Origin: Ponticaulis sp.
GTDB taxonomy: Bacteria > Pseudomonadota > Alphaproteobacteria > Caulobacterales > Hyphomonadaceae
DNA length: 64,000 bases
NCBI GenBank assembly: GCA_002723155.1
Contig: PBNO01000004.1
Span: 95,740 to 159,739, forward strand
Reading direction: 5' to 3'
Shown here one piece after another: positions 1-64,000 of the stretch. A program made the translations under genes and the position numbers. Under the pieces are notes generated by a model that saw only the letters and a program-made list of their open reading frames with translations, made no database searches and was not told the origin of the DNA. The first letter of the stretch is position 1; each line of letters starts with the position of its first letter.

Positions 1-965
1 GCCTGCGCCCATATCGTCCTCAAGGCTATCGGCTCGATTGGGAAACGTTGGGCGATAAGACGGTGGTGCACTCTTACGGACATGGCGGCTGCGGTGTGAC
101 TATGTCTTGGGGTACGGCTGTTGTCGCGGCGGATTATGCGAGCGAGGCAGGCCATGAGGATGTGGCTGTGCTCGGCTGCGGGGTGCAGGGGCTGACAGCG
201 GCGCTGACGCTGGCGCGGCGCGGGCATAATGTGACGATATATGCGGCTGAGCTTCCGCCTTACACGACCTCCAATATTGCAGGCGTCCTCTGGATGCCGA
301 CCACCTATTTCGACCGGCGGGTTGCGACACCAGAGTTTCTGGCATGGGACAGAGAGCTCATCCGTAAGGCATGGCTGGGTTTCATTCCATATGTGAACCG
401 GCCGGGTTATGGCGTGTACTGGGCAGACCATCATTCTCTGGGCATGCAGCAAAGACGGGACTGGACCGAAGGTCTTCCGGGCGGGGATGATATCTATCCC
501 GAACTCACGCGAACCACCGAAGTCAATCTGTTCGGTTATGCTTACCAGCAGCGCTTCAAGGCGATGATTATCGATCCGGATTATTATCTGGATGCCATCC
601 TGCAGGATGCGCAGCTGGCCGGCGCGCGCATCGTCCAAAGGGAGTTTGCTGACCTCTCCGAGGTTATGGCGCTGCCAGAGCAGACCATTGTGAACTGTAC
701 CGGTCTTGGGGCAGGGGCGTTATTTGGCGATGAGGATATCTTTCCAGTGCGCGGTCAACTGACCCATCTTCTGCCGCAGGAAGAGATCAACTACTCCTAT
801 GTCGCGCCGACGGAAAATGGCGTGCTCTACATGTTCCCGCGTAAAACCGGCATCGTGCTTGGCGGTACATCTGATTATCGCGAATGGGATCGCACGCCTG
901 ACCCTGCTGAAATCACGCGCATGGTCGAAGGCCATGCCGAGCTGGCAGGGCGGCTTCGCATTTAA
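1..965 (+). CDS. FAD-dependent D-amino-acid-oxidase-like oxidoreductase, permuted, 5' partial
   Basis: The frame is open to the left edge, so the start lies outside; about 320 residues are visible. The family oxidises D-amino acids or related amines with FAD. The first residues (LRPYRPQGYRLDW, then HSYGHGGCGVTMSWG) match what is normally the C-terminal end of D-amino-acid oxidases. Here they precede the FAD-binding Rossmann motif VAVLGCGVQGL. The protein then continues through TTSNIAG, VNCTGLGA and VRGQ and ends just after IVLGGTSDYREW, the segment that usually lies before the HGG motif. The order is therefore circularly permuted. An exported N-terminus is possible but not visible. The gene is complete at its 3' end (stop TAA). 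The exact substrate is unknown. Confidence 0.8.
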   Translation, partial: LRPYRPQGYRLDWETLGDKTVVHSYGHGGCGVTMSWGTAVVAADYASEAGHEDVAVLGCGVQGLTAALTLARRGHNVTIYAAELPPYTTSNIAGVLWMPTTYFDRRVATPEFLAWDRELIRKAWLGFIPYVNRPGYGVYWADHHSLGMQQRRDWTEGLPGGDDIYPELTRTTEVNLFGYAYQQRFKAMIIDPDYYLDAILQDAQLAGARIVQREFADLSEVMALPEQTIVNCTGLGAGALFGDEDIFPVRGQLTHLLPQEEINYSYVAPTENGVLYMFPRKTGIVLGGTSDYREWDRTPDPAEITRMVEGHAELAGRLRI

Positions 966-1038
966 CTTGCTCCTGTCTTCTGATTGACCAGTATGGGTGG
1001 CCATGCTCCAATTCGTGGAAGATCAGGGGAAGAAACCA

Positions 1039-2325
1039 GTGACCATGAAATCCATCGCCGCTGCGCTGCTATTCGGCAGTGCAATCGCCGGCGCCGCTCA
1101 CGCCGACACAATATATATTCACGCCGGACATTTGCTGGCGGTTCCGGGTGAAGGGTATCAGGAAGAGCAGACCGTCATCATCGTTGATGACCGGATCGTT
1201 GCTATTGAAGACGGCTATGTGACGCCTAATCCGGGCGAGCGTCTGATCAATTTGACCGACAGCTATGTCATGCCGGGCCTGATCGACTCACACGTGCATC
1301 TACTGTCTGAGTTCAGCCCGACAGCGCGTCTGAATGCGCTGACTTATTCAGAGGTGGATGAGGCGTTTGATGGTGCCATGCATGCGCGCCGTACGCTGCA
1401 GGCTGGCTTCACGACGGTGCAGGATGTGGGCGGCACGCCGGAAGCGATCTTCTCTCTGCGCGATGCGATCATGAATGGCCGCGTTCCAGGCCCGCGCATT
1501 CGGGCATCAGGTGCCTCAATCACACCAACTGGCGGACATGGCGATGTGAACGGATTCTCGCCTGCTCTGATGCAGATATTCCAGAGCGATTTTGCATGTG
1601 ATGGCGCCGATGATTGTCGTCGCGCAACGCGTCTTGCCGTTCGCGGTGGGGCTGATGTCATCAAGATTACGGCCACAGGCGGTGTTCTTTCGAATACGCG
1701 CGCGGGTCTTGGCCAGCAGTTGTTCGACGATGAGCTTGTGGCGATTGTGGAAGCTGCCGAGAGCATGGGCCGCCGCGTGACAGCGCATGCTCATGGTGTG
1801 GACGGCATTAACGCAGCTCTGCGCGCCGGTGTGCATTCCATCGAACACGGCACCTACCTCAATGACGAGACGATCGAGCTTTTCCTCGAGCATGATGCCA
1901 TTCTGGTGCCGACTGTGATTGCGGGCGTGACCGTGACCGGCTGGACGAATGAAGAATGGCTGCCTGCGCCATCGCGCGAGAAGGCGGCTATCGTTGGCCC
2001 GCTCATGATCGACATGCTCCGCCGTGCCCATGAGGGCGGTGTGCGCATTGCCTTTGGTACCGACACGGGCGTTTCCCGACATGGCGAGAATGCTCTGGAA
2101 TTCGTCTACATGGTGGAAGCTGGCTTCGAACCGGAGGAAGCCATTCGAGCTGCTACTGTGATTGCAGCTGAGCATATTCAGCTGGAAGATGAGATCGGTA
2201 CAATCGAGCCGGGCAAGTCTGCAGACATTGTCGCTGTGACTGCTGATCCGCTGTTGAACATTGAGGAATTGCTGGACGTAGATTTTGTCATGGCTCGTGG
2301 AGAGGTATACAGACTCCCTGAATAA
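1039..2325 (+). CDS. Exported amidohydrolase (Xaa-Pro dipeptidase/imidazolonepropionase-like)
   Basis: Metal-dependent hydrolase of the amidohydrolase superfamily (COG1228 type), expected to cleave amide or dipeptide bonds outside the cytoplasm. A signal peptide begins at MKSIAAALL and ends near AAHA. Visible metal-site motifs are SHVHL (first HxH), the bridging Lys in VIKITATGG, TAHAHG, SIEHGT and the late Asp in FGTDTG. I chose GTG at 1039 because AGGGGAAG lies six to seven bases upstream; ATG at 1045, six bases on, gives the same mature protein, and an in-frame ATG at 997 would put a non-signal extension in front. The alpha/beta hydrolase starts 23 bases downstream and is probably co-transcribed. 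The substrate cannot be read from the sequence. Confidence 0.85.
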   Translation: MTMKSIAAALLFGSAIAGAAHADTIYIHAGHLLAVPGEGYQEEQTVIIVDDRIVAIEDGYVTPNPGERLINLTDSYVMPGLIDSHVHLLSEFSPTARLNALTYSEVDEAFDGAMHARRTLQAGFTTVQDVGGTPEAIFSLRDAIMNGRVPGPRIRASGASITPTGGHGDVNGFSPALMQIFQSDFACDGADDCRRATRLAVRGGADVIKITATGGVLSNTRAGLGQQLFDDELVAIVEAAESMGRRVTAHAHGVDGINAALRAGVHSIEHGTYLNDETIELFLEHDAILVPTVIAGVTVTGWTNEEWLPAPSREKAAIVGPLMIDMLRRAHEGGVRIAFGTDTGVSRHGENALEFVYMVEAGFEPEEAIRAATVIAAEHIQLEDEIGTIEPGKSADIVAVTADPLLNIEELLDVDFVMARGEVYRLPE

Positions 2326-2342
2326 CAAAAAGAATCAGGGAG
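2314..2342 (+). promoter_or_regulatory. Hairpin covering the ribosome binding site of the next gene
   Basis: CTCCCTGA (2314-2321), at the end of the amidohydrolase gene, is the exact complement of TCAGGGAG (2335-2342), which contains the Shine-Dalgarno sequence of the hydrolase starting at 2349. The 8-bp stem and 13-base loop span the upstream stop codon, so a terminating ribosome would open it. This suggests translational coupling. No T-run follows, so it is not a clear terminator. Confidence 0.5.
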
Positions 2343-2348
2343 CAGTAA

Positions 2349-3242
2349 ATGCCTCACATCACGGCTAACGGGACCGGGATCGAGTACGAAGAATTCGGTT
2401 CCAAATTTGGCACGCCTTTCCTTCTCATTTCCGGCTATGGCGGTCAGATGATCAACTGGAGCCAGGAATTCGTCGACGGGCTCGTCGATGAAGGCTTCCG
2501 CGTCATCCGGTTCGACAATCGTGATATCGGCCTGTCGCAGCAGTTTGACGAGCTGGGCATTCCGGACATGAAGAAAATCTTTGGTGGCCTGAAGGATGGC
2601 ACGGCCAAAGATCACGCGCCGTATCTTCTTGAGGACATGGCAGCCGATGCTGCAGGCCTTCTGGAAGCCCTCGAGGCCAAGCCCGCTATCGTGATGGGCG
2701 TTAGCATGGGCGGCATGATCACACAGCTGCTCGCGCTTAATCACCCGGACGCGGTCAAAGCGATTATACCGACAATGACATGGTCCAGCGACCCGACACT
2801 GGAACGGTCCACGCCGGAAGCGAATGCTGTTCTGACGGAGCGCCCGAACCCGCCATCGCGTGAAAACATCATCCGTAATGCGATCAAAGCCAATCGTGTT
2901 ATCGGCTCCGGCCCGAGCCTGCAGGCCACTGATGAGGAACTCGCAGAGAAGGCTGGCGCTGCGTATGACCGCGCCTACCGTCCAGCTGGTCTGTCACGAC
3001 AGTTCGCAGCCATTCAGGCGCAGCCGCTATGGCATGAACGCCTGTCTGAGCTCTCCGTGCCGACACTGGTTGTTCACGGTGAAGTCGATACGCTCATCTT
3101 GCCACAGTGTGGACAGGACGTCGCCAAACGCATTCCGAATGCGCGCTATGTCGAGATTGCTGACTGGGGCCACGACATGCCGCCAAAAGCCGTTCCGGTC
3201 GTGCTGGCGGAAGTCATTCCATTTGCGAAAGATCACGCTTAG
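2349..3242 (+). CDS. Alpha/beta hydrolase
   Basis: A 297-residue alpha/beta-hydrolase-fold enzyme, probably a cytoplasmic esterase or similar hydrolase; no signal peptide is visible. The nucleophile elbow is GVSMGG (Ser near residue 118), the acid is probably the Asp in HGEVDTL and the catalytic His is in DWGHDMP near the C-terminus. An RFDNRDIGLS segment resembles those of aclacinomycin methylesterase-like hydrolases. It follows the exported amidohydrolase closely and its ribosome site is paired with the end of that gene, so the two are likely made together. The substrate is unknown. Confidence 0.85.
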   Translation: MPHITANGTGIEYEEFGSKFGTPFLLISGYGGQMINWSQEFVDGLVDEGFRVIRFDNRDIGLSQQFDELGIPDMKKIFGGLKDGTAKDHAPYLLEDMAADAAGLLEALEAKPAIVMGVSMGGMITQLLALNHPDAVKAIIPTMTWSSDPTLERSTPEANAVLTERPNPPSRENIIRNAIKANRVIGSGPSLQATDEELAEKAGAAYDRAYRPAGLSRQFAAIQAQPLWHERLSELSVPTLVVHGEVDTLILPQCGQDVAKRIPNARYVEIADWGHDMPPKAVPVVLAEVIPFAKDHA

Positions 3243-3245
3243 GGC

Positions 3246-4346
3246 TCACACCTCGAAGCTCAGAACGAAACCCTCGCTGGCGAGCGTCTTGCCGGCGAGG
3301 ACACGGTCATAGCATTCCTGAACGGCTTCAGAGCCAAGCGCGCGCACTGTCTTAATCCAACGGGAAGCGTGGCCGTAGAACTCCAGTAATTCCTCCGCCA
3401 AATCGGCGCGAAGATCGCGTGCGTTTATGCCGAGATCGTTGTCTTCCAGATAGCGCGACGTCACAAACTCCATGGCGCTAGGGCCGGGCTGTATTTCGGG
3501 GGCGGAAGTCGCCATTGCAGCCTTCCAGTCGGTTTCGCCAGCACGGATGCAATAGGCGAGGTTGTCCCCGTAACGATCGTGCAATTCCTGACAGAGGGAA
3601 TCGCGACCGGAGAAGTCCACCAGAACAGATGTCTGATCTGGCTTCAGGTCATCTCCCGCCTCATCGTACAGTACGACGCTGTCATAGTTCTGACTGTTTT
3701 TAGCGAAGGCACGGCCTGCATGAGAGGTGAGGCCGGTTGTCTTTAAGCCCCGGCGACGCAACAGCCATGACAGCGCCATAGCGGTTTTGCACGATGCGCT
3801 GGAGATGACGACATGGTCAGCGCCGTAGAAATCATTCAGCTCTAAATGTCGTACCAGAAGAAAGGCTGTGAAAAAGAGCGGGCGAAACAAGAGCTGCTGG
3901 TTCTCATAGTCCGCGCGATAGGTCGGGTCGGCGCCCAGCCGGTGATACCGGTTATAGGTTTCGGGCAGAAGGTCTCTATGCGCGCTCCCGTCCAGAAAAC
4001 CGTTCTCGTCGATTTTGTCAGGGGCAAACACCCATTTGCTGGCAGTCGGCACGAAGCCGAAAAAGCGCTCGCCCGGTTCAATGTCGTCGCAGCGGCTTTC
4101 TTCTACGGTGAGGAACCCCCACGCCGGAATACAGCCCCAACCTGGGTTGGCCGCAGGAAAAAACTTCCAGTATTTTCGGCTTTCACCGTGCAGTGCATAG
4201 GCAATGTTGGAAGCGGTGAAGGCGAAGTTTTCAATGCCCATAAGCACTTCGCCGTCTCGCAGTTCTTTGACGGCGCGATCAGATATTCTTGTATGTGCGA
4301 GATCGGTTTTATCGACCTCAAGGCACAGAATATGGTCAGACGACAT
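3246..4346 (-). CDS. DUF2855 family protein
   Basis: Member of the DUF2855 family, distantly like quinone-oxidoreductase/MDR proteins but without known activity. About 366 residues. Visible family features are an early FAFTASNIAYAL segment, WGFLTVEESR, and a central VISSASCKTAMAL stretch where MDR proteins bind nucleotide. I start at ATG 4346, which has GGAG nine bases upstream; a GTG nine bases earlier is the alternative. It is convergent with the alpha/beta hydrolase, whose stop is only a few bases away, so the two transcripts must share or lack a terminator. No function is claimed beyond the family. Confidence 0.75.
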   Translation of the reverse strand: MSSDHILCLEVDKTDLAHTRISDRAVKELRDGEVLMGIENFAFTASNIAYALHGESRKYWKFFPAANPGWGCIPAWGFLTVEESRCDDIEPGERFFGFVPTASKWVFAPDKIDENGFLDGSAHRDLLPETYNRYHRLGADPTYRADYENQQLLFRPLFFTAFLLVRHLELNDFYGADHVVISSASCKTAMALSWLLRRRGLKTTGLTSHAGRAFAKNSQNYDSVVLYDEAGDDLKPDQTSVLVDFSGRDSLCQELHDRYGDNLAYCIRAGETDWKAAMATSAPEIQPGPSAMEFVTSRYLEDNDLGINARDLRADLAEELLEFYGHASRWIKTVRALGSEAVQECYDRVLAGKTLASEGFVLSFEV

Positions 4347-4457
4347 CGCATTCACTCCTGCGGTGCAGAGAACCGAACCTCTTCACCACACTAACTTGGG
4401 CTATGTTGTCTGCCAATAAAAGCGAAATTTTATCGATCTGTGCCCGTGTCAGGGGAA

Positions 4458-5396
4458 TTAGCGACGCGGTGGACGCTTCTTCTGCCCACCAGGACGGCGC
4501 CCCGGAGGACCTCCGCTACGTGGGCCGCCGCGAGAGCCGTTCGGGCGCTGACCTCGTTGTGGACGCTCTGGTGCCTGAGACATGCGTTGGGTACGGATTT
4601 CTTCGCCGAGAATACGCGCCAGCTGTTCAGCAGGCACTTCTTCCAGCGTGCCTGATGCCAGTTCAGCCAGTTCAAACGGACCATATTTGATACGGATCAG
4701 GCGGTTTACCGTCAGGCCGACAGACGCGAGCGCCTTACGGACTTCGCGGTTCTTACCTTCGCGCAGAATGACGTGCAGCCAGTTGTTTGTGCCGGTAGTG
4801 CGTTCCAGCGTGGCATCGATTGAAGCGTATTCAACGCCATCGACAATCACACCTTTCTTTAGCTCTTCGAGGGCTTCAGGTGTCACGCGGCCATACGCAC
4901 GGGCGCGGTAATGACGCTCCAGACCTGTCGCTGGGAGCTCCATCTTGCGCGCCAGCTCGCCGTCATTGGTCAGCAGGAGCAGCCCTTCGGTTGTGAGGTC
5001 GAGACGACCGACAGTCACTACGCGTGGCAGAGATTTCGGCAAATGGTCGAAAATCGTCGGGCGGCCTTCAGGGTCGCGAGTCGCGGTGATCAGGCCAGCC
5101 GGCTTGTGGTATATCCACATGCGGGTTGCCTCTGGTGGGCGCACGATTTTGCCACGGACTTTGATCTGGTCGCGCGCCGTCACTTTGACAGCCGGGCTGT
5201 CCAGACGTTCGCCATTTACCATGACCTTGCCCTCGGAAATGAGGGTTTCTGCTTCCCTACGGGAGCAGATGCCAGCATGTGCGAGGTATTTGGCAATGCG
5301 TTCGCCGTCTTCCCATTTTGCTTCTGGGGCGGCTTTAGATTTGTTGCGCGCGGGTCCGATGTTTCGACCCCGGCCCGTCTCCCGACGCTCCGTCAT
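4458..5396 (-). CDS. rRNA pseudouridine synthase, RluB/RsuA type
   Basis: Converts a specific uridine to pseudouridine in ribosomal RNA (23S for RluB, 16S for RsuA). After a short basic leader there is an S4 RNA-binding domain (KYLAHAGICSRREAE, residues about 35-90), then the catalytic domain with GRLDLTTEGLLLLTNDG, whose Asp is the catalytic residue. A disordered tail rich in Arg, Gly and Pro closes the protein, as is common in alphaproteobacterial RluB. Start chosen at ATG 5396, preceded by AAAGGA at good spacing; an in-frame TTG lies 15 bases earlier. It stands alone. RluB is more likely than RsuA from the tail, but the target base is not proven. Confidence 0.88.
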   Translation of the reverse strand: MTERRETGRGRNIGPARNKSKAAPEAKWEDGERIAKYLAHAGICSRREAETLISEGKVMVNGERLDSPAVKVTARDQIKVRGKIVRPPEATRMWIYHKPAGLITATRDPEGRPTIFDHLPKSLPRVVTVGRLDLTTEGLLLLTNDGELARKMELPATGLERHYRARAYGRVTPEALEELKKGVIVDGVEYASIDATLERTTGTNNWLHVILREGKNREVRKALASVGLTVNRLIRIKYGPFELAELASGTLEEVPAEQLARILGEEIRTQRMSQAPERPQRGQRPNGSRGGPRSGGPPGRRPGGQKKRPPRR

Positions 5397-5448
5397 CGCG
5401 TATCCTTTCAATATAAGGAGCGCCCAATAGCATGGCGCGCACGAAAGG

Positions 5449-5859
5449 TCATCCTGTTATGTGGATGAGGCGCAACATCATGATGAACGGAAGAATGATC
5501 AGGGCGCTGAAGCCAAGCTCAAACCCGACCCATATCCAGTTCTGGCGAGTGTTGGTACCTTCATCGCGCCAGATAGAGAGCATACGGCCAATGCCTGAGC
5601 CAGCCCAGGCTGCAGCGAGCGGGATGACAATGATTGGCGCGATCATCTGGTCGAGGTACCAGAGAAGCACGAGCGTGGTCAGATGGCTGAAGAAAAACAG
5701 ACCACCCAGCGTGCCGCGAAATTCCGATGGGCCTTCCGCGTGGCCTTCGATTGGTGTCAGCCCGACGGTCCGTGAAATCCAGTCGGGTTTCAGCATGGCA
5801 AACAGCCCCATCCAGGCGCCAAAAGCGAGCGTCAGAGAAGAAATGACTTGAGCAATCAT
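5449..5859 (-). CDS. Small four-helix membrane protein, DUF4345-like
   Basis: About 136 residues with four predicted membrane helices. The EFRGTLGGLFFFSHL segment resembles the EFRATYGG motif of DUF4345 proteins, whose role is not known. Start taken at ATG 5859 with GGGGTGG upstream; an in-frame GTG nine bases earlier is possible. Its start lies upstream of, and points away from, the small plus-strand gene at 5994, so the region 5860-5993 should hold divergent promoters. Confidence 0.6.
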   Translation of the reverse strand: MIAQVISSLTLAFGAWMGLFAMLKPDWISRTVGLTPIEGHAEGPSEFRGTLGGLFFFSHLTTLVLLWYLDQMIAPIIVIPLAAAWAGSGIGRMLSIWRDEGTNTRQNWIWVGFELGFSALIILPFIMMLRLIHITG

Positions 5860-5993
5860 GCGGTCCACCCCGTGAAATGATCTTATAAGTTTGGGGCGAT
5901 AGGGTTCAAAGTCAAAACAGACCTGTGTGATCGTGATCTCGCGGGCGGTTTCGACTTGTGGTAGGTTGGTGTCGGGGAAGGAGCCACAGGCTT

Positions 5994-6161
5994 ATGACAG
6001 AACGTCAAACCGAGACGACTTCAGCACTAATCAGCACCGAAAAGCCTAAGCTCAAAACGCTGGGGTCGCGTATTGATGCCTATCCGCTTTCGGTGCTGGT
6101 GTTTGCAGGTGTGATGGCAGGCGTCGCGTTCGGAACCGCTGGATATTTCCTCTTCCGCTAG
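5994..6161 (+). CDS. Small single-pass membrane protein
   Basis: A 55-residue protein: a polar N-terminal half (MTERQTETTSAL onward) and one hydrophobic helix (YPLSVLVFAGVMAGVAFG) followed by YFLFR. ATG 5994 is chosen because GGAAGGAG lies ten bases upstream; a longer in-frame start at 5958 lacks one. No family is recognised. It is convergent with the hemerythrin gene, with 15 bases between the stops. Confidence 0.55.
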   Translation: MTERQTETTSALISTEKPKLKTLGSRIDAYPLSVLVFAGVMAGVAFGTAGYFLFR

Positions 6162-6176
6162 GCCCGCCTTCAAAGC

Positions 6177-6656
6177 TTATTCGTCAGGAGCGGCGTCCGT
6201 TTTTTCGTCGACGAGTTCACGTTCGCGATCCTTGCGACGCATGAATTCCTGACCGTATTTGCCGTGTGCGTCCTTGCCGAGCGCTTCTTTAGCCGCAGGG
6301 AAGATGTCTTCTTCTTCCTCGTCGATATGGTGCTCGTAGCGGTGACGCATGGTTTTGAATTTTGTCAGCCAACCCGGAGAGCTCATGTCTGTTTCGTTGA
6401 GCTCGGCCATCATCTCGTCCACCTCATGGTGCTCGGCGACGGAGTGACGGGCGTGTGGCTGTCCGTCTTCGGTTTTGATTAGCGGGCCATAGAACGCCTC
6501 TTCCTCAGCTGCGGCGTGAGCACTGACTTCGTAGAAGAATTCGTTCCAGGCTTTCCGGCGTGCCTCGCTGTCACCCGACGTGTCGGCAATCTTGTCCATA
6601 AGCTTGCGGTGCTTGTCGTGATCTTGTTTCAGAAGGTCGTAGATGGTCTTGGTCAT
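6177..6656 (-). CDS. Hemerythrin-domain (HHE) protein
   Basis: A 159-residue hemerythrin/HHE cation-binding protein, expected to bind a di-iron centre and sense or handle oxygen, nitric oxide or metal. The His and Glu ligands fall in the usual spacing: DHDKHRK near the start, HAAAEEEAFY, HSVAEHHEVDEMM and HRYEHHIDEEEEDIFP. It is probably cytoplasmic, as no signal peptide is seen. It lies 56 bases downstream of the lpxL-like gene on the same strand, but a strong inverted repeat sits between them and covers its ribosome site. This may give it separate control. Confidence 0.85.
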   Translation of the reverse strand: MTKTIYDLLKQDHDKHRKLMDKIADTSGDSEARRKAWNEFFYEVSAHAAAEEEAFYGPLIKTEDGQPHARHSVAEHHEVDEMMAELNETDMSSPGWLTKFKTMRHRYEHHIDEEEEDIFPAAKEALGKDAHGKYGQEFMRRKDRERELVDEKTDAAPDE

Positions 6657-6660
6657 AATA

Positions 6661-6694
6661 TCCTCTTTGCGTTGTTAAATTTACGCAGAGAGGA
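6661..6694 (-). promoter_or_regulatory. Inverted repeat covering the hemerythrin ribosome binding site
   Basis: Two 11-base arms (6661-6671 and 6684-6694) pair with a single mismatch around a 12-base loop. On the minus strand the downstream arm contains AAGAGGA, the Shine-Dalgarno sequence for the hemerythrin ATG at 6656. The stem would hide it when folded. No T-run follows in the minus-strand reading, so a simple terminator for the upstream lipid A operon is less likely. Confidence 0.4.
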
Positions 6695-6712
6695 TTTTGA
6701 GGTTCCAAGAAA

Positions 6713-7672
6713 TCAGGCGACGCCTGCGTCGCGCCACGCTTCCTTCGGCCAGCGCCGGTGCATCCAGAACCATTGGCCGGGCGTTTCGCGCACGCGCGCT
6801 TCCATGAAGGCGTTGATCTGCTCAACAGTCGCATAGATATCCGCTTCAAGGTCGCCTGTTTTTTGCGGAACGATGGCATCATGCACCGTCACACGGAAAC
6901 GACCGGGACCTGTGCGTACCGTTGAGAATGGCACGATAGGAACATCGTATTTGATTGCGAGGCGGCTCGGACCAGGCGCTGTCATGGCCTCAATTCCGAA
7001 GAACGGAACAGAAATGCCCTGATTGAACTTCTGATCATTCATCAGGCCGACGGCTTTATTGTCTTTGAGCGCCTTCATGACTTCGCGTGTGCCGATGCCC
7101 TTTGGCGTCAGAACCGCTGTACCATAATCGTGGCGCACCTTGTTCAGCTTGCGGTCGATATGCGGATTGTTGAGCGCGCGATAGGTGATGTAGGCATCTT
7201 CCACGCGATTGCAGATCGTCGCCGCCATGACTTCCCAATTGGCGAAATGCCCGGACACCATGACGGCGCCCTTTTCAGAATCGCGGATGGCATCGAGGTT
7301 CTCAAGGCCGACAATTTCGACGCGGCCATTTTCCTCATAAGGGTCAATCTTAGGCAGGTGGGGGAGTTCGCCAGCCGTACGGCCGAAACATTCCCAGGCC
7401 TCCATCGCGGTCGCCTCGACCTGCTCTTCGCTCCAGTCGGGGAAGGCCATGCGTAGGTTCTTCAGCGCAGTCTTGTGTGTGCTGGTGAGCGGGCCGAGCT
7501 TTTTGAAGAACCAGCCACCAAAGTTGGAAGCACGGTCGACGCCCATCATTTTGAACGGCCCCCAATAGATCACATCCCATGCAATCGACTCGATCTGCCA
7601 GAGCAGCTTCTGGCCGAAGCTTGCGCGGTTCTCGACATCTTTGGAGCGGATATATTGCTGCTCGTTGCTCAT
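6713..7672 (-). CDS. Lipid A acyltransferase, LpxL/HtrB family
   Basis: Transfers a secondary acyl chain onto Kdo-lipid A at the inner membrane. The 319-residue protein has the family active-site box GHFANWE (His and acidic residue) and the later MNDQKFNQGISVPFFG block. A hydrophobic stretch near the N-terminus would anchor it. Its start overlaps the lpxK stop by 4 bp, so it is the last gene of the four-gene operon DUF374-waaA-lpxK-this gene and is likely translated by coupling. The chain length and position it acylates (LpxL, LpxM or LpxXL role) cannot be read from sequence. Confidence 0.85.
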   Translation of the reverse strand: MSNEQQYIRSKDVENRASFGQKLLWQIESIAWDVIYWGPFKMMGVDRASNFGGWFFKKLGPLTSTHKTALKNLRMAFPDWSEEQVEATAMEAWECFGRTAGELPHLPKIDPYEENGRVEIVGLENLDAIRDSEKGAVMVSGHFANWEVMAATICNRVEDAYITYRALNNPHIDRKLNKVRHDYGTAVLTPKGIGTREVMKALKDNKAVGLMNDQKFNQGISVPFFGIEAMTAPGPSRLAIKYDVPIVPFSTVRTGPGRFRVTVHDAIVPQKTGDLEADIYATVEQINAFMEARVRETPGQWFWMHRRWPKEAWRDAGVA

Positions 7673-8658
7673 GAATCGTTCCTGATGAGCGGCTCAAATA
7701 GGCGCTTTAGCGGTGCAAGGTCAAACTCGGCATGAACCGGATGGGTTAAGATGTCGTCTCGCTGCGCTTTTTCCAGACGCACAAAATCTTTTTCTGTGGT
7801 GATGAGGCGGGCGCCGCGTTCCATGGCCAGACCATGCAGGAAATCAACGTCATCCTGCGTGAATGTGTAATGGTCCGGATAAGGCACTTCGTCGACGACA
7901 TTGCCGCCTTCACGGGTCAGCGTGTCGAAGAATTTAGCGGGGCGTCCGATGCCGGCAAACGCGAGAAGCGGGCCATCCGCGACCGGGCCGTTGGAGACGG
8001 TGTGACCCTGAACAACCGGGCCTTCGAAGCTTTTAAGTTCGTCGAACAGGCCTTTAAGCTCGCCCATGACGATCACAGCATCGGCGCGCGACAGGCCGCG
8101 TTCGACGGGCTCTCGTAGCGGGCCTTTCGGGAAGACAAAGCCATTGCCGCAAGGATTGCCGCCATCAATCACCACGATAGAGAGGTCTTTGGCGAGGGTC
8201 GGGTTCTGATGACCATCATCCATGATGATGATGTCGACGCCATCGGCGCTCATGGCTTTGCCGGCTTCGACCTTGTCCTTGCCAATCCATGCTTCGCCGG
8301 AACACGAAAGCATGAGCGCTTCATCACCGACATCGACAGCGGTGTGCGCGTTGAAGTCGACCTTTAGCGGGCCTTCCAGCTTGCCTTTATATCCGCGTGA
8401 GAGGGAGGCCGCGCGCAGGCCTTTCGCGGAGAAATAGTCGCGAAGTGCTGCAACGATCGGTGTTTTGCCTGACCCGCCAAGCGTCAGATTGCCGACACAT
8501 ATAACCTTGGCAGAGACGGTTTCCGGCTCAGTCTTCTCGATGCGGCGCGCGCCGGCCCAGCTATACAAAGCCGATAATGGCGTCAGCAGCGCACGCGTCA
8601 GTGGCGCAGCGCTGCGGGCGTATCGATCTGTCTGGTGCCAGAAGGCAGGTTCTTTCAT
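7669..8658 (-). CDS. lpxK: Tetraacyldisaccharide 4'-kinase
   Basis: Phosphorylates the 4' position of the lipid A disaccharide to give lipid IVA, using ATP at the inner membrane. The 329-residue protein has the family Walker A VGNLTLGGSGKTP, the SRGYKG motif, and the DDGHQNPTLAKD block that contains the catalytic Asp-His region. An N-terminal hydrophobic segment matches the usual membrane anchor. Overlaps of 4 bp with waaA upstream and the LpxL-like gene downstream indicate one coupled operon. Confidence 0.93.
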   Translation of the reverse strand: MKEPAFWHQTDRYARSAAPLTRALLTPLSALYSWAGARRIEKTEPETVSAKVICVGNLTLGGSGKTPIVAALRDYFSAKGLRAASLSRGYKGKLEGPLKVDFNAHTAVDVGDEALMLSCSGEAWIGKDKVEAGKAMSADGVDIIIMDDGHQNPTLAKDLSIVVIDGGNPCGNGFVFPKGPLREPVERGLSRADAVIVMGELKGLFDELKSFEGPVVQGHTVSNGPVADGPLLAFAGIGRPAKFFDTLTREGGNVVDEVPYPDHYTFTQDDVDFLHGLAMERGARLITTEKDFVRLEKAQRDDILTHPVHAEFDLAPLKRLFEPLIRNDS

Positions 8659-9932
8659 GACGCAGCTGCGATCTTCAGATGTTTGAGCGCCGCTTCTTTG
8701 GCGAGGCGAAGCGGTTTGTCACCTGAAAGATAGGAGGCAAGCTTGCCTGTGTCAGGTTCAAAAGTGCGCTCGCCTTTCAGCCATGGTAGCGCCGCGGCTG
8801 CGAGCGACTGTGCGTCACTGACAAATTCGGCAGCGCCTGCGGCTGTCATATCAGCGAACTCAGCCTTGAAATTGTCTGTCTCCGGCTCGGAGAGGACATA
8901 GCGATCCAGCTTGAGCGCTTCGATCGGGTTGTGGCCCAGAATACCGGAGCCTGGCTTGCCGCCACCCAGAAAGACAACGTTCGCAAGCCGCATCCAGAGG
9001 CCCAGCTCGCCGAGCGTATCGCAGAGCCATATCTGGTCACCTTCTGACGGCGCGCTCTCCTGAAAGCGGTGATAGAATGGATAGCCGCCAATGACCGGCA
9101 TAATGTCGCCAGCACGTTCAGGGTGGCGCGGCGCGATGATCAAAAGCGCATTCGGCAACTCTTTGAGGATCTCCTCAAACGCGTCGACCACCATCTCTTC
9201 TTCGCCCGGATGGGTGGAGAGGGCAGCAAATACCGGACGATTGCCGATGAGAACGCGCAGCCGATCCAGCTCTGCCTCGTCTGCGGCGAGTTCAGGTGCA
9301 GCATATTTCAGATTGCCCGCGAGTTTCAGGCGCTTGCCGGTGAGGAGGCGCAGACCGTCCATTGTCCGCTGGTTGGCTGGCAGGATCGGCTCGAAACCTC
9401 CAAGCAGCTTTTTGGCAAGTTTGGGATAGCGTTCCCAGCCCTGAAGGCTTTTCTCCGTCATGCGGGCATTCACCAGCATGCGGGGAATACGTTTTTTATC
9501 GAGCTTGCTCAGCATGTTCGGCCAGATGTCACCCTCGGCGACAATGGCGAGGTCTGGCTGCCAGTGCTTCAGAAAGCGCTCGGTCGCGAAAGGCGTATCT
9601 ATTGGCGCCATCTGGTGGACAAGGTCCGGAAGGTTCTTTCGCGCGATGAGTTCTGCGGACGTCTGGGTTTGGGTGGTGATGACCGCTTGCAAGTCGGGCG
9701 CGCTTTCCTTCAGCGCTTCATAAAGCAGGGTCAGCACCTGACTTTCGCCAATGCTCGCGCCATGCATCCAGACGAGCTTGCCGGCCGGACGTTTGCGGCT
9801 GGCATAGCCACGTCTTTCCTGCAGGCGGTCCGGATTCTCTTTGCCCTTTTTGACTCGGCTGCTGAGAATGAGCGGCAGGAAGGGATCAAGGCCGGCTGTC
9901 AGCGTGCGATAGGTGACGAGCCCGAGTGTCAT
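8655..9932 (-). CDS. waaA: 3-deoxy-D-manno-octulosonic acid transferase
   Basis: Adds Kdo to lipid IVA (GT30 family) at the cytoplasmic face of the inner membrane. The 425-residue protein carries the N-terminal hydrophobic anchor (YRTLTAGLDPFLPLIL), WMHGASIGES with the catalytic Glu, APIDTPFATERFLKHW, and the C-terminal VFLGGGKPGSGILGHNPIEA nucleotide-sugar site. It overlaps the DUF374 gene upstream and lpxK downstream by 4 bp each. Whether it adds one or two Kdo residues is not visible. Confidence 0.93.
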   Translation of the reverse strand: MTLGLVTYRTLTAGLDPFLPLILSSRVKKGKENPDRLQERRGYASRKRPAGKLVWMHGASIGESQVLTLLYEALKESAPDLQAVITTQTQTSAELIARKNLPDLVHQMAPIDTPFATERFLKHWQPDLAIVAEGDIWPNMLSKLDKKRIPRMLVNARMTEKSLQGWERYPKLAKKLLGGFEPILPANQRTMDGLRLLTGKRLKLAGNLKYAAPELAADEAELDRLRVLIGNRPVFAALSTHPGEEEMVVDAFEEILKELPNALLIIAPRHPERAGDIMPVIGGYPFYHRFQESAPSEGDQIWLCDTLGELGLWMRLANVVFLGGGKPGSGILGHNPIEALKLDRYVLSEPETDNFKAEFADMTAAGAAEFVSDAQSLAAAALPWLKGERTFEPDTGKLASYLSGDKPLRLAKEAALKHLKIAAAS

Positions 9933-10672
9933 GCCGTTTCCTCGCTCAGAGGCTCGGGAGGTTCATACGTGCCACCGACAAGCTCTTCTGCGCGCTGTGT
10001 CGCTGCGTTGAGCGCATCTTCCATGCGCTGGCGGATGTCTTCAGCCGGAACGCCGCGCGGCGCTTCGATAATGTCGCCAATCACAATCGCGCCTTTGGTG
10101 AATGGGAAGGGGATGACGAAACGGTCCCAGCTATTGAGGCGTTTGGCCGGGCTGGCGGCGAGGGCATATGTCACGATTTTCGCGCCGCGACGCTGGGCCA
10201 GAAGGGCTGCGCCAAGGCTTGCGCGCTGACGTGGGCCGCGCGGTCCGTCAATGGTGATGCAGACAGCGCCGCCTTCTTTGAGGAGTTCGCCGGTTTCACG
10301 AATGGCCGCCGCGCCGCCTTTGTCCTTGTCCTGCTTCTTCTTGTTGCCGCGAGAGCCACGAATAACTTTCAGGCCCAGCTTTTCAGCCGCTCGCGCTACG
10401 AATTCACCGTCGCGGGACATGGAGATCATAATGGCAAGCTTGCCGTCGCTGCCTGCACGATGGCGCATATACCGCGTCCAACCGACGGGCAGGAGAAGAA
10501 TACGCGAGTGCCAGCTGGCCGCGATCAGACCCTGATCACCGTCCCAGAGTGGTTCAACTTTTTCCAGCCCTTCGACATGCCAGCGATTGGTCCGTCCGAT
10601 CAGTGCCATATAGGCCCAGATCAGGAAGGCCAGTGTCGATTGCACGGGGCCTGAACGCAGAATAGATTTCAT
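9929..10672 (-). CDS. Lysophospholipid/lipid A acyltransferase-like protein, DUF374
   Basis: First gene of the lipid A operon. The 247-residue protein starts with a hydrophobic segment (STLAFLIWAYMALIG) and has the acyltransferase-like blocks AASWHSRILLLPVGW (His), MISMSRDGEFVARAAEKLG and CITIDGPRGPRQRASLG of DUF374. Acyl transfer to a lipid A precursor is probable from family and operon context, but not proven. Start placed at ATG 10672 after AAGGCGGGAG; a TTG 36 bases upstream would lengthen it. The gene is divergent from the phosphatase at 10760, so 10673-10759 holds both promoters. Confidence 0.82.
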   Translation of the reverse strand: MKSILRSGPVQSTLAFLIWAYMALIGRTNRWHVEGLEKVEPLWDGDQGLIAASWHSRILLLPVGWTRYMRHRAGSDGKLAIMISMSRDGEFVARAAEKLGLKVIRGSRGNKKKQDKDKGGAAAIRETGELLKEGGAVCITIDGPRGPRQRASLGAALLAQRRGAKIVTYALAASPAKRLNSWDRFVIPFPFTKGAIVIGDIIEAPRGVPAEDIRQRMEDALNAATQRAEELVGGTYEPPEPLSEETA

Positions 10673-10759
10673 GGCTCCCGCCTTACTCTGTGTTTCATGT
10701 CTGCGCAAATGGGGAAAAGGTAGATTTACGTTGAGAATTCGGTGAGGTAAGGGCCAGTC

Positions 10760-11479
10760 ATGTTTAATAAAACACCCGAACAGAAAGCCCGTCGCCGCGC
10801 CCGTGAGGCCGCGAAAGGCCCGATTGATCTCTCAACGGAAAAAGGCCGCAAGCGCGCCAATAACGAACTCTATTGGGGTGATCACGGTTTTCTGCGTCTT
10901 CGATTTCAGAACCTGCATCAGATTTCAGATGAGATGTGGCGCTCCAACCAGCCGTCTCCGAAGCAGGTGGCAGAACATGCCCGTGAACGCGGTATCAAGA
11001 CAATTCTGAACCTGCGCGGTGAGAGCCCGAAAGGCTATTATCTTCTGGAAAAAGAAGCCTGCGAGGCCAATGGCATCACGCTGGTCGACTTTCAGGTCTT
11101 CTCCCGCAACACGCCGACAAAAGAGCGTATCTTTGAGGCTAAAGAGCTGTTCGATAGTATCGAGTACCCGGCTTTGATGCACTGCAAATCGGGTGCGGAC
11201 CGGGCTGGCGTCATGTCTGTGCTCTACAAGCTGCTGCGAGAAGAAACGAGCCTTGAAGAGGCACGCGACCAGCTCTCTCTGAAATACCTCCATGTGAAGC
11301 ATGGCAAGACAGGCATTCTGGATGCGGTGTTCGAAGTCTATGCGGCCTTTAATGAGCGCCAGCCGACGCCATTCCTTGAATGGGTGGAGAAGTATTACGA
11401 CCCTGAGGCAATCAAAAAGGCCTTCAAAGAGTCCGGTCGTGGCAATTTGCGAATTGACGAGCTGCTCGGTCGCGAATAG
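10760..11479 (+). CDS. Dual-specificity/tyrosine phosphatase-like protein
   Basis: A 239-residue protein with the cysteine-phosphatase signature HCKSGADRAG (C-x5-R, Cys near residue 141) and the upstream general-acid region. A basic N-terminus (KARRRAREAAKG) precedes WRSNQPSPKQ, a segment typical of bacterial DSP-like phosphatases that act on proteins, phosphoinositides or other phosphate esters. TAAGGG lies seven bases before the ATG. It faces away from the lipid A operon, and phosphatases of this group often sit beside envelope genes, so a link to lipid or envelope control is an inference. Confidence 0.82.
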   Translation: MFNKTPEQKARRRAREAAKGPIDLSTEKGRKRANNELYWGDHGFLRLRFQNLHQISDEMWRSNQPSPKQVAEHARERGIKTILNLRGESPKGYYLLEKEACEANGITLVDFQVFSRNTPTKERIFEAKELFDSIEYPALMHCKSGADRAGVMSVLYKLLREETSLEEARDQLSLKYLHVKHGKTGILDAVFEVYAAFNERQPTPFLEWVEKYYDPEAIKKAFKESGRGNLRIDELLGRE

Positions 11480-11558
11480 GCGCAGAATTTGCAAGGGCAA
11501 TGATTGGCTAGTGTCTTAGCTTCGGCTAGGCTCTGTTCTGGGAAGTGGGAGTGGCACA

Positions 11559-11837
11559 ATGAAATACTTCGTAATCAACAGCTTTCGCCTGATGGTCTAC
11601 CTCGTCTATCCGGCGTTTATTCTTTATGCGGGCGCAACCGGCTACATCAATGGCGACGTTTTTGCAGACCGTCTGGGGTCCGATATCTTTCTGAACAAAT
11701 ATGTCTCTGCCGGTTTCGGCCTGTTCCTTGGCTGGGTCATTGCAACGCTGGCTGCGGGTCTGATCATCACGCTCCTGGATATCCGTGACGACGTGAACGA
11801 CATGCTGCGCATCGTCGAGCAACACGAAAAAGAATAA
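11559..11837 (+). CDS. Small two-helix membrane protein
   Basis: A 92-residue protein with two hydrophobic stretches (LMVYLVYPAFILYAG and GFGLFLGWVIATLAAGLIITL) and a charged C-terminus (RDDVNDMLRIVEQHEKE) that could be cytoplasmic. A GGGAGTG sequence sits ahead of the ATG. The topology resembles DUF4282-type small membrane proteins, but I do not recognise the family firmly. It lies between the phosphatase and pmbA on the same strand. Confidence 0.65.
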   Translation: MKYFVINSFRLMVYLVYPAFILYAGATGYINGDVFADRLGSDIFLNKYVSAGFGLFLGWVIATLAAGLIITLLDIRDDVNDMLRIVEQHEKE

Positions 11838-11929
11838 TCTGATCTTTCAGACGACAAAATTCTGGCCTCACCGGTTTTTCGCAGGTGGGGTCAGTTGCAT
11901 TTTGGGGTGACGCAGGTCATCTGAATTCT

Positions 11930-13270
11930 ATGAACGATACGAATTACGAAGAGACACTCAATCGTGTGATTGAGAAAGCGCTGGCCGCTGGTGCCACATC
12001 AGCAGATGCAAGTATGGACCGGTCCCGCGGCGTTGATGTGACCGTGCGTGAGGGCAAGCTGGAAACGATTGAGCGTGATGAGTCGACCGGTGTGTCGCTC
12101 CGCTGTTTCGTTGGTCAGCGTCAGGCGCATGTGTCCGGTTCGGATTTGAGTGCCGATGGCCTGGAAGCTTTGGTGGATCGCTGTGTCAGCATGGCGAAGA
12201 TTGCGCCTGAAGATCAGTATGCAGGTATTGCTGCGCCTGAAGAGCTGGCGCGTGACCTGCCTGAGATCGAGCTCTGGGGCGATGACCCTGTCGAGCCGGA
12301 AGTTCTGGAAGCTGAAGCGATTGAAGCTGAAGCGGCAGCACGCGCTGTTCCTGGCATTAAAGATGTTCCAGGCTCCGGTTCAAGCTGGTCGGCCGGTGAA
12401 GTCTGGCTCGCGGCGTCCAACGGTTTCCGCGCGCACAAATCGTCTTCCCTCTCGGGCGTCGGCCTGTCTGCGATTGCAGAACGCGACGGCGTTATGGAGC
12501 GCGACTATGAGAGCTACACCTCTCGCCGTCGCATTGATCGCCCGACACCGGCTGAAATCGGCCGCGTTGCTGGCGAGCGCACAATTGCCCGTCTTGGCGC
12601 GCAGAAGATCGATAGCCAGAAAGCCGCTGTCTTCTATGATAAGCGTGTTTCTGCCAGCCTGATCGGCGCATTCATCGGCGCGATCTCGGGCGCAGCTATC
12701 GCTCGTGGCACCTCCTTCCTGAAGGACAAGCTGGGCGAGCAGGTCTTCGCAAATGGTATTGAGCTGATTGACGATCCTTTCCGTGCCTTCGGCATGGGAA
12801 GCCGCCGCTTTGATGGCGAAGGTCGTCCGGTTCAGGTGACGAAGATTGTGGAAGACGGACGTCTGACAACATGGCTCTTGAATGGCCCGTCTGCGCGTCA
12901 GCTGGGGCTCAAGCCGAACGGGTTTGCCTCTCCGGGCTTTGGTGACCCGCCGGGTATTTCTGTATCCAACATGCATATGCCTGCGGGCAGCCAGTCACCG
13001 GAAGAGCTGATTTCTTCTGTCGGTAAATGTCTTCAGGTCACTGAAATGTTTGGTCCGAGCATTAACCCGAATACCGGCGACTATTCTGTAGGCGTGTCTG
13101 GCGTCTGGCATGACGGTGAGGGCAACAGCTTCCCTGTGTCTGAAATCACAGTGGCGGACAATCTGATCGAGATGTTCAAACGCCTTGTGCCGGCGAGCGA
13201 TCTTGAATTCCGCAACCGCACCAACACGCCGGGCCTGCTTGTCGAGGGGATGACGATTGCTGGCCGCTGA
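11930..13270 (+). CDS. pmbA: TldD/PmbA family protein, PmbA (TldE) type
   Basis: PmbA/TldE forms a heterodimer with the metalloprotease TldD and helps mature or degrade small peptides such as modified microcins. The protein is about 446 residues, the usual size. It begins NYEETLNRVIEKALAAGATSAD and has the repeated beta-rich TldD fold, with no HExxxH metal motif, which is the PmbA half. ATG 11930 is chosen by length; an in-frame GTG at 11885 would add 15 residues and has no better ribosome site. Its 3' end overlaps cysQ by 14 bp. tldD itself is not in the window. Confidence 0.88.
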   Translation: MNDTNYEETLNRVIEKALAAGATSADASMDRSRGVDVTVREGKLETIERDESTGVSLRCFVGQRQAHVSGSDLSADGLEALVDRCVSMAKIAPEDQYAGIAAPEELARDLPEIELWGDDPVEPEVLEAEAIEAEAAARAVPGIKDVPGSGSSWSAGEVWLAASNGFRAHKSSSLSGVGLSAIAERDGVMERDYESYTSRRRIDRPTPAEIGRVAGERTIARLGAQKIDSQKAAVFYDKRVSASLIGAFIGAISGAAIARGTSFLKDKLGEQVFANGIELIDDPFRAFGMGSRRFDGEGRPVQVTKIVEDGRLTTWLLNGPSARQLGLKPNGFASPGFGDPPGISVSNMHMPAGSQSPEELISSVGKCLQVTEMFGPSINPNTGDYSVGVSGVWHDGEGNSFPVSEITVADNLIEMFKRLVPASDLEFRNRTNTPGLLVEGMTIAGR

Positions 13271-14075
13271 CCTGCAGGCTGATCTAAATCTCCTGCGGGA
13301 CGCCGCCCTCGAGGCCGGCAATATCGCCATGACCTATTTTCACTCGGATCTGAAGATCTGGGAGAAAGAACCGGACCATCCGGTGACGGATGCAGATCTG
13401 GCGGTGAATACATTTCTGGAAGAAAAGCTGCGCGGCGCGCGGCCTGATTATGGCTGGCTGTCCGAGGAAACTCAGGACGGCCCGGAACGCCTGAGCCGTG
13501 ACTGCGTGTTCGTCGTCGATCCCATTGATGGCACGCGCGCCTTCATGGAAGGCAAGCCTCATTTCTGTATCGCGCTGGCCATTCTGGAATTCGGTGAGCC
13601 TGTAGCAGCCGTCATTTATGCGCCGGTCTTCAACGAGTTGTTCGTCGCGGGCAAGGGCCTTGGCGCAACGCGCAATGGCGAGACCATCACCTCCAGCCCG
13701 AAGCCGGAGCTGGAAAAGGCGCGCATCATTGCCGATCCGCGTATGTTTTCACCCGACCATTGGGATGTGCCATGGCCGGAACTCGTCTTTCCCGACGTCA
13801 CGCCGAACGCTACGGCTTACCGCATGGCGCTGGTTGCCGATGGCCGCTGGGACGCTGTTGTCGTTCTCCGTGAGAAGTTCGACTGGGACGTTGCGGCTGC
13901 GGCATTGATCATCGCAGAGGCGGGTGGCCGTGTGAGTTGTCATATTGGTGACGATTTTGTGTTTAATCGGAAAGTCGCATCCCAACGGAGCTTGATTGCT
14001 GCAGGCCCGGTGGTACACGAACTCATTGTGCAGCGGGTCAATCATCTGGTCCTGCCGGAACCCGGCGACTCGTGA
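13257..14075 (+). CDS. cysQ: Inositol-monophosphatase family 3'(2'),5'-bisphosphate nucleotidase, CysQ-like
   Basis: Mg-dependent phosphatase that probably hydrolyses PAP, the by-product of sulfate assimilation. The 272-residue protein has PVTDADLAVN, the metal-binding box VDPIDGTRAF, and WDVAAAALIIAEAGG, all diagnostic of the inositol monophosphatase fold. The TTG start at 13257 is supported by GAGGGG seven bases upstream, inside the end of pmbA. In alphaproteobacteria this gene commonly sits next to DUF4170 and the waaA/lpxK group. Here DUF4170 follows directly but the lipid A genes lie on the other side of pmbA, in reverse orientation. Confidence 0.85.
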   Translation: MLAADLQADLNLLRDAALEAGNIAMTYFHSDLKIWEKEPDHPVTDADLAVNTFLEEKLRGARPDYGWLSEETQDGPERLSRDCVFVVDPIDGTRAFMEGKPHFCIALAILEFGEPVAAVIYAPVFNELFVAGKGLGATRNGETITSSPKPELEKARIIADPRMFSPDHWDVPWPELVFPDVTPNATAYRMALVADGRWDAVVVLREKFDWDVAAAALIIAEAGGRVSCHIGDDFVFNRKVASQRSLIAAGPVVHELIVQRVNHLVLPEPGDS

Positions 14076-14114
14076 TACCGCCGCGAACAGAATTAATGCC
14101 TGGAGACAGACACT

Positions 14115-14369
14115 ATGACCGACTCAGCTACTAGCCAGCAACAGCTTCTCCACATCGTAATCGGTGGTGAGCTGAAAGACGTAACCGACATCGAATTCGA
14201 AGATCTGTCTCAGATCGATTTCGTCGGTGCCTTCCCGAACTATAAAACAGCGTATGACGCATGGAAATCTGCTGCGCAGCGCACAGTAGACTCTGCTGAA
14301 ACCCGCTACTTCATCCTGCACGCTCACAAGCTGCTCGACCCGGAAACGGGAGCGCACCATAGCGTCTGA
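14115..14369 (+). CDS. DUF4170 domain-containing small protein
   Basis: An 84-residue soluble protein of the DUF4170 family, recognisable from LLHIVIGGELKDV, FVGAFPNYKTAYDAWK and YFILHAHKLLDPE. Its function is unknown, but in alphaproteobacteria it is repeatedly found between an inositol-monophosphatase-type gene and lipid A or exporter genes, as here. A good AGGAGA-like site (CTGGAGACAG) precedes the ATG. The next gene, an MsbA-like exporter, appears to begin inside its last codons. Confidence 0.85.
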   Translation: MTDSATSQQQLLHIVIGGELKDVTDIEFEDLSQIDFVGAFPNYKTAYDAWKSAAQRTVDSAETRYFILHAHKLLDPETGAHHSV

Positions 14370-16149
14370 GGTAAAAAGAAAGGCGGGGCTGACCCGCCTT
14401 TTCCGTGAATTCTTCACCTCTCATCTGGGGTGGTTTGTGGCCGGTACCCTGGCCGCCGTTGTGACGTCTCTTGCAGGCGTCACGCAGATGGTTCTTGTCA
14501 AATTTGTGGGTGACACGCTTCAGGCGCTGATAGGCGCGGAGCTGGACCCGGAGAGCCTGATCTACCGTTTCGGCATGCCGGGCGTATCTCTGATCATCAT
14601 CCTGACTGTAGGCATTATCATCGCATCCATCCTTCGGGCAGGATCGCTCTACGGGATGACACTGTTCAACAATACCGGCGTTCAGAAATCGCTTGTGGAT
14701 GTTCAAAACGCCCAGTTTGCGAGCCTGACGCGCGGCGACTTTGCGCGCCTCAGCTCCGCTGCCAGCGGTGATTTTGTGTCCCGCTTTATCAACGACACCA
14801 ATGCCATGCGTGATGCAGGCCTTCGCGTTGCCAACAACTTCACTAAGGGTGTGGTGACGGTTATCGGCGCATTCGTGTCCATGCTGCTGATCGACTGGCA
14901 GCTCACCCTGATTATGCTGGTCGCTTATCCGATCGCTTTTGGTCCTGTGATCGCGCTCGGCAATTCCGTGCGCAAGCGTGCCAAGCAAGCGCAGAAACAG
15001 GTTGGCGAGGTGACCTCGCTTCTCTCTGAAGGGTTTCAGTCCGGCCGCGTGGTGAAAGCCTATGGTCTTGAGGACTATCAGACAGATCGTGTGGGTCGTG
15101 GCTTTATGGAACGCGCGGCGCTTTATCTGAAGGTTCTTCGCGATAAGGCGGCTGTTGATCCGATCCTTGAGGTGACAGGCGGTGTTGCGATTGCCGGTGT
15201 GCTCGGCTTCTCCGCATGGCGCATTTCCATGGGCGATTCTACGCTCGGTGACTTTATCGGCTTTCTTGGTCTGATCGGTCTGGCCGCTCCTGAAATCCGT
15301 GCGCTCGGTACGCTGAACGCGGTCGCTCAGGAAGGCGGGGCAGCGGCTGACCGCGTCTTTGAAGTCCTTGATGACGAAGCTGTGGTTCGTGATGCGCCTG
15401 ATGCGCGCCCTCTCAGCGAGGTGAAAGGCGCGATCAGCTTTAACAATGTCGCGTTTGCGTATCCGGATGGATCGCTGGCGCTTAAAGGCCTGAGCTTTGA
15501 AGCTCGTCCCGGAGAAACAGTCGCGATTGTTGGCCCTAGTGGCGCCGGTAAATCGACTGTCTTCAACCTGTTGCTTCGTCTTTATGACGCGAGTGGCGGT
15601 GAGGTCCTGATTGATGGCGTACCGGTGACCGCGGTCAAAGGCGCAGACCTTCGCGCCAACATGTCGCTCGTGGCGCAGGATGCTGCGCTGTTTGATGACA
15701 CGATCGCGGCAAACATTGCGCTCGGGCGTCTGGGTGCGAGCCGTGAAGACATTGAGCGAGCTGCTGCGCTGGCCAATGCAACCGACTTCATCGCGGCGCT
15801 TCCTGACGGCTATGAAACGCAGGTTGGCGAGCTGGGTCGTAACCTCTCAGGCGGTCAGCGCCAGCGTATCGCACTGGCCCGCGCTATTCTGCGTGATGCG
15901 CCTATCCTGATGCTGGATGAGGCAACGTCTGCACTTGATGCGGATTCTGAAGCCAAGGTTCAGGCTGCGCTCGCAGATTTCTCCAAAGACCGCACCACGC
16001 TTGTCATCGCGCACCGTCTTTCAACTGTGCGGAATGCGGATCGTATTGTCGTGGTGGAAGATGGCCGCGTCGTTGAAAGCGGCGGCCATGATGAGCTGGT
16101 CTCAAGCGGCGGGGTTTATGCCCGCCTTGCAGAGCTTCAGCTGAACTGA
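14359..16149 (+). CDS. MsbA-like ABC transporter, fused permease and ATPase; probable ATA start
   Basis: Half-transporter of about 596 residues, likely flipping lipid A or another lipid across the inner membrane as a homodimer. It has six membrane helices, then an ATPase with Walker A GPSGAGKST, Q-loop VAQDAALFDDT, signature NLSGGQRQR and Walker B LMLDEATSALD. The first ATG/GTG/TTG in frame is GTG 14437. However, the frame is open and coding-like upstream (KAGLTRLFREFFTSHLGWF, the usual N-terminal elbow helix), back to a TAG stop with no standard start. ATA 14359 has GGGAG six bases upstream and overlaps the DUF4170 stop. I place the start there; GTG 14437 is the fallback. Confidence 0.82.
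   Translation: MASEVKRKAGLTRLFREFFTSHLGWFVAGTLAAVVTSLAGVTQMVLVKFVGDTLQALIGAELDPESLIYRFGMPGVSLIIILTVGIIIASILRAGSLYGMTLFNNTGVQKSLVDVQNAQFASLTRGDFARLSSAASGDFVSRFINDTNAMRDAGLRVANNFTKGVVTVIGAFVSMLLIDWQLTLIMLVAYPIAFGPVIALGNSVRKRAKQAQKQVGEVTSLLSEGFQSGRVVKAYGLEDYQTDRVGRGFMERAALYLKVLRDKAAVDPILEVTGGVAIAGVLGFSAWRISMGDSTLGDFIGFLGLIGLAAPEIRALGTLNAVAQEGGAAADRVFEVLDDEAVVRDAPDARPLSEVKGAISFNNVAFAYPDGSLALKGLSFEARPGETVAIVGPSGAGKSTVFNLLLRLYDASGGEVLIDGVPVTAVKGADLRANMSLVAQDAALFDDTIAANIALGRLGASREDIERAAALANATDFIAALPDGYETQVGELGRNLSGGQRQRIALARAILRDAPILMLDEATSALDADSEAKVQAALADFSKDRTTLVIAHRLSTVRNADRIVVVEDGRVVESGGHDELVSSGGVYARLAELQLN
14379..14402 (+). terminator. Terminator-like hairpin after DUF4170, inside the exporter N-terminus
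   Basis: AAAGGCGGG and CCCGCCTTT form a perfect 9-bp stem around a GCTGA loop, ending in a four-base T-run. It lies ten bases after the DUF4170 stop. If the exporter starts at ATA 14359 the stem is within codons 7-15, so it could attenuate exporter expression when not covered by ribosomes. Confidence 0.5.
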
Positions 16150-16826
16150 GCCGACTCCAGCGGGTACTCATTCGCTGCGGTACGCAGGAATTTAGCGAGC
16201 TTTTCAGCCTCTTCGGCGCCCTGAACGGCAACCTTGCGATTGGCGATGTAAGTCGGCACGCCTGAAATACCCATCTGACGGTAGGCCGCTTCTTCACGCA
16301 TGACGTTTTCGAGGTCGGCATCGCGGGAGAGAAGGTCTATCAGCAGATTACGATCCATGCCGATGGACGCGCCGATATCAGCCAGCACGTCTTTATCACC
16401 AATGTCGCGATGGTCTGTGAAATAGGCGTGGAACAGGGCTTCCTTCATGCCATAGCCAAGGTTCTGGCCCTGAGCCCAGCGCAGAAGACGGTGCGCATCC
16501 AGCGTGTTCGGGCGCACTTCAATGCCTGAGAACTTGAACGGAATGCCTTCCGCCTCGCCATACTGTTCCAGCATCTGACGCATGGCAGAGAAACGGTCTT
16601 TCTGCTCGCTCTTTTCGCTATCGCCAGCGCCACCAAATTTGGCGGCCATATACTCTTTATAGGGCATGCCTTCGCGCGGAACGGTCGGGTCGAGCTGGTA
16701 AGGGCGGTAGATGACTTCGACTGGGAATTCATCGCCAATCAGCGCAATAGCTTCGTTGAGACGGCGCATGCCGAGCCAGCACCACGGGCAGACAAGGTCT
16801 GAGACCATTTCGATAAGTACACTCAT
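16137..16826 (-). CDS. DsbA-family oxidoreductase, FrnE-like
   Basis: A 229-residue thioredoxin-fold protein with the active-site motif CPWC (residues about 13-16) after MVSDLV, and a helical insertion typical of FrnE or 2-hydroxychromene-2-carboxylate isomerase relatives. There is no signal peptide, so it should act in the cytoplasm on thiols or a glutathione adduct. The C-terminal GISGVPTYI has the cis-Pro loop. Its 3' end overlaps the ABC transporter gene by 13 bp tail to tail. Confidence 0.85.
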   Translation of the reverse strand: MSVLIEMVSDLVCPWCWLGMRRLNEAIALIGDEFPVEVIYRPYQLDPTVPREGMPYKEYMAAKFGGAGDSEKSEQKDRFSAMRQMLEQYGEAEGIPFKFSGIEVRPNTLDAHRLLRWAQGQNLGYGMKEALFHAYFTDHRDIGDKDVLADIGASIGMDRNLLIDLLSRDADLENVMREEAAYRQMGISGVPTYIANRKVAVQGAEEAEKLAKFLRTAANEYPLESAQFS

Positions 16827-16925
16827 GGCGTTAGACTACCTCTGAAAGCTGGCAAGTGTCACGGGCTGTCCGCTTCTGCATAGAGGATATGCATCTGGTA
16901 GCGTTATCACTTTACCGTGTGACTG

Positions 16926-16953
16926 TTATGGTGAGGAATAAGGTTCACCATAA
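16926..16953. promoter_or_regulatory. 9-bp perfect inverted repeat upstream of pyk
   Basis: TTATGGTGA (16926-16934) and TCACCATAA (16945-16953) are exact reverse complements around a 10-base spacer, ending 22 bases before the pyk ATG. It could be an operator for a repressor of sugar metabolism or a hairpin in the leader. No known box is claimed. Confidence 0.4.
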
Positions 16954-16975
16954 GAGCCGATCGGGAGAAAATTGA

Positions 16976-18403
16976 ATGCACCAGCGTCTCTGCAAGATTG
17001 TTTCGACTATTGGCCCGGCGACGTCTTCGCCCGACATGCTTCGCATGATCCATGAGGCGGGGGTGAATGTCTTCCGTCTGAATATGAGCCATGGCCAGCA
17101 CGACAAGCTACGCAATGTGGTGAAATCTATCCGTGAAATGCAGGTCGAAACGGGCGTCGCGACGGCGATTTTCGCGGATTTGCAGGGTCCTAAAATCCGC
17201 ACTGGCACGTTTGAAGACGGCTCGATCCAATTGCGATACGGGCAGGAATACCGGCTGGTGAACGCGTCCTCGACGACCGAAGAGGGGGTTATTCCTGTTC
17301 CGCATCAGGAAGTGTTCGATGCGCTGGACGAAGGCGCGGTGATCAAGCTCGATGATGGCAAGCTACAGATGACGGTGACAGGCCGGGATGGTGATGCGCT
17401 GATCGCGCGCGCCGATGCCATGGGCACGCTGTCCGATCGTAAGGGGATCAATATCCCAGACCGCAGCCTGCCTATTTCTGCGCTCACAGAGAAAGACCGC
17501 GAAGACCTGGAGTTCGCGCTCTCCATGAAGGTGGATTACATCGCGCTCTCTTTCGTGCAGCGGCCGTCTGACGTTCATGAAGCGCGCGAGCTGATTGGTG
17601 ATAGAGCGGGCATTATCTCCAAGATTGAAAAGCCCTCTGCAATTGAACATCTCGATGAGATTATCGAAGCCTCTGACGCCATTATGGTGGCGCGCGGAGA
17701 TCTGGGCGTTGAGTGTCCGGTCGAGGATGTGCCGATTATGCAGCGCCGTATCATCCGTGCCTGCCGCCGTGTGGGCAAACCCGTTATTGTTGCGACGCAT
17801 ATGCTGGAATCCATGGTGGAATCCAAAGCGCCAACACGGGCAGAAGCCTCTGACATTTCTTCAGCAGTGAACCAGGGGGCTGATGCGGTGATGCTGTCGG
17901 CGGAAACGGCGGTGGGCAGCCATCCGCAAACCGCGGTGGCGATTATGGACCGCGTCATCTCAGCGACTGAGCGCGATCCTGAAACGGCCTGCTACGCCAT
18001 TTTTCATAGTGAAGAAGATCATTCGACCACCGCAGATGCGGTGAGCCTTTCGGCGCGGCGGATCACCGAAGTGCTCGAGTGCCGTTTCGCGGTGGCCTAC
18101 ACCAATACAGGCTCAACGGCGCGTCGCCTTGCGCGGGACCGGCCATATGCGCCTATCCTTGCCGCAACGCCGAATGTTGAAGTCGCTCAGTCTCTGTCAC
18201 TTTGCTGGGGCGTGACGGCGAAAGTCACCGAAGACATTTCCGACTTTGGCGAAATGATTGCGCGTGCGGATACGCTGGCATCTGAAGCAGGCGGTGAAAA
18301 TGGCGAACGGATTGTCATCCTGTCCGGCTTCCCGTTCGGCCGGTCGGGTAAGACCAACACGCTGAAGATCAGCCGTATCGGCGCCATCGAGGATGATAGC
18401 TAA
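16976..18403 (+). CDS. pyk: Pyruvate kinase
   Basis: Last enzyme of glycolysis: phosphoenolpyruvate plus ADP to pyruvate plus ATP. The 475-residue protein opens with KIVSTIGPATSS and NVFRLNMSHG, has the metal and substrate site IISKIEKPSAIEHLDEI and ARGDLGVE, and THMLESM in the third domain. GGGAG lies about eight bases before the ATG. It stands as a single gene, with an inverted repeat in the upstream region that could bind a regulator. Confidence 0.95.
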   Translation: MHQRLCKIVSTIGPATSSPDMLRMIHEAGVNVFRLNMSHGQHDKLRNVVKSIREMQVETGVATAIFADLQGPKIRTGTFEDGSIQLRYGQEYRLVNASSTTEEGVIPVPHQEVFDALDEGAVIKLDDGKLQMTVTGRDGDALIARADAMGTLSDRKGINIPDRSLPISALTEKDREDLEFALSMKVDYIALSFVQRPSDVHEARELIGDRAGIISKIEKPSAIEHLDEIIEASDAIMVARGDLGVECPVEDVPIMQRRIIRACRRVGKPVIVATHMLESMVESKAPTRAEASDISSAVNQGADAVMLSAETAVGSHPQTAVAIMDRVISATERDPETACYAIFHSEEDHSTTADAVSLSARRITEVLECRFAVAYTNTGSTARRLARDRPYAPILAATPNVEVAQSLSLCWGVTAKVTEDISDFGEMIARADTLASEAGGENGERIVILSGFPFGRSGKTNTLKISRIGAIEDDS

Positions 18404-18483
18404 GGCTAAAATTCAAAACGGGTGATTGCGTTTTTCACTGAGGGTGCGAGGTTACGCGCAGAAAAATACTCAGGGAGAACGCA

Positions 18484-19716
18484 ATGCCATTTGATCAGGT
18501 CAGCCAGCCGGAAACGCTAGGCCTTTCAAAAGAGCGACTGGACCGGATACCGGCCTTCTACAAAAAGAACTATCTCGACTCCAAACGCCTGCCGAACATC
18601 TCGACCATGGTCGCACGCGGCGGTGAGATCGCGCATCTGTCCTGTCAGGGCGTTAAGAACTGGGATACGGGCGAGGCGGTTACGGCAGACACGATCTATC
18701 GCATCTATTCGATGACAAAACCGGTCACCTCGGTTGCGGCGATGATGTGCTTTGAAGAAGGCCTTTTGCGCCTTGAACATCCGGTGTCCCGTTACATTCC
18801 AAGCTTTGCCAATCTGAAAGTCTGGGCAGGCGAGGGGCAGCTGAAAGACCCTGACCGCGAGATGACGGTGAAGGACCTGTTCCTCCACACATCCGGCCTG
18901 ACCTATGACTTCCTCGGCCTTCACCCTGTCGAGAAACAATACATCGACAAAAAGGTCATTCGTCAGAACTACACTCTTGCTGAGATGTGCGAGGTGCTCT
19001 CCGAAATTCCGCTGGTGTTCTCACCGGGCGACCGCTGGAACTATTCAGTTGCGATTGATGTGCTGGGCCATCTCGTCGAGATCGTCTCCGGCATGTCACT
19101 GGATGCGTATTTCCAGACGCGCATTTTCGAACCACTCGGCATGGTCGATACCGGTTTCACCATCCCGACCGAGAAACTGCCGCGCTTTGCAGCCTGCTAT
19201 GCGCGCAATCCTCTGACCAAGGAAATCACCATGGCAGATAAGGGCGATGGCAGCTCGTCTTATTGCCGTGAGGGTAAAGACCCGCAGCGCCTGTTCAGCG
19301 GCGGTGGTGGTCTCGTCTCAACGATTTCCGATTACTATAATTTCTGCCGCATGCTCGCGAATGGTGGCGAGCTGAATGGCGCGCGTCTGCTCAGCCCTAA
19401 GACAGTCGAGTACATGATGATGAACCATCTGCCAGAGGGGAAGACCATGGCCGGTATGGGCGACACCATGTTCTCCGAGAGCAATATGGCGGGCAACGGA
19501 TTTGGCCTTGGCGGCGCTGTGACAGTTGATGAGATCCTGATGAACCAGCCATGCTCTGAAGGCACGTTCAGCTGGGGCGGGCTTGCTTCCACCTTCTTCT
19601 GGATTGATCCGGTAGAAGACATTATCGCGATCCAGATGACGCAGATGATGCCGTCATCCTCCTATCCGATCCGGCCGCAATTCCAGCAATTCGTATATTC
19701 GAGCATAATCGAGTAG
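18484..19716 (+). CDS. Serine hydrolase of the class C beta-lactamase/esterase EstB family
   Basis: A 410-residue serine beta-lactamase-fold hydrolase. The catalytic SxxK is S-M-T-K at about residues 76-79 (in IYRIYSMTKP), the YxN-type box is in WNYSVAIDV, and FSWGGLASTFFW lies where the third motif (HxG/WxG) is found in EstB-like esterases. There is no clear signal peptide, which favours an intracellular esterase over a true beta-lactamase. AGGGAG precedes the start at good spacing. A strong terminator follows the stop. Confidence 0.85.
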   Translation: MPFDQVSQPETLGLSKERLDRIPAFYKKNYLDSKRLPNISTMVARGGEIAHLSCQGVKNWDTGEAVTADTIYRIYSMTKPVTSVAAMMCFEEGLLRLEHPVSRYIPSFANLKVWAGEGQLKDPDREMTVKDLFLHTSGLTYDFLGLHPVEKQYIDKKVIRQNYTLAEMCEVLSEIPLVFSPGDRWNYSVAIDVLGHLVEIVSGMSLDAYFQTRIFEPLGMVDTGFTIPTEKLPRFAACYARNPLTKEITMADKGDGSSSYCREGKDPQRLFSGGGGLVSTISDYYNFCRMLANGGELNGARLLSPKTVEYMMMNHLPEGKTMAGMGDTMFSESNMAGNGFGLGGAVTVDEILMNQPCSEGTFSWGGLASTFFWIDPVEDIIAIQMTQMMPSSSYPIRPQFQQFVYSSIIE

Positions 19717-19724
19717 ATACAAAA

Positions 19725-19753
19725 ACGCTCCCTGTTTTGCAGGGAGTGTTTTT
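19725..19753. terminator. Bidirectional intrinsic terminator
   Basis: CTCCCTG and CAGGGAG, extended by three further pairs, form a 10-bp stem with a TTTTG loop, flanked by five A on the left and five T on the right. It ends the serine hydrolase transcript on the plus strand and the desaturase transcript on the minus strand. Confidence 0.85.
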
Positions 19754-19754
19754 C

Positions 19755-20714
19755 TTAGAAGGCTGTTGCAGCAGGCTTGGAACTGGCAATGGTCAGAACC
19801 TGCCAGTAGCCTTCCTTCACTTCCATATCCTCAGCCGTACCCTTCTCCGTGAGGATGCGGTGCGCCTCTGCCAGCCTGTAGCAGGGTATGTGCATGAACA
19901 TGTGGTGTTCGCAGTGATAGGCGACCCAGTAAGGCGCAATGAACAGGCGCTCCAGAAAATTGGTGCGCGTGGTGCGGGCAACCCGCATCGGATGGTTGGA
20001 GCCATCAAGACAAGCATGCTCTGCAATATTGCGAAGTCGTGTGACGAGCTGGTTCCATGTCGCGAGCGGCAGAAGCCAGAGTACAGGATACGCCCACCAG
20101 CCGATTGCCAGCGTCATGACAATCGCAATCAGCGCGTTCGAGATCAGAAACGGAATGACAGCTTCACGCGCAGACTGAGCACGGTTTTCGCGGCCTTTCT
20201 GCTTTTTGATGCCGATCCCCATCGCATTCATGAACTGGTTTGAACGCTGCTTGTAAAAAGTCTGGCCCGTCATATCGCGGACGATTTTTCGCAGGAGAGA
20301 TTTCCGCGTAATCGGAAAAGGAGCGGACAGAATAAGGTCCGGATCCTTCTCCGACTGCGCGTACTTATGATGGCTGATGTGATAATCCCGATAGTTGCGC
20401 AGATGCGCGCCCACAGGGGCTGCACAAAGCCACTGACCCACCCAGTCATTAAGCTTGTGATTCGTCGCGAGACCGCCATGCGCTGCCTCGTGCATGAGAA
20501 TGGCCAGACCAAGCTGGCGCGCGCCGATCAGCATGACTGCGAGAACAAATGTCACCGGGTTCGGCCAGACCGCAAACATCGCCATAGCGGCGATAATAAT
20601 GGCCCAGGCATGGACGATTGTACCAAGCCCCAGAAGGTCCGAGCGTTTGCAGAGGCGGGTCCACTCATCCTGAGTGAACAGCTCCAGCGGTTTCATCTTA
20701 ATAGGCGTACTCAT
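19755..20714 (-). CDS. Membrane fatty acid desaturase
   Basis: Di-iron membrane enzyme that introduces a double bond into fatty acyl chains. The three His boxes are HEAAHGG, HISHH and HCEHH, in order, with hydrophobic segments before and between them (319 residues). The second and third boxes are typical of the type 1 fatty acid desaturase family, which also includes carotenoid-modifying enzymes, so the acyl substrate is not certain. Single gene; shares its terminator with the serine hydrolase. Confidence 0.85.
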   Translation of the reverse strand: MSTPIKMKPLELFTQDEWTRLCKRSDLLGLGTIVHAWAIIIAAMAMFAVWPNPVTFVLAVMLIGARQLGLAILMHEAAHGGLATNHKLNDWVGQWLCAAPVGAHLRNYRDYHISHHKYAQSEKDPDLILSAPFPITRKSLLRKIVRDMTGQTFYKQRSNQFMNAMGIGIKKQKGRENRAQSAREAVIPFLISNALIAIVMTLAIGWWAYPVLWLLPLATWNQLVTRLRNIAEHACLDGSNHPMRVARTTRTNFLERLFIAPYWVAYHCEHHMFMHIPCYRLAEAHRILTEKGTAEDMEVKEGYWQVLTIASSKPAATAF

Positions 20715-20795
20715 GGTATGAAAATACCAGCGCCCGAAACGCGCCGCAATCGTGACGCGGCGTTAGCTATTTTGCATAGCGTTTTAAGAAGGCGC

Positions 20796-21734
20796 TTAGC
20801 TGAGCATTGAGAGCGTGATTGTCACGACAATCCCAAACACGATGAGAAGGCCTGCATCACGGTTGGATTTGAACAGCTGCAGAGCCACTGCGTCGCCCTT
20901 GGTTTTCAGCATCACCAGCTGCCAGATGAGATGGCACATGAAGGCGATGGTGATCATCACGCCGGGTACGCGTGGTCCGCCGTACGATAGCGCAATGCCG
21001 ATCAACAGCGCGCAAAGGCCGTAAATGCCTGCGACGGCAGGAAGTGTTTTGTCTCCAAAAAGGCGCGCGGTGGATTTGATGCCGACGATTGCATCGTCTT
21101 TCACATCCTGTCGCGCATAAATGGTGTCATAGCCGATCGTCCATGCGATCAGGCCCAGATAGAACAAAGCCGCCCAGAAATAGTCATTACCGCCAGCGGT
21201 GAAATACCCGACGGGGAAACCCCAATTGAAGGTGATTCCGAGCCATGCCTGCGGCCACCAGGTGATCCGCTTCATGAACGGATAGGCGACGACCAGAGGA
21301 ATTGAGAGAAGCGCCACGATCTTCGCGGCAAGCGGGAGGAAGAGCAGAACAACCAGCCCGACAGCCAGTTGTGCCGCCAGCCAGATATAAGCCTGCGTTC
21401 GCGTAACCGCGCCAGACGGCAGAGGGCGCTCTGCCGTGCGAGCAACCTGCCTGTCGAGGTCTTCATCAGCCAGATCATTAATGGTGCAGCCTGCGCCGCG
21501 CATGGCGATCGCGCCAACACCAAATAGAATGCCGTAAAGCAGGTTCGTAGCGCGCCAGCCCACATCAAGCCCGGCAAAGGCAACACCCATCCAGCACGGA
21601 ATGGCGAGCAGCCAGAAACCGATAGGACGATCAAATCGCGAAAGACGCGCAAAGCCCTGAAGGGACTGCGGAAGATAGTCCACCCATGATGGTGGCGCGT
21701 CTGCTGGTCTTGCGGTCTGTGCGGTCATGCCCAT
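20796..21734 (-). CDS. ubiA: 4-hydroxybenzoate octaprenyltransferase
   Basis: Prenylates 4-hydroxybenzoate in ubiquinone synthesis at the inner membrane. The protein has about 312 residues and eight to nine membrane helices. The two Asp-rich prenyl-diphosphate sites are NDLADEDLD and YARQDVKDD, with RTAERPLPSG between. ATG 21734 is used; a TTG 27 bases upstream is in frame, and a second ATG lies six bases downstream. No clear ribosome site separates them. It is divergent from rsmE, with under 100 bases between. Confidence 0.9.
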   Translation of the reverse strand: MGMTAQTARPADAPPSWVDYLPQSLQGFARLSRFDRPIGFWLLAIPCWMGVAFAGLDVGWRATNLLYGILFGVGAIAMRGAGCTINDLADEDLDRQVARTAERPLPSGAVTRTQAYIWLAAQLAVGLVVLLFLPLAAKIVALLSIPLVVAYPFMKRITWWPQAWLGITFNWGFPVGYFTAGGNDYFWAALFYLGLIAWTIGYDTIYARQDVKDDAIVGIKSTARLFGDKTLPAVAGIYGLCALLIGIALSYGGPRVPGVMITIAFMCHLIWQLVMLKTKGDAVALQLFKSNRDAGLLIVFGIVVTITLSMLS

Positions 21735-21818
21735 CGAATCCGAAGTGTCTGTGAGTCCCAAATCACACTATAGCTGTTTTTCTTGCCCTTTATGAAGAGG
21801 AATGCCAAACCTTCTGCC

Positions 21819-22616
21819 ATGACTACCCGGCCACGACTTTTCGTACCGACTGACCTTGTTCCTGGCGGGCCAGTTGCACTGGATGAAGCGCAATCGAAAT
21901 ACCTCTTCCGTGTGATGCGTCTGGAGGTGGGAAACGAGGTGCGTGTCTTCAATGGGCGACATGGTGAATGGCTTGCTCGTGTCACTGAAATCCTTGGAAA
22001 ATCAGCCGGAATTCTGAAAGTCGAAGAGCAATTGCGCGGTCAGCACAAGCTGACCGACCTTCAGCTTTTGTTTGCGCCTCTCAAGAAAACGCGGACGGAT
22101 TTCGTTGTTGAAAAAGCGACTGAGCTGGGCGTGGAAGTGATCCAGCCGGTAATCACAGAATTCACCCAGTCGGAACGTGTGCGGACCGACCGTATGGAAC
22201 GCCTCGCAATGGAGGCTGCAGAGCAAACCGAGCGGCTGAATATGCCGCGCGTATGCGATGCCAAACCTTTGATGCTTGCGCTTTCTGAACTGCCAGATGA
22301 TCGCCGTGTTTATTACTGTGACGAGCGCGGTGACGATGAGGCGGCTGAATGGGGCGGCGAGGATAATCGTGCACGTCCGATGGCGGATGTTCTCAACGAA
22401 CACCATGTCGGTTCGGCGGCTATTTTGATCGGTCCTGAGGGCGGCTTCTCGCCGAAAGAGCGTGAAGTCCTGCGCAAGCTTGATGGCGTTTATCCGGTCT
22501 CGTTAGGGCCACGCATCCTGCGGGCTGAAACGGCGGCAGTCGCCGCGCTGACCCTGTATCAGGCGATTTGTGGGGATTGGCGCGCCGCCGGAGATGGAAC
22601 CGGTACAGACGAATAG
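21819..22616 (+). CDS. rsmE: 16S rRNA (uracil-1498-N3)-methyltransferase
   Basis: SPOUT-class methyltransferase that methylates U1498 of 16S rRNA with S-adenosylmethionine. Diagnostic blocks are RLFVPTDL at the N-terminal PUA-like domain, LLFAPLKKTRTDFVVEKATELGV, and the C-terminal knot GPEGGFSPKE and LGPRILRAETA. ATG 21819 gives 265 residues, close to the family size; an in-frame ATG at 21792 would add nine. The ribosome site is weak for both. Confidence 0.92.
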   Translation: MTTRPRLFVPTDLVPGGPVALDEAQSKYLFRVMRLEVGNEVRVFNGRHGEWLARVTEILGKSAGILKVEEQLRGQHKLTDLQLLFAPLKKTRTDFVVEKATELGVEVIQPVITEFTQSERVRTDRMERLAMEAAEQTERLNMPRVCDAKPLMLALSELPDDRRVYYCDERGDDEAAEWGGEDNRARPMADVLNEHHVGSAAILIGPEGGFSPKEREVLRKLDGVYPVSLGPRILRAETAAVAALTLYQAICGDWRAAGDGTGTDE

Positions 22617-22662
22617 TCTGACAGGCCCAGCTAACGACGGCGCTCCTCCCAAGCTTTTTGCT

Positions 22663-23982
22663 CTAGCGTGTCGCCTCGTGGCGGAACACGTCTTCGTCGA
22701 GTTCACCTTCCCATTTTGCAACGGCAGAGGCGACGGCAGCGTCACCAGTGACGTTTGTCATGGTGCGCATCATGTCGAGCAGGCGGTCAAACGGGAAGAT
22801 CATGGCGATGATCAGAAGCGACTGTTCCTCACTCACGCCGATGGATGAGAGTACGGCCGAGGCGAGCAGTAGGCCCGCGCTTGGAATCGCTGCCGCACCG
22901 ATGGAGGTGAGCGTCGCGCCCAGAGCAACTGACAGATACATGGCCGGTGTCATGTCGATGCCAAGCGCCTGCGCAGCGAACAAAGCCACCATGCCGAGAT
23001 AGATCGCCGTACCGTCCATGTTCACCGTCGCGCCAACCGGCAGCACGGATGCAGCGACAGACTTCTTGATACCGAGGTTTTCAGAAACGTTCTCGATCGT
23101 GACCGGCAGTGTGCCCGCGCTGGACGCCGTGGAATAGGCAACAGCTTGCGCGTCACGAATACCGCCGAAGAAGCGCATGAACGGTAGGCCAAGCATGCCT
23201 TTCACAATGCCAAGGCCGTAAACCAGAACGATGTGAACGATACATGCCAGATAGAGACCGATGGTGAGCAGGCCAAGATTGGCAAGAATCGCCAGGCCCT
23301 TAGTCGCCATAACCCAGCTCATCAGGAAGAAGACACCGAAAGGCGCAAGTTCCATCACCATCACGGTGACTTTCATCATGACTTCAGCGGCTGATTCGAT
23401 CATGGACTGAACCGGCTTGGCTTTCTCTTTCGCCATCAGGCAGCCAACGCCGAAAATGATTGCGAAGAAGATGATGCCAAGAACGTCTTGTGCGGCGAGG
23501 GCTTCAGCAGGGTTGGTCGGTATGATGGCCAGCAGTTTGTCTGCAATGCTCGCATCTGCTGCGGACGCTGCCGAAATCCGATCACTGACTGCACTTTGAG
23601 AGCTTGTATCTGCGAGGATCTCTACGCCATTGCCCGGCTGGAAAATCGTGCCCATCAGCAGGCCGATTGATACGGCGATAAAGGTTGTGCCGAGATAAAG
23701 GGCGATGGCTTTACCGCCGAGGCTACCGAGCTTTTTCGGGTCGCCCATCGCTGTGACGCCTGCAACAAGCGTGGTGAAAATCAGCGGAACGACCAGCATT
23801 TTGATCAGGCGTACAAAGCCGTCACCGAATGGCTTGAGCCATGTATCAGCGAAATTCGCTATGGCGGCGGAGTTACCCGTCCATTCGCCTGCAGGGTAGT
23901 AGAGCACAAGGCCCCCTAACAGGCCGAGCACAAGGCCCAGCATGACCCGTTTCCAGAGTGTGATTTCGAACCAGGCTTTCAT
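22663..23982 (-). CDS. Dicarboxylate/amino acid:cation symporter (DAACS family)
   Basis: Inner-membrane symporter of the GltP/DctA family (439 residues, eight helices plus re-entrant loops) that imports C4-dicarboxylates or acidic amino acids with H+ or Na+. Family motifs are the serine-rich hairpin TASSAGTLP, SVLPVGATVNMDGTA, and the second loop region AAIPSAGLLL. No partner genes are close. The leader contains a perfect hairpin that covers the ribosome site. Confidence 0.9.
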   Translation of the reverse strand: MKAWFEITLWKRVMLGLVLGLLGGLVLYYPAGEWTGNSAAIANFADTWLKPFGDGFVRLIKMLVVPLIFTTLVAGVTAMGDPKKLGSLGGKAIALYLGTTFIAVSIGLLMGTIFQPGNGVEILADTSSQSAVSDRISAASAADASIADKLLAIIPTNPAEALAAQDVLGIIFFAIIFGVGCLMAKEKAKPVQSMIESAAEVMMKVTVMVMELAPFGVFFLMSWVMATKGLAILANLGLLTIGLYLACIVHIVLVYGLGIVKGMLGLPFMRFFGGIRDAQAVAYSTASSAGTLPVTIENVSENLGIKKSVAASVLPVGATVNMDGTAIYLGMVALFAAQALGIDMTPAMYLSVALGATLTSIGAAAIPSAGLLLASAVLSSIGVSEEQSLLIIAMIFPFDRLLDMMRTMTNVTGDAAVASAVAKWEGELDEDVFRHEATR

Positions 23983-23989
23983 CAGTCTA

Positions 23990-24009
23990 CCCCTCAGAAG
24001 TTTGAGGGG
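23990..24009 (-). promoter_or_regulatory. Perfect hairpin hiding the symporter ribosome binding site
   Basis: On the minus strand CCCCTCA, loop AACTTC, TGAGGGG form a perfect 7-bp stem. The downstream arm holds GAGGGG, seven bases before the symporter ATG, so folding would block translation. It might instead be a palindromic operator. Confidence 0.5.
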
Positions 24010-24097
24010 AGCCTAGAGCGTCTTTTAGCGAAAGCAACTCACTTCAAAGCGAAGTTCGCCCTGATGCGCGCCATGCCTGTTGATTGGTCCGTTATGC

Positions 24098-25294
24098 TTA
24101 AGCGGTCTCTTTTGCGCCGTGTGCAGACATCAGATCTGCGAAGCGACGGAAGAGATAGAAGCTGTCTTGCGGGCCAGGTGAGGCTTCAGGGTGGTGCTGA
24201 ACCGAAATGATCGGCTTGCCCGCAACGCGCAGACCAGAGTTTGTACCATCGAACAGAGACACGTGAGACTGCTCCACACCGTCTGGCAGGGTTGCCGGAT
24301 CAACTGTGAAGCCGTGGTTCATGGAAACGATCTCTACCTTGCCGGTTGAGAGGTCTTTCACCGGATGGTTTGCGCCATGGTGGCCCTGAGCCATTTTCAT
24401 AGTTTTCGCGCCAAGTGCGAGCGCCAGCATCTGGTGGCCGAGGCAAATGCCGAGAATCGGCAGGTCTGATGCGATAAGCTTCTGAATTTCCGGCACCGCG
24501 TAAACGCCTGTCGCGGCTGGATCGCCCGGGCCGTTAGACAGAACTACGCCGTCCGGCTTGAGTGCCAGAACGTCTTCGGCTGTCGCATTGCCCGGTAGAA
24601 CCGTGCAGCGTGCGCCGACTTCAGAAAGGTTGCGCAGAATGTTCTTCTTCACACCGAAGTCGAGGACAACAACGTGGAAGTCACCGCTTTCCAGCGCTGT
24701 GAAGCCCGAATCCCATTTCCAATTTTGTTCAGCGTGCGCGTATTCCGCGTCCGGGCCGACAACCTTGGCCAGATCAGCGCCTTCCATGCCTGCAAATCCG
24801 GCAAGTTCTGCCTTCAGATCAGCAATTGAAACTGTTTCGTCAGGCGAAATGTGCGCGATAATGCCGTTCACCATGCCTTTTTCGCGGATGAGGCGGGTGA
24901 TTGAACGCGTGTCCACGCCAGACAGGCCGACAATGCCTTTCTTTGTCAGCCAGGCGTCGAAATGGTCCACAGCGCGCCAGTTTGATGGCGGCGTGATCGT
25001 GCCGCGGAAGATGGCGCCGCGCGCAGCTTTCTCTGCATTTACAGAGCTTTCTTCCTGATCCTGATCGTTTGCGCCGACATTACCAATGTGCGGGAAGGTG
25101 AAGACAACCATCTGCGAAGCGTAAGACGGGTCCGTCAGGATTTCCTGATATCCGGTGATCGCTGTGTTGAAGCAGACCTCTGCGATGGCTGTTCCTTTAG
25201 CGCCATTGCCGCGCCCGAAGTAAACCTCGCCGCTCGCCAGAACCAGCGCGCCGGTCGCTTCAATCTGTTCTTGATTCTCGGTGAGGAAAGGCAT
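24098..25294 (-). CDS. carA: Carbamoyl-phosphate synthase small subunit
   Basis: Glutaminase subunit that passes ammonia to CarB for carbamoyl phosphate, used for arginine and pyrimidine synthesis. It has an N-terminal small domain ([31 protein letters not shown]) and a class I glutamine amidotransferase domain with the Cys nucleophile in LGICLGHQ and the His-Glu pair in [13 protein letters not shown] 25294 has AAGGAAG eight bases upstream; longer in-frame starts lack this. carB is not adjacent, which is common in alphaproteobacteria. It is divergent from the YqeY-like gene. Confidence 0.95.
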
Positions 25295-25453
25295 AATAGG
25301 GCTTCCTTGTTCAAAAAGGGGCGGTGAGGACCGCCGGGCAAACGCGCGAGGAAGTATCTTTCGCGGGAACAATCGTCAAGCTGGTAACGTAGTATAATAT
25401 CAACGAAACTGCCGTTTACTGAGATTGAAAGCCAAGAGAAGCACTGATTCCAT

Positions 25454-25939
25454 ATGACGGATCCGAAAACACACACGCCGAAACTGCGCGCACTGTTGGA
25501 AGCTGACCTTTCACGCGCCGAAACCGACGATAGTGATTCTGTAGAAGCAGCGACGCTGCGCCTTGCCATGTGCGCGGTTCATGACCGTGACGCGGATGCG
25601 CGTGCGCACGACCAGTGCGAAGGCTGCGACGACTCAGTTATCCGCGATGTACTGTCTTTGATGGTGCGCCAGCGTGAAGAGTCCGCCGACCGTTATGAAA
25701 ATGCAGGCCGCATTGAAATGGCCGACCGCGAGCGCGACGAGCTCGAAATCCTTCAGCGCTATCTGCCTAAGACAATCGCAGGCGAAGAACTCGAAGAAGT
25801 TGTTCAGGATGTGATTGGCGACCTTGAAGCCCGCAGCCTGAAAGACCTTGGTCGTTGCATGACCGAACTCAAATCCCGCTACCCAGACCAGCTGGACAGC
25901 TGCGAGGCGGGTCGCAAGGTACGCGCCGCCCTCGGCTGA
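25454..25939 (+). CDS. GatB/YqeY domain-containing protein
   Basis: A 161-residue YqeY-like protein, similar to the tail domain of the GatB subunit that binds tRNA in the amidotransferase complex. Its own role is unclear. The family shows as REESADRYENAGR, ERDELEILQRYLPK and LGRCMTELKSRYP. An unusual insert between the first two helices contains HDQCEGCDD, with two Cys in a CxxC arrangement. Divergent from carA, as YqeY genes often are in alphaproteobacteria. Confidence 0.82.
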   Translation: MTDPKTHTPKLRALLEADLSRAETDDSDSVEAATLRLAMCAVHDRDADARAHDQCEGCDDSVIRDVLSLMVRQREESADRYENAGRIEMADRERDELEILQRYLPKTIAGEELEEVVQDVIGDLEARSLKDLGRCMTELKSRYPDQLDSCEAGRKVRAALG

Positions 25940-25946
25940 TTAGCGC

Positions 25947-26717
25947 CTACCAGACGCCTTTTGTCAGACCATTCCAGATATAGCCGCCAAAGGTCGGCGC
26001 GTAATACTGCTTGGATGGCATCTCGACCTTGTAAGGCGTGAGCGTGCCACTCACCGCATCATCCATCGCCTGCATGACAATATCGCGAGATCCCGCAGCG
26101 ATCCGCCAGATATAGGTGTGGAAGTTGTCATCCGGTTGCGCCTGTACCTGAGACTGGTAGAGAATATCGCCCGTATCAACGCCTTCATCGACGATATGAA
26201 CCGTCGCGCCAAAATGTTCCGGTTCGCCATTAGCCAGCGCGAAATAGCCTCCGAACATGCCACGATATGCCGGGTTTATGCCTGAATGGTAATTGATGAA
26301 TGGCGCTTTGATGGCGTTCAGCGTCTTCTTCTTGAGCATACGGCAATTGATGACGAACACGGCCGTCGGGTCGAAGCGCTGCAAGGCTTCAATGGCTTCC
26401 GCGTCGTTTGCGCTGGAGACGCGGATGAGGTTCTCAATCTTCGGCATGGCCGGCTGAAGGCTTTCCTCATCGATCATCCGGTTGATGACGTCATGCGTGC
26501 GGCGCTTGGTGAGTTTGATTGGAAGCCGTGCGGCCTGCATGCTGGCAACCGTCATCGGGCCAAGAATGCGCGCGCGTCGTTTCCAGAATGTTTTCGCCGG
26601 TTCGCCGTCTTCCAGAATGACGGGAAAGTCACCGAACTTCTCTCGAAGCGCGTTGATCATGATCCACGCGTGTGGGGCATCTGCACATAAAGCGACGATT
26701 TTTGGCTGTACGGTCAT
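25947..26717 (-). CDS. Formyltransferase-fold protein
   Basis: A 256-residue protein with the formyl-transfer domain of methionyl-tRNA formyltransferase and GART. The catalytic region is INYHSGINPAYRG (His in the expected place) and the folate-site Asp is in IVDEGVDTGDI. It lacks the C-terminal tRNA-binding domain of Fmt, so it more likely formylates a small molecule or a sugar. It may form a transcription unit with metAA, which is 98 bases upstream on the same strand. The substrate is unknown. Confidence 0.78.
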   Translation of the reverse strand: MTVQPKIVALCADAPHAWIMINALREKFGDFPVILEDGEPAKTFWKRRARILGPMTVASMQAARLPIKLTKRRTHDVINRMIDEESLQPAMPKIENLIRVSSANDAEAIEALQRFDPTAVFVINCRMLKKKTLNAIKAPFINYHSGINPAYRGMFGGYFALANGEPEHFGATVHIVDEGVDTGDILYQSQVQAQPDDNFHTYIWRIAAGSRDIVMQAMDDAVSGTLTPYKVEMPSKQYYAPTFGGYIWNGLTKGVW

Positions 26718-26815
26718 GGCACATCTCCGGCTGTTCAGGACCGGAGATGCAGAAACCGTGCAATTTCGTCAGTTATGCGGTGCGGCTGTGGATAACAAGC
26801 GCGTGAACACGCGGC

Positions 26816-27754
26816 TCAATAGCCCGGATCGTGTTCTTCCTGACCGATGAGATCGGTGCTGTACGGCGTGGTCTGGTACATATTGTTGATCCAGTTGCCG
26901 AACAGCAAATGCGCGTGTGACCGCCACCGGTTGAGTGGCGGTTGCTTCGGATCATCATCAGGGAAGTAGTTGTGTGGGATCTGCATATCGATGCCCGCAT
27001 CAATGTCGCGGAAATACTCTTCCGCGAGCGATGTGGAATCATACTCGATATGATTGAACACATAGAGACGGTTACATTTGCGTTCGTGAACGATGCAGAG
27101 GCCCGTCTCGTCCGAATTCATCAGAACTTCCAGCCCGTCGACTTTCTCCACGTCTTCAGCGCGGCACTCCGTCCAGCGAGAGACAGGGATCATGAAGTCG
27201 TCAGAAAAGCCGTTCATGTAAGGTGAGGACGGCACCAGATTGTGGTGGCGGTAAACGCCGAACAGTTTCCGGTCGAGTACGTATTTCGGCACGCGATGGA
27301 AGTGCCAGATCGCAGCCATTGCGCCCCAGCAAATGTTCAGCGTCGAGTGGACGTTGGTTGCTGTCCAGTCGAAGATTTCCTTCATCTCATCCCAATAGGT
27401 GACGTCCTCGAATTCGAGCGTCTCAACCGGCGCGCCGGTGATGATGAAGCCGTCAAACTTCTGGTCCTTGATCTCATCCCAGGTCTGATAAAAGGACAGG
27501 AGATGCTCTGCCGAAGTATTCTTCGGTGTGTGGCCGCCAACCCGTACCAGCGTAAACTCGACCTGAAGAGGCGAGGCGCCGATCAGGCGTGCCATCTGAA
27601 GTTCGGTGCGGATTTTGTTCGGCATCAGATTCAACAGGCCGATGCGCATAGGCCGGATGTCCTGACGATCGGCAAAGCGTTCAGTCTTAACGCGCACGCC
27701 TTCTTGCAGAAGGTGTTCGCGTGCAGGCAGGCCATCAGGAATACGTATTGGCAT
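26816..27754 (-). CDS. metAA: Homoserine O-acetyltransferase, MetA family
   Basis: Activates L-homoserine for methionine synthesis. The 312-residue protein aligns with MetA without numbering shifts: Cys142 (ICWG) is the acyl nucleophile, His235 and Glu237 (FNHIEYDS) complete the active site. Residue 111 is Glu ([10 protein letters not shown]). In this family Glu111 selects acetyl-CoA and Gly111 selects succinyl-CoA, so acetyl transfer is predicted despite the common name homoserine succinyltransferase. The leader contains a 7-bp dyad; I could not match it to a SAM riboswitch. Confidence 0.92.
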
Positions 27755-27815
27755 TTTTTAATCTGTTCCGAACTTAAAAATCTCCGTGCAGGGCACGATG
27801 TACTCTTAAATGGTG

Positions 27816-27836
27816 TGTTTGCCATGAATGCAAACA
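27816..27836. promoter_or_regulatory. Dyad symmetry between metAA and the deaminase gene
   Basis: TGTTTGC and GCAAACA are exact reverse complements around CATGAAT. The site lies 62 bases before the metAA start and 92 before the deaminase start, a place suited to an operator or to a small hairpin in the metAA leader. Confidence 0.35.
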
Positions 27837-27927
27837 AAAGCAGGGTGTGAGCCCTCAATTCGCCGCGAGGCCAGACGCTTGAAACTGTGCTAGACTAGCG
27901 GCGAGATACGAAAATGGAGGCCTGAAA

Positions 27928-28947
27928 ATGAGCGAACTGAAAGACCTGATTGCAGAGCTTCCAAAGGCTGAGCTTCACCTTCACCTGGAAGGCTCTCTCG
28001 AACCGGAAATGATGTTCGAGCTGGCAAAGCGTAATGGCGTCACGCTCAAATATGGCTCGGTTGAGGAAATCCGCGCTGCCTATGACTTCTCCAACCTGCA
28101 GGACTTTCTGGACCTTTATTATCAGGGCATGGGCGTTCTGCTGAAAGAGCAGGACTTTTACGACCTGACCTCGGCCTACTTGACGAAAGCCGTCGCAGAC
28201 AATGTGCGCCATGTTGAAGTGTTCTTCGACCCGCAGGCGCATATGGAGCGCGGCGTCAGCTTTGAAACAGTCCTTAGCGGCATCACACGCGCCTTGGAGG
28301 ACGGTCACATCCGTCATGGCATCACCAACAAGCTGATCATGTGCATTCTGCGCCATTTGAGTGAGGAGGAAGCCTTCGCTCTGCTCGAAGTGGCGACACC
28401 GCATCTTGCAAAGATTGATGGGGTTGGCCTCGATTCTTCAGAGCTCGGTCATCCGCCGAGCAAATTCGAACGTGTCTTCAAAGAGGCGCAGGCGCTCGGC
28501 CTGAAACTCGTCGCTCACGCCGGAGAAGAAGGCCCGCCTGAATATGTCTGGGAGGCGCTGAACCTTCTCAAGATCGACCGGATTGACCACGGCAATGCTG
28601 CCGCCCGCGATGATGAGTTGATTGACCACCTGATCGAGACAGGCATGACGCTGACCATGTGCCCGCTCTCCAATCAGCGCCTGTGTGTCACGCCGGATCT
28701 TACGGAAAACCCGCTGGCACATCTTCTCCGCTCAGGGGTGCGGGTCACCGTGAACTCTGATGACCCGTCCTACTTTGGCGGCTATGTAAACGACAACTAC
28801 ATAGCGATTGCCGACGCGCTCGACCTTTCCATGCCGGAGATCGTCATGCTCGCTCGAAACAGTTTTATCGGCTCGTTCCTGAGCGACGTGGATAAGGAAG
28901 CTGCGCTCGACCAGATCGATGCTGTTTATGAGCAGCACCGGCATTAG
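27928..28947 (+). CDS. Adenine/adenosine deaminase family protein
   Basis: Zinc hydrolase that deaminates adenine or adenosine in purine salvage. The 339-residue protein has metal ligands in ELHLHLEGSLEP, VAHAGEEGPPEY (catalytic Glu in GEE), RIDHG, and NSDDPSYFG. The LHLHLEGSLEPE and GEEGPPEYVWEAL forms are those of the adenine deaminase branch (fungal Aah1-like) more than of E. coli Add, so adenine is my preferred substrate. GGAGG precedes the ATG by eight bases. Divergent from metAA and convergent with the VOC gene. Confidence 0.88.
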   Translation: MSELKDLIAELPKAELHLHLEGSLEPEMMFELAKRNGVTLKYGSVEEIRAAYDFSNLQDFLDLYYQGMGVLLKEQDFYDLTSAYLTKAVADNVRHVEVFFDPQAHMERGVSFETVLSGITRALEDGHIRHGITNKLIMCILRHLSEEEAFALLEVATPHLAKIDGVGLDSSELGHPPSKFERVFKEAQALGLKLVAHAGEEGPPEYVWEALNLLKIDRIDHGNAAARDDELIDHLIETGMTLTMCPLSNQRLCVTPDLTENPLAHLLRSGVRVTVNSDDPSYFGGYVNDNYIAIADALDLSMPEIVMLARNSFIGSFLSDVDKEAALDQIDAVYEQHRH

Positions 28948-28949
28948 CC

Positions 28950-29351
28950 TCAGACCGCTGCGGTAAACTCTATGCGGATGCCGCCAGGCATGGCGCAGAT
29001 GAAATGATTGATTTCCGCGCCTGACACGATCGGTTCCGGCGCAAACTCAATGCTGACATCGTCGCGCTCGGCGAGCTGAGAGTGAAGTGCGGTGAGGTGA
29101 TACTTATCCGCGACTTTCAGTGCCAGATGGTGAAGGCCGATATTGGTTTTCCGGTCGAATTGTGTTGCGGCTTCCGGCTCGGCAATCTGCCAGAGTGTGA
29201 GCATGGTCGTGCCGTCTGATACAAACACAGACGGGTAGTCCGGCTTGCCGCCCACTTCTTTGAAGCCAAGAGCCTCTACAAAAAAGCTGGTCGCAGCTTT
29301 GAGGTCTGGTACGGATAGGCCGACATGATGGACGCCAAGTGTTGTGCTCAT
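28950..29351 (-). CDS. VOC family (glyoxalase/bleomycin-resistance fold) protein
   Basis: A 133-residue vicinal-oxygen-chelate protein with one pair of beta-alpha-beta-beta-beta units. The typical start GVHHVGLSVPDLKAATSFF and NIGLHHLALKV supply metal-ligand His, and the late Glu is in IRIEFTA. The reaction is unknown; members include lyases, dioxygenases and binding proteins. Its start overlaps the upstream PPOX-like gene by 4 bp, so the two are coupled. Confidence 0.82.
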   Translation of the reverse strand: MSTTLGVHHVGLSVPDLKAATSFFVEALGFKEVGGKPDYPSVFVSDGTTMLTLWQIAEPEAATQFDRKTNIGLHHLALKVADKYHLTALHSQLAERDDVSIEFAPEPIVSGAEINHFICAMPGGIRIEFTAAV

Positions 29352-29914
29352 TCTGAAGTTTCCTTTTGGGCTTTGAGTTCGTCCGCCGTCCAGCGCGGCG
29401 TGATGTATTGCGGGCAGTTCCAGTCGAACGCGACGATGTTGATCAGGAAAGCGCCAACGGCTTTGTCTCGGTGTGCAGGCAGGGCGATCTGGGAAACGAA
29501 ATCGGGGGCATCCTGCGCCGTCACGTAAGCGCCGCGCCCGGCGATTTTCAGCCGACGGCGGTTCGGGTAGTCCATCAGGAAGAGTGAAACACGATCATTC
29601 ACGCGCACATTGCCGGCCGACATGAACTGGCGGTTGCCGCGCAGGTCCGCAAAGCCGATACGGCTCTGGGATATAACTTGCAGAAAACCGGTCTCCCCGC
29701 CGCGATGCTGCACATAGGGCCATCCATCATCGGTGACACTCGCCATGTAGAAGCTGTTGCGCTGCATGATGAAGGTCGCCTCTCTGGAGGTCAGGCGATC
29801 ATCCCCATTCGTCGCATTGGCTTCCATGTTGGCGTAAAGCTCGCGCGATCCATCAAAGGTCTGAAGGGCGCGTGCGGTCGGGCTGAGCAGGGTTTTGAGA
29901 TAGTTGGCTGTCAT
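29348..29914 (-). CDS. Pyridoxamine 5'-phosphate oxidase-fold flavoprotein
   Basis: A 188-residue PPOX-type split-barrel protein, likely FMN-binding. FIMQRNSFYMASVTDDGWPYVQHRGG and FADLRGNRQFMSAGN are the flavin-site regions seen in the general-stress and nitroreductase-like PPOX group. It is not the canonical PdxH. It heads a two-gene operon with the VOC protein. A near-perfect inverted repeat lies 16 bases before its ATG and may be its operator. Confidence 0.82.
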   Translation of the reverse strand: MTANYLKTLLSPTARALQTFDGSRELYANMEANATNGDDRLTSREATFIMQRNSFYMASVTDDGWPYVQHRGGETGFLQVISQSRIGFADLRGNRQFMSAGNVRVNDRVSLFLMDYPNRRRLKIAGRGAYVTAQDAPDFVSQIALPAHRDKAVGAFLINIVAFDWNCPQYITPRWTADELKAQKETSE

Positions 29915-29930
29915 GAGCGACAGATAGCTC

Positions 29931-29957
29931 TTTAGGAAATTATAGGTAATTCCTAAA
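29931..29957. promoter_or_regulatory. Inverted repeat upstream of the PPOX-VOC operon
   Basis: TTTAGGAAATTA and TAATTCCTAAA match as reverse complements with one extra A in the left arm, around a TAGG centre. It lies just before the minus-strand ATG at 29914 and is the strongest candidate operator in the 29.9-30.1 kb gap. No known regulator box is claimed. Confidence 0.4.
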
Positions 29958-30082
29958 AAATGACACTCAGTGTTCCGGAAGATGGAATAATATATGCGAA
30001 GACTATACGGCAGATGAGTTGCCGATTGCCGCGGCTGTGCTCATAGTTGGCTGATCAGCGGGATGGCGTCTGAGAGGGTAGG

Positions 30083-31111
30083 GTGCAGAGTAGTTTCAGG
30101 TTTCTACTGGCGTGGCTTGTTGTGTTGGCCCATCTAACAGAAGGCGCGCGATATACCAGCCATACCGGCATTTTCGCCGTGTTCGGGTTCTATCTTCTTT
30201 CCGGCTATCTGATCACGCTGATCCTGAACACAACATACGAGTTCAGGTTCGCGCCTTTCGCGATCAACCGCTTTTTACGCCTGTTTCCAGTGTATTACAT
30301 TATTGCTGCGGCGACGCTGATTATGATCTTCCTGCTTCCGGAGGCAGAAACCTGGAAACCTGTCTGGCGGATCAGAGAAACGCTTGGTGCGTGGCTCGGA
30401 AATCTGTTCATTTTTCCATTTGAATTTCTCGACCAGCGGTTCCGTCTCGTTCCACCTGCATGGTCGGTCGGCGTTGAGCTGATCAACTACTTCCTGCTGT
30501 GGCTGCTGATTTCACGATCTGCGCTCCTCACCGCGCTCGGCGTCGCGGCGGGCGTCGGCTATCATGTGTGGACCTTTCTCACTAATCCGGAATGGCTGGC
30601 GCGATATGACCCGTTCGTCGCCGCTATTCTGCCATTCGCGCTGGGCGCGGCGCTGTTCCATGCGAGAGGTTACGTTGAACGTTTATCACCTGTGCAGGCC
30701 CTGCTGGTAGCTGGTGCGGGCGGTGTGCTCTGGGTTGGTAATATGATCGCCGCGGGCTTCGTGGATGGCCGCTTCGCGGATAATTTCGATCTCTATTTCT
30801 ATCTGAACCTGCTCTTCATGATCGTGATCATGGTCGGGTTCAGCCATTCGTCTCTGAATACGCGCGCGACTGGCATCAGTAAGATGCTGGGCGATCTCGC
30901 CTATCCGATTTTCCTGCTGCACTGGCAGGTCGGGTTTCTGGTCAGCCAGTTTGTGTTTGATGGCAAAGCACGAGGGTTCGACATACTCGCGGTGAGTATC
31001 CCGTTCATTCTGATCCTGGCCTTTGGCGTAAACTGGCTGGCGGCACGGTTTATCGAGCCGATCCGGGGAAAGATCAGACCGGGGCGCGCTGTTTCAGAAA
31101 ACGCCGGCTGA
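30083..31111 (+). CDS. Acyltransferase 3 (OafA/YrhL) family membrane protein
   Basis: A 342-residue protein with about ten membrane helices that should transfer an acyl group (often acetyl) to a sugar or lipid at the cell surface. The first helix carries FRFLLAWLVVLAHLTEG with the family His, followed by FGFYLLSGYLI. Start GTG 30083 follows a GAGAGGGTAGG stretch. It stands alone, so the target glycan or lipid cannot be guessed from neighbours. Confidence 0.85.
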   Translation: MQSSFRFLLAWLVVLAHLTEGARYTSHTGIFAVFGFYLLSGYLITLILNTTYEFRFAPFAINRFLRLFPVYYIIAAATLIMIFLLPEAETWKPVWRIRETLGAWLGNLFIFPFEFLDQRFRLVPPAWSVGVELINYFLLWLLISRSALLTALGVAAGVGYHVWTFLTNPEWLARYDPFVAAILPFALGAALFHARGYVERLSPVQALLVAGAGGVLWVGNMIAAGFVDGRFADNFDLYFYLNLLFMIVIMVGFSHSSLNTRATGISKMLGDLAYPIFLLHWQVGFLVSQFVFDGKARGFDILAVSIPFILILAFGVNWLAARFIEPIRGKIRPGRAVSENAG

Positions 31112-31112
31112 T

Positions 31113-31256
31113 TTAGAGTGTCTGTGGAACGCTGATAGCCGCCTGTACAGCGCTCGCGGCAGGGTGACTGTGGTGATGATGTTGCCAGTAAGAAGCGCCT
31201 GCCAGAACAGCAAAGCAGAGAACAAGACCGAATGCGTAGCGAATAAGACCGCGCAT
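31113..31256 (-). CDS. Small His-rich membrane or secreted protein
   Basis: A 47-codon frame beginning MRGLIRYAFGLVLCFAVLAG, a signal-anchor-like helix, then SYWQHHHHSHPAA with five His, and a short tail ending VPQTL. ATG 31256 is preceded by GGAG six bases upstream, a good site for so small a frame. The His run could bind a metal. No family is recognised. It converges on the acyltransferase with one base between the stops. Confidence 0.5.
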   Translation of the reverse strand: MRGLIRYAFGLVLCFAVLAGASYWQHHHHSHPAASAVQAAISVPQTL

Positions 31257-31398
31257 GGAACACTCCATGAAGGAAGCGGCAGGAATACCCCTGTCTGATC
31301 TGCAGCATATAGTGGAGCTGCTTGTCTTGAGGAAGGGGCATCCCGCGCATATTCGAAAGCCGGTAAAAATTGATTATTTAAGGTTGTTGGTTTCGCGT

Positions 31399-31429
31399 TC
31401 CTGTTGAATAAACGGTTCCGGTAACAGGA
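31399..31429 (+). promoter_or_regulatory. Possible hairpin over the bPH gene ribosome binding site
   Basis: TCCTGTT (31399-31405) pairs exactly with AACAGGA (31423-31429); the right arm includes the AGGA of the Shine-Dalgarno sequence for the ATG at 31440. The loop is 17 bases, so this is a weaker case than the symporter hairpin. Confidence 0.3.
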
Positions 31430-31439
31430 TGAGAAAACT

Positions 31440-31997
31440 ATGATTTCTGCGGGAAGCTCCGAAGATCGGGCCAGACTTTCACCTTATCTGATTTCAGGTG
31501 AAAAATTGAAATGGGTGGGGCGTCCAGCGCAAGGCATCGCCTTCACCACAATTGACATATTTCTCATTCCGTTTGGTTTGTTCTGGTGCGGCTTTATCGC
31601 CGTCTGGATATCTATGGCGCTGCAAAGTGACCCGACCTTTGCGTTGTTCGGTGCGCCGTTCGTTATCGCGGGTTTTTTTATCCTGATCGGCCGCTTTCTT
31701 ATTGATGCCTGGATCAGGTCGAAAATGCTCTATGCGGTCACCGACCAGCGGGCGCTTGTTCTCAAATCGGCCATCGGAAACTCCCTGACCGCACACGAGC
31801 TAAGCGCCGGACAAGCAGTAAACCTGAACACCAACGATGGTAAGAAAGGGACGATCACTTTTGGTGATACGGGTTTGTCTGGCCTATTCAGTCGCATGAA
31901 TTTGGGAGCGATCTATCTCTCTTCGTCCGAGGCCAATAAGTTTTTTGGCATCGACAATGTCAGCGAAGTTTACAAACTGGTCTACGCGTCGAAATAG
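31440..31997 (+). CDS. Bacterial PH-domain (bPH/DUF304-like) membrane protein
   Basis: A 185-residue protein: short N-terminus ending GEKLKWVGRPAQG, two membrane helices, then YAVTDQRALVLKSAIG, the opening strands of a bacterial PH-like domain, and a C-terminal IYLSSSEANKFFGI segment. Such proteins are membrane-bound and of unknown role. AGGATGAG precedes the ATG. It is upstream of dnaG on the same strand, with 77 bases between. Confidence 0.75.
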   Translation: MISAGSSEDRARLSPYLISGEKLKWVGRPAQGIAFTTIDIFLIPFGLFWCGFIAVWISMALQSDPTFALFGAPFVIAGFFILIGRFLIDAWIRSKMLYAVTDQRALVLKSAIGNSLTAHELSAGQAVNLNTNDGKKGTITFGDTGLSGLFSRMNLGAIYLSSSEANKFFGIDNVSEVYKLVYASK

Positions 31998-32074
31998 GTT
32001 TCCATACCCGTTATCCACAGGGGCGCCCCGTATTCCGCGCTGGTATCGCGGTAAACAAAGTGTAAACTCTCGCA

Positions 32075-33958
32075 ATGGTCGGCCATCGCTTCAATGAACA
32101 GTTCCTCAACGAGCTGAAATCCCGCATTCGGATTTCGGACGTGGTCGGTCGCAAGGTGAAACTGGTCAAAAAGGGCAAGGAATGGTCTGGCCTTTCACCC
32201 TTCAGCGCCGAGAAAACACCAAGCTTCTACGTCAATGACCAAAAGCAGTTCTTCAAGGACTTCTCTTCCGGCAAATTCGGCGATGTGATCACCTTCCTGC
32301 AGGAGACCGAGCGCGTCTCGTTTGCTGAAGCCGTTGAGAAGCTCGCCGCCGAAGCGGGCATGCAGCTGCCAAGCGATACACCGCAAGCTAAGGCAGAACG
32401 CTCGCGCCGTGGCCGTCTGATTGATGTGTGCGAAGCGGCAACCCGTTATTTCGAAGAACAACTGCGTGGCCCGGACGGGGCACAAGCACGATCTTATCTG
32501 GAAGGGCGGGGGCTGAAACCGTCCAGCTGGCAGAAATATCGCCTCGGTTTTGCGCCTGATAGCTGGCGGGCTCTGCAGGAATATCTGGCAAAAACCGGTG
32601 CCAGCCAGAAAGACATGCTGGATGCGGGCCTCATCATCCAGCCTGATACAGGCCGCGACCCGTATGATCGCTTCCGTGGACGCGTCATGTTTCCAATCGA
32701 GGACACGACGGGCAAGGTGATCGCCTTTGGCGGCCGTGCCATGGAAAAGGACGCCAAGCCGAAATATCTGAACTCGCCGGAAACAGAACTCTTCCATAAA
32801 GGCGCGCAGCTCTACCGTTATAAAGCGGCCCGCGAAGCTGCAGCCATGGCCAATGTTGAAGGCCTTGTGGTTTGCGAAGGCTATATGGATGTCATCGCGC
32901 TGGGCGAGGCGGGCATTGATTATGCCGTCGCGCCGCTCGGTACAGCGCTGACTGAAGATCAGCTCTCTCTCCTCTGGAAGGTGGGCGGTGAGCCTGTGCT
33001 TTGCTTTGACGGTGATGCGGCCGGTGTACGCGCCGCGCACAAGGCAATTGATCGCGGCCTGCCGCATCTGGAGCCGGGACGGTCGCTCTTCTTTGCGCTT
33101 CTGCCTGACGGGCTGGATCCGGATGATCTCATCCGCGAGCGCGGCAAAGAGGAGATGCATGCGGTTCTGAAGAACGCCAAGCCATTGGTCGATCTTCTCT
33201 GGGACCGTGAACTGGAGCAAAGCCCGCTCGATACGCCGGAACGTAAAGCGGGGTTTGAACAGCGTCTTGATGATGCCGTTGCCCATATTCAGCATGCTGG
33301 TGTGAAGAAGGCGTATGGCCGCGAACTGCATCAGCGGCTGCGTGATTACCTTTTCCAGATGCGCCGGCCGGGACGTCAGGGCGGTAAAACGCCATTTGGC
33401 CCGGGGGGCGGTAAATCCCGGAAACCGGAACTCAATCTTAACCCGCGCGGTGTGAGAATCCTCATCAGGATGATTGATTCGCCGGAACTTTTGAAAGCCG
33501 GACTGGAGCGTTTGGCGGTGGCCAGATTCCCCGATCCGGTGGTCGCAGGGCTGCAAGATGCAGTTTTTGACCTATTTGAAAGTGGTGAAGAGGTTGACCG
33601 AACGGGCTTGACAAGCCATCTACGTTTATTCGGGAAGGATAAAGCTATCCAGCTCCTGCGAACACAACCGGCTGGAATTCCCCTGAACCCCGCATCTCCA
33701 GAGGGTCAGGAATGGCTAAGTGCCCTTGAGCGGTTTTGCGCAGTGGATGAACTTTCCCAGGATGAGCAACAGCTTCGGTCTTCCGGAGCTGACTCTAATG
33801 TTCTGGAACGCAGGCGGGTTGTTGAAAAACTCCGTTTGAAGACCGATATTCGCGATCTTACGCGCGGAGAGGAAGACTCTGCGCCGGAAGCGAAGTCAGA
33901 TTTACACGCCGCCATCCGCCGCATGGATGAAGTGGCTAGGAAAAAATGGGGCTCTTAA
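32075..33958 (+). CDS. dnaG: DNA primase
   Basis: Makes RNA primers for DNA replication with DnaB. The 627-residue protein has an N-terminal zinc-ribbon-like domain, a TOPRIM catalytic core (VVCEGYMDVIAL, Glu metal ligand; LCFDGDAAGVRAA, Asp ligands) and a C-terminal helicase-binding part. The N-terminal domain has lost all four zinc ligands: positions equivalent to Cys40, His43, Cys61 and Cys64 of E. coli are Ser41, Ser44, Asp62 and Ser65 here (SPFSAEKTPSF and KDFSSG). The rest of the fold is kept. rpoD follows 51 bases later, the usual macromolecular-synthesis pairing. Confidence 0.95.
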   Translation: MVGHRFNEQFLNELKSRIRISDVVGRKVKLVKKGKEWSGLSPFSAEKTPSFYVNDQKQFFKDFSSGKFGDVITFLQETERVSFAEAVEKLAAEAGMQLPSDTPQAKAERSRRGRLIDVCEAATRYFEEQLRGPDGAQARSYLEGRGLKPSSWQKYRLGFAPDSWRALQEYLAKTGASQKDMLDAGLIIQPDTGRDPYDRFRGRVMFPIEDTTGKVIAFGGRAMEKDAKPKYLNSPETELFHKGAQLYRYKAAREAAAMANVEGLVVCEGYMDVIALGEAGIDYAVAPLGTALTEDQLSLLWKVGGEPVLCFDGDAAGVRAAHKAIDRGLPHLEPGRSLFFALLPDGLDPDDLIRERGKEEMHAVLKNAKPLVDLLWDRELEQSPLDTPERKAGFEQRLDDAVAHIQHAGVKKAYGRELHQRLRDYLFQMRRPGRQGGKTPFGPGGGKSRKPELNLNPRGVRILIRMIDSPELLKAGLERLAVARFPDPVVAGLQDAVFDLFESGEEVDRTGLTSHLRLFGKDKAIQLLRTQPAGIPLNPASPEGQEWLSALERFCAVDELSQDEQQLRSSGADSNVLERRRVVEKLRLKTDIRDLTRGEEDSAPEAKSDLHAAIRRMDEVARKKWGS

Positions 33959-34009
33959 AATCCCCGGTGACTGGCGTGCGCACCCGGTCACGACCTGGAG
34001 AGACACTGC

Positions 34010-35980
34010 ATGAGCAAGGCTGCTGCTGCCAATAAGGAAGAGACTGAGAACGAAACACAGGACGGCCCGGTCCTCGATCTCAGCGACGCCAGCGTCAAGA
34101 AATTCATCAAGAAAGCCAAAACCCGCGGCTACATCACCCATGATGAGCTGAATAAGGTTCTGCCTTCCGACGAGGTGAATCCGGACCAGATTGAGGACAT
34201 CATGTCCCAACTGTCCGAGATGGGCATCTCTGTCGTTGATTCTGAGGAAGAAGGCGAGGAAGAATCTGAGAAAAAGACAGAACTCGCGACGGTAAGCGGT
34301 TCCAAGGCGGTTACCACGACAAAAGGTAATGCGCGTGGTTCTGACCGGACCGACGACCCTGTGCGCATGTATCTGCGCGAAATGGGCTCTGTCGAGCTTC
34401 TCTCACGTGAAGGCGAGATCGCGATTGCGAAACGCATTGAGGCGGGTCGTGATGCGATGATCCGTGGCCTCTGCGAAAGCCCTCTGACCTTCGAAGCTAT
34501 GATGGTCTGGCGCGACGAGCTTGTGAACGAGCGCGTTCTTCTGCGTGATATCATCGACCTCGAAGCTACTTACGGCGCGGAAAACCCGCCGCCAGAGCCT
34601 GAAGAGGAAGAAGAGGACGAGGAAGAAGAGTCCGAAAACTCTGAAGAGGGCGAAGAAGGCGAGGAAGGTGAAAACCGCCGCCGCGACGACGATGACGATG
34701 ATGATGAAGGCGCGGCTATGTCCATGTCCGCCATGGAGGCTGAACTCCGTGACGGCGTGACATCCAAGCTCGACGAAATCGCACGTGAGTTCAAAACCTT
34801 CCAGGCCCTTCAGGAAAAGCTCATTGGTCTTCGCATGGAAGGCAAGGAGCTCTCGAGCAAGGATCAGGAGAAACTAAGCTCCATCCAGAACGAGATCATC
34901 GAAAACCTGAAAACCATGCACCTCAACAATGCGCGTATCGAAGCGCTGGTTGAGCAGCTCTATGCCATTAACAAGCGTCTGATGGGCCTTGAAGGCAAGC
35001 TGATGCGTCTGGCTGATGCGCATGGCGTTCCGCGTCGTGATTTTCTTGAAGCCTATCTCGGCCACGAACTCGACCCTGACTGGTCTGAGGATGTGCGCGG
35101 CAAGTCCAGGAAGTGGGAACGCTTCGTGGCGGCTGAAGCCGAAAAGGTTGAAAACCTGCGCGGTGAGATTTCTGACACGGCTCAGGAAATCGGTATTCCG
35201 ATTGATGATTTCCGCCGTATCGTCTCTACCGTTCAGAAAGGTGAGCGCGAGGCGCGCATCGCGAAGAAAGAGATGGTCGAGGCAAACCTGCGTCTCGTGA
35301 TCTCCATCGCGAAGAAATACACAAACCGCGGTCTTCAATTCCTCGACCTCATTCAGGAAGGCAATATCGGCCTGATGAAAGCGGTTGATAAGTTCGAGTA
35401 TCGCCGCGGCTATAAGTTCTCCACCTATGCGACATGGTGGATTCGTCAGGCGATCACACGTTCTATCGCGGACCAGGCGCGGACGATCCGTATTCCGGTG
35501 CACATGATCGAGACGATCAACAAAATCGTCCGGACACAGCGCCAGATGCTGCACGAGATTGGTCGCGAGCCGACGCCTGAAGAGCTGGCTGAAAAGCTTG
35601 GTCTGCCGCTTGAGAAAATCCGTAAGGTTCTCAAGATCGCGAAAGAGCCGATTTCTCTCGAAACACCAATTGGTGATGATGAGGATTCAAACCTTGGCGA
35701 CTTCATTGAAGACAAGGCGGCACTTCTGCCTGTGGATGCGGCGATCCAGTCCAACCTGCGTGAAACAACCACGCGCGTTCTGGCGTCCCTCACACCGCGT
35801 GAAGAGCGCGTCCTGCGTATGCGCTTTGGTATCGGTATGAACACCGACCACACGTTGGAAGAAGTCGGTCAGCAGTTCTCGGTAACACGTGAGCGTATTC
35901 GTCAGATCGAGGCGAAAGCGCTTCGCAAGCTTAAGCATCCGAGCCGCTCGCGCAAACTGCGCAGCTTCCTCGATACCTAA
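34010..35980 (+). CDS. rpoD: Primary sigma factor sigma-70
   Basis: Housekeeping sigma factor of RNA polymerase. The 656-residue protein has region 1.1 ([17 protein letters not shown]), region 1.2 ([21 protein letters not shown] is split by it), a non-conserved region with a very acidic Glu/Asp tract at about residues 195-235, regions 2.1-2.4 ([36 protein letters not shown]), region 3 and region 4 ([20 protein letters not shown], helix-turn-helix). Its operon partner is dnaG. A UUCG-loop terminator follows. Confidence 0.97.
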
Positions 35981-35992
35981 AAGATTTGGAAA

Positions 35993-36017
35993 AGGCGGCC
36001 TTCGGGTCGCCTATTTT
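35993..36017 (+). terminator. Intrinsic terminator of the dnaG-rpoD operon
   Basis: An 8-bp GC-rich stem (AGGCGGCC with GGTCGCCT, one G-T pair) closes a TTCG tetraloop and is followed by ATTTT. It begins 13 bases after the rpoD stop. Confidence 0.85.
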
Positions 36018-36029
36018 CTGCGGGGGCAG

Positions 36030-36166
36030 ATGGGCTACGAAATCTATATCCATAGAAAGCCCAATCACTGGGATGAGAAGGACTTCTGAACGCGAAAGTG
36101 CAGGTCGATGAAGGCGAGTTCTATCGCGCCGGCGCCGATGGCGTGGAGCATTTCGAAGCCGGTTAA
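36030..36166 (+). pseudogene. Remnant of an MGYxxxI-type small protein gene with internal deletion
   Basis: ATG 36030, preceded by GGGGGC, starts MGYEIYIHRKPNHWDEKDF and stops after 19 codons. In another frame the sequence continues at once as GLLNAKVQVDEGEFYRAG and ends HFEAG at 36166. From memory, a bacterial family begins MGYDIHITR and ends with AKVQGDEGE; here the two ends are joined with most of the middle missing and a frame change. I read this as a deleted, dead gene. No gene is seen in the following 36167-36304, which should hold the transglutaminase promoter. Confidence 0.45.
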
Positions 36167-36304
36167 AAAGGATCGGCTGCCAAGGCTGCGAAACTAATTC
36201 AGGCCTTTCGTATGAAACCCCTTGCCAGACCCGTGGTTTACCATGTTAGGGCGGCGCAGCGTTTATTTCCTATAGTTCAGTTCACGACCTTAAAGGGGCC
36301 GTCT

Positions 36305-37087
36305 ATGCGTGTGTCGATCGCGGCAGACCTCGATTATTTTTTCCCTGAACCAGCCGATGTGTTGCTGGCGGTGGAAGCTATTCCGATGAAAGATCAGAAG
36401 CTTGTCCGGGACAAGCTGACGGTTGCTGGAGAAGCGACGCCGCTGCGTAGTTTTCAGGAGCATGGCACGCCGGGGCGCAGCCAGTGGACTGAAGCGAACG
36501 ATCGGGTTCAGATCCGATATGAAGCGCTGGTCGATGTGGAACGCCCGCCGCTTTCCATTGCGGGCCTTGATGTGCCGCCACGGCGTGAGCTGCCGCCCGA
36601 TGTCGTCCACTATCTGTTTCCGAGCCGCTATTGCGAATCCGATAAGCTGGAAACCTATGCGATGAGCAAGTTCGGCCATCGCAGCGGCGGGGACCTCGTG
36701 CTGGAAATGACGGACTGGATCCGTCACAATTTCGAATATGTGCCGGGATCATCTGATAATTCCACGACGGCGACAGACAGTTTTCTTCGCCGACAGGGTG
36801 TGTGCCGAGACTATTCTCACGTGCTGATCACGCTCGCCCGTGCAATGGGGGTGCCTGCGCGCATGGTGTCTGTCTATGCGCCCGGGCTGAATCCGCCAGA
36901 TTTCCATGCCGTTGTTGAAGTCTGGCTGGATGGGAACTGGCACCTGATTGATCCGGCAGGCATGGCGGCTGAAGAGACCCTTGTGCGTATTACCTATGGC
37001 CGTGACGCGACGGATATCAGCTTCATGACGATTTTTGGATATGCAGAGCTTCAGAGCCAGTCTGTGCTGGTGGCTGAAGTCGCCTGA
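36305..37087 (+). CDS. Transglutaminase-like cysteine protease-fold protein
   Basis: A 260-residue member of the bacterial transglutaminase-like family. The Cys-His-Asp triad is visible: RRQGVCRDYSH (Cys), DFHAVVEVW (His), and LIDPAG (Asp). An N-terminal beta domain (residues 1 to about 120) matches the Bact_transglu_N type. No signal peptide. ATG 36305 has AAGGGG eight bases upstream; the frame is open 93 bases further but without a ribosome site. Members act as proteases or cross-linking enzymes; the substrate is unknown. Confidence 0.85.
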   Translation: MRVSIAADLDYFFPEPADVLLAVEAIPMKDQKLVRDKLTVAGEATPLRSFQEHGTPGRSQWTEANDRVQIRYEALVDVERPPLSIAGLDVPPRRELPPDVVHYLFPSRYCESDKLETYAMSKFGHRSGGDLVLEMTDWIRHNFEYVPGSSDNSTTATDSFLRRQGVCRDYSHVLITLARAMGVPARMVSVYAPGLNPPDFHAVVEVWLDGNWHLIDPAGMAAEETLVRITYGRDATDISFMTIFGYAELQSQSVLVAEVA

Positions 37088-37158
37088 CCTAGCGTCATAC
37101 TTTTGCTGACGCCTGCGTCAGGTTAAGCTCTCTCCTAAAGATCATGGGAGAGAGACAA

Positions 37159-38589
37159 ATGGCTTCAGGAAATGCAGCGCGGATGCGCGAAATCCTCGAC
37201 AAGCAGAAGGCCGCGCACATTCGTGAGGGCGCGCCATCCGCCGAATTACGTATGGACCGGATTGACCGCTGCATCAGCCAGCTCATCAAATACAAGGATG
37301 AGATCGCCGATGCGCTTTGCGAGGATTTCGGGCATCGCTCCAAGGACCAGACGACCTTTACTGATGTCGTGTCCTCGCTCGGGCCGCTCAAGCATTCCAA
37401 GGCAAACCTTCGCAAATGGATGAAGCCTGAAAAGCGGAAGGTGGAAGCGCCGCTGAATCTGCTCGGCGCAAAAGCGCGGCTGGAATATCAGCCGAAGGGC
37501 ACTGTTGGCGTTATTTCGCCATGGAACTTCCCTGTGCAGCTCACCTTTGCGCCATTGGCGAATATTCTGGCAGCTGGCAACCGCGCCATGATCAAGCCTT
37601 CCGAGTTCACGGAGGCGACCTCTGCGCTGATGGAGAAGATGTTCTCTGAGGTGTTCGACGAGGAAGAGATTGCCGTGATTACCGGAGGACCGGAGGTCGG
37701 CGGCGAGTTCTGCGCTCTGCCGTTTGACCATATCATCTTCACGGGTGCGACCTCGATTGCCCATCACGTCATGCGTGCAGCAGCTGAGAATCTGGTGCCG
37801 TTGACGCTGGAGCTCGGCGGTAAGTCACCCGTCATTATCGGCCGTTCAGCAGATATGGAGAAAACGGCTGCGCGCGTCATGAATGGCAAGGCGCTGAATG
37901 CGGGGCAGATCTGCCTCGCGCCGGACTATGTGTTCACGCCGGAAGAGAGCGTGGGCGCATTTGTTGATGCCTCGCAGAAGGCTGTCGCAAAGATGTTCCC
38001 GACAGGGCTGAAGGACAATGATGACTACACGTCTGTCATCAACCAGCGTCACTATGATCGCCTTCAGGGCTATCTTGAGGATGCTAAAGCCAAGGGCGGC
38101 GAGATCGTAGAGATCAATCCAGCCGGCGAAAACTTCTCCCAGCAGCCGCACCATAAAATTCCGCCAACGCTGGTTCTGAACCCGTCTGACGATATGGACA
38201 TCATGAAGGACGAGATTTTCGGCCCTCTGCTGCCGGTGAAAACCTATAAGGGCGTTGAGGATGCGGTGTCCTACGTGAATGCGCACGATCGTCCGCTGGG
38301 GCTTTACTATTTCGGCGCGGACAAGGCTGAAGAAGCCAGAGTGCTGAACAGCACGACCTCTGGCGGCGTCACCGTGAATGACGTGATTTTCCACGTTGCG
38401 CAGGAAGATCTGCCGTTTGGCGGGGTAGGTCCGTCGGGCATGGGCTCTTATCATGGCCATGATGGTTTTAAGGAATTCTCTCATAAGAAATCCGTCTACA
38501 CGCAGACCGGAAATGAAATTCTGGCGATGTTCCGTCCACCTTACGGCGACACGTTCCGTAAGCAGCTTGCAGGGCGTCTGAAAGGCTAG
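37159..38589 (+). CDS. Aldehyde dehydrogenase, coniferyl-aldehyde-dehydrogenase type
   Basis: NAD(P)-dependent aldehyde oxidation. The 476-residue protein has the cofactor box ISPWNFPVQL, FTGATSIAHHVM, the catalytic Glu in LELGGKSP and the catalytic Cys in AGQICLAPDY. A CLAPDY signature and the tail FRPPYGDT place it in the CalB/fatty-aldehyde group rather than the betaine-aldehyde group. ATG 37159 is used because GGGAGAGAG, which an earlier in-frame ATG would itself contain, lies just upstream. Substrate may be aromatic or long-chain aldehydes. Confidence 0.88.
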   Translation: MASGNAARMREILDKQKAAHIREGAPSAELRMDRIDRCISQLIKYKDEIADALCEDFGHRSKDQTTFTDVVSSLGPLKHSKANLRKWMKPEKRKVEAPLNLLGAKARLEYQPKGTVGVISPWNFPVQLTFAPLANILAAGNRAMIKPSEFTEATSALMEKMFSEVFDEEEIAVITGGPEVGGEFCALPFDHIIFTGATSIAHHVMRAAAENLVPLTLELGGKSPVIIGRSADMEKTAARVMNGKALNAGQICLAPDYVFTPEESVGAFVDASQKAVAKMFPTGLKDNDDYTSVINQRHYDRLQGYLEDAKAKGGEIVEINPAGENFSQQPHHKIPPTLVLNPSDDMDIMKDEIFGPLLPVKTYKGVEDAVSYVNAHDRPLGLYYFGADKAEEARVLNSTTSGGVTVNDVIFHVAQEDLPFGGVGPSGMGSYHGHDGFKEFSHKKSVYTQTGNEILAMFRPPYGDTFRKQLAGRLKG

Positions 38590-38629
38590 GTTCTCAAAAC
38601 CGGAATAAATTCAGAAGACTGAACAAATT

Positions 38630-38659
38630 CAGAGATCGATGAAATTTTATCGATCTCTG
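38630..38659. repeat. 11-bp perfect inverted repeat after the aldehyde dehydrogenase gene
   Basis: CAGAGATCGAT and ATCGATCTCTG pair exactly around GAAATTTT. There is no T-run, so it is either a factor-assisted terminator or a protein-binding palindrome in the flagellin upstream region. Confidence 0.45.
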
Positions 38660-38736
38660 GAACACTGAGTAAAATACTTGGTCTTATAGGAGGAAGTAGG
38701 AGGGGGACTCTGATTGGGTTCTCAGGACAATCTATG

Positions 38737-38757
38737 CACGTTCCAAAACGGAACGTG
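38737..38757 (+). promoter_or_regulatory. Flagellin leader hairpin
   Basis: CACGTTCC and GGAACGTG form a perfect 8-bp stem with an AAAAC loop, ending 17 bases before the flagellin ATG and just before its GGGCGAGG ribosome site. Flagellin mRNA in Caulobacter is controlled through its leader by FlbT/FlaF, so a similar use is possible here. Confidence 0.45.
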
Positions 38758-38774
38758 GTTAAGGGCGAGGCAGA

Positions 38775-39941
38775 ATGCTGAGCGTAAATACCAATTACGG
38801 TGCCATGACGGCACTGCAGAATCTATCTGCGACGTCTGCGGAGAAATCCCAGATACAAAGCCGGATCAATACCGGGCTTGCCGTGGCAAGCGCGAAGGAT
38901 AACGGCGCTATCTACGCTATCGCGAAAGGCCTCGACGCCGACATGGTTTCCGCCAGTGTCGAGCAGTCACAGCTGGATCGTGTTTCCTCAACACTCGATG
39001 TGACCCTGTCAGCGATTGATAGCATTTCCGATCTCATGATCGATATGAAGGAAAAAGCGCTCGCCATGACCGATGAGTCCATGACGTACGAGCAGCTGAA
39101 GGCCTTCAACGAAGATTTCAACGCGCTGTTTGATCAGGCGCAGACGGTTGCGCGCAACGCAGCCTTTAACGACATCAATCTGCTGGACGGTTCAACACTG
39201 ACACTGGAAACAACGTCGCTGAGCGTGATTGAAGGCTTCGACCTGGCGGACATTCTGGAGAATGGCGTCACGCGCACGGGCGACTTCGATGGCATTGTGA
39301 ACTCAAACCATAGCGCGACTGTGACGGGTAACTTTTCGGGTGTCGTGAATGGTACTTTCACCGGCACGACCTATGGCGACATGTCGGGCGTCGTGAATGG
39401 TGACTATAACGGTGACATTTATGGCGATTTCACTGGCAGTATTAACGGCAACATTAACGGCACGGTTTATGGCAGTGTCAGTGGTAGCGTGAACGGAAGT
39501 ATTACGGGATCGGTGCACAATGGATCCGTCACGCCGCCTGCAGAGGTGACGATCGAGGCTGCCGACCAGACGGCGGCGGATTATCTCGGCCGGACATATG
39601 GCGGCGTGGAGGGCTATGAAGAAGACCCGTTCTCCTTCGATCCGAAGCAGGACCTTCATTACCATTATACGGGCATGGTCGCCTCTATCGAGAACACGAT
39701 CTCAGGGCTGGCAAACTACTCGTCCAAGCTCGGCTCGATCGCCAAAGCCGCTGACATTCAGAACAATTTTCTGCAGATCAAGAATGACGTTCTGATGAAG
39801 ACGAAAGGCAATATGGTTGATGCGGATATGGCTCGCGAGAGTGCGCGTCTTTCTGCGATCCAGACCAAAGAACAGCTTGGTGTCCAAGCGCTCTCAATCG
39901 CCAATCAGGCACCAAATATGGTGCTCCGTCTGTTCGGCTAA
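38775..39941 (+). CDS. Flagellin with a tetrapeptide-repeat central domain
   Basis: Filament protein of the flagellum, 388 residues. The N-terminal D0/D1 helices (MLSVNTNYGAMTALQNL, INTGLAVASAKDNGA) and the C-terminal helix ending ALSIANQAPNMVLRLFG are alphaproteobacterial flagellin ends needed for export and polymerisation. Residues 170-249, the surface-exposed variable region, consist of twenty tetrapeptides of the form x-hydrophobic-x-Gly, grouped in five 16-residue units. This is unlike ordinary flagellin D2/D3 domains. After it comes an acidic, aromatic linker (YEEDPFSFDP). No other flagellar gene is in the window, so assembly genes must lie elsewhere. Confidence 0.9.
   Translation: MLSVNTNYGAMTALQNLSATSAEKSQIQSRINTGLAVASAKDNGAIYAIAKGLDADMVSASVEQSQLDRVSSTLDVTLSAIDSISDLMIDMKEKALAMTDESMTYEQLKAFNEDFNALFDQAQTVARNAAFNDINLLDGSTLTLETTSLSVIEGFDLADILENGVTRTGDFDGIVNSNHSATVTGNFSGVVNGTFTGTTYGDMSGVVNGDYNGDIYGDFTGSINGNINGTVYGSVSGSVNGSITGSVHNGSVTPPAEVTIEAADQTAADYLGRTYGGVEGYEEDPFSFDPKQDLHYHYTGMVASIENTISGLANYSSKLGSIAKAADIQNNFLQIKNDVLMKTKGNMVDADMARESARLSAIQTKEQLGVQALSIANQAPNMVLRLFG
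39282..39521 (+). repeat. Five 48-bp coding repeats in the flagellin gene
   Basis: Encodes residues 170-249 as five 16-residue units starting DFDG, NFSG, DMSG, DFTG and SVSG. Most units follow the pattern [D/N/S]-x-[S/T]-G, x-x-N-G, x-x-x-G, x-x-Y-G. Seventeen of twenty tetrapeptides end in Gly. Units differ at DNA level, so the array is old or under selection rather than a recent slippage product. The first unit is the most diverged. Confidence 0.85.
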
Positions 39942-39986
39942 TCAATTCAGATTGACCGGGTCGTCAAATACGCTTATCGTTTATCG

Positions 39987-40352
39987 ATGACAAATAAGTT
40001 TGATCTCGAGCCGGGTGACGTTGTCTCCGTGCGATTTGCGGGTGTTCTGCGCCACTACGGCGTCGTCACCTTTGGTGGCCGCATCGTGTCCAATAATGGC
40101 GAACGCGGCGGGGTCATCTCTCAGACCTTCGAAGAGTTTGCGCAGGGGCGCGAGGTGCAGGTCGATCCGCGACGGAGCTCTGCGGACGGCTATCACGCCC
40201 ACCATCATGCCCATCGCAGGTTGGGGCATGACTACCATCTGGCCGGTTCTAACTGTATCGATTTTGCACGGCATGCGACGCGCCGCTCACCGACTGTCAG
40301 CCAGTACGCACGCGGCACGTTCGAGACGCTGAAAGATATGTTTCGGCGTTAG
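39987..40352 (+). CDS. LRAT/NlpC-P60-like permuted papain-fold protein
   Basis: A 121-residue protein resembling lecithin:retinol acyltransferase-type (permuted NlpC/P60) enzymes. A His in GVLRHYGVVTFGG (residue 23) and a Cys in GSNCIDFARHA (residue 90) are in the order and sequence context expected for the catalytic pair. Between them is a His cluster (HAHHHAHRR). Such proteins act as acyltransferases, amidases or peptidases on lipids or peptides. No signal peptide. Its last four bases overlap the stop of the convergent thioredoxin lipoprotein gene. Confidence 0.68.
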   Translation: MTNKFDLEPGDVVSVRFAGVLRHYGVVTFGGRIVSNNGERGGVISQTFEEFAQGREVQVDPRRSSADGYHAHHHAHRRLGHDYHLAGSNCIDFARHATRRSPTVSQYARGTFETLKDMFRR

Positions 40353-40870
40353 GCGCTTTCACAATACTGGTTTGCGAATGAGACCATCGCCTCTTCGTTA
40401 TAGCCACGGCCTTCTTCCAGTTCGCCGGTGCCCTGTGAGGCGACGAGCTCGCCTTGCGCATCCAGAACGAAAAAGTGCGGATAGCCCTGACGTTCAGGAT
40501 ATGCCGAGAGAAATTCCTCATTCTCGTTTTCGTCTGAATAATTCACTTTCAGAACGACGAAAGCGCAAGCGAAGGCTTCATGCGTCGGCTGGTTGGTTTC
40601 GATGTAGGCATCGATCAGATGGCACCAGGAACACCATTCGCCGCCAACATCCATGAGGATGTATTTGCCTTCAGCCTGAGCCAGCTCCATCGCCTCTGCG
40701 AGATCTGCGATCGGATCATCTTCCGGGCTGAAATCCTCATTGATGTGGGTGATCGGCGTCGGCGTGTATGCGGCCTCTGCTGACGTCTCCGCAGGCGTAT
40801 CCGAACCGCCGCAAGCCGCGATCATGAATAGCGGCGCGATGAGGGCGGAAAGAAGTGTTTGTCGACGCAT
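40349..40870 (-). CDS. Thioredoxin-fold lipoprotein
   Basis: A 173-residue protein with a lipoprotein signal (LFMIAAC, Cys at residue 20) followed by a low-complexity linker, then a thioredoxin-like domain with EWCSWCHL, the CxxC active site, and the cis-Pro region YPHFFVL. The extended active-site region resembles DUF255/thioredoxin_7 proteins. Expected to reduce disulfides in the periplasm while anchored to a membrane. It is convergent with the LRAT-like gene. Confidence 0.85.
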   Translation of the reverse strand: MRRQTLLSALIAPLFMIAACGGSDTPAETSAEAAYTPTPITHINEDFSPEDDPIADLAEAMELAQAEGKYILMDVGGEWCSWCHLIDAYIETNQPTHEAFACAFVVLKVNYSDENENEEFLSAYPERQGYPHFFVLDAQGELVASQGTGELEEGRGYNEEAMVSFANQYCESA

Positions 40871-40992
40871 AATGGCTCCCCGAAAATTCTACAGCCAATC
40901 AGTACGATGTGCGTGGCCATGAAGGGAAGGGCATTCTCAAATTAATGGGGGCTGCGACCAAATACGCCATGAAGATAGGCGCTAAATGGGTG

Positions 40993-41012
40993 TTATTGTA
41001 TAGTCACAATAA
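40993..41012. promoter_or_regulatory. Inverted repeat in front of the first DUF3775 gene
   Basis: TTATTGT and ACAATAA are exact reverse complements around ATAGTC, directly before the GAAAGGAG ribosome site of the gene at 41029. It could be an operator or a leader hairpin that leaves the ribosome site free. Confidence 0.4.
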
Positions 41013-41028
41013 AAGAAAGGAGACTGCC

Positions 41029-41493
41029 GTGAAGACGATTGATACCGGACCTAAGGTCGAGGAGCTGGGCGTCTCGGAGAACACGCTGGCTGCAATCATT
41101 CTTGAGGCCCGCACATTCGATGCGACCATGCCGGAAGTTGATGAGGATGAAGCGTCCAACGACGTCGATGATGACGAGATTTCCGTCCTTGAAGATCAGG
41201 ACGACAATCCTGCCCTTCAGGTGCTGATGGAAGCTATTAAGAGCCTCTCCATGGAAGAGCAGGAAACGCTGGTTGCGCTTGTCTGGCTTGGACGCGGTGA
41301 CTTTGATTCCGACGAGTGGGATGAGGCCCGCGCCATGGCTGCCGAACGCGATAATGGCGATGTGGCTGGCTATCTGGCAGGCATTCCAATGCTCGGCGAT
41401 TATCTGGAGGCTGGCGCCGATGCGCTGGGCATCAATCTGTCCGAGACAGAAGCGCAGACTATGTCGCATCCCCAGAAGCGCGCCGAATTCTAG
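41029..41493 (+). CDS. DUF3775 protein, copy 1
   Basis: A 154-residue acidic protein of the DUF3775 family. The core is LSMEEQETLVALVWLGRGDF followed by a Glu/Asp-rich helix and MLGDYLEAGADALGI. The GTG start at 41029 has GGAG six bases upstream; the frame is open further left but without a ribosome site. Function unknown. The next gene is a paralogue, 66 bases on. Confidence 0.8.
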   Translation: MKTIDTGPKVEELGVSENTLAAIILEARTFDATMPEVDEDEASNDVDDDEISVLEDQDDNPALQVLMEAIKSLSMEEQETLVALVWLGRGDFDSDEWDEARAMAAERDNGDVAGYLAGIPMLGDYLEAGADALGINLSETEAQTMSHPQKRAEF

Positions 41494-41559
41494 GCGCAGT
41501 CCTGAAACAATTTTTGCTCCTGCACGTTGGTTTCGCAGACGACAAAGCAGGAGCAAATT

Positions 41560-42036
41560 ATGAAAACCATTGAAACCGGCCCCTTGATTGATGACCTCGC
41601 GATTTCTGAAAACGCGCTGGCCGGTATCATTCTGAAAGCCAAATCCTTTGGCGCGATTGTACCGGAAAGTGATCCGCGCGAGTCGTCTAACGGGTCTGAT
41701 GACCGCATGATTGATGCGCTGGAAGACCAGCCGGACAATCCGGCACGGATGTCACTTGAGAAGACGATCAATAATCTAAGTGACGAGCAACGGAACACCC
41801 TCGTAGCGCTTACCTGGGTTGGTCGAGGTGACTATTCCGCTGTTGAATGGGCAGATGCGTTGAGCACTGCTCAGGCCCGCGACGGCACTGTGACATCGCA
41901 TTACCTTTCAGAGATGCCGCTTCTGGCAGATCATCTCGAGAATGGTGCCGCCGAACTCGGCATCAACGTGACGGACGCCAAAGCGGCGATCATGAGTCAC
42001 GATCAAAATCCGGATCCGATGCGCGCTGTAAAATAA
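41560..42036 (+). CDS. DUF3775 protein, copy 2
   Basis: A 158-residue paralogue of the preceding gene: both begin KTI-TGP, share LVALxWxGRGDxxxxEWxxA and LLADHLENGAAELGI/MLGDYLEAGADALGI. Identity looks moderate, so the duplication is not recent. AGGAG lies eight bases before the ATG. A shared or heteromeric role is an inference. The aldo/keto reductase follows on the same strand. Confidence 0.8.
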   Translation: MKTIETGPLIDDLAISENALAGIILKAKSFGAIVPESDPRESSNGSDDRMIDALEDQPDNPARMSLEKTINNLSDEQRNTLVALTWVGRGDYSAVEWADALSTAQARDGTVTSHYLSEMPLLADHLENGAAELGINVTDAKAAIMSHDQNPDPMRAVK

Positions 42037-42090
42037 GCGGCGCATCGAACTCCCCATCCTCAAATTTTCCAGACAGAAAGGCACGTGTTT

Positions 42091-42930
42091 ATGACACTGA
42101 CCACGAAACATTTTGACGTTGAAATTCCATCCATCGGTTTTGGTACCTGGCAGCTGAAAGGCGATACAGCGACTGAAGCTGTGAAGACGGCGCTGGAAAC
42201 AGGTTATCGCCATATCGATACAGCGCAGGCCTACGAAAACGAGAAAGAGGTTGGCGACGGTATTCAGGCTGCAGGCACGGCGCGCAGTGATTATTTTCTG
42301 ACGACAAAAGTCTGGACCGACCAGTTTGAAGACGGAGACCTCCAGTCTTCCACCAAGGAAAGCCTGAAACGCCTCGGCGTGAGCGAAGTCGATCTTCTTC
42401 TGCTGCATTGGCCTAACAATGAAGTGCCGATGGAAGAAACAATTGGTGCGCTGAATGACGCCCGCAAGCAGGGTCTGACGAAAAGTATCGGCGTCTCAAA
42501 CTTTACCAAGGACCAGTTTGACAAGGCCGTAGAACTGTCTGACGCGCCAATTCTGGTTAACCAGGTGGAGTATCACCCGTTCATCGACCAGACGAAGCTT
42601 CTGGCTGAAGCCGGCCATAAAGGCAGCGCGCTGACGGCTTATTGCCCATTGGCGCAGGGACGTGTCTTCAAGAATGAAACCATCAAGATGATTGCCGAGC
42701 GCTATGGCGTGACACCCGCGCAAATCGTGTTGCGCTGGTTCGTGCAGCAGCCGGGCGTCGTGGCAATCCCTCGCTCATCCAATCCGGAACACATTCGCCA
42801 GAATTTCGCGATTGATGAAATCCATCTGGATGGCGATGAGATGGCGCGTATCTCTGCGCTGCGTATGCACCATGATCGTATCGTCGATCCGGACTTCGCG
42901 CCGGTGTGGGACAATCCGCTCGCTGCGTAA
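42091..42930 (+). CDS. Aldo/keto reductase
   Basis: NADPH-dependent carbonyl reductase of the AKR family (2,5-diketo-gluconate reductase-like), about 279 residues. The catalytic set is Asp and Tyr in HIDTAQAYENE, Lys in LTTKVW and His in LLLHWPN; the cofactor site shows as AIPRSSNPEHI. ATG 42091 is chosen over a GTG six bases upstream because of its spacing from AGAAAGG. A strong terminator follows. Substrate unknown. Confidence 0.9.
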   Translation: MTLTTKHFDVEIPSIGFGTWQLKGDTATEAVKTALETGYRHIDTAQAYENEKEVGDGIQAAGTARSDYFLTTKVWTDQFEDGDLQSSTKESLKRLGVSEVDLLLLHWPNNEVPMEETIGALNDARKQGLTKSIGVSNFTKDQFDKAVELSDAPILVNQVEYHPFIDQTKLLAEAGHKGSALTAYCPLAQGRVFKNETIKMIAERYGVTPAQIVLRWFVQQPGVVAIPRSSNPEHIRQNFAIDEIHLDGDEMARISALRMHHDRIVDPDFAPVWDNPLAA

Positions 42931-42948
42931 TCCGATCAGGATACAAAA

Positions 42949-42979
42949 GAAAAAGCCTCCCGCATGGGAGGCTTTTTTG
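42949..42979. terminator. Bidirectional intrinsic terminator
   Basis: AAAAGCCTCCC, loop GCAT, GGGAGGCTTTT is a perfect 11-bp stem with A-rich left and T-rich right flanks. It serves the aldo/keto reductase and the convergent metallopeptidase gene. Confidence 0.9.
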
Positions 42980-42988
42980 TGTGTGAGC

Positions 42989-43843
42989 TTAGAGCTCCGA
43001 GAAGGTGTCACACTGGTTTGGATCACCCGAGTTATAGCCTCGCATCAGCCATTCCTGACGCTGCGCTGAGGTGCCGTGCGTGAAGGCTTCGGGCGTGACG
43101 CGCTGGCCTGCATTTCGCTGGAGTGTATCGTCGCCAATGGCATTGGCTGTTTGCAGGCCCTCCTGCAGGTCGCCGCGTTCCAGCGCGACATTGCCGTTAG
43201 AGACGCGTGCGGCATTCGCCGCCCAGACACCAGCATAGCAATCAGCCTGTAGCTCCAGCATCACGAGATACTGGTTGGATTCAGCCTCGCTGCGGGCATT
43301 TTGCTGGGCCTGGCGCACGCGCTGTGATGCACCGGTCAGCGTCTGAACATGGTGTCCGAACTCGTGAGCAATCACATAGGCGCGGGCAAAGTCTGCACCA
43401 GATGCGCCAAGTCGTGTTTCCATTTCCTGCCAGAAGGAGAGATCGAGATACACGGTCTGGTCAGCCGGGCAGTAGAATGGCCCCATGGCCGACTGACCAT
43501 AGCCGCAGCCTGTATTCGTACCTTGCGTATAGAGCACCGTGTTCGGCGGTTGATAATCGGACAGGAAGAGCTGCCAGACATCATTCGCATTTGTGCCCAC
43601 CACATCCACGAACATGCCTGCGTCGTCTTCTGGTGTTCCGGTTGTGCCTTGCTGCTGTTCAGACGAGCCTGCGCCGCCAAACTGGCTGGCCATCTGCATG
43701 GTCTGCTCAGGGCTGATGCCAAACACGAAATAGCCGATCAGCGCGATGGCGATCACGCCGATACCGCCGCCCGCTGCCGCGCCGCCACTCATTCCGCGTC
43801 GGTCTTCAACCCGACCGCTCGTTCGTCCGTCTTTCCAGCGCAT
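42989..43843 (-). CDS. YpfJ-type neutral zinc metallopeptidase
   Basis: A 284-residue protein of the YpfJ/KPN_02809 family. A basic N-terminus with RRGMSGG leads into one membrane helix (GIGVIAIALIGYFVFG), placing the rest in the periplasm. The zinc site is HEFGHHVQTL, with ELQADCYAGVWA as the expected third-ligand region. AYVIAHEFGHH and the paired Cys in GCGYGQSAMGPFYCPAD are family marks. Presumably a membrane-anchored protease with unknown substrate. Confidence 0.88.
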   Translation of the reverse strand: MRWKDGRTSGRVEDRRGMSGGAAAGGGIGVIAIALIGYFVFGISPEQTMQMASQFGGAGSSEQQQGTTGTPEDDAGMFVDVVGTNANDVWQLFLSDYQPPNTVLYTQGTNTGCGYGQSAMGPFYCPADQTVYLDLSFWQEMETRLGASGADFARAYVIAHEFGHHVQTLTGASQRVRQAQQNARSEAESNQYLVMLELQADCYAGVWAANAARVSNGNVALERGDLQEGLQTANAIGDDTLQRNAGQRVTPEAFTHGTSAQRQEWLMRGYNSGDPNQCDTFSEL

Positions 43844-44036
43844 ATCCCGCTCCCACTGCTCACATGCCGTCCAGGATATAGTTAGCGGAGCTTCCGGAGG
43901 TGGTCACTAGCAAATACCGGTGCCCGCCAAATGACCGCAATTATTAAACCGAAGACAGGTTGGCGTTCTGCGCTTGGCAGAAAATTCCATTCATGGTGAA
44001 AAGATTTATTGAATAACGGAAAGTTGGGGCTTTCGA

Positions 44037-45962
44037 ATGGCTGATTTTAAAAACTTGCTGAAAATGGGTGTGTGCTCGGTCGCGGTCTTCGCTGTTGCCG
44101 GACTGTCTGGTGTGTCGCACGCTGAACCGCTTCCTCAGGACGAGGGCGCAGCGGCAGAAACGACCGAAACGTCTGACACATATGTCTGGGATCTGACCGA
44201 TCTCTATGAGTCGCCGGAAGCCTGGGACGAAGAGTTCACAGCTATGCAGGCGCAGGTCGCGACGCTAAGCGCGCTTCAGGGTACGCTGGGTGAGAGCCCG
44301 CAAAGCCTCGCACATGCGATGCGCTCTATGTCGGACACCGCAAAAGAAGTCATTCGCCTTTATGTTTATTCGTCGCTCAGTCGCGATGAAGACCAGCGTG
44401 TACCCGAAAACCTTGAACGTTTCGGCCGTGCGCTTTCGCTGTATCAGGCCTTTTCCGAGGCAGTGAGCTGGCTGTCACCTGAAATCCTCTCCATCGGTGA
44501 AGAGCGCATCCGCGAGTTCATGGCAGCAGAACCTGCGCTTGAGCCGTTCCATTTCCAGCTGGAAGACACGCTGCGACAAGCACCGCATACGCTGGATGAA
44601 GATGGTGAGGCGCTTCTTGCGCTGGCAGGTCTCGCGCTGTCCCAGCCGAACGAAATCTACAGCCTGTTCGCGAACGCATCTATTCAGTGGCCGATGGTGA
44701 CCCTCTCTGATGGCACCGAAGTGCGCCTCAATCAGGCAGCTTATTCGCGCTATCGCTCCCACCCGAACCGTGAAGACCGTCAGTTGGTCTTTGACACATT
44801 CTGGGGCGCCTGGAATGACTATGAAGCGGGTATGGGCGCAACGCTGAACTCGCAGGTTCTGTCTGCAGTCTTCCGTGCGCGTGCGCGTAATTTCGATAGT
44901 GTTCTTGAGCGCAATATGTTCGACGACGCGCTGCCGCCTGAAATCTACACAGAACTCGTAGATCAGGTGAATGCGGCGCTGCCAGTCTTCCACCGTTATC
45001 TGGAGCTGCGCGGACGTATGCTCGGCGTGGACGACCTTCGTTATTACGACATTTATCCGCCAATCATCGAGGCAGACACAGGCGTGTTCGACCTCGCGCG
45101 ATCTGAAGAGATCACATTTGAGTCTCTGCGCCCGTTCGGTGAGGAATATCTGAGCCTGCTGCGTGAAGGCCTTGATGGCGACTGGATGCACTCTCACCCG
45201 CAGGAAGGCAAAGAGACGGGCGCTTACATGTCTGGTTCAGCGTATGACGTGCACCCGTATGTCCTGCTGAACCATAATGACGACTTCAACTCGCTCTCCA
45301 CATTCTCTCACGAATGGGGCCATGCGGTTCACACCCAACTGGCGCGTCAGAACCAGCCGTTTGAAACAGCCGGCTATTCGACGTTCATCGCGGAGATGGC
45401 ATCCACGATCAACGAAATCCTGCTTCAGGAATACATGATCGAGAACGCAGAGACGCGCGAAGAAAAGCTCTTCTATCTTGGTCAGGCACTCGAGAGCCTG
45501 CGCGGTACCTTCTTCCGCCAGACCATGTTCGGTGAGTTCGAACTCGCAATCCATGAAGCTGCCGAAGCGGGCGAACCACTGACGGGCGCACGCTTCTCTG
45601 AAATCTATCTCGACCTTCTGCGCCGCTATCACGGCGAGGAAGAAGGCGTAATGACGATTGACGAGCCATACGGCATTGAGTGGGCTTACATTCCGCACTT
45701 CTATTATGAGTTCTATGTCTACCAATACGCGACATCCATCTCCGGTGCTGTCTGGTTTGCAGAACAGTTCCTCGCCGGAGATGATCAGGTGCGTGAGAAC
45801 TTCCTCAATGTCATGCGTGCCGGTGGCTCGGACTATCCGCACCAGATTCTGCTGAACGAAGCTGGTCTCGATATGACCCAGCCTGACCCGTATGAAGCGG
45901 TTGTGCGCCGTATGAACGATATTATGGACCGCATGGACGCGCTTCTGGCTGAAGAAGACTAA
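44037..45962 (+). CDS. Exported M3-family oligoendopeptidase (PepF-like)
   Basis: Zinc endopeptidase for oligopeptides, 641 residues. The zinc motif HEWGH is at about residue 425 in TFSHEWGHAVHTQL, with the downstream Glu ligand in FIAEMASTINEIL. A helical PepF-type N-terminal half is present (YVWDLTDLYESPEAW). Unlike cytoplasmic PepF, it has a signal peptide (residues 1 to about 29, ending SHA). The ribosome site is weak (GGGG in the loop of a short GAAAG/CTTTC hairpin). YjbQ follows 41 bases downstream. Confidence 0.9.
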   Translation: MADFKNLLKMGVCSVAVFAVAGLSGVSHAEPLPQDEGAAAETTETSDTYVWDLTDLYESPEAWDEEFTAMQAQVATLSALQGTLGESPQSLAHAMRSMSDTAKEVIRLYVYSSLSRDEDQRVPENLERFGRALSLYQAFSEAVSWLSPEILSIGEERIREFMAAEPALEPFHFQLEDTLRQAPHTLDEDGEALLALAGLALSQPNEIYSLFANASIQWPMVTLSDGTEVRLNQAAYSRYRSHPNREDRQLVFDTFWGAWNDYEAGMGATLNSQVLSAVFRARARNFDSVLERNMFDDALPPEIYTELVDQVNAALPVFHRYLELRGRMLGVDDLRYYDIYPPIIEADTGVFDLARSEEITFESLRPFGEEYLSLLREGLDGDWMHSHPQEGKETGAYMSGSAYDVHPYVLLNHNDDFNSLSTFSHEWGHAVHTQLARQNQPFETAGYSTFIAEMASTINEILLQEYMIENAETREEKLFYLGQALESLRGTFFRQTMFGEFELAIHEAAEAGEPLTGARFSEIYLDLLRRYHGEEEGVMTIDEPYGIEWAYIPHFYYEFYVYQYATSISGAVWFAEQFLAGDDQVRENFLNVMRAGGSDYPHQILLNEAGLDMTQPDPYEAVVRRMNDIMDRMDALLAEED

Positions 45963-46003
45963 GAGCGTTTCGCGATCATAAGGCCCGGTGTTAGACAGAT
46001 TGC

Positions 46004-46420
46004 ATGCAGACTGTTCTGACCCTCCCGACCCGTGGACCGGGCCTTTATGAGTTTACCGATCAGGCGGCCGTTTTCCTGCGCGGGCAGGGCGACGGCCTTC
46101 TGACACTGTTTTGCCAGCACACTTCGGCCTCGCTCACTATTCAGGAAAATGCCGATCCGGACGTGATCCGCGATCTGAACGCTTTCTTCGAGCGGCTCGT
46201 GCCGGATGCCGATCACCCTCAGATGAGCTTTCTACGTCACCGCGCCGAGGGGCCTGATGATATGCCTGCGCACATCAAATCGGCACTCACGCAGGTGAAC
46301 CTATCCATTCCTGTACAGTCCGGCAGGATGATGCTGGGCACCTGGCAGGGCATTTATCTGTTCGAGCATCGAAACGCGCCGCATACCCGCCGCGTGATTG
46401 CGCATTTTCGGGAAGACTAA
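46004..46420 (+). CDS. YjbQ/UPF0047 family protein
   Basis: A 138-residue YjbQ-type protein (secondary thiamine-phosphate synthase fold). Diagnostic LFCQHTSASLTIQENADPDV and the His-rich ligand regions are complete, ending with MLGTWQGIYLFEHRN. Members can rescue thiamine synthesis when overproduced; the physiological role is uncertain. Its last four bases overlap the sirtuin gene end to end. Confidence 0.9.
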   Translation: MQTVLTLPTRGPGLYEFTDQAAVFLRGQGDGLLTLFCQHTSASLTIQENADPDVIRDLNAFFERLVPDADHPQMSFLRHRAEGPDDMPAHIKSALTQVNLSIPVQSGRMMLGTWQGIYLFEHRNAPHTRRVIAHFRED

Positions 46421-47166
46421 GCGTCGAGCAGTTCGATGACCTCGGACAGGAGCGGTCCGATCTCGGTATTCAAAACGAGGTCGGCATAAGGGTCCTGATC
46501 GGTCGACTCGCGATTAATGATCGCGTACTGCGCACCCGTCTGTTTGGCGATGATCGGGATATTCGCCGCCGGATAGACGACCAGAGACGAGCCGATAGCC
46601 AGACACAGATCGGCGACTTCAGCTTCTGCTTCGGCAAGTGCCATTTTCGCTTCCGGCATGGCCTGACCGAATGAAATAGTCGCCGATTTCAAAAGCCCCT
46701 CGCAAAACAGGCAGGTGAGGTCTTCATCGGCCTCATAGCGGGGCTTCAGATCGTCAAACTCATAGCGTTTGCCGCAATTGAGGCACTTGGCGTAGCTGGC
46801 ATTGCCATGAATTTCGATGACCTTGTCATCATCTATGCCTGCATGCTGGTGCAGATTGTCGACATTCTGCGTCACGACGCATGAGACCTTGCCCATATCC
46901 ACCAGTTTAGCAACGGCGTAGTGACCGGTATTCGGCTTGGCGCCAGTCCAGCCCGCCGTCTTGTTGAAGACACGTCTCCAGGATTCGCGGCGCTGGTCGC
47001 GTGAGGCGACGAAATCCTGGAAGTAGATCGGAGTCATCTTACTCCAGACGCCGCCGGGGCTCCTGAAATCCGGAATACCGCTTTCTGTCGAAATGCCTGC
47101 GCCCGTGAAGATGAGAACGCGGTTCGCGCCTTTGATCATTTCAGCGAGTTGGGCGGCATCTGACAT
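46417..47166 (-). CDS. cobB: NAD-dependent protein deacylase, sirtuin
   Basis: Removes acyl groups from protein lysines using NAD. The 249-residue protein has the NAD site GAGISTESGIPDFRS, TQNVDNLHQHAG and the catalytic His in IEIHGNA. A zinc ribbon is formed by CLNCG and CLFC. Arg and Tyr in a position typical of desuccinylases were not checked, so the acyl preference is open. It is convergent with YjbQ and ends the minus-strand set in this region. Confidence 0.92.
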   Translation of the reverse strand: MSDAAQLAEMIKGANRVLIFTGAGISTESGIPDFRSPGGVWSKMTPIYFQDFVASRDQRRESWRRVFNKTAGWTGAKPNTGHYAVAKLVDMGKVSCVVTQNVDNLHQHAGIDDDKVIEIHGNASYAKCLNCGKRYEFDDLKPRYEADEDLTCLFCEGLLKSATISFGQAMPEAKMALAEAEAEVADLCLAIGSSLVVYPAANIPIIAKQTGAQYAIINRESTDQDPYADLVLNTEIGPLLSEVIELLDA

Positions 47167-47235
47167 ACAAGGCTCCTTCGACTTTGAACGCCTGTAAGTG
47201 TGTCAGCGAGTAGGGCGGGCACGCAAGGGCGCAGC

Positions 47236-47388
47236 CTATTTCTTTTTACGCGGCTGGTGTTCGATCGTGTTTGGATCGTCGAGGCGGCTGTTCAGCTTTC
47301 TCTGCTTTTCCTTCCACCGTTCACGGCGGCCCATCTGGTAGAAGAACCAGCCGATAATGAGCGCAGGAAGAACGATGACGAGCAGCAT
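47236..47388 (-). CDS. Small single-pass membrane protein downstream of the methionine sulfoxide reductase
   Basis: A 50-codon frame: one membrane helix (MLLVIVLPALIIGWFFYQMG) and a basic tail (RRERWKEKQRKLNSR ending PRKKK). It starts 10 bases after the stop of the upstream reductase gene on the same strand, so it could be the second gene of that operon. CAGG is close to the ATG. No family recognised. Confidence 0.5.
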   Translation of the reverse strand: MLLVIVLPALIIGWFFYQMGRRERWKEKQRKLNSRLDDPNTIEHQPRKKK

Positions 47389-47398
47389 GGCCTGATCT

Positions 47399-47875
47399 TT
47401 ACGCGGTCAGGAGACCGGCGCAAATCGCTTCCAGGCCAGCTTTGTCGATTTCGTCGAACGCGTCAGGCTGTTCAGAGTCGACGTCGAGCACGGCTGCCAG
47501 CGTGCCATCTGGGTTAAAGACGGGAACAACGATTTCAGAATTCGTGCGGCTGTCGCACGCGATGTGTCCCGGGAAGGCATGCACGTCTGGCACAAGCTGG
47601 GTCTCGCCGCTCGCGGCACATGCGCCGCAAACTCCGCGCGTGAATGGAATGCGCAGACAGCCAAGCGTGCCAACATAAGGGCCGACGACCAGCTCTTCAG
47701 ATTTCAGCGGATCGACAACATAAAACCCTGTCCAGAAAAAGCGTGGACGGAAGGCTTCAGCCAGAAGGCAGGAAGCTGTTGCAAGACGCGCAGGCAGATA
47801 GGTTTCGCCGGAAACGACAGCGAAGATTTCTTCGCGAAGTTGCTCATAGCGTGTCTGGCGTTCCTGATCGGTCAT
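47399..47875 (-). CDS. msrC: Free methionine-(R)-sulfoxide reductase, GAF domain
   Basis: Reduces free Met-R-sulfoxide with thioredoxin. The 158-residue GAF protein has the family Cys set in GTLGCLRIPFTRGVCGAC and HIACDSRTNSE, and FFWTGFYVVD. The Cys pattern is the fRMsr type and argues against a signalling GAF. ATG 47875 has GAGGA nine bases upstream; an ATG nine bases earlier is too close to it. A 50-residue membrane protein follows. Confidence 0.9.
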   Translation of the reverse strand: MTDQERQTRYEQLREEIFAVVSGETYLPARLATASCLLAEAFRPRFFWTGFYVVDPLKSEELVVGPYVGTLGCLRIPFTRGVCGACAASGETQLVPDVHAFPGHIACDSRTNSEIVVPVFNPDGTLAAVLDVDSEQPDAFDEIDKAGLEAICAGLLTA

Positions 47876-48026
47876 AGCGGGCATTCCTCGGTTATCGCGT
47901 GCATGTGTATCGAAACGCGGCGCGCTTCAAGGGGCAGATGTATTTGCATGCGATTTTGTGAGTGGAAGATGCATCATGGCATCATTCTGCAATGTTGAAT
48001 GAAGGGTTTAAAACCGACCGCCCAAT

Positions 48027-48055
48027 TTGAACGACCACCTAAACGGCGCTATTAA
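48027..48055 (+). promoter_or_regulatory. Sigma-70-type promoter for the SPOR gene
   Basis: TTGAAC (48027-48032), 17-base spacer, TATTAA (48050-48055). Transcription would start near 48062, directly at the first base of the folded leader. By eye this is the clearest promoter in the window. Confidence 0.6.
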
Positions 48056-48062
48056 CCTAAAA

Positions 48063-48119
48063 GAGCTATCACGATGTGGAGGTGAAGGCGCACGGAATGT
48101 GCGCTTCATATAATAGCTC
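48063..48119 (+). ncRNA. Structured 5' leader of the SPOR gene (possible cis-regulatory RNA)
   Basis: An outer stem GAGCTAT (48063-48069) with ATAGCTC (48113-48119) encloses an inner hairpin of TGAAG and CGCAC paired with GTGCG and CTTCA, one bulged G, loop GGAAT. An asymmetric internal loop carries GGAGG. The stem begins at the predicted transcription start. Inside it, ATG 48097 opens a 16-codon frame (MCASYNSSEGWEAYLP) that ends in an ATGA overlap with the next gene. I do not recognise a known riboswitch. Confidence 0.45.
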
Positions 48120-48143
48120 AGAAGGGTGGGAGGCTTATCTGCC

Positions 48144-48680
48144 ATGAAGATTTTAGCCATGAGTGTGTGCGTTGCGGTTTCAGGCTGGGCGATCACAGCA
48201 TCAGCCCAACGTGCCGAGATCGAATATCGTGATCTGCCAGCGGCTGTTGAACTGGCCGATGCCCAGTCGGTGATGGGCCAGCGCTACGACTCCTATATTT
48301 CCGAGCTTCCGCGCCGCGCTGCACCGCGTGCAATGCCGACATCTTCACTGACCTCCACCGGCGTTGTCAGCGAGCCGTCTCCGGCAGCGCCTGCGCCAGA
48401 GCCACAAATGGCGGCTTATGCACCAGCCTCTGCTGCACCCGTACCGGTGAGCATGGCGTATACCATTCAGGCGGGTGCGTTCTCTTCCTATGCGAATGCA
48501 GACCTGCAGGCGGTTGCTCTGCGCCGCTATGGCGAAACCCGCATTGTCGAAGGTGTCACAAATGGTCGTCCGATCTACCGAGTGATGCTGGGTGGCTGGG
48601 TTAGCCGCGAACAGGCGGCCCCGATGCTGGACCTCATTAAGGCCCGCGGATTTGACGGCTTTGTCACGCGCGCCAGCTAG
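48144..48680 (+). CDS. Exported SPOR-domain protein
   Basis: A 178-residue protein with a signal peptide (MKILAMSVCVAVSGWAITASA), a Pro/Ala-rich linker at about residues 60-100 and a C-terminal SPOR domain (YTIQAGAFSSYANADL, RVMLGGWVSREQA). SPOR domains bind denuded peptidoglycan at division sites. ATG 48144 is chosen because GGGAGG lies ten bases upstream. It is behind its own promoter and leader and is followed by a terminator, so it is separate from the DUF4129 operon although adjacent. Confidence 0.85.
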   Translation: MKILAMSVCVAVSGWAITASAQRAEIEYRDLPAAVELADAQSVMGQRYDSYISELPRRAAPRAMPTSSLTSTGVVSEPSPAAPAPEPQMAAYAPASAAPVPVSMAYTIQAGAFSSYANADLQAVALRRYGETRIVEGVTNGRPIYRVMLGGWVSREQAAPMLDLIKARGFDGFVTRAS

Positions 48681-48705
48681 GCGCACTTTGCCAGTCAGGT
48701 TTTAT

Positions 48706-48743
48706 GAAAGGCCATGCCTTCTGGGTGTGGCCTTTCGTGTTTT
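48706..48743 (+). terminator. Intrinsic terminator after the SPOR gene
   Basis: GAAAGGCCA and TGGCCTTTC pair perfectly over 9 bp with a 13-base loop, followed by GTGTTTT. It separates the SPOR gene from the operon starting at 48836. Confidence 0.75.
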
Positions 48744-48835
48744 CAGATCTACGAAAAGTTTGCGTAATATTGCCTTGCTTTGAGGTTGCTTTTCGCCGTT
48801 TTCCACGCTCAAACTGAATCCGGTGGGGAGACTTT

Positions 48836-49486
48836 ATGCCGGACGAAACTGAAAGCTTCGATGATGCCTATACTGCGATGCGCAGTGATGGCGGCTATCA
48901 GTTCGAGCTTCCCGTTGATCCAATCGAGGTTACGCCTGAAGCCGTAGACCCTGATAGAAACTCGGGCTGGCGCATTTTCGATGCTATCGGAGACATGATT
49001 TCCGCGCTCGGTCCGCTATGGCGGGTACTGTTGATCGGCGCCGCTGTTTTGTTGGTTGGCTACATCATCTATTCCATCGTCAAAGGTGTCATGGACCGTC
49101 GCCAGACCATTGGCGACAGAAAACCGGCCAATGCGCGTGACGAACTCGCGGATGTGGATTTACGTCCCGATGAGTCGTTCTCGTCAGACCTTCTGAAACG
49201 TGCAGACGCGTTGGCTGATACAGGCGATTTCGATGCCGCTGTACGCCTTATCCTGCACTCATCCTTTCAGGATATGCAGCAGCGTGTGCGCAACCGGATC
49301 GGCAAGTCTTTGACCGGGCGGGAAATCGGTGAGCTAGGCCAGATGCCTGAGCCTTCACGCGATGCTTTGAGGCGACTCATTCTCTCGGTAGAGCGCAGTG
49401 CATTTGCCGGTCAGCATCTCACGTCGGAAGACTATAAGGCGGCTCGACAGGATTATGACGTCTTCGCACAGAGAGCGGCGTCCTGA
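48836..49486 (+). CDS. DUF4129 membrane protein, first gene of the MoxR operon
   Basis: A 216-residue protein with one central membrane helix (LWRVLLIGAAVLLVGYIIYS) and a C-terminal DUF4129 domain (DFDAAVRLILHSSFQDMQQ, ERSAFAGQHLTSEDY). DUF4129 is usually found at the C-terminal of transglutaminase-like proteins; here it stands alone. GGGGAG lies five bases before the ATG. It overlaps the next gene by one base (TGATG), and it heads the six-gene operon. Confidence 0.82.
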   Translation: MPDETESFDDAYTAMRSDGGYQFELPVDPIEVTPEAVDPDRNSGWRIFDAIGDMISALGPLWRVLLIGAAVLLVGYIIYSIVKGVMDRRQTIGDRKPANARDELADVDLRPDESFSSDLLKRADALADTGDFDAAVRLILHSSFQDMQQRVRNRIGKSLTGREIGELGQMPEPSRDALRRLILSVERSAFAGQHLTSEDYKAARQDYDVFAQRAAS

Positions 49487-50715
49487 TGAGTTCGGCTTCT
49501 GATAACGCCACGCCGATTATTTCCGCGAAAACGGCGCTTATTGCCGTGCTTATCGCGGCGATCAGCTTTGCATCAGTGATCGTTCTGTCTGCCTTCGCCC
49601 CCGAATTCCGGGACCGTCGCGCAGCCGGCCTGCATGCTTATTCCACCTCCGCGCTTGGCTATAACTTCGCTTCAGAGCTGTTAGCGCGCGAGGGCTATAA
49701 CGTTGATATCAGCCGCGATACCGGCGTGCTCAGGGGCGGCGCGGGTGAAGGGCTTCTCATTCTGACGCCGGCCAGCGCTTATGATGCGCGTGACCTTGAT
49801 GAGGTCAATTTTGACCGTAATGGCGAACCCACCCTTGTCGTTCTGCCGAAGAGAAACGGCCTGCGTGACCGGTCAAACCCGCGTCATTACAGGCAGACAT
49901 TCCCTCTGCCAGTCGACCGCCTTGTCGGCCTGCTTGCGCCATTGTCCGGGGATCTCAGTCTTGAGCGAATAGAAGCGCCGGACGAAGTTGAGATGATGGG
50001 ATCAACTCTGCCCGTTGTTTTCTCGGACACTGTTCAGGTTTTGCATCCGCAGGGCATCGAACCTGTCATCACGATTGATGGCGGCGTTGTTTTGGGGCGT
50101 GTCCCCAGTACGCGAATATACATTTTATCTGATCCTGAACTCATGAACACACACGGCCTCGCGCATCGCGAAAATGCCGAAGTGTTCGTTCGGATGATCG
50201 CGCACTTCTCTACCAAGTCCGACCTGCGCAGCGTGATTTTTGACACGACGATCCACGGCTTCCAACGCTCACGCGATCTGTTGCGCCTGATCTTCGAGCC
50301 GCCGCTGCTCGGCGCAACACTGTTCGCGATTGCGACGACGATCCTGCTTGGATGGGCCGCGTTTATGCGCTTTGGCCGTCCGCAGGCTGAGCCACCCGTT
50401 GCCGCGACAGGGCGACAGTCGCTGATTGAGAGCACGGCAGGGCTGTTCCGTCAGACAAATCGCGAGCCGGCTCTGGCAGGCGATTATGAAAAGCTTGCAC
50501 GGCGTATGATCATCCGAGAACTCGGTTATCCGGAAGACCTGCCGATAGAAGAGATGGACCGCATTCTCAAGCAAAGAGAGGCGCGCGTGCGGGCTAAGCA
50601 CGCGGATGCGCCGTCATGGCCGGATCCGGCCAAAATCAGAACACACAGTCAGTTGATGAACTTCGTGAAGGATTTTCACGTCTGGAAAAGGGAAATGAGC
50701 GATGAACGCGAATGA
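49486..50715 (+). CDS. DUF4350 membrane protein
   Basis: A 409-residue protein with a membrane helix near the N-terminus, a soluble domain whose [20 protein letters not shown] and [11 protein letters not shown] fit the DUF4350 Rossmann-like domain, and a second helix ([20 protein letters not shown]) followed by a cytoplasmic tail ([20 protein letters not shown]). DUF4350 proteins resemble glutamine-amidotransferase-like folds without a known activity. It overlaps moxR by 14 bases, giving tight coupling. Confidence 0.8.
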
Positions 50716-51661
50716 TATCCAAGCGCTTGGCGAAAAGCTGAAAGCCGAAATCGGCCGCGGGATTGTCGGTCAGTCAGATGCGATTGACCTGATGCTGATC
50801 GCGCTATTCTCTAAAGGTCACCTCCTGCTGGAGGGGCCGCCTGGTACGGCGAAAACCTTCCTTGCGCGCTGTTTCTCTGCCTGTCTGGCGCTGGATTACG
50901 GGCGTATTCAGTTTACGCCGGACCTGATGCCGGGCGATGTGCTCGGTACAAACTTCTTCAACTTCCAGACCAGCCAGTTCCTGCTCACCAAAGGGCCGAT
51001 CTTCACGGAAGTTTTGCTCGCAGATGAGATCAACCGGACACCGCCTAAGACGCAGGCCGCCTTGCTGGAAGCGATGCAGGAGCGCCGCGTCACGATTGAT
51101 GGTGATACCCACCTTCTGAGCGACCACTTTATGGTGGTGGCAACACAAAACCCGATTGAGCAGCAAGGCACTTATCCGCTGCCGGAAGCTCAGCTTGATC
51201 GCTTCCTGTTCAAGCATGAAATGGCCTATCCGAGCGCGGAAGAGGAAATCCGAATCGTTCAGTCTCACGCCAAAGGCGTTGGCATGCCGACCATGGAAGA
51301 GCTTGGCATCAAACAGGTGGTCACCAAGGATGAATTGAGTGCGGCGTCGGCCTATATTGGCTCGGTCACGCTCTCTGATGAAATCATTGAGTACACTGTC
51401 CGTCTGGTACGCGCATCGCGTGAGCGACCAAACCTGCTGGATGTCGGCGTCTCGCCGCGCGCTGCAGTGAACCTTGCGGTGGCGTCACGTGCAAAGGCGG
51501 CTCTGGCAGGGCGCGACTATGTCATTCCGGATGATGTGAAACAGCTGGCCGGGCCTGCCATGTGTCACCGCGTCGTGCTGTCTGCATCTGCCGAGATTGA
51601 GGGCCGTACCGCGAAAAGTGTGATTTCCGATATTGTCTCCGAGACAGAGGCGCCGCGCTAA
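50702..51661 (+). CDS. MoxR-family AAA+ ATPase
   Basis: A 319-residue AAA+ chaperone of the MoxR group. Walker A is GPPGTAKT (residues 45-52), Walker B is [13 protein letters not shown], and the sensor 1 region is [19 protein letters not shown], followed by an arginine finger region LDRFLFK. MoxR proteins typically act with a von Willebrand/DUF58 partner to mature or insert protein or metal centres; here the DUF58 gene follows 3 bases later. AAGGGA precedes its ATG. Confidence 0.92.
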
Positions 51662-51664
51662 TTC

Positions 51665-52972
51665 ATGGCAAGCATTCGTCCATCCCAGCTGGCAATCATG
51701 CTGACGGGCGCGGGTATCCCGCTGCTCCTGATCATTGCGTGGCTTGCGCCAGCGCTGTGGGTGGTGAGCTTTGCCGGTATTACGGCGATTGTGTTGCTCA
51801 TTTCGATTGATGCTATGGCAGCGCGTTCGTCTCGCGCACTGAATGTGGAAACGAATGTTCCGCCGGTCTTCTTTGTGGGTACAGGTAATCCATTTGCACT
51901 GAAGATCAGCGATCCGAAGCGTGACTATCTGCCTTCAATTCACGTGCGCCCTGAATTCAATGAAGCGGTCGTTCAACCGGAAACGGTGATGCTGAGTGCA
52001 GATGGTCTGGCCGAGTTCGAATTGCATATGCTGAGGCGCGGTGAGGCACGGCTGGATGGTCTTTGGATGCGCTGGTCTGGCCCGCTCGGGCTGGCGTGGA
52101 AACAAATGCGTCTGCCTGCCGAGCTGGCCCGACCAATCAATCCGGATATTCGCACGCTACAGTCAGATGCGCTGCGCTGGATCGCCCGTGAAGCTGATTT
52201 CGGGATCATGGCGCAGTTTGATCGCGGCGATGGCTCCGAATTCGATGCCATGCGCGAGTTCGTGCCGGGTATGGACCGGCGTAGCGTGGATTGGAAAGCA
52301 TCAGCCCGTCACATGGCGCTAATGGCGAAAGAATACCGCACGGAACGTAACCACAATATTGTGCTGGCGTATGATACCGGCCGTTTGATGTGCGAACCGC
52401 TGGGGGACATTTCGCGCCTCGATCATGCGGTTCATGCAGGCATGTTGCTGGCTTATGCCTCGCTTCGCGGCGGTGACCGTGTCGGCGTGTATGGTTTTGA
52501 TACGCAGCCGCGCGTCATGACCGGTCTGGTGCGGGGCAATGCTGCTTTCGGAAAGCTTCAGTCGGAGATGGCGCATCTTAGCTATTCCACACTGGATGCA
52601 AACTACACGCTCGGCCTGACGCGTTTGTCTGCGGGATTGAACCGTCGTTCGCTCATCGTGCTGTTCACCGATTTTATCGATACGGCTCAGGCCGAACTCA
52701 TGGTCGAGAATGCGGCCCGGCTGGCAAAACGCCACCTCGTGGTCTTCGCCGTTTTCAAGGATGAAGACCTTGAAGCGCTCGCGGTGAAAGAACCTGAAAC
52801 GCCGGAAGATGTGACCCGCGCGGTGATCGCAGACAATCTCATTCAGGAGCGGCGTACCGTCATCAAGCGCCTGTCCCGTCTCGGCATTGATGTACTGGAA
52901 GCACCGGCGCACCAGTTCTCGTCTGCGCTGCTGAACCGGTATCTCACCATTCTGCAACAGGAGCGGATCTGA
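51665..52972 (+). CDS. DUF58 domain-containing membrane protein
   Basis: A 435-residue protein with two N-terminal membrane helices and a C-terminal DUF58 / von Willebrand-like domain. The DUF58 signature GSEFDAMREFVPGMDRRSVDW is at residues 190-210. The metal-ion-dependent adhesion site is degenerate: the expected DxSxS is DTGRL (237-241). It is the likely substrate-recognition or partner protein of the MoxR ATPase. SpoIIM follows two bases later. Confidence 0.85.
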   Translation: MASIRPSQLAIMLTGAGIPLLLIIAWLAPALWVVSFAGITAIVLLISIDAMAARSSRALNVETNVPPVFFVGTGNPFALKISDPKRDYLPSIHVRPEFNEAVVQPETVMLSADGLAEFELHMLRRGEARLDGLWMRWSGPLGLAWKQMRLPAELARPINPDIRTLQSDALRWIAREADFGIMAQFDRGDGSEFDAMREFVPGMDRRSVDWKASARHMALMAKEYRTERNHNIVLAYDTGRLMCEPLGDISRLDHAVHAGMLLAYASLRGGDRVGVYGFDTQPRVMTGLVRGNAAFGKLQSEMAHLSYSTLDANYTLGLTRLSAGLNRRSLIVLFTDFIDTAQAELMVENAARLAKRHLVVFAVFKDEDLEALAVKEPETPEDVTRAVIADNLIQERRTVIKRLSRLGIDVLEAPAHQFSSALLNRYLTILQQERI

Positions 52973-52974
52973 CC

Positions 52975-53967
52975 ATGTCCGAGCTTGATCTCAAGAGTTA
53001 TCGCTTCCGTGCAGAAAGAGAAGACGACTGGCGCGCGCTGGAAGGCCTTCTGGAGCGTATTCAAAACTCTGGCGTGAACGTGCTGAAGCCTGACGAACTG
53101 GTGGCTCTGCCGCAATTGTATCGTACCGCGGTGTCCTCGCTCTCGACGGCGCGGGCGGTCTCACTGGACCGAAACCTGATCACCTATCTGGAGACGCTCT
53201 GCACGCGCGGGTATCTTTTCATGTATGGGCCGCGCGTTTCCTTCTGGGAGCGGTTCAGCAGTTTCTTTCGGCGGGATTGGCCCGATGCTGTGCGCAGCAT
53301 GGTCGGCGCGACTATTCTCTCAGCAGCGATTATGTTCGGCTTCGCGCTTATCGTGATGATGCTCGTGCTTTCCGATTCAGAGTGGTTCTACCCGTTTGCT
53401 GCATTCCTCGATGAGCGCACTCCCGAGGCTTCGCAGGAAACGCTACGTGCGACCCTCTATACCGAGGATGAGGACATAGCGGGCATGCTGAGTGTGTTCG
53501 CATCCCAGCTCTTCACGCATAACACGATGGTGGCGCTCTTGTGCTTCGCGCTTGGCTTTATGGTCGGCATACCGACAGCCATTTTGCTCGCCTATAATGG
53601 CTGTATTCTGGGGGCGTATGTCGGGCTCTATGTGAGCAAAGGGCTTGGCTTCGAGATTATAGGCTGGCTCATGATCCATGGCGTGACAGAGCTGTTTGCC
53701 ATTATTCTGGCTGCTGCTGCGGGTTTCGTTATTGGCAAAACGCTTGCCTTTCCCGGTGAGAAGCGACGGGTGGACGCGATGGCAGACGCCGGTAAACGCG
53801 CGGGCAATGTCGGCATGGGCGTTGTCGTTATGCTGTTCCTTGCCGCCTTGCTCGAAGGCTTTGGGCGCCAGCTGATCAATGATGACCTGACGCGTTATAT
53901 GGTGGCTGGTGTCTCGCTACTGGGCTGGCTCAGCTATTTCTACCTGCGTCCGGGGGCGAAACGCTGA
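52975..53967 (+). CDS. SpoIIM-like (DUF95) multi-pass membrane protein
   Basis: A 330-residue membrane protein of the stage II sporulation protein M family, with about five helices after a polar N-terminal domain. Gly-rich helices such as LLCFALGFMVGIPTAILLAYNG and the HGVTELFAIILAAAAGFVIG segment match the family, whose founder helps peptidoglycan degradation in Bacillus sporulation. Here it is in a non-sporulating host, so another envelope task is likely. ATG overlaps the RDD gene by 1 bp at the 3' end. Confidence 0.82.
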   Translation: MSELDLKSYRFRAEREDDWRALEGLLERIQNSGVNVLKPDELVALPQLYRTAVSSLSTARAVSLDRNLITYLETLCTRGYLFMYGPRVSFWERFSSFFRRDWPDAVRSMVGATILSAAIMFGFALIVMMLVLSDSEWFYPFAAFLDERTPEASQETLRATLYTEDEDIAGMLSVFASQLFTHNTMVALLCFALGFMVGIPTAILLAYNGCILGAYVGLYVSKGLGFEIIGWLMIHGVTELFAIILAAAAGFVIGKTLAFPGEKRRVDAMADAGKRAGNVGMGVVVMLFLAALLEGFGRQLINDDLTRYMVAGVSLLGWLSYFYLRPGAKR

Positions 53968-54890
53968 TGGCAACGGCGAAGGCAGACAAAGCCCGGCCGC
54001 AGGGCTATCAGACGAATGCGCATGACGCCCGTATGTGGCGTGAGGTGACGACCCCTGAGGGCGCCGTCATTCGGCTTCGTCTTGCTGACGCGGGTGAACG
54101 GGCAGGGGCGCTGTTCATTGATGCGGGTATCATGCTTGTGACGCTGATTGTCGGCGGCATGATCATCGCTTTCGGCGTTCCTGATGGTTATTTCGGCGAC
54201 TGGTCCGAAGTCGGACAGATCCTGTTCAACCTCTTCTTTTTTATTCTGCGGGCCTTCTATTTCACCATTTTCGAAATGGGCCGACGCGCCGCAACGCCGG
54301 GTAAGCGCATTATGAAGCTGCGCGTGGTGGCTCGCGAAGGTCGCCAGCTCACGGCGAATGCCATTTTCGCCCGTAATGTGATGCGCGAGCTTGAGGTCTT
54401 CCTACCGTTCACCTTCCTGCTGACCGGAATGGGAGGCGATACGCTCAATGGCATGATGACCCTGCTTGTTCTCGTCTGGCTTGGCGTATTTGTCTTCATG
54501 CCGGTGTTTAACCGGGACAAACTTCGCGGTGGTGATCTCGTCGCCGGAACCTGGGTGATCCGCAATCCGAAACCGGAGCTGGCAAAGGATGTGACCTCTA
54601 CAAGCGCGAATGCAGACGACGAAGCCTTCGTCTTCACGCAGGAGCAATTGCAGACCTATGGCGAGCATGAATTGCAGGTGCTGGAAGACGTTTTGCGCAG
54701 CGGGACAGGAGAGGTGAAAGCTGCCGTAGCGTCACGTATTCGGGCACGCATCGGATGGGAAGCAGCGCCACTGGAAAGAGACGGTCCGTTTCTGGAAGCC
54801 TTCTATAAACAATTGCGTAAAACGCTTGAGACGCGCATGCTGTTCGGGAATCGCAAAAAAGATAAATACGATACCGGCGAGTCTTCCTGA
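53967..54890 (+). CDS. RDD-family membrane protein, last gene of the MoxR operon
   Basis: A 307-residue protein with an RDD domain: RLADAGERAGALFIDAGI at the first helix, FYFTIFEMGRRAATPGKRIMKLRVV in the middle, and a later helix. RDD proteins are membrane proteins of unknown role, some linked to Na+/H+ exchange. A C-terminal soluble domain of about 90 residues follows (VFTQEQLQTYGEHELQVLED), longer than in minimal RDD proteins. The operon seems to end here; EamA begins 43 bases on. Confidence 0.82.
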   Translation: MATAKADKARPQGYQTNAHDARMWREVTTPEGAVIRLRLADAGERAGALFIDAGIMLVTLIVGGMIIAFGVPDGYFGDWSEVGQILFNLFFFILRAFYFTIFEMGRRAATPGKRIMKLRVVAREGRQLTANAIFARNVMRELEVFLPFTFLLTGMGGDTLNGMMTLLVLVWLGVFVFMPVFNRDKLRGGDLVAGTWVIRNPKPELAKDVTSTSANADDEAFVFTQEQLQTYGEHELQVLEDVLRSGTGEVKAAVASRIRARIGWEAAPLERDGPFLEAFYKQLRKTLETRMLFGNRKKDKYDTGESS

Positions 54891-54933
54891 CCTCAATTTT
54901 CACTCAGTCGGTAGCTTCTGGAGATGATCAGAC

Positions 54934-55854
54934 ATGCCGATCCGTGATTTCGGACTGCTCTTCCTTGTGTGCATGGTCTGGGGACTGAATGTCATCGTCA
55001 CGCGATGGGTGTTCCTGAATTCTGATGTGCAGCCGGTATTTTATGCAGCGCTTCGCTTCGGCCTTATCGCGCTGGTTTTGCTGCCCATTCTGTTCCGGCG
55101 CGTGCCAAAGAATCTGGGCAAGCTGTTCCTGATCTCGACATGTATGGGCTCGGCTCATTTTGCGTTGCTGTTCGTCGGTCTGGCCAATGCAAGCGGAAGC
55201 GCAGCTGCAGTCGTGGGGCAACTCGGTGTACCGTTTACGACCATTCTATCTATCATCTTCCTTAGCGAGAAAGTCCGCTGGAGACGTGGTCTCGGTATTG
55301 CGCTGGCTTTCCTTGGAGTGATTGTCATCACGGTCGATCCGGCGAGCTTTAATATGGAAGTCGGTCTGTTCTTCGTGATTGGATCAGCATTTGTGGGGGC
55401 TATGGGCGCGATCATGATGAAACAGATCACCCCCATGCCGGCGATCCATATGCAGGCATGGATGGGCGCAATGTCCTGTCTGCCTTTATTGCTCGTTTCG
55501 GCTTTGCTCAACGGCTTTGAGGGCGGGGTCACGGGCCAGTTTCAGGCCTTTATGGATGGCGGTCTTCTGATCTGGCTGGCGACCCTGTTTGCCGTGTTTG
55601 GCGTTTCCATTTTTGGGCATGGGTCGTTCTACTGGCTCATCACTCGCCATGAAATGACGCTTCTCTCGCCACTTACACTTATGACGCCGATCTGGGGCGT
55701 GGCTTTCGGTGTGCTGATCCTCGGAGAGACAATCACTGTCAAATTTCTGATCGGCGGTGTGGTTTCCCTGCTCGGTGTCCTGATCATTGCCTTGCGCCCG
55801 AACAGCAAATTCCCTTTAGCTGCGGTAGCGAAGAAATTACTGAGTGGCACATGA
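54934..55854 (+). CDS. DMT-superfamily transporter (EamA)
   Basis: A 306-residue inner-membrane protein with ten helices in two EamA repeats (FLVCMVWGLNVIVTRW in the first, MTLLSPLTLMTPIWGV in the second). Exporters of amino acids or metabolites are typical. It overlaps the peptidoglycan amidase by 4 bp, which suggests a link to cell-wall peptide or amino-sugar handling. The cargo is not known. Confidence 0.88.
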   Translation: MPIRDFGLLFLVCMVWGLNVIVTRWVFLNSDVQPVFYAALRFGLIALVLLPILFRRVPKNLGKLFLISTCMGSAHFALLFVGLANASGSAAAVVGQLGVPFTTILSIIFLSEKVRWRRGLGIALAFLGVIVITVDPASFNMEVGLFFVIGSAFVGAMGAIMMKQITPMPAIHMQAWMGAMSCLPLLLVSALLNGFEGGVTGQFQAFMDGGLLIWLATLFAVFGVSIFGHGSFYWLITRHEMTLLSPLTLMTPIWGVAFGVLILGETITVKFLIGGVVSLLGVLIIALRPNSKFPLAAVAKKLLSGT

Positions 55855-56633
55855 AGATCATCGAGGCTCCGTCACCCAACCAGAACAAGCGCCGTTATCC
55901 GGTAGATATGCTGGTGCTGCACTATACCGGCATGGAAGATGGCCCGTCCGCGCTTGAACGCATGCGGGACGAGAAGGCGCAGGTTTCCGCGCACTATATG
56001 GTGGATGTGGACGGGGTGATTTACCAGCTCGTGCCAGAGGATATGCGCGCCTGGCACGCAGGCGTGTCGAACTGGCAGGGTGATGGAGACCTCAACTCGC
56101 GCTCTGTGGGTATCGAAATCGTCAATGGCGGTCACAATGTGAAACTGTCTGATGGCAGCCTTCAGCCCTATTCGCGTGTACAGATCGAAGCAGTGATCGA
56201 ACTCAGCCGCGCCATTATCGAGCGCCACAAAATTCCGTTGAACCGCGTCGTCGGCCATTCCGACATTGCGCCTGACCGTAAAGATGATCCGGGCGAGCAT
56301 TTTCCATGGGAAGAGTTCGCGGCACGCGGCGTAGGCTTCTGGCCGGAGCGGCCGGACGAGGGTGAGCTGACAAAGCTTTCGGAGAAAGACGCGCCGTTAA
56401 AGCTCGGCGCCAAGGGTAAGGGCGTGACGGGTCTCCAGGAGGACTTGCAGGCGATTGGTTATCCGATCGAGGTGTCCGGCGCATTTGATGAGCAGACGGA
56501 GAAGGTCGTAATGGCGTTCCAGCGCCGCTGGAACCAGGGCGATGTGTCCGGCGTGGTCGACCCGCTGACATTCGAGCTCATTCGTCGTGTTGCTGCGCTT
56601 GCCTATCCGTCATCCGCAGGCGGTGATATTTGA
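55851..56633 (+). CDS. N-acetylmuramoyl-L-alanine amidase, AmiD/Amidase_2 type
   Basis: Cleaves the bond between N-acetylmuramic acid and the peptide stem. The 260-residue protein has an Amidase_2 domain (zinc His in LVLHYTG, RVVGHSDIAPDRKDDPGEHF, with second His and Asp) and a C-terminal peptidoglycan-binding domain (LGAKGKGVTGLQEDLQAIGY). No signal peptide is visible; AmpD-like cytoplasmic recycling or a different export route is possible. It overlaps EamA and the next small gene by 4 bp each. Confidence 0.88.
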   Translation: MKIIEAPSPNQNKRRYPVDMLVLHYTGMEDGPSALERMRDEKAQVSAHYMVDVDGVIYQLVPEDMRAWHAGVSNWQGDGDLNSRSVGIEIVNGGHNVKLSDGSLQPYSRVQIEAVIELSRAIIERHKIPLNRVVGHSDIAPDRKDDPGEHFPWEEFAARGVGFWPERPDEGELTKLSEKDAPLKLGAKGKGVTGLQEDLQAIGYPIEVSGAFDEQTEKVVMAFQRRWNQGDVSGVVDPLTFELIRRVAALAYPSSAGGDI

Positions 56634-56965
56634 GAGAGCTGAAGGTCAGTCGCCCGTCAGAAGTTGGCAAATATAGGCGAGCTATTTCTGCCGGTCTGGC
56701 TGCTTTTGTCTCAGCGCTCATCGTTTATTCCGTGTTCCATGTGTTGTTGGGATTTTCGGAAATTAAGTGGGGCATTCTCGGTTTTGCCTCTCTGGTCGGT
56801 GTGCTGTTCGGCATAGGGCTTGGCGTGACGTCCAAAACTGGTGGCGTAGTCGCGGGTGTATTTGCGGCTCTATGGATCTTTTTCGAAATTATCATCGGCG
56901 TGTTCTTTATGATCTTTGAAGTGCTGGCGGCTCTGTTGGCGGGGCTGTTTTCTATTTTTAACTAG
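56630..56965 (+). CDS. Small membrane protein with TTG start
   Basis: A 111-residue protein with three predicted membrane helices (AFVSALIVYSVFHVLLGF and others). The TTG at 56630 overlaps the amidase stop (TTGA) and follows GGCGGTG, and no ATG is in frame early on, so a coupled TTG start is most likely. Function unknown; it may act with the amidase. Confidence 0.6.
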   Translation: MRELKVSRPSEVGKYRRAISAGLAAFVSALIVYSVFHVLLGFSEIKWGILGFASLVGVLFGIGLGVTSKTGGVVAGVFAALWIFFEIIIGVFFMIFEVLAALLAGLFSIFN

Positions 56966-57046
56966 AAAGAACCGCGGCTTCGGCGGAATACGAACAACAA
57001 AAAGTCCGCATTCAGGCTGCATATGCGCAAAACGGAGGACGCATAT

Positions 57047-58024
57047 ATGAACCGGATTTCTATACTGGCGCTGGCCATGATAATGGCTGCCTGCGCGCAG
57101 GACACGACCGAGCCACAGCCCGTCGAAGACGCTGAGCTTCTGATCCCGATGCCTGAAGGTGGGGAAGATGACCTCGCACCTCTGGCTTCACCGGACGAGA
57201 TCGAGTTTGCCATTCAGTCGCCCGTGTTGGACGCTATGCGCGTATTTGCACCGCCGCACGCCCCATTCACGGTGATCGACAACATCCATCATGTGGGCGG
57301 GGCCAGCGTGAGTGCCTATCTCATCACGACAGATGAGGGGCATTTTCTGATCGATGGTATTCTGCCTCAAAGCCCGCCAATGATCCTCGAGAACATTGCG
57401 GCCCTTGGCTATGATATCGCCGATGTTCGCTATCTTCTGAACAGCCACGCCCATATCGACCATGCAGGCGGCCTTGCAGCTCTGCAGCAGGCGTCGGATG
57501 CGGTGATGGTTGCCAGTGAGAAAGACGCGCCAATCCTTGAAGCGGGCGCTATCGATTTCGGGCCAACCTCCACAATGCCATTTCCGCCGGTTCGTGTGGA
57601 TCATATCATTCAGGACGGCGATCAGCTGACGCTCGGTGATACAACGCTGACAGCGGTCGTCATGCCGGGGCATTCGCCGGGCTGTACGTCATGGCTGATG
57701 GATGTGACCGATGAGGATGGAAACCCGCATCAGGCCTTCTTCCATTGTAGCACGAGCCTTGGTGGCCAGCGCATCGCACCGGAAAGCTATCCGGGCATGG
57801 TGGATGACTACCGCGCGTCGTTCGAGCGGGTGCGAAGCATTGATGCTGATGTATTTCTTGCGTTCCACTCAAGCATGTTCGGCATGCTGGACCGCTATGA
57901 GCGCCTGTTGGCAGGCGAGGAGCTTGCTTTCGTAGAAGCGGGCGCGCTGCAACGCTTCAATGATGCGTCGGAGGCTCAGTTCAATGCTGCCCTGAGCCGC
58001 CAACAGGAAGAGCAGGACGGTTAA
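57047..58024 (+). CDS. Subclass B3-like metallo-beta-lactamase, lipoprotein
   Basis: A 325-residue zinc hydrolase. The first zinc site is HAHIDH in LLNSHAHIDHAGG, the next ligand is in MPGHSPGCTSW and a final His is in LAFHSSMF, the B3 pattern with a Gln/His-type site. TLGDTTLTAVVMPGH and the PPVRVDHII segment also match B3 enzymes. The N-terminus is a lipoprotein signal (LAMIMAAC), so it would act in the periplasm. GGAGG lies eight bases before ATG 57047. B3 enzymes hydrolyse carbapenems and other beta-lactams, but some relatives act on lactones. Confidence 0.8.
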   Translation: MNRISILALAMIMAACAQDTTEPQPVEDAELLIPMPEGGEDDLAPLASPDEIEFAIQSPVLDAMRVFAPPHAPFTVIDNIHHVGGASVSAYLITTDEGHFLIDGILPQSPPMILENIAALGYDIADVRYLLNSHAHIDHAGGLAALQQASDAVMVASEKDAPILEAGAIDFGPTSTMPFPPVRVDHIIQDGDQLTLGDTTLTAVVMPGHSPGCTSWLMDVTDEDGNPHQAFFHCSTSLGGQRIAPESYPGMVDDYRASFERVRSIDADVFLAFHSSMFGMLDRYERLLAGEELAFVEAGALQRFNDASEAQFNAALSRQQEEQDG

Positions 58025-58398
58025 ACCGTCTGAACGAAAGCGTTCAGCTTATTGCCATCAAGATCACGAAAATACGCGGCGTAGAAATTGTCGCCGCGGG
58101 GTCCGGGCTTGCCTTCGCAGCTTCCGCCCTGAGCGATAGCAATATCATACAGTCGGTCGACTTGTGCCGGATCTTTGGCCGCCAGTGCGATCATCATTCC
58201 ATTGCCCACAGTCTGCGGCTCACCGTTATAGGGAAGGGTGATGCCGATACCTGGCTCATGGTTCGGACCGACCCATGCAATGAAGGAATCGTTCAGAGAG
58301 CCCAGAAAATGTTGGGCCTCAAGCTCGTCCGCGAGTGCCTGATAAAACGGGTAAGCGCGCTTTAGGTCAGATACGCCGATGGTTGCGTAGGCGATCAT
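58021..58398 (-). CDS. VOC family protein
   Basis: A 125-residue vicinal-oxygen-chelate protein (MIAYATIGVSDLKRAYPFY, ending LDGNKLNAFV). The Glu/His metal ligands are in the expected places but the reaction is unknown. Its stop overlaps the end of the metallo-beta-lactamase gene by 4 bp tail to tail. A perfect 10-bp hairpin lies upstream of its start region. Confidence 0.82.
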   Translation of the reverse strand: MIAYATIGVSDLKRAYPFYQALADELEAQHFLGSLNDSFIAWVGPNHEPGIGITLPYNGEPQTVGNGMMIALAAKDPAQVDRLYDIAIAQGGSCEGKPGPRGDNFYAAYFRDLDGNKLNAFVQTV

Positions 58399-58444
58399 GT
58401 GATGTCCTCCTCTGTATGATCTACAGAGGAGGTGTAGCGCGAGA

Positions 58445-58468
58445 CTGCTGACAGCATTCTGTCAGCAG
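58445..58468. repeat. Perfect 10-bp hairpin downstream of the enoyl-CoA hydratase gene
   Basis: CTGCTGACAG, loop CATT, CTGTCAGCAG. On the minus strand it follows the enoyl-CoA hydratase stop but without a T-run, so a Rho-assisted or stability role is possible. Confidence 0.5.
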
Positions 58469-58480
58469 CGTGTCAGGACA

Positions 58481-59281
58481 TCAGTTGCCGGTGAAGTTCG
58501 GCGCACGCTTTTCAAGAAGCGCTGTGACACCTTCAATATGGTCGTCTGTATGGTGCTGCAGCGCTTGCTGAGCGGCCGACATTTCCATGATGGTCGTATA
58601 GTCTGCATTCTGCGCCTTGCGCAGAAGCATTTTCGCGGCGCGCAGCGCCATAGGTGGCTGCGCAGCGACTTTCTCTGCCAGCGCCATAGCTGCGTCCATA
58701 AGAGCCTCGTTAGAGACTTTCTGTGAAGCCCAGCCCCATTCGATTGCGGTGTCTGCGTCGTACATGGTGCCGGTGAAGATCATTTCGGAGGCACGCGACA
58801 GGCCGACAATACGAGGCATCAGCCAGGAGCCGCCATCACCCGGGATCAGATTGATGCGCAGGAAGGACATGCCAAAACGTGCGCTGTCGGCAATGATGCG
58901 CATGTCCGCCATGCAGGCAACGTCGCAGCCGAGGCCAACAGCCGGGCCGTTTACTGCCGCGATGAGGGGCAGTTCAAAGTTCCAGAGCGAGTTCACGATC
59001 TTGTGGATGTTGCCGGTATAGCCTTCTTTGACTTCAGCCGGTGTGCCGCCAAAAGCGCCTGTGCGCTCTTTCATGGCTTTCAGGTCGCCGCCTGCAGAAA
59101 AGGCACGGCCCGCGCCAGTGAGAATGCAGCAGCGCAGCTCTTTGTCAGCTGCCAGTTCCTTTGTGACTTCCACAAAAGCATCGCCGTCGCCCGCTTTGCC
59201 CAAAGGGTTCAGCTGGTCCGGACGGTTGATTGTGATGATGGCAATTTTGCCGCGCTTCTCGACTGTAAGCAGGTCCTGCAT
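58481..59281 (-). CDS. Enoyl-CoA hydratase/isomerase family protein
   Basis: A crotonase-fold protein of 266 residues. The oxyanion-hole Gly residues are in FSAGGDLKAM and AVNGPAVGLGCD. Both Glu residues that catalyse hydration in crotonase are missing: the position of Glu144 is Asp120 and that of Glu164 is Phe140. An isomerase or thioesterase-like reaction is therefore more likely than water addition. It is transcribed on the same strand as the acyl-CoA dehydrogenases but not next to them. Confidence 0.85.
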   Translation of the reverse strand: MQDLLTVEKRGKIAIITINRPDQLNPLGKAGDGDAFVEVTKELAADKELRCCILTGAGRAFSAGGDLKAMKERTGAFGGTPAEVKEGYTGNIHKIVNSLWNFELPLIAAVNGPAVGLGCDVACMADMRIIADSARFGMSFLRINLIPGDGGSWLMPRIVGLSRASEMIFTGTMYDADTAIEWGWASQKVSNEALMDAAMALAEKVAAQPPMALRAAKMLLRKAQNADYTTIMEMSAAQQALQHHTDDHIEGVTALLEKRAPNFTGN

Positions 59282-59352
59282 GTTTCACTCCCAATTATGC
59301 TGGCTTGGTTCTGCCCGACTGGGCGCAAAATGCAATATGTAGCGGGCTTACA

Positions 59353-59883
59353 TTATTCGTTTTCAGTTCTCTCATAGCGCCCGGTGAACCAGACAGCCCA
59401 GTCCTCGGTGTCGGGATTGTATTGTTCAAAATGCTGGGTCACGGAGCCGTCTTCATTCGGTGTCCATTCGCCGGTGAAGGGGAAGCTCGTGCCATTACCG
59501 TGATAGGTGATTGTGCCCTCAAGCTTCATAGAGCCGGTTTCAGTCAGGCCGCCGGTATAATCGATGATCGAACCGGCACTGACCCAGACCTGACGCCACA
59601 GGCCTGTATCCGGGTTATAGAAGTTCAGGCTCTGGCCCGTGCCACCGGCTGTGTTCACCCAGCTTTCAGTGATCAGACAGCCATTTTCTGCGCGTTCAAT
59701 CGTATTGTGACCAGCCAGATTTCCGTTCGGGCCGGAAACCTCCCACTCGCCCAGCCAGAAATCAAACTGGTGATAGGCTTCACTTTCGCAGGGCGGGGGC
59801 GGCGTATTGCCGGTAGACTGCGCAAATACAGGTGTCGCAAAGCAGGTCATCCCCGCAATGAGCATCGCCCGAAGTGCTATCAT
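59353..59883 (-). CDS. Exported DUF1579-like protein
   Basis: A 176-residue protein with a signal peptide (residues 1 to about 22, ending VFA) and a lipocalin-like beta-barrel. QFDFWLGEWEVSGPNG is the family entry motif, and the rest is rich in Trp and Tyr (WVNTAGGTG, FTGEWTPNEDG). Members are found in many Caulobacterales-like genomes and are of unknown role. A start seven residues later (MLIAG) is equally acceptable. Confidence 0.7.
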   Translation of the reverse strand: MIALRAMLIAGMTCFATPVFAQSTGNTPPPPCESEAYHQFDFWLGEWEVSGPNGNLAGHNTIERAENGCLITESWVNTAGGTGQSLNFYNPDTGLWRQVWVSAGSIIDYTGGLTETGSMKLEGTITYHGNGTSFPFTGEWTPNEDGSVTQHFEQYNPDTEDWAVWFTGRYERTENE

Positions 59884-59964
59884 GATGGCATTCCCCCTGT
59901 GAAACGTCTTTCAGAGGAGAGGATGACAGGCTGGCGGGATTTTACAAGCTGACGGGCTTTGCGC

Positions 59965-60618
59965 TTATTCTGCGCTCTCTCGCACGGTGAAAACCGGTGG
60001 GCAGACCGATTGAAGGTCTTCTGCGCTATACGCTTCCAGTGCGGCCGCGTCGTCCGGTTCCAGCTCTACGAGCTTGTCGAAATAGCCTTCTGTCCACTGT
60101 GCGCGGTAGACGATGCCGGTTTCTGAATCGGCCGTGTAGATGATCGGTGTGTCGTACTCGGAATGAGTGACGGTGATCGTTCGAGCGCTGGTCGGCTCCG
60201 TCTCCAGGCTGGTTGGATCAAACGGAAAGGCTTCAGATACTTCAACACGCTGTGTGGTGCCATCAATTGCGAAATCGAGCGCATCTGCAGCCTCAAGATC
60301 ACGAATGGTCTGCTGCGTCGAAGCGATGCGTTCGTCTGTTGGCAGTTCAGGGTGGAGGCAATCTGAAGAGAAGAGGCCAAACGCCGTCTCTGCATAGTAG
60401 AATTCATGACCGCCCGGATCACCGAGATAAATCGTCCAGAGGCCGTGCGCACCGATCACCTGAAGTTCGATCCGGTCTGACACCGAATTTGCTTCGGTGA
60501 CCTCGTAGGCGAGGCGCGTCCCGACAGGCAGGTTCGGCGCGTTCTCAGCCCATGCAGTTCCGATGGTGCAGGCAAAGGTTGCAAGCATGGCTGTGGCTGA
60601 ACTGAACTTGCTGAACAT
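59965..60618 (-). CDS. Exported hypothetical protein
   Basis: A 217-residue protein with a signal peptide (MFSKFSSATAMLATFACTIG, ending AWA). The mature part is acidic with alternating beta-like segments and two Cys (DCLHPEL and VCPPVF) that could form a disulfide. ATG 60618 follows GGGAG; the frame is open further but without a ribosome site. No family recognised. Confidence 0.65.
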   Translation of the reverse strand: MFSKFSSATAMLATFACTIGTAWAENAPNLPVGTRLAYEVTEANSVSDRIELQVIGAHGLWTIYLGDPGGHEFYYAETAFGLFSSDCLHPELPTDERIASTQQTIRDLEAADALDFAIDGTTQRVEVSEAFPFDPTSLETEPTSARTITVTHSEYDTPIIYTADSETGIVYRAQWTEGYFDKLVELEPDDAAALEAYSAEDLQSVCPPVFTVRESAE

Positions 60619-60634
60619 GAATGGCTCCCGGCAG

Positions 60635-60667
60635 AAAAACGCCCACCTCAACGAAGTCGAGGTGGGC
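60635..60667 (-). terminator. Intrinsic terminator of the acyl-CoA dehydrogenase pair
   Basis: GCCCACCTC and GAGGTGGGC pair perfectly over 9 bp. On the minus strand the stem is followed by GTTTTTC, so it ends the transcript of the two dehydrogenase genes just after the smaller one. Confidence 0.8.
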
Positions 60668-60691
60668 ATTTAAATCAAGATGCTAGTGCAG

Positions 60692-61849
60692 TTATTCTGC
60701 AGCTGCTTTCACAACGCCTTCAGCGATGTTCGCATAACGACGCAGGTGGTAATCAACGTTACCAAACTGGGTGTCGATAAGCGTCAGACGCTTGAAGTAG
60801 TGACCAAGGCGAAGCTCGTCAGTTACGCCCATACCGCCATGGATCTGGGTTGCAGCCTGACCGATGAAGCGGCCAGAGTTACCGATCTGAACTTTCGCAG
60901 CAGACGCAGCTTTCTTACGAGTAGCTTCGTCTTCTTCGAGGCGCAGCGTGACCTGATAGGTCATGGACATGGACTGCTGGTGCTCGATGAACATGTCGAC
61001 CATGCGGTGCTGAAGAACCTGGAAAGAGGCAATCGGCACGTTGAACTGCTTACGCTGGCGCGCATAGTCGAGCGTGTCAGCGTTTGCGATTTCCATTGCG
61101 CCACATGCTTCCGCAGAGATCGCGGCGATGCCTTCGTCGCAAACTTTCTCGATGAGTGGCAGAGCAGAACCTTCTGCGCCGATCATGTCGTCGCCGGAAA
61201 CTTCAACATTCTCGAAGTAGACTTCTGACGCGCGGTAACCGTCCATTGTCGGGTAGTCGCGTGTAGAAATGCCAGCAGCGTCTTTCGGTACGATGAAGAG
61301 CGAAATGCCGTTGTCATCGAAACGGTCGCCTGATGTACGTGCAGACACGATCAGGTGCGTTGCCCAAGGTGCGCCGAGAACGACAGACTTCTGACCGTTC
61401 AGAACGTAGTTAGAGCCGTTCGCACGAGCCGTTGTCGTGACGTCGTTCAGGTTGAAGCGTGATGTTGGTTCTGCGTAAGCGAATGCCAGAACAACTTCGC
61501 CGCCCATCATTGGCGCGAGGAAGTTTTCTTTCTGCGCGGTAGAACCAGCATGCTTCAGGAAGCCGCCGCCGAGAACGACAGACGGGACGTAAGGTTCGAC
61601 CACGAGGCCTTTACCGAACTCTTCCATAACAACCATAACGTCGACCGCGTTACCTCCGAGGCCGCCATCTTCTTCGGAGAATGGAGCCATCAGAATGCCG
61701 AGTTCAGCGAACTGAGCCCACATTTCCGGACGCCAGCCGCTCTCTGAAGCGAGCACTTTGTTGCGTGTTTCCCAGTCATACTGGTCTTTGATCAGGCGGG
61801 ACAGAGAGTCCCGGATCATGTTCTGTTCTTCTGTGAAGCTAAAATCCAC
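60692..61849 (-). CDS. Acyl-CoA dehydrogenase, small-subunit type
   Basis: FAD enzyme of 385 residues that introduces the alpha,beta double bond in acyl-CoA. It starts MDFSFTEEQNMIRDSLSRL and has the middle domain and GGMGVTDELRLGHYFKRL C-terminal motif. Starts of this kind are found in PimD-like small subunits that pair with a PimC-like large subunit, as in the next gene upstream. Several such pairs are heteromeric. The chain substrate, perhaps a dicarboxylic or cyclic acid, is unknown. Confidence 0.85.
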   Translation of the reverse strand: MDFSFTEEQNMIRDSLSRLIKDQYDWETRNKVLASESGWRPEMWAQFAELGILMAPFSEEDGGLGGNAVDVMVVMEEFGKGLVVEPYVPSVVLGGGFLKHAGSTAQKENFLAPMMGGEVVLAFAYAEPTSRFNLNDVTTTARANGSNYVLNGQKSVVLGAPWATHLIVSARTSGDRFDDNGISLFIVPKDAAGISTRDYPTMDGYRASEVYFENVEVSGDDMIGAEGSALPLIEKVCDEGIAAISAEACGAMEIANADTLDYARQRKQFNVPIASFQVLQHRMVDMFIEHQQSMSMTYQVTLRLEEDEATRKKAASAAKVQIGNSGRFIGQAATQIHGGMGVTDELRLGHYFKRLTLIDTQFGNVDYHLRRYANIAEGVVKAAAE

Positions 61850-61908
61850 GAGTATATCTCCCCAAAATCGGGTTTATTTTTGTATCTGTTGCGAAGCTGC
61901 CGGGGCGC

Positions 61909-63099
61909 TTAAAGCCCCAGAACAGCCTTTGCGATGATGTTACGCTGAATTTCGTTAGAACCGCCGTAGATGGAGGTCTTACGCATGTTCAGGTATTCCG
62001 GCAGCGCGTGGTGCGCGTAATCCGGCCCGATTGGGAAACGGTTGCCACCTTCTTCCGGGAAACCACGGAAGTATGGAGCCGCATAATTGCCGACAGCTTC
62101 GATTGTGAGTTCTGTCAGGCGCTGCTGGACCTCGGTGCCTTTAATCTTCAGCAGGGAAGATTCAGGTCCTGGTGGTTTACCAGCTGCGACAGCTGCAAGG
62201 CCGCGAAGTTCTGTGAACTCGAGCGCAGTAAGGTCGATTTCCAGCTTCGAGATTTTCTCTGCGAAGTCAGGATTTTCGATCAGTGGCTTGCCGTTGTCGT
62301 ATTCTGTAGATGCGATCTCGCGGAGACGCTCAATGCCACGCTTGGAGCGTGCAACGCCTGCGATACCTGTACGCTCGTGAGCGAGCAGGAACTTCGCGTA
62401 AGTCCAGCCTTTGTTTTCTTCGCCAACAAGGTTGTCGACAGGAACGCGAACGTCTGTAAGCCAGACTTCGTTCACTTCGTGGCCGCCATCCGTCATGATG
62501 ATCGGGCGAACTTCAACGCCTGGAGTGTCCATTTTGACGAGGATGAAGGAAATACCTTCCTGCTTCTTCACGTCTGGGTTTGTACGGCAGAGGAAGAAGC
62601 CCCAGTCAGCGTGCTGACCAAGTGTCGTCCATGTTTTCTGGCCGTTGATGACCCACTCGTCGCCGTCGCGGACAGCCGTTGTTTTCAGACCAGCAAGGTC
62701 GGAACCAGCGCCCGGCTCGGAGAAGCCCTGACACCACCATGTTGTGCCGTCGACGATACCTGGAAGGAATTTGTCTTTATGTTCCTGGCTGCCGAATGTG
62801 TAGATAACCGGACCTACCATTGAGACTGCGAATGGCAGCGGCATGATTGTGTCCGCGCGCGCATTCTCTTCAGACCAGATGTATTTCTGTGTCGGTGTCC
62901 AGCCAGTACCGCCGTACTGAGTCGGCCAGGATGGTACGGACCAGCCTTTTTTGCCGAGAATCTGGTGCCACGACAGGAACTGTTCTTTTGTCAGTTCTTC
63001 GCGGTGCTTACCCTTGATATCCTCAGGGTAGTTCTCTTCGATAAAGGTCCTTACCTCTTCGCGAAAGGCAATGTCCTCAGGTGAAAAATCGAGGTTCAT
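61909..63099 (-). CDS. Acyl-CoA dehydrogenase, large-subunit type
   Basis: FAD enzyme of 396 residues, upstream partner of the 60692 gene on the same strand, with 59 bases between. It starts MNLDFSPEDIAFREEVRTF and contains CQGFSEPGAGSDLAGLKTTA, the flavin site, and YGGSNEIQRNIIAKAVLGL at the C-terminus. ATG 63099 has GGGAG eight bases upstream; the earlier in-frame start is inside it. Likely co-transcribed and co-assembled with the smaller subunit, as in pimeloyl-CoA dehydrogenase. Confidence 0.88.
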   Translation of the reverse strand: MNLDFSPEDIAFREEVRTFIEENYPEDIKGKHREELTKEQFLSWHQILGKKGWSVPSWPTQYGGTGWTPTQKYIWSEENARADTIMPLPFAVSMVGPVIYTFGSQEHKDKFLPGIVDGTTWWCQGFSEPGAGSDLAGLKTTAVRDGDEWVINGQKTWTTLGQHADWGFFLCRTNPDVKKQEGISFILVKMDTPGVEVRPIIMTDGGHEVNEVWLTDVRVPVDNLVGEENKGWTYAKFLLAHERTGIAGVARSKRGIERLREIASTEYDNGKPLIENPDFAEKISKLEIDLTALEFTELRGLAAVAAGKPPGPESSLLKIKGTEVQQRLTELTIEAVGNYAAPYFRGFPEEGGNRFPIGPDYAHHALPEYLNMRKTSIYGGSNEIQRNIIAKAVLGL

Positions 63100-63227
63100 A
63101 TGTGTTTCTCCCATGACGTCTCAGTGCGTCATAATATGTCGAAGTCTTATGCCTTCAAGATGCCGCAGGGGGAAGGCCTTAATTCGAGGGAGATTAGGAC
63201 AAATCGTCTGATTATGCCTGTAGGTTA

Positions 63228-64000
63228 TCAGGCTTCTGTTTCACCGGAATTCGCAACGATGCTAGCGGCCTGTAATAACGGCATTGCGAGCATTCCGCCC
63301 ATGCCTTCGCCGGCCTGCATTTGCAGATCGAGTAGCGGTTCCATTTCCAGACGGTCGAGAATCGCCTGGTGAGCGGGACGATTTGTCGCCTGACCGGCAA
63401 TCACATGTGTGATCGCGCGCGGCTCGATGGCGTGAACAACGCCCGCAGCAACCGCTGTGGCAAAGCCGTCGAGAATCACCGGGATACCCTGATGGCGTGC
63501 TGCGATGATCGCGCCGACGCATGCAGCCAGTTCGCGGCCGCCCAGATGCTGGAGAATTTCGAGTGGCGAATTCAGATGATGGCGGTGCGCCTGGAGCGCT
63601 TTCTGGATGACATCCGCGCGGGCAGCATTCACTTCTTCCGGAACGCCCTGACCTGCACGGACCCAATATTGAGGGTCGCCACCGTAGAGACCGTTCGCGA
63701 CGGCGGCCGCAGCCGTGCCACCGCCAACACCAAGTACACCAATGGCCAGAACGTCAGGCGTTTCCGCGATGGCTTCCATGCCGAAAGCGATGGTGGACGC
63801 GCATTCCTGCGCAGACATGGCAGGCGCTTCTGCGATATCTTTCGTTGGCAATTCCAGCGCGAGTTCGAACACGCGCAGCGTAGAATTAGACATGGCAGCC
63901 AGTCCATTCGCCGCCAGCTTGCCTTCCTGAAGTGCTTTTACGCGGGCCTCGGTCGCGCCTGAGGCAGACACAGAGACACCGTGTTTGGCGAGGCCGTGCG
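63228..64000 (-). CDS. cobT: Nicotinate-nucleotide-dimethylbenzimidazole phosphoribosyltransferase, 5' partial
   Basis: Makes alpha-ribazole phosphate for the lower ligand of cobalamin. The visible 257 residues are the C-terminal part; the frame continues past the right edge. Signatures are VLGVGGGTAAAAVANGL, GGRELAACVGAIIAARHQG, VILDGFATAVAA and the ending with LDLQMQAGEGMGG, where the catalytic Glu lies (EGMGG). The neighbour downstream is the acyl-CoA dehydrogenase pair, which does not look related. Region 63115-63227 is intergenic and holds no recognisable gene. Confidence 0.92.
   Translation of the reverse strand, partial: HGLAKHGVSVSASGATEARVKALQEGKLAANGLAAMSNSTLRVFELALELPTKDIAEAPAMSAQECASTIAFGMEAIAETPDVLAIGVLGVGGGTAAAAVANGLYGGDPQYWVRAGQGVPEEVNAARADVIQKALQAHRHHLNSPLEILQHLGGRELAACVGAIIAARHQGIPVILDGFATAVAAGVVHAIEPRAITHVIAGQATNRPAHQAILDRLEMEPLLDLQMQAGEGMGGMLAMPLLQAASIVANSGETEA

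Follow-up and report, generated by a model that had tools for sequence, protein, structure and literature searches.

An orphan flagellin of Ponticaulis with a lineage-restricted tetrapeptide-repeat insert, predicted to form a small beta-solenoid

Short flagellins of the Caulobacter FljK/FljL type have chains of 270–271 residues (PDB 6xl0, 8uxk), and flagellins of S. meliloti, EHEC, and P. aeruginosa are described as exposing an additional central domain on the filament (PMC8931119, PMC10256154). The available parts of these two reports do not describe the outer domains as tandem-repeat solenoids; they relate that outer domains can dimerise into sheaths or ridges aiding viscous swimming, or can adhere, and that their structures and functions are not conserved between species (PMC8931119). 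No solenoid outer domain of a flagellin was found in titles and abstract openings among the open-licence papers listed. Sixteen-residue coils with a Tyr at position 3 are described for the ice nucleation protein (INP, consensus AGYGSTQTAGEESSLT; PMC9418140, PMC10727499), which has about 50–80 of them. In pentapeptide repeat proteins, about four short repeats make up each coil.

Here we describe an orphan flagellin gene in a 64,000-nucleotide stretch of DNA from Ponticaulis sp. (hereafter, the window). Its 388-aa product is about 115 residues longer than the Caulobacter chains and, like the flagellins with outer domains, has an extra central domain, in this case an array of tetrapeptides. The array shares coil length and Tyr position with INP, its own coil being a predicted one, and differs from it in having Gly at every fourth residue and about five coils. 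Four short repeats per coil are suggested here as in pentapeptide repeat proteins, but with periods of 4 and 16 instead of 5. The features discussed below are as follows.

38630..38659, strand not assigned: 11-bp inverted repeat with an 8-base loop, identical in all three genomes
38737..38757, strand not assigned: 8-bp inverted repeat immediately ahead of the start region; UBA1849 has a different base at one stem position, with G-U pairing possible in RNA
38775..39941, + strand: orphan flagellin gene, 388 aa; PF00669 and PF00700 both above gathering score; orthologues 94% and 88% identical
38775..39218, + strand: N-terminal D0/D1 core, about residues 1–148, alignable to shorter flagellins from the genus
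39270..39317, + strand: degenerate first 16-residue unit, residues 166–181 (TRTG DFDG IVNS NHSA), with Arg167 at a hydrophobic position
39318..39509, + strand: four regular 16-residue units, residues 182–245, a predicted beta-solenoid (column counts; AlphaFold2)
39510..39521, + strand: partial last unit SVHN, residues 246–249, read from the sequence
39522..39668, + strand: conserved linker returning to the core, residues 250–298 (58-residue query; pLDDT below 50 at 251–301)
39669..39938, + strand: C-terminal D1/D0 core, residues 299–388 (PF00700; alignment with paralogues)

Both terminal helical domains that define a flagellin are present: PF00669 at residues 4–140 (E 9.1e-24, 84.5 bits against a cut-off of 26.6) and PF00700 at residues 304–387 (E 1.2e-14, 54.8 bits against 23). 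The original prediction, which called the gene a flagellin with the array in its variable region, is thus borne out on both points, the array sitting between the core halves at the usual outer-domain position. The host genome (3.84 Mb, 18 contigs) has eight PF00669 matches, seven of them above cut-off; five of these seven are clustered on one contig (C14), one lies on a second (C2), and the orphan stands alone on a third (C4). The eighth match, below cut-off, looks like the hook-associated protein FlgL.

The region 39282–39521, correctly assigned to residues 170–249 in the original prediction, had been read as twenty x-hydrophobic-x-Gly tetrapeptides in five units of 16 residues. The pattern is real: 17 of the 20 tetrapeptides end in Gly (exceptions IVNS, NHSA, SVHN) and 18 have a hydrophobic second residue (exceptions NHSA, TTYG). 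Because of these exceptions, we divide the array not into five equal units but into a degenerate unit, four regular units (TVTG NFSG VVNG TFTG, TTYG DMSG VVNG DYNG, DIYG DFTG SING NING, and TVYG SVSG SVNG SITG), and a stub. Over four units in three genomes, the regular-unit consensus is [TD][VI]YG[DN]F[ST]GV[VI]NG[DN][FYI][NT]G. Gly occupies unit positions 4, 8, and 12 in 12/12 units and position 16 in 11/12. Of the Asn-Gly and Tyr-Gly pairs described as fixed, Asn-Gly at positions 11–12, and hence Asn at position 11, holds throughout (12/12), while Tyr at position 3 is found in 9/12 regular units. The array has eighteen in-phase Gly per 80 residues; shuffling residues 166–253 2000 times never gave more than 11, and the runner-up among the 294 open frames of at least 80 aa in the window has 8. 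Self-identity in the three sequences is 0.51–0.57 at lag 16, 0.32–0.42 at lag 8, 0.32–0.41 at lag 4, and 0.03–0.08 at lag 5, which excludes a pentapeptide repeat of period 5. RTX nonapeptides (GGxGxDxxx) were absent from the flagellin on reading by eye, so the array was rightly placed in neither class.

The repetition is a pattern of protein, not of DNA. A direct-repeat search returned no direct-repeat families at the DNA level, TRF listed no tandem array at the flagellin repeat, and the four 48-bp units are pairwise alike at 21–30 of 48 bases, the encoded units sharing 6–10 of 16 residues. The unit number is identical in three genomes; in UBA1849, the degenerate unit aligns with a gap of one residue. 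As unit number is constant over the three genomes known and the 48-bp units are diverged, the suggested copy-number (phase) variation between strains is unsupported, and we rejected it.

The closest full-length matches in named records are those of Ponticaulis koreensis DSM 19734 (94%) and the MAG UBA1849 (88%), the gene being full length in three of the seven genomes of the genus. Compared with UBA1849, 37 of the 84 repeat residues differ, plus one gap, against 1/165 N-terminal, 5/49 linker, and 2/90 C-terminal residues; the corresponding differences from P. koreensis are 15/84, 5/165, 2/49, and 2/90. The repeat evolves faster than the rest of the flagellin. Within residues 182–248, 31 of 32 Gly comparisons with the orthologues nevertheless show no change (1/16 differs in UBA1849, 0/16 in P. 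koreensis), and of 18 substitutions at the hydrophobic position, 16 remain hydrophobic (V, I, L, M, F, Y, W). The latter position differs at 14/17 sites from UBA1849, 13 remaining hydrophobic, and at 4/17 from P. koreensis, 3 remaining so. The maintenance of this frame despite fast change argues against a disordered spacer, which would not be expected to hold it.

Among 96 distinct flagellin frames, a sample gathered by similarity to the orphan and including some truncated at locus ends, three are 387–388 aa long and 93 are 177–303 aa, most related frames examined being 256–279 aa. Absence of the insert in the 93 was judged from length; they are too short for the compact beta domain that the original prediction took to be the norm in flagellin variable regions. 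Among 398 genomes of the order, the linker query (58 residues, 246–303) matched these three and no others. In a tree of the 85 frames of at least 255 aa, the three insert-bearing flagellins form one clade (100/100, branch 1.54), whose placement is unsure because its long branch meets that of another frame (L064). At the corresponding spot in a further genome of the genus (G006), a different 276-codon frame lies between the aldehyde dehydrogenase and LRAT-like genes, and no flagellin was found there by the genus search, so the flagellin was either gained here or lost elsewhere. The insert is real, conserved, and restricted to a lineage, in an otherwise ordinary flagellin.

Profile searches revealed no relative of the repeat outside the three Ponticaulis genomes. 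The genome samples for class, order, and phylum overlap. Ten of 385 genomes of the class matched at E ≤0.01, with 12 matching places besides the gene itself; the ten inspected (L074 and L076 left out) are seemingly low-complexity or unrelated. At E ≤0.001, nine of 398 genomes of the order matched, three by the flagellins themselves, the others (best E 1.3e-7, in G002) by low-complexity or Ala/Ser/Gly-rich non-flagellin frames. For the phylum, six of 398 genomes matched at E ≤1e-4, giving seven new places; six were inspected and all are low complexity, and the seventh (L111), left out, falls by coordinates within the frame of an inspected one (L105). Plasmids gave no match in 72,556 records. 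Phages gave 65 in 50,697 at E ≤0.01; the 30 matches listed all have E 5e-3, and the one inspected is annotated merely as a structural protein. In viral contigs, 101 stretches fit a pattern with no relative among them, and a viral fold library yielded 235 matches at E ≤10 and none at 0.001. A Gly-zipper_OmpA match (19.7 bits, E 7.4e-4, cut-off 27; one of three orthologues) was set aside as reflecting a single Gly-rich stretch.

Two other repeat proteins stand out. The flagellin's own genome encodes (C6:302805-303035) a 251-residue protein with hexapeptide repeats GNARVYGNARVSG, perhaps another beta-solenoid, that shows no profile relationship to the repeat of the flagellin. The second, an Ala/Ser/Gly-rich protein that looks secreted, occurs in this genus and in other genomes of the order (L075, L080, L084, L085, L086), at the last four of these places followed by a frame resembling an outer-membrane beta-barrel.

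AlphaFold2 (AF2) folds the array alone into a solenoid of 16-residue coils (pLDDT 89.8, pTM 0.82); within the whole protein, block-mean pLDDT is 77–91 over the regular units and falls below 50 at residues 251–301. The suggestion of a beta-solenoid is thereby upheld by one method with a known bias. Disorder combined with lack of conservation, the outcome named beforehand as speaking against the suggestion, was not what we found, conservation being judged from two relatives. The bias is documented: AF2 yields confident, unrealistic solenoids from perfect random repeats, some with stacked internal charges, and for four natural families with diverged repeats four methods agree on the fold (PMC11795689, available part). 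In the flagellin, none of the 96 cells at hydrophobic or Gly positions of the regular units holds a charged residue, the degenerate unit having one, Arg167. Imperfect units together with uncharged core positions favour a real solenoid, without proving it. Fold comparison with the PDB, made by way of a second look at Foldseek's top chains, gave as best low-rmsd match 3p4g, an antifreeze domain from an Antarctic bacterium (19% identity; 88 residues superposed at rmsd 2.9), likewise a beta-helix, Ca-dependent according to its entry title, whereas the array lacks an RTX-like motif. Bactofilins also ranked near the top of the low-rmsd folds, with 86 residues superposed at rmsd 2.8. The insert is probably a small beta-solenoid.

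Could the predicted solenoid be an artefact of repetition, and the array a flexible Gly/Asn/Ser/Thr-rich spacer without stable fold? The AF2 bias, a Gly content of 18 in 84 residues, and the low complexity of many sequence matches all point that way; yet the units are diverged, the regular ones carry no charge at the hydrophobic and Gly positions, and the Gly, hydrophobic, Asn, and Tyr columns are conserved by position amid fast change elsewhere, so we regard a spacer as rather unlikely. The repeat profile also matches chains of T4 gp5 in the PDB (E 1.5e-4 to 0.0031) and PHROG 430 (E 2.4e-4 with the domain, 2.7e-5 with the whole protein), as would fit an intertwined trimeric beta-helix like the gp5 spike in place of a monomeric solenoid. 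The gp5 score looks compositional, since it is surpassed by those of a pyridoxal kinase (E 1.8e-8), matched through what we take to be a Plasmodium low-complexity insert, and of an ARID-domain protein (E 1.9e-6). The gp5 repeat is an octapeptide, while the strongest period of the array is 16, lag 8 being raised too, and subunits fixed in a filament would not easily intertwine; we consider a trimeric helix extremely unlikely.

Bactofilins, small beta-helices of about 3 nm (PMC12448750), raise a further reading, in which a domain of bactofilin type, polymerising end to end, was captured by a flagellin. Besides the fold similarity, PF04519 matches below its gathering score (16.3 bits against 27.9, E 0.012; two of three orthologues at E ≤1). 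Against it, the array has no profile similarity to the main bactofilin of the genome, and bactofilin, of about 110 residues, has a triangular shape (PMC12448750), whereas the flagellin coils have 16 residues and about four bridged sides; such a capture is very unlikely. That the array descends from this bactofilin, or else from a second repeat protein, was also rejected, profile similarity being absent. An ice-binding surface, resembling either the INP coils or beta-solenoid antifreeze proteins, would agree with the INP-like coil length and Tyr, with the Ca-dependent antifreeze domain as best low-rmsd fold, and with TxT in register in two successive coils (166–168 and 182–184, 3/3 genomes). 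TxT is discontinued in the remaining coils, leaving no water-organising array of the ice-nucleation kind, and INP is reported as partly active at 15 repeats and inactive on reduction from 18 to 12 (PMC9418140, available part), against about five coils here. PF00818 is not among the flagellin's Pfam matches at E ≤10; in the own genome it had no match either, in a search in which the control too was silent. Ice binding is hence hardly credible, and with TxT confined to two coils and the RTX motif absent, the ice or metal binding proposed earlier finds no support.

Returning to the beta-solenoid, we put at about even odds that the gene encodes a minor, separately sited flagellin whose D0/D1 core joins the filament and whose outer solenoid has a contact role. 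The protein would enter the filament through its ordinary core, and the outer-domain position would hold a predicted solenoid of about five coils, each of 16 residues or four tetrapeptides. Hydrophobic residues would fill its core, Gly would make room for close packing or tight turns, and each coil would add one invariant Asn and one recurrent Tyr to stacked ladders. Successive subunits might thus coat the filament with short rigid rods, most likely acting by contact, either with a surface or from one outer domain to the next, which would stiffen the filament or make it rougher, as outer domains of other bacteria do. Such surface contacts appear more likely as a role than ice or metal. For INP, dimerisation has been proposed to proceed via a Tyr ladder (PMC9418140, PMC10727499, available parts), and by analogy the Tyr ladder hints at side-to-side contacts, not ice. 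A side-to-side zipping of adjacent outer domains, or of adjacent filaments, through their Tyr and Asn ladders, as proposed for INP dimers, is in itself unlikely; if true, a solenoid-coated filament would be a new flagellar surface architecture. The lineage has an extra flagellin with a minimal, highly regular candidate domain, among relatives mostly without room for one. The domain is small enough for stand-alone expression, and P. koreensis DSM 19734, which carries it, is a culture-collection strain that is not known to be pathogenic and has several flagellins besides this one, so that the effect of an added outer domain could be cleanly testable.

In Azospirillum, a minor flagellin is reported to be under an alternative sigma factor (PMC12826043, available part). 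Upstream of the clustered Ponticaulis flagellins, a sigma-54-like core matches at 9/10 positions for four of five genes and at 6 for the fifth (five of 400 random stretches score 9; the comparison left out the flagellin on C2). Upstream of the orphan, the best sigma-54-like scores in the three genomes are 7, 8, and 7, within the random range, and EcfG promoter scores are at random level; sigma-28 scores were obtained without a random control. The upstream region (38590–38774, 185 bases) surpasses each of 200 shuffled versions in folding (z = –5.75), had no Rfam match, and has no second copy in the genome at E ≤0.001. Its inverted repeats may act as an operator, as an RNA control element, or as a terminator for the preceding gene. 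We considered and abandoned the idea that this region is unusually conserved: with 13 of its 185 bases changed relative to each orthologue, it diverges about as much as the adjacent aldehyde dehydrogenase gene, in which 110 and 100 of 1446 are changed.

Downstream of the flagellin, 39987–40352 encodes a small LRAT-like protein (21.0 bits against a Pfam cut-off of 24.3) present in 7/7 genomes of the genus. Two adjacent paralogous DUF3775 genes follow at 40909–41493 and 41527–42036, and elsewhere in the genus similar frames also adjoin the LRAT-like gene.
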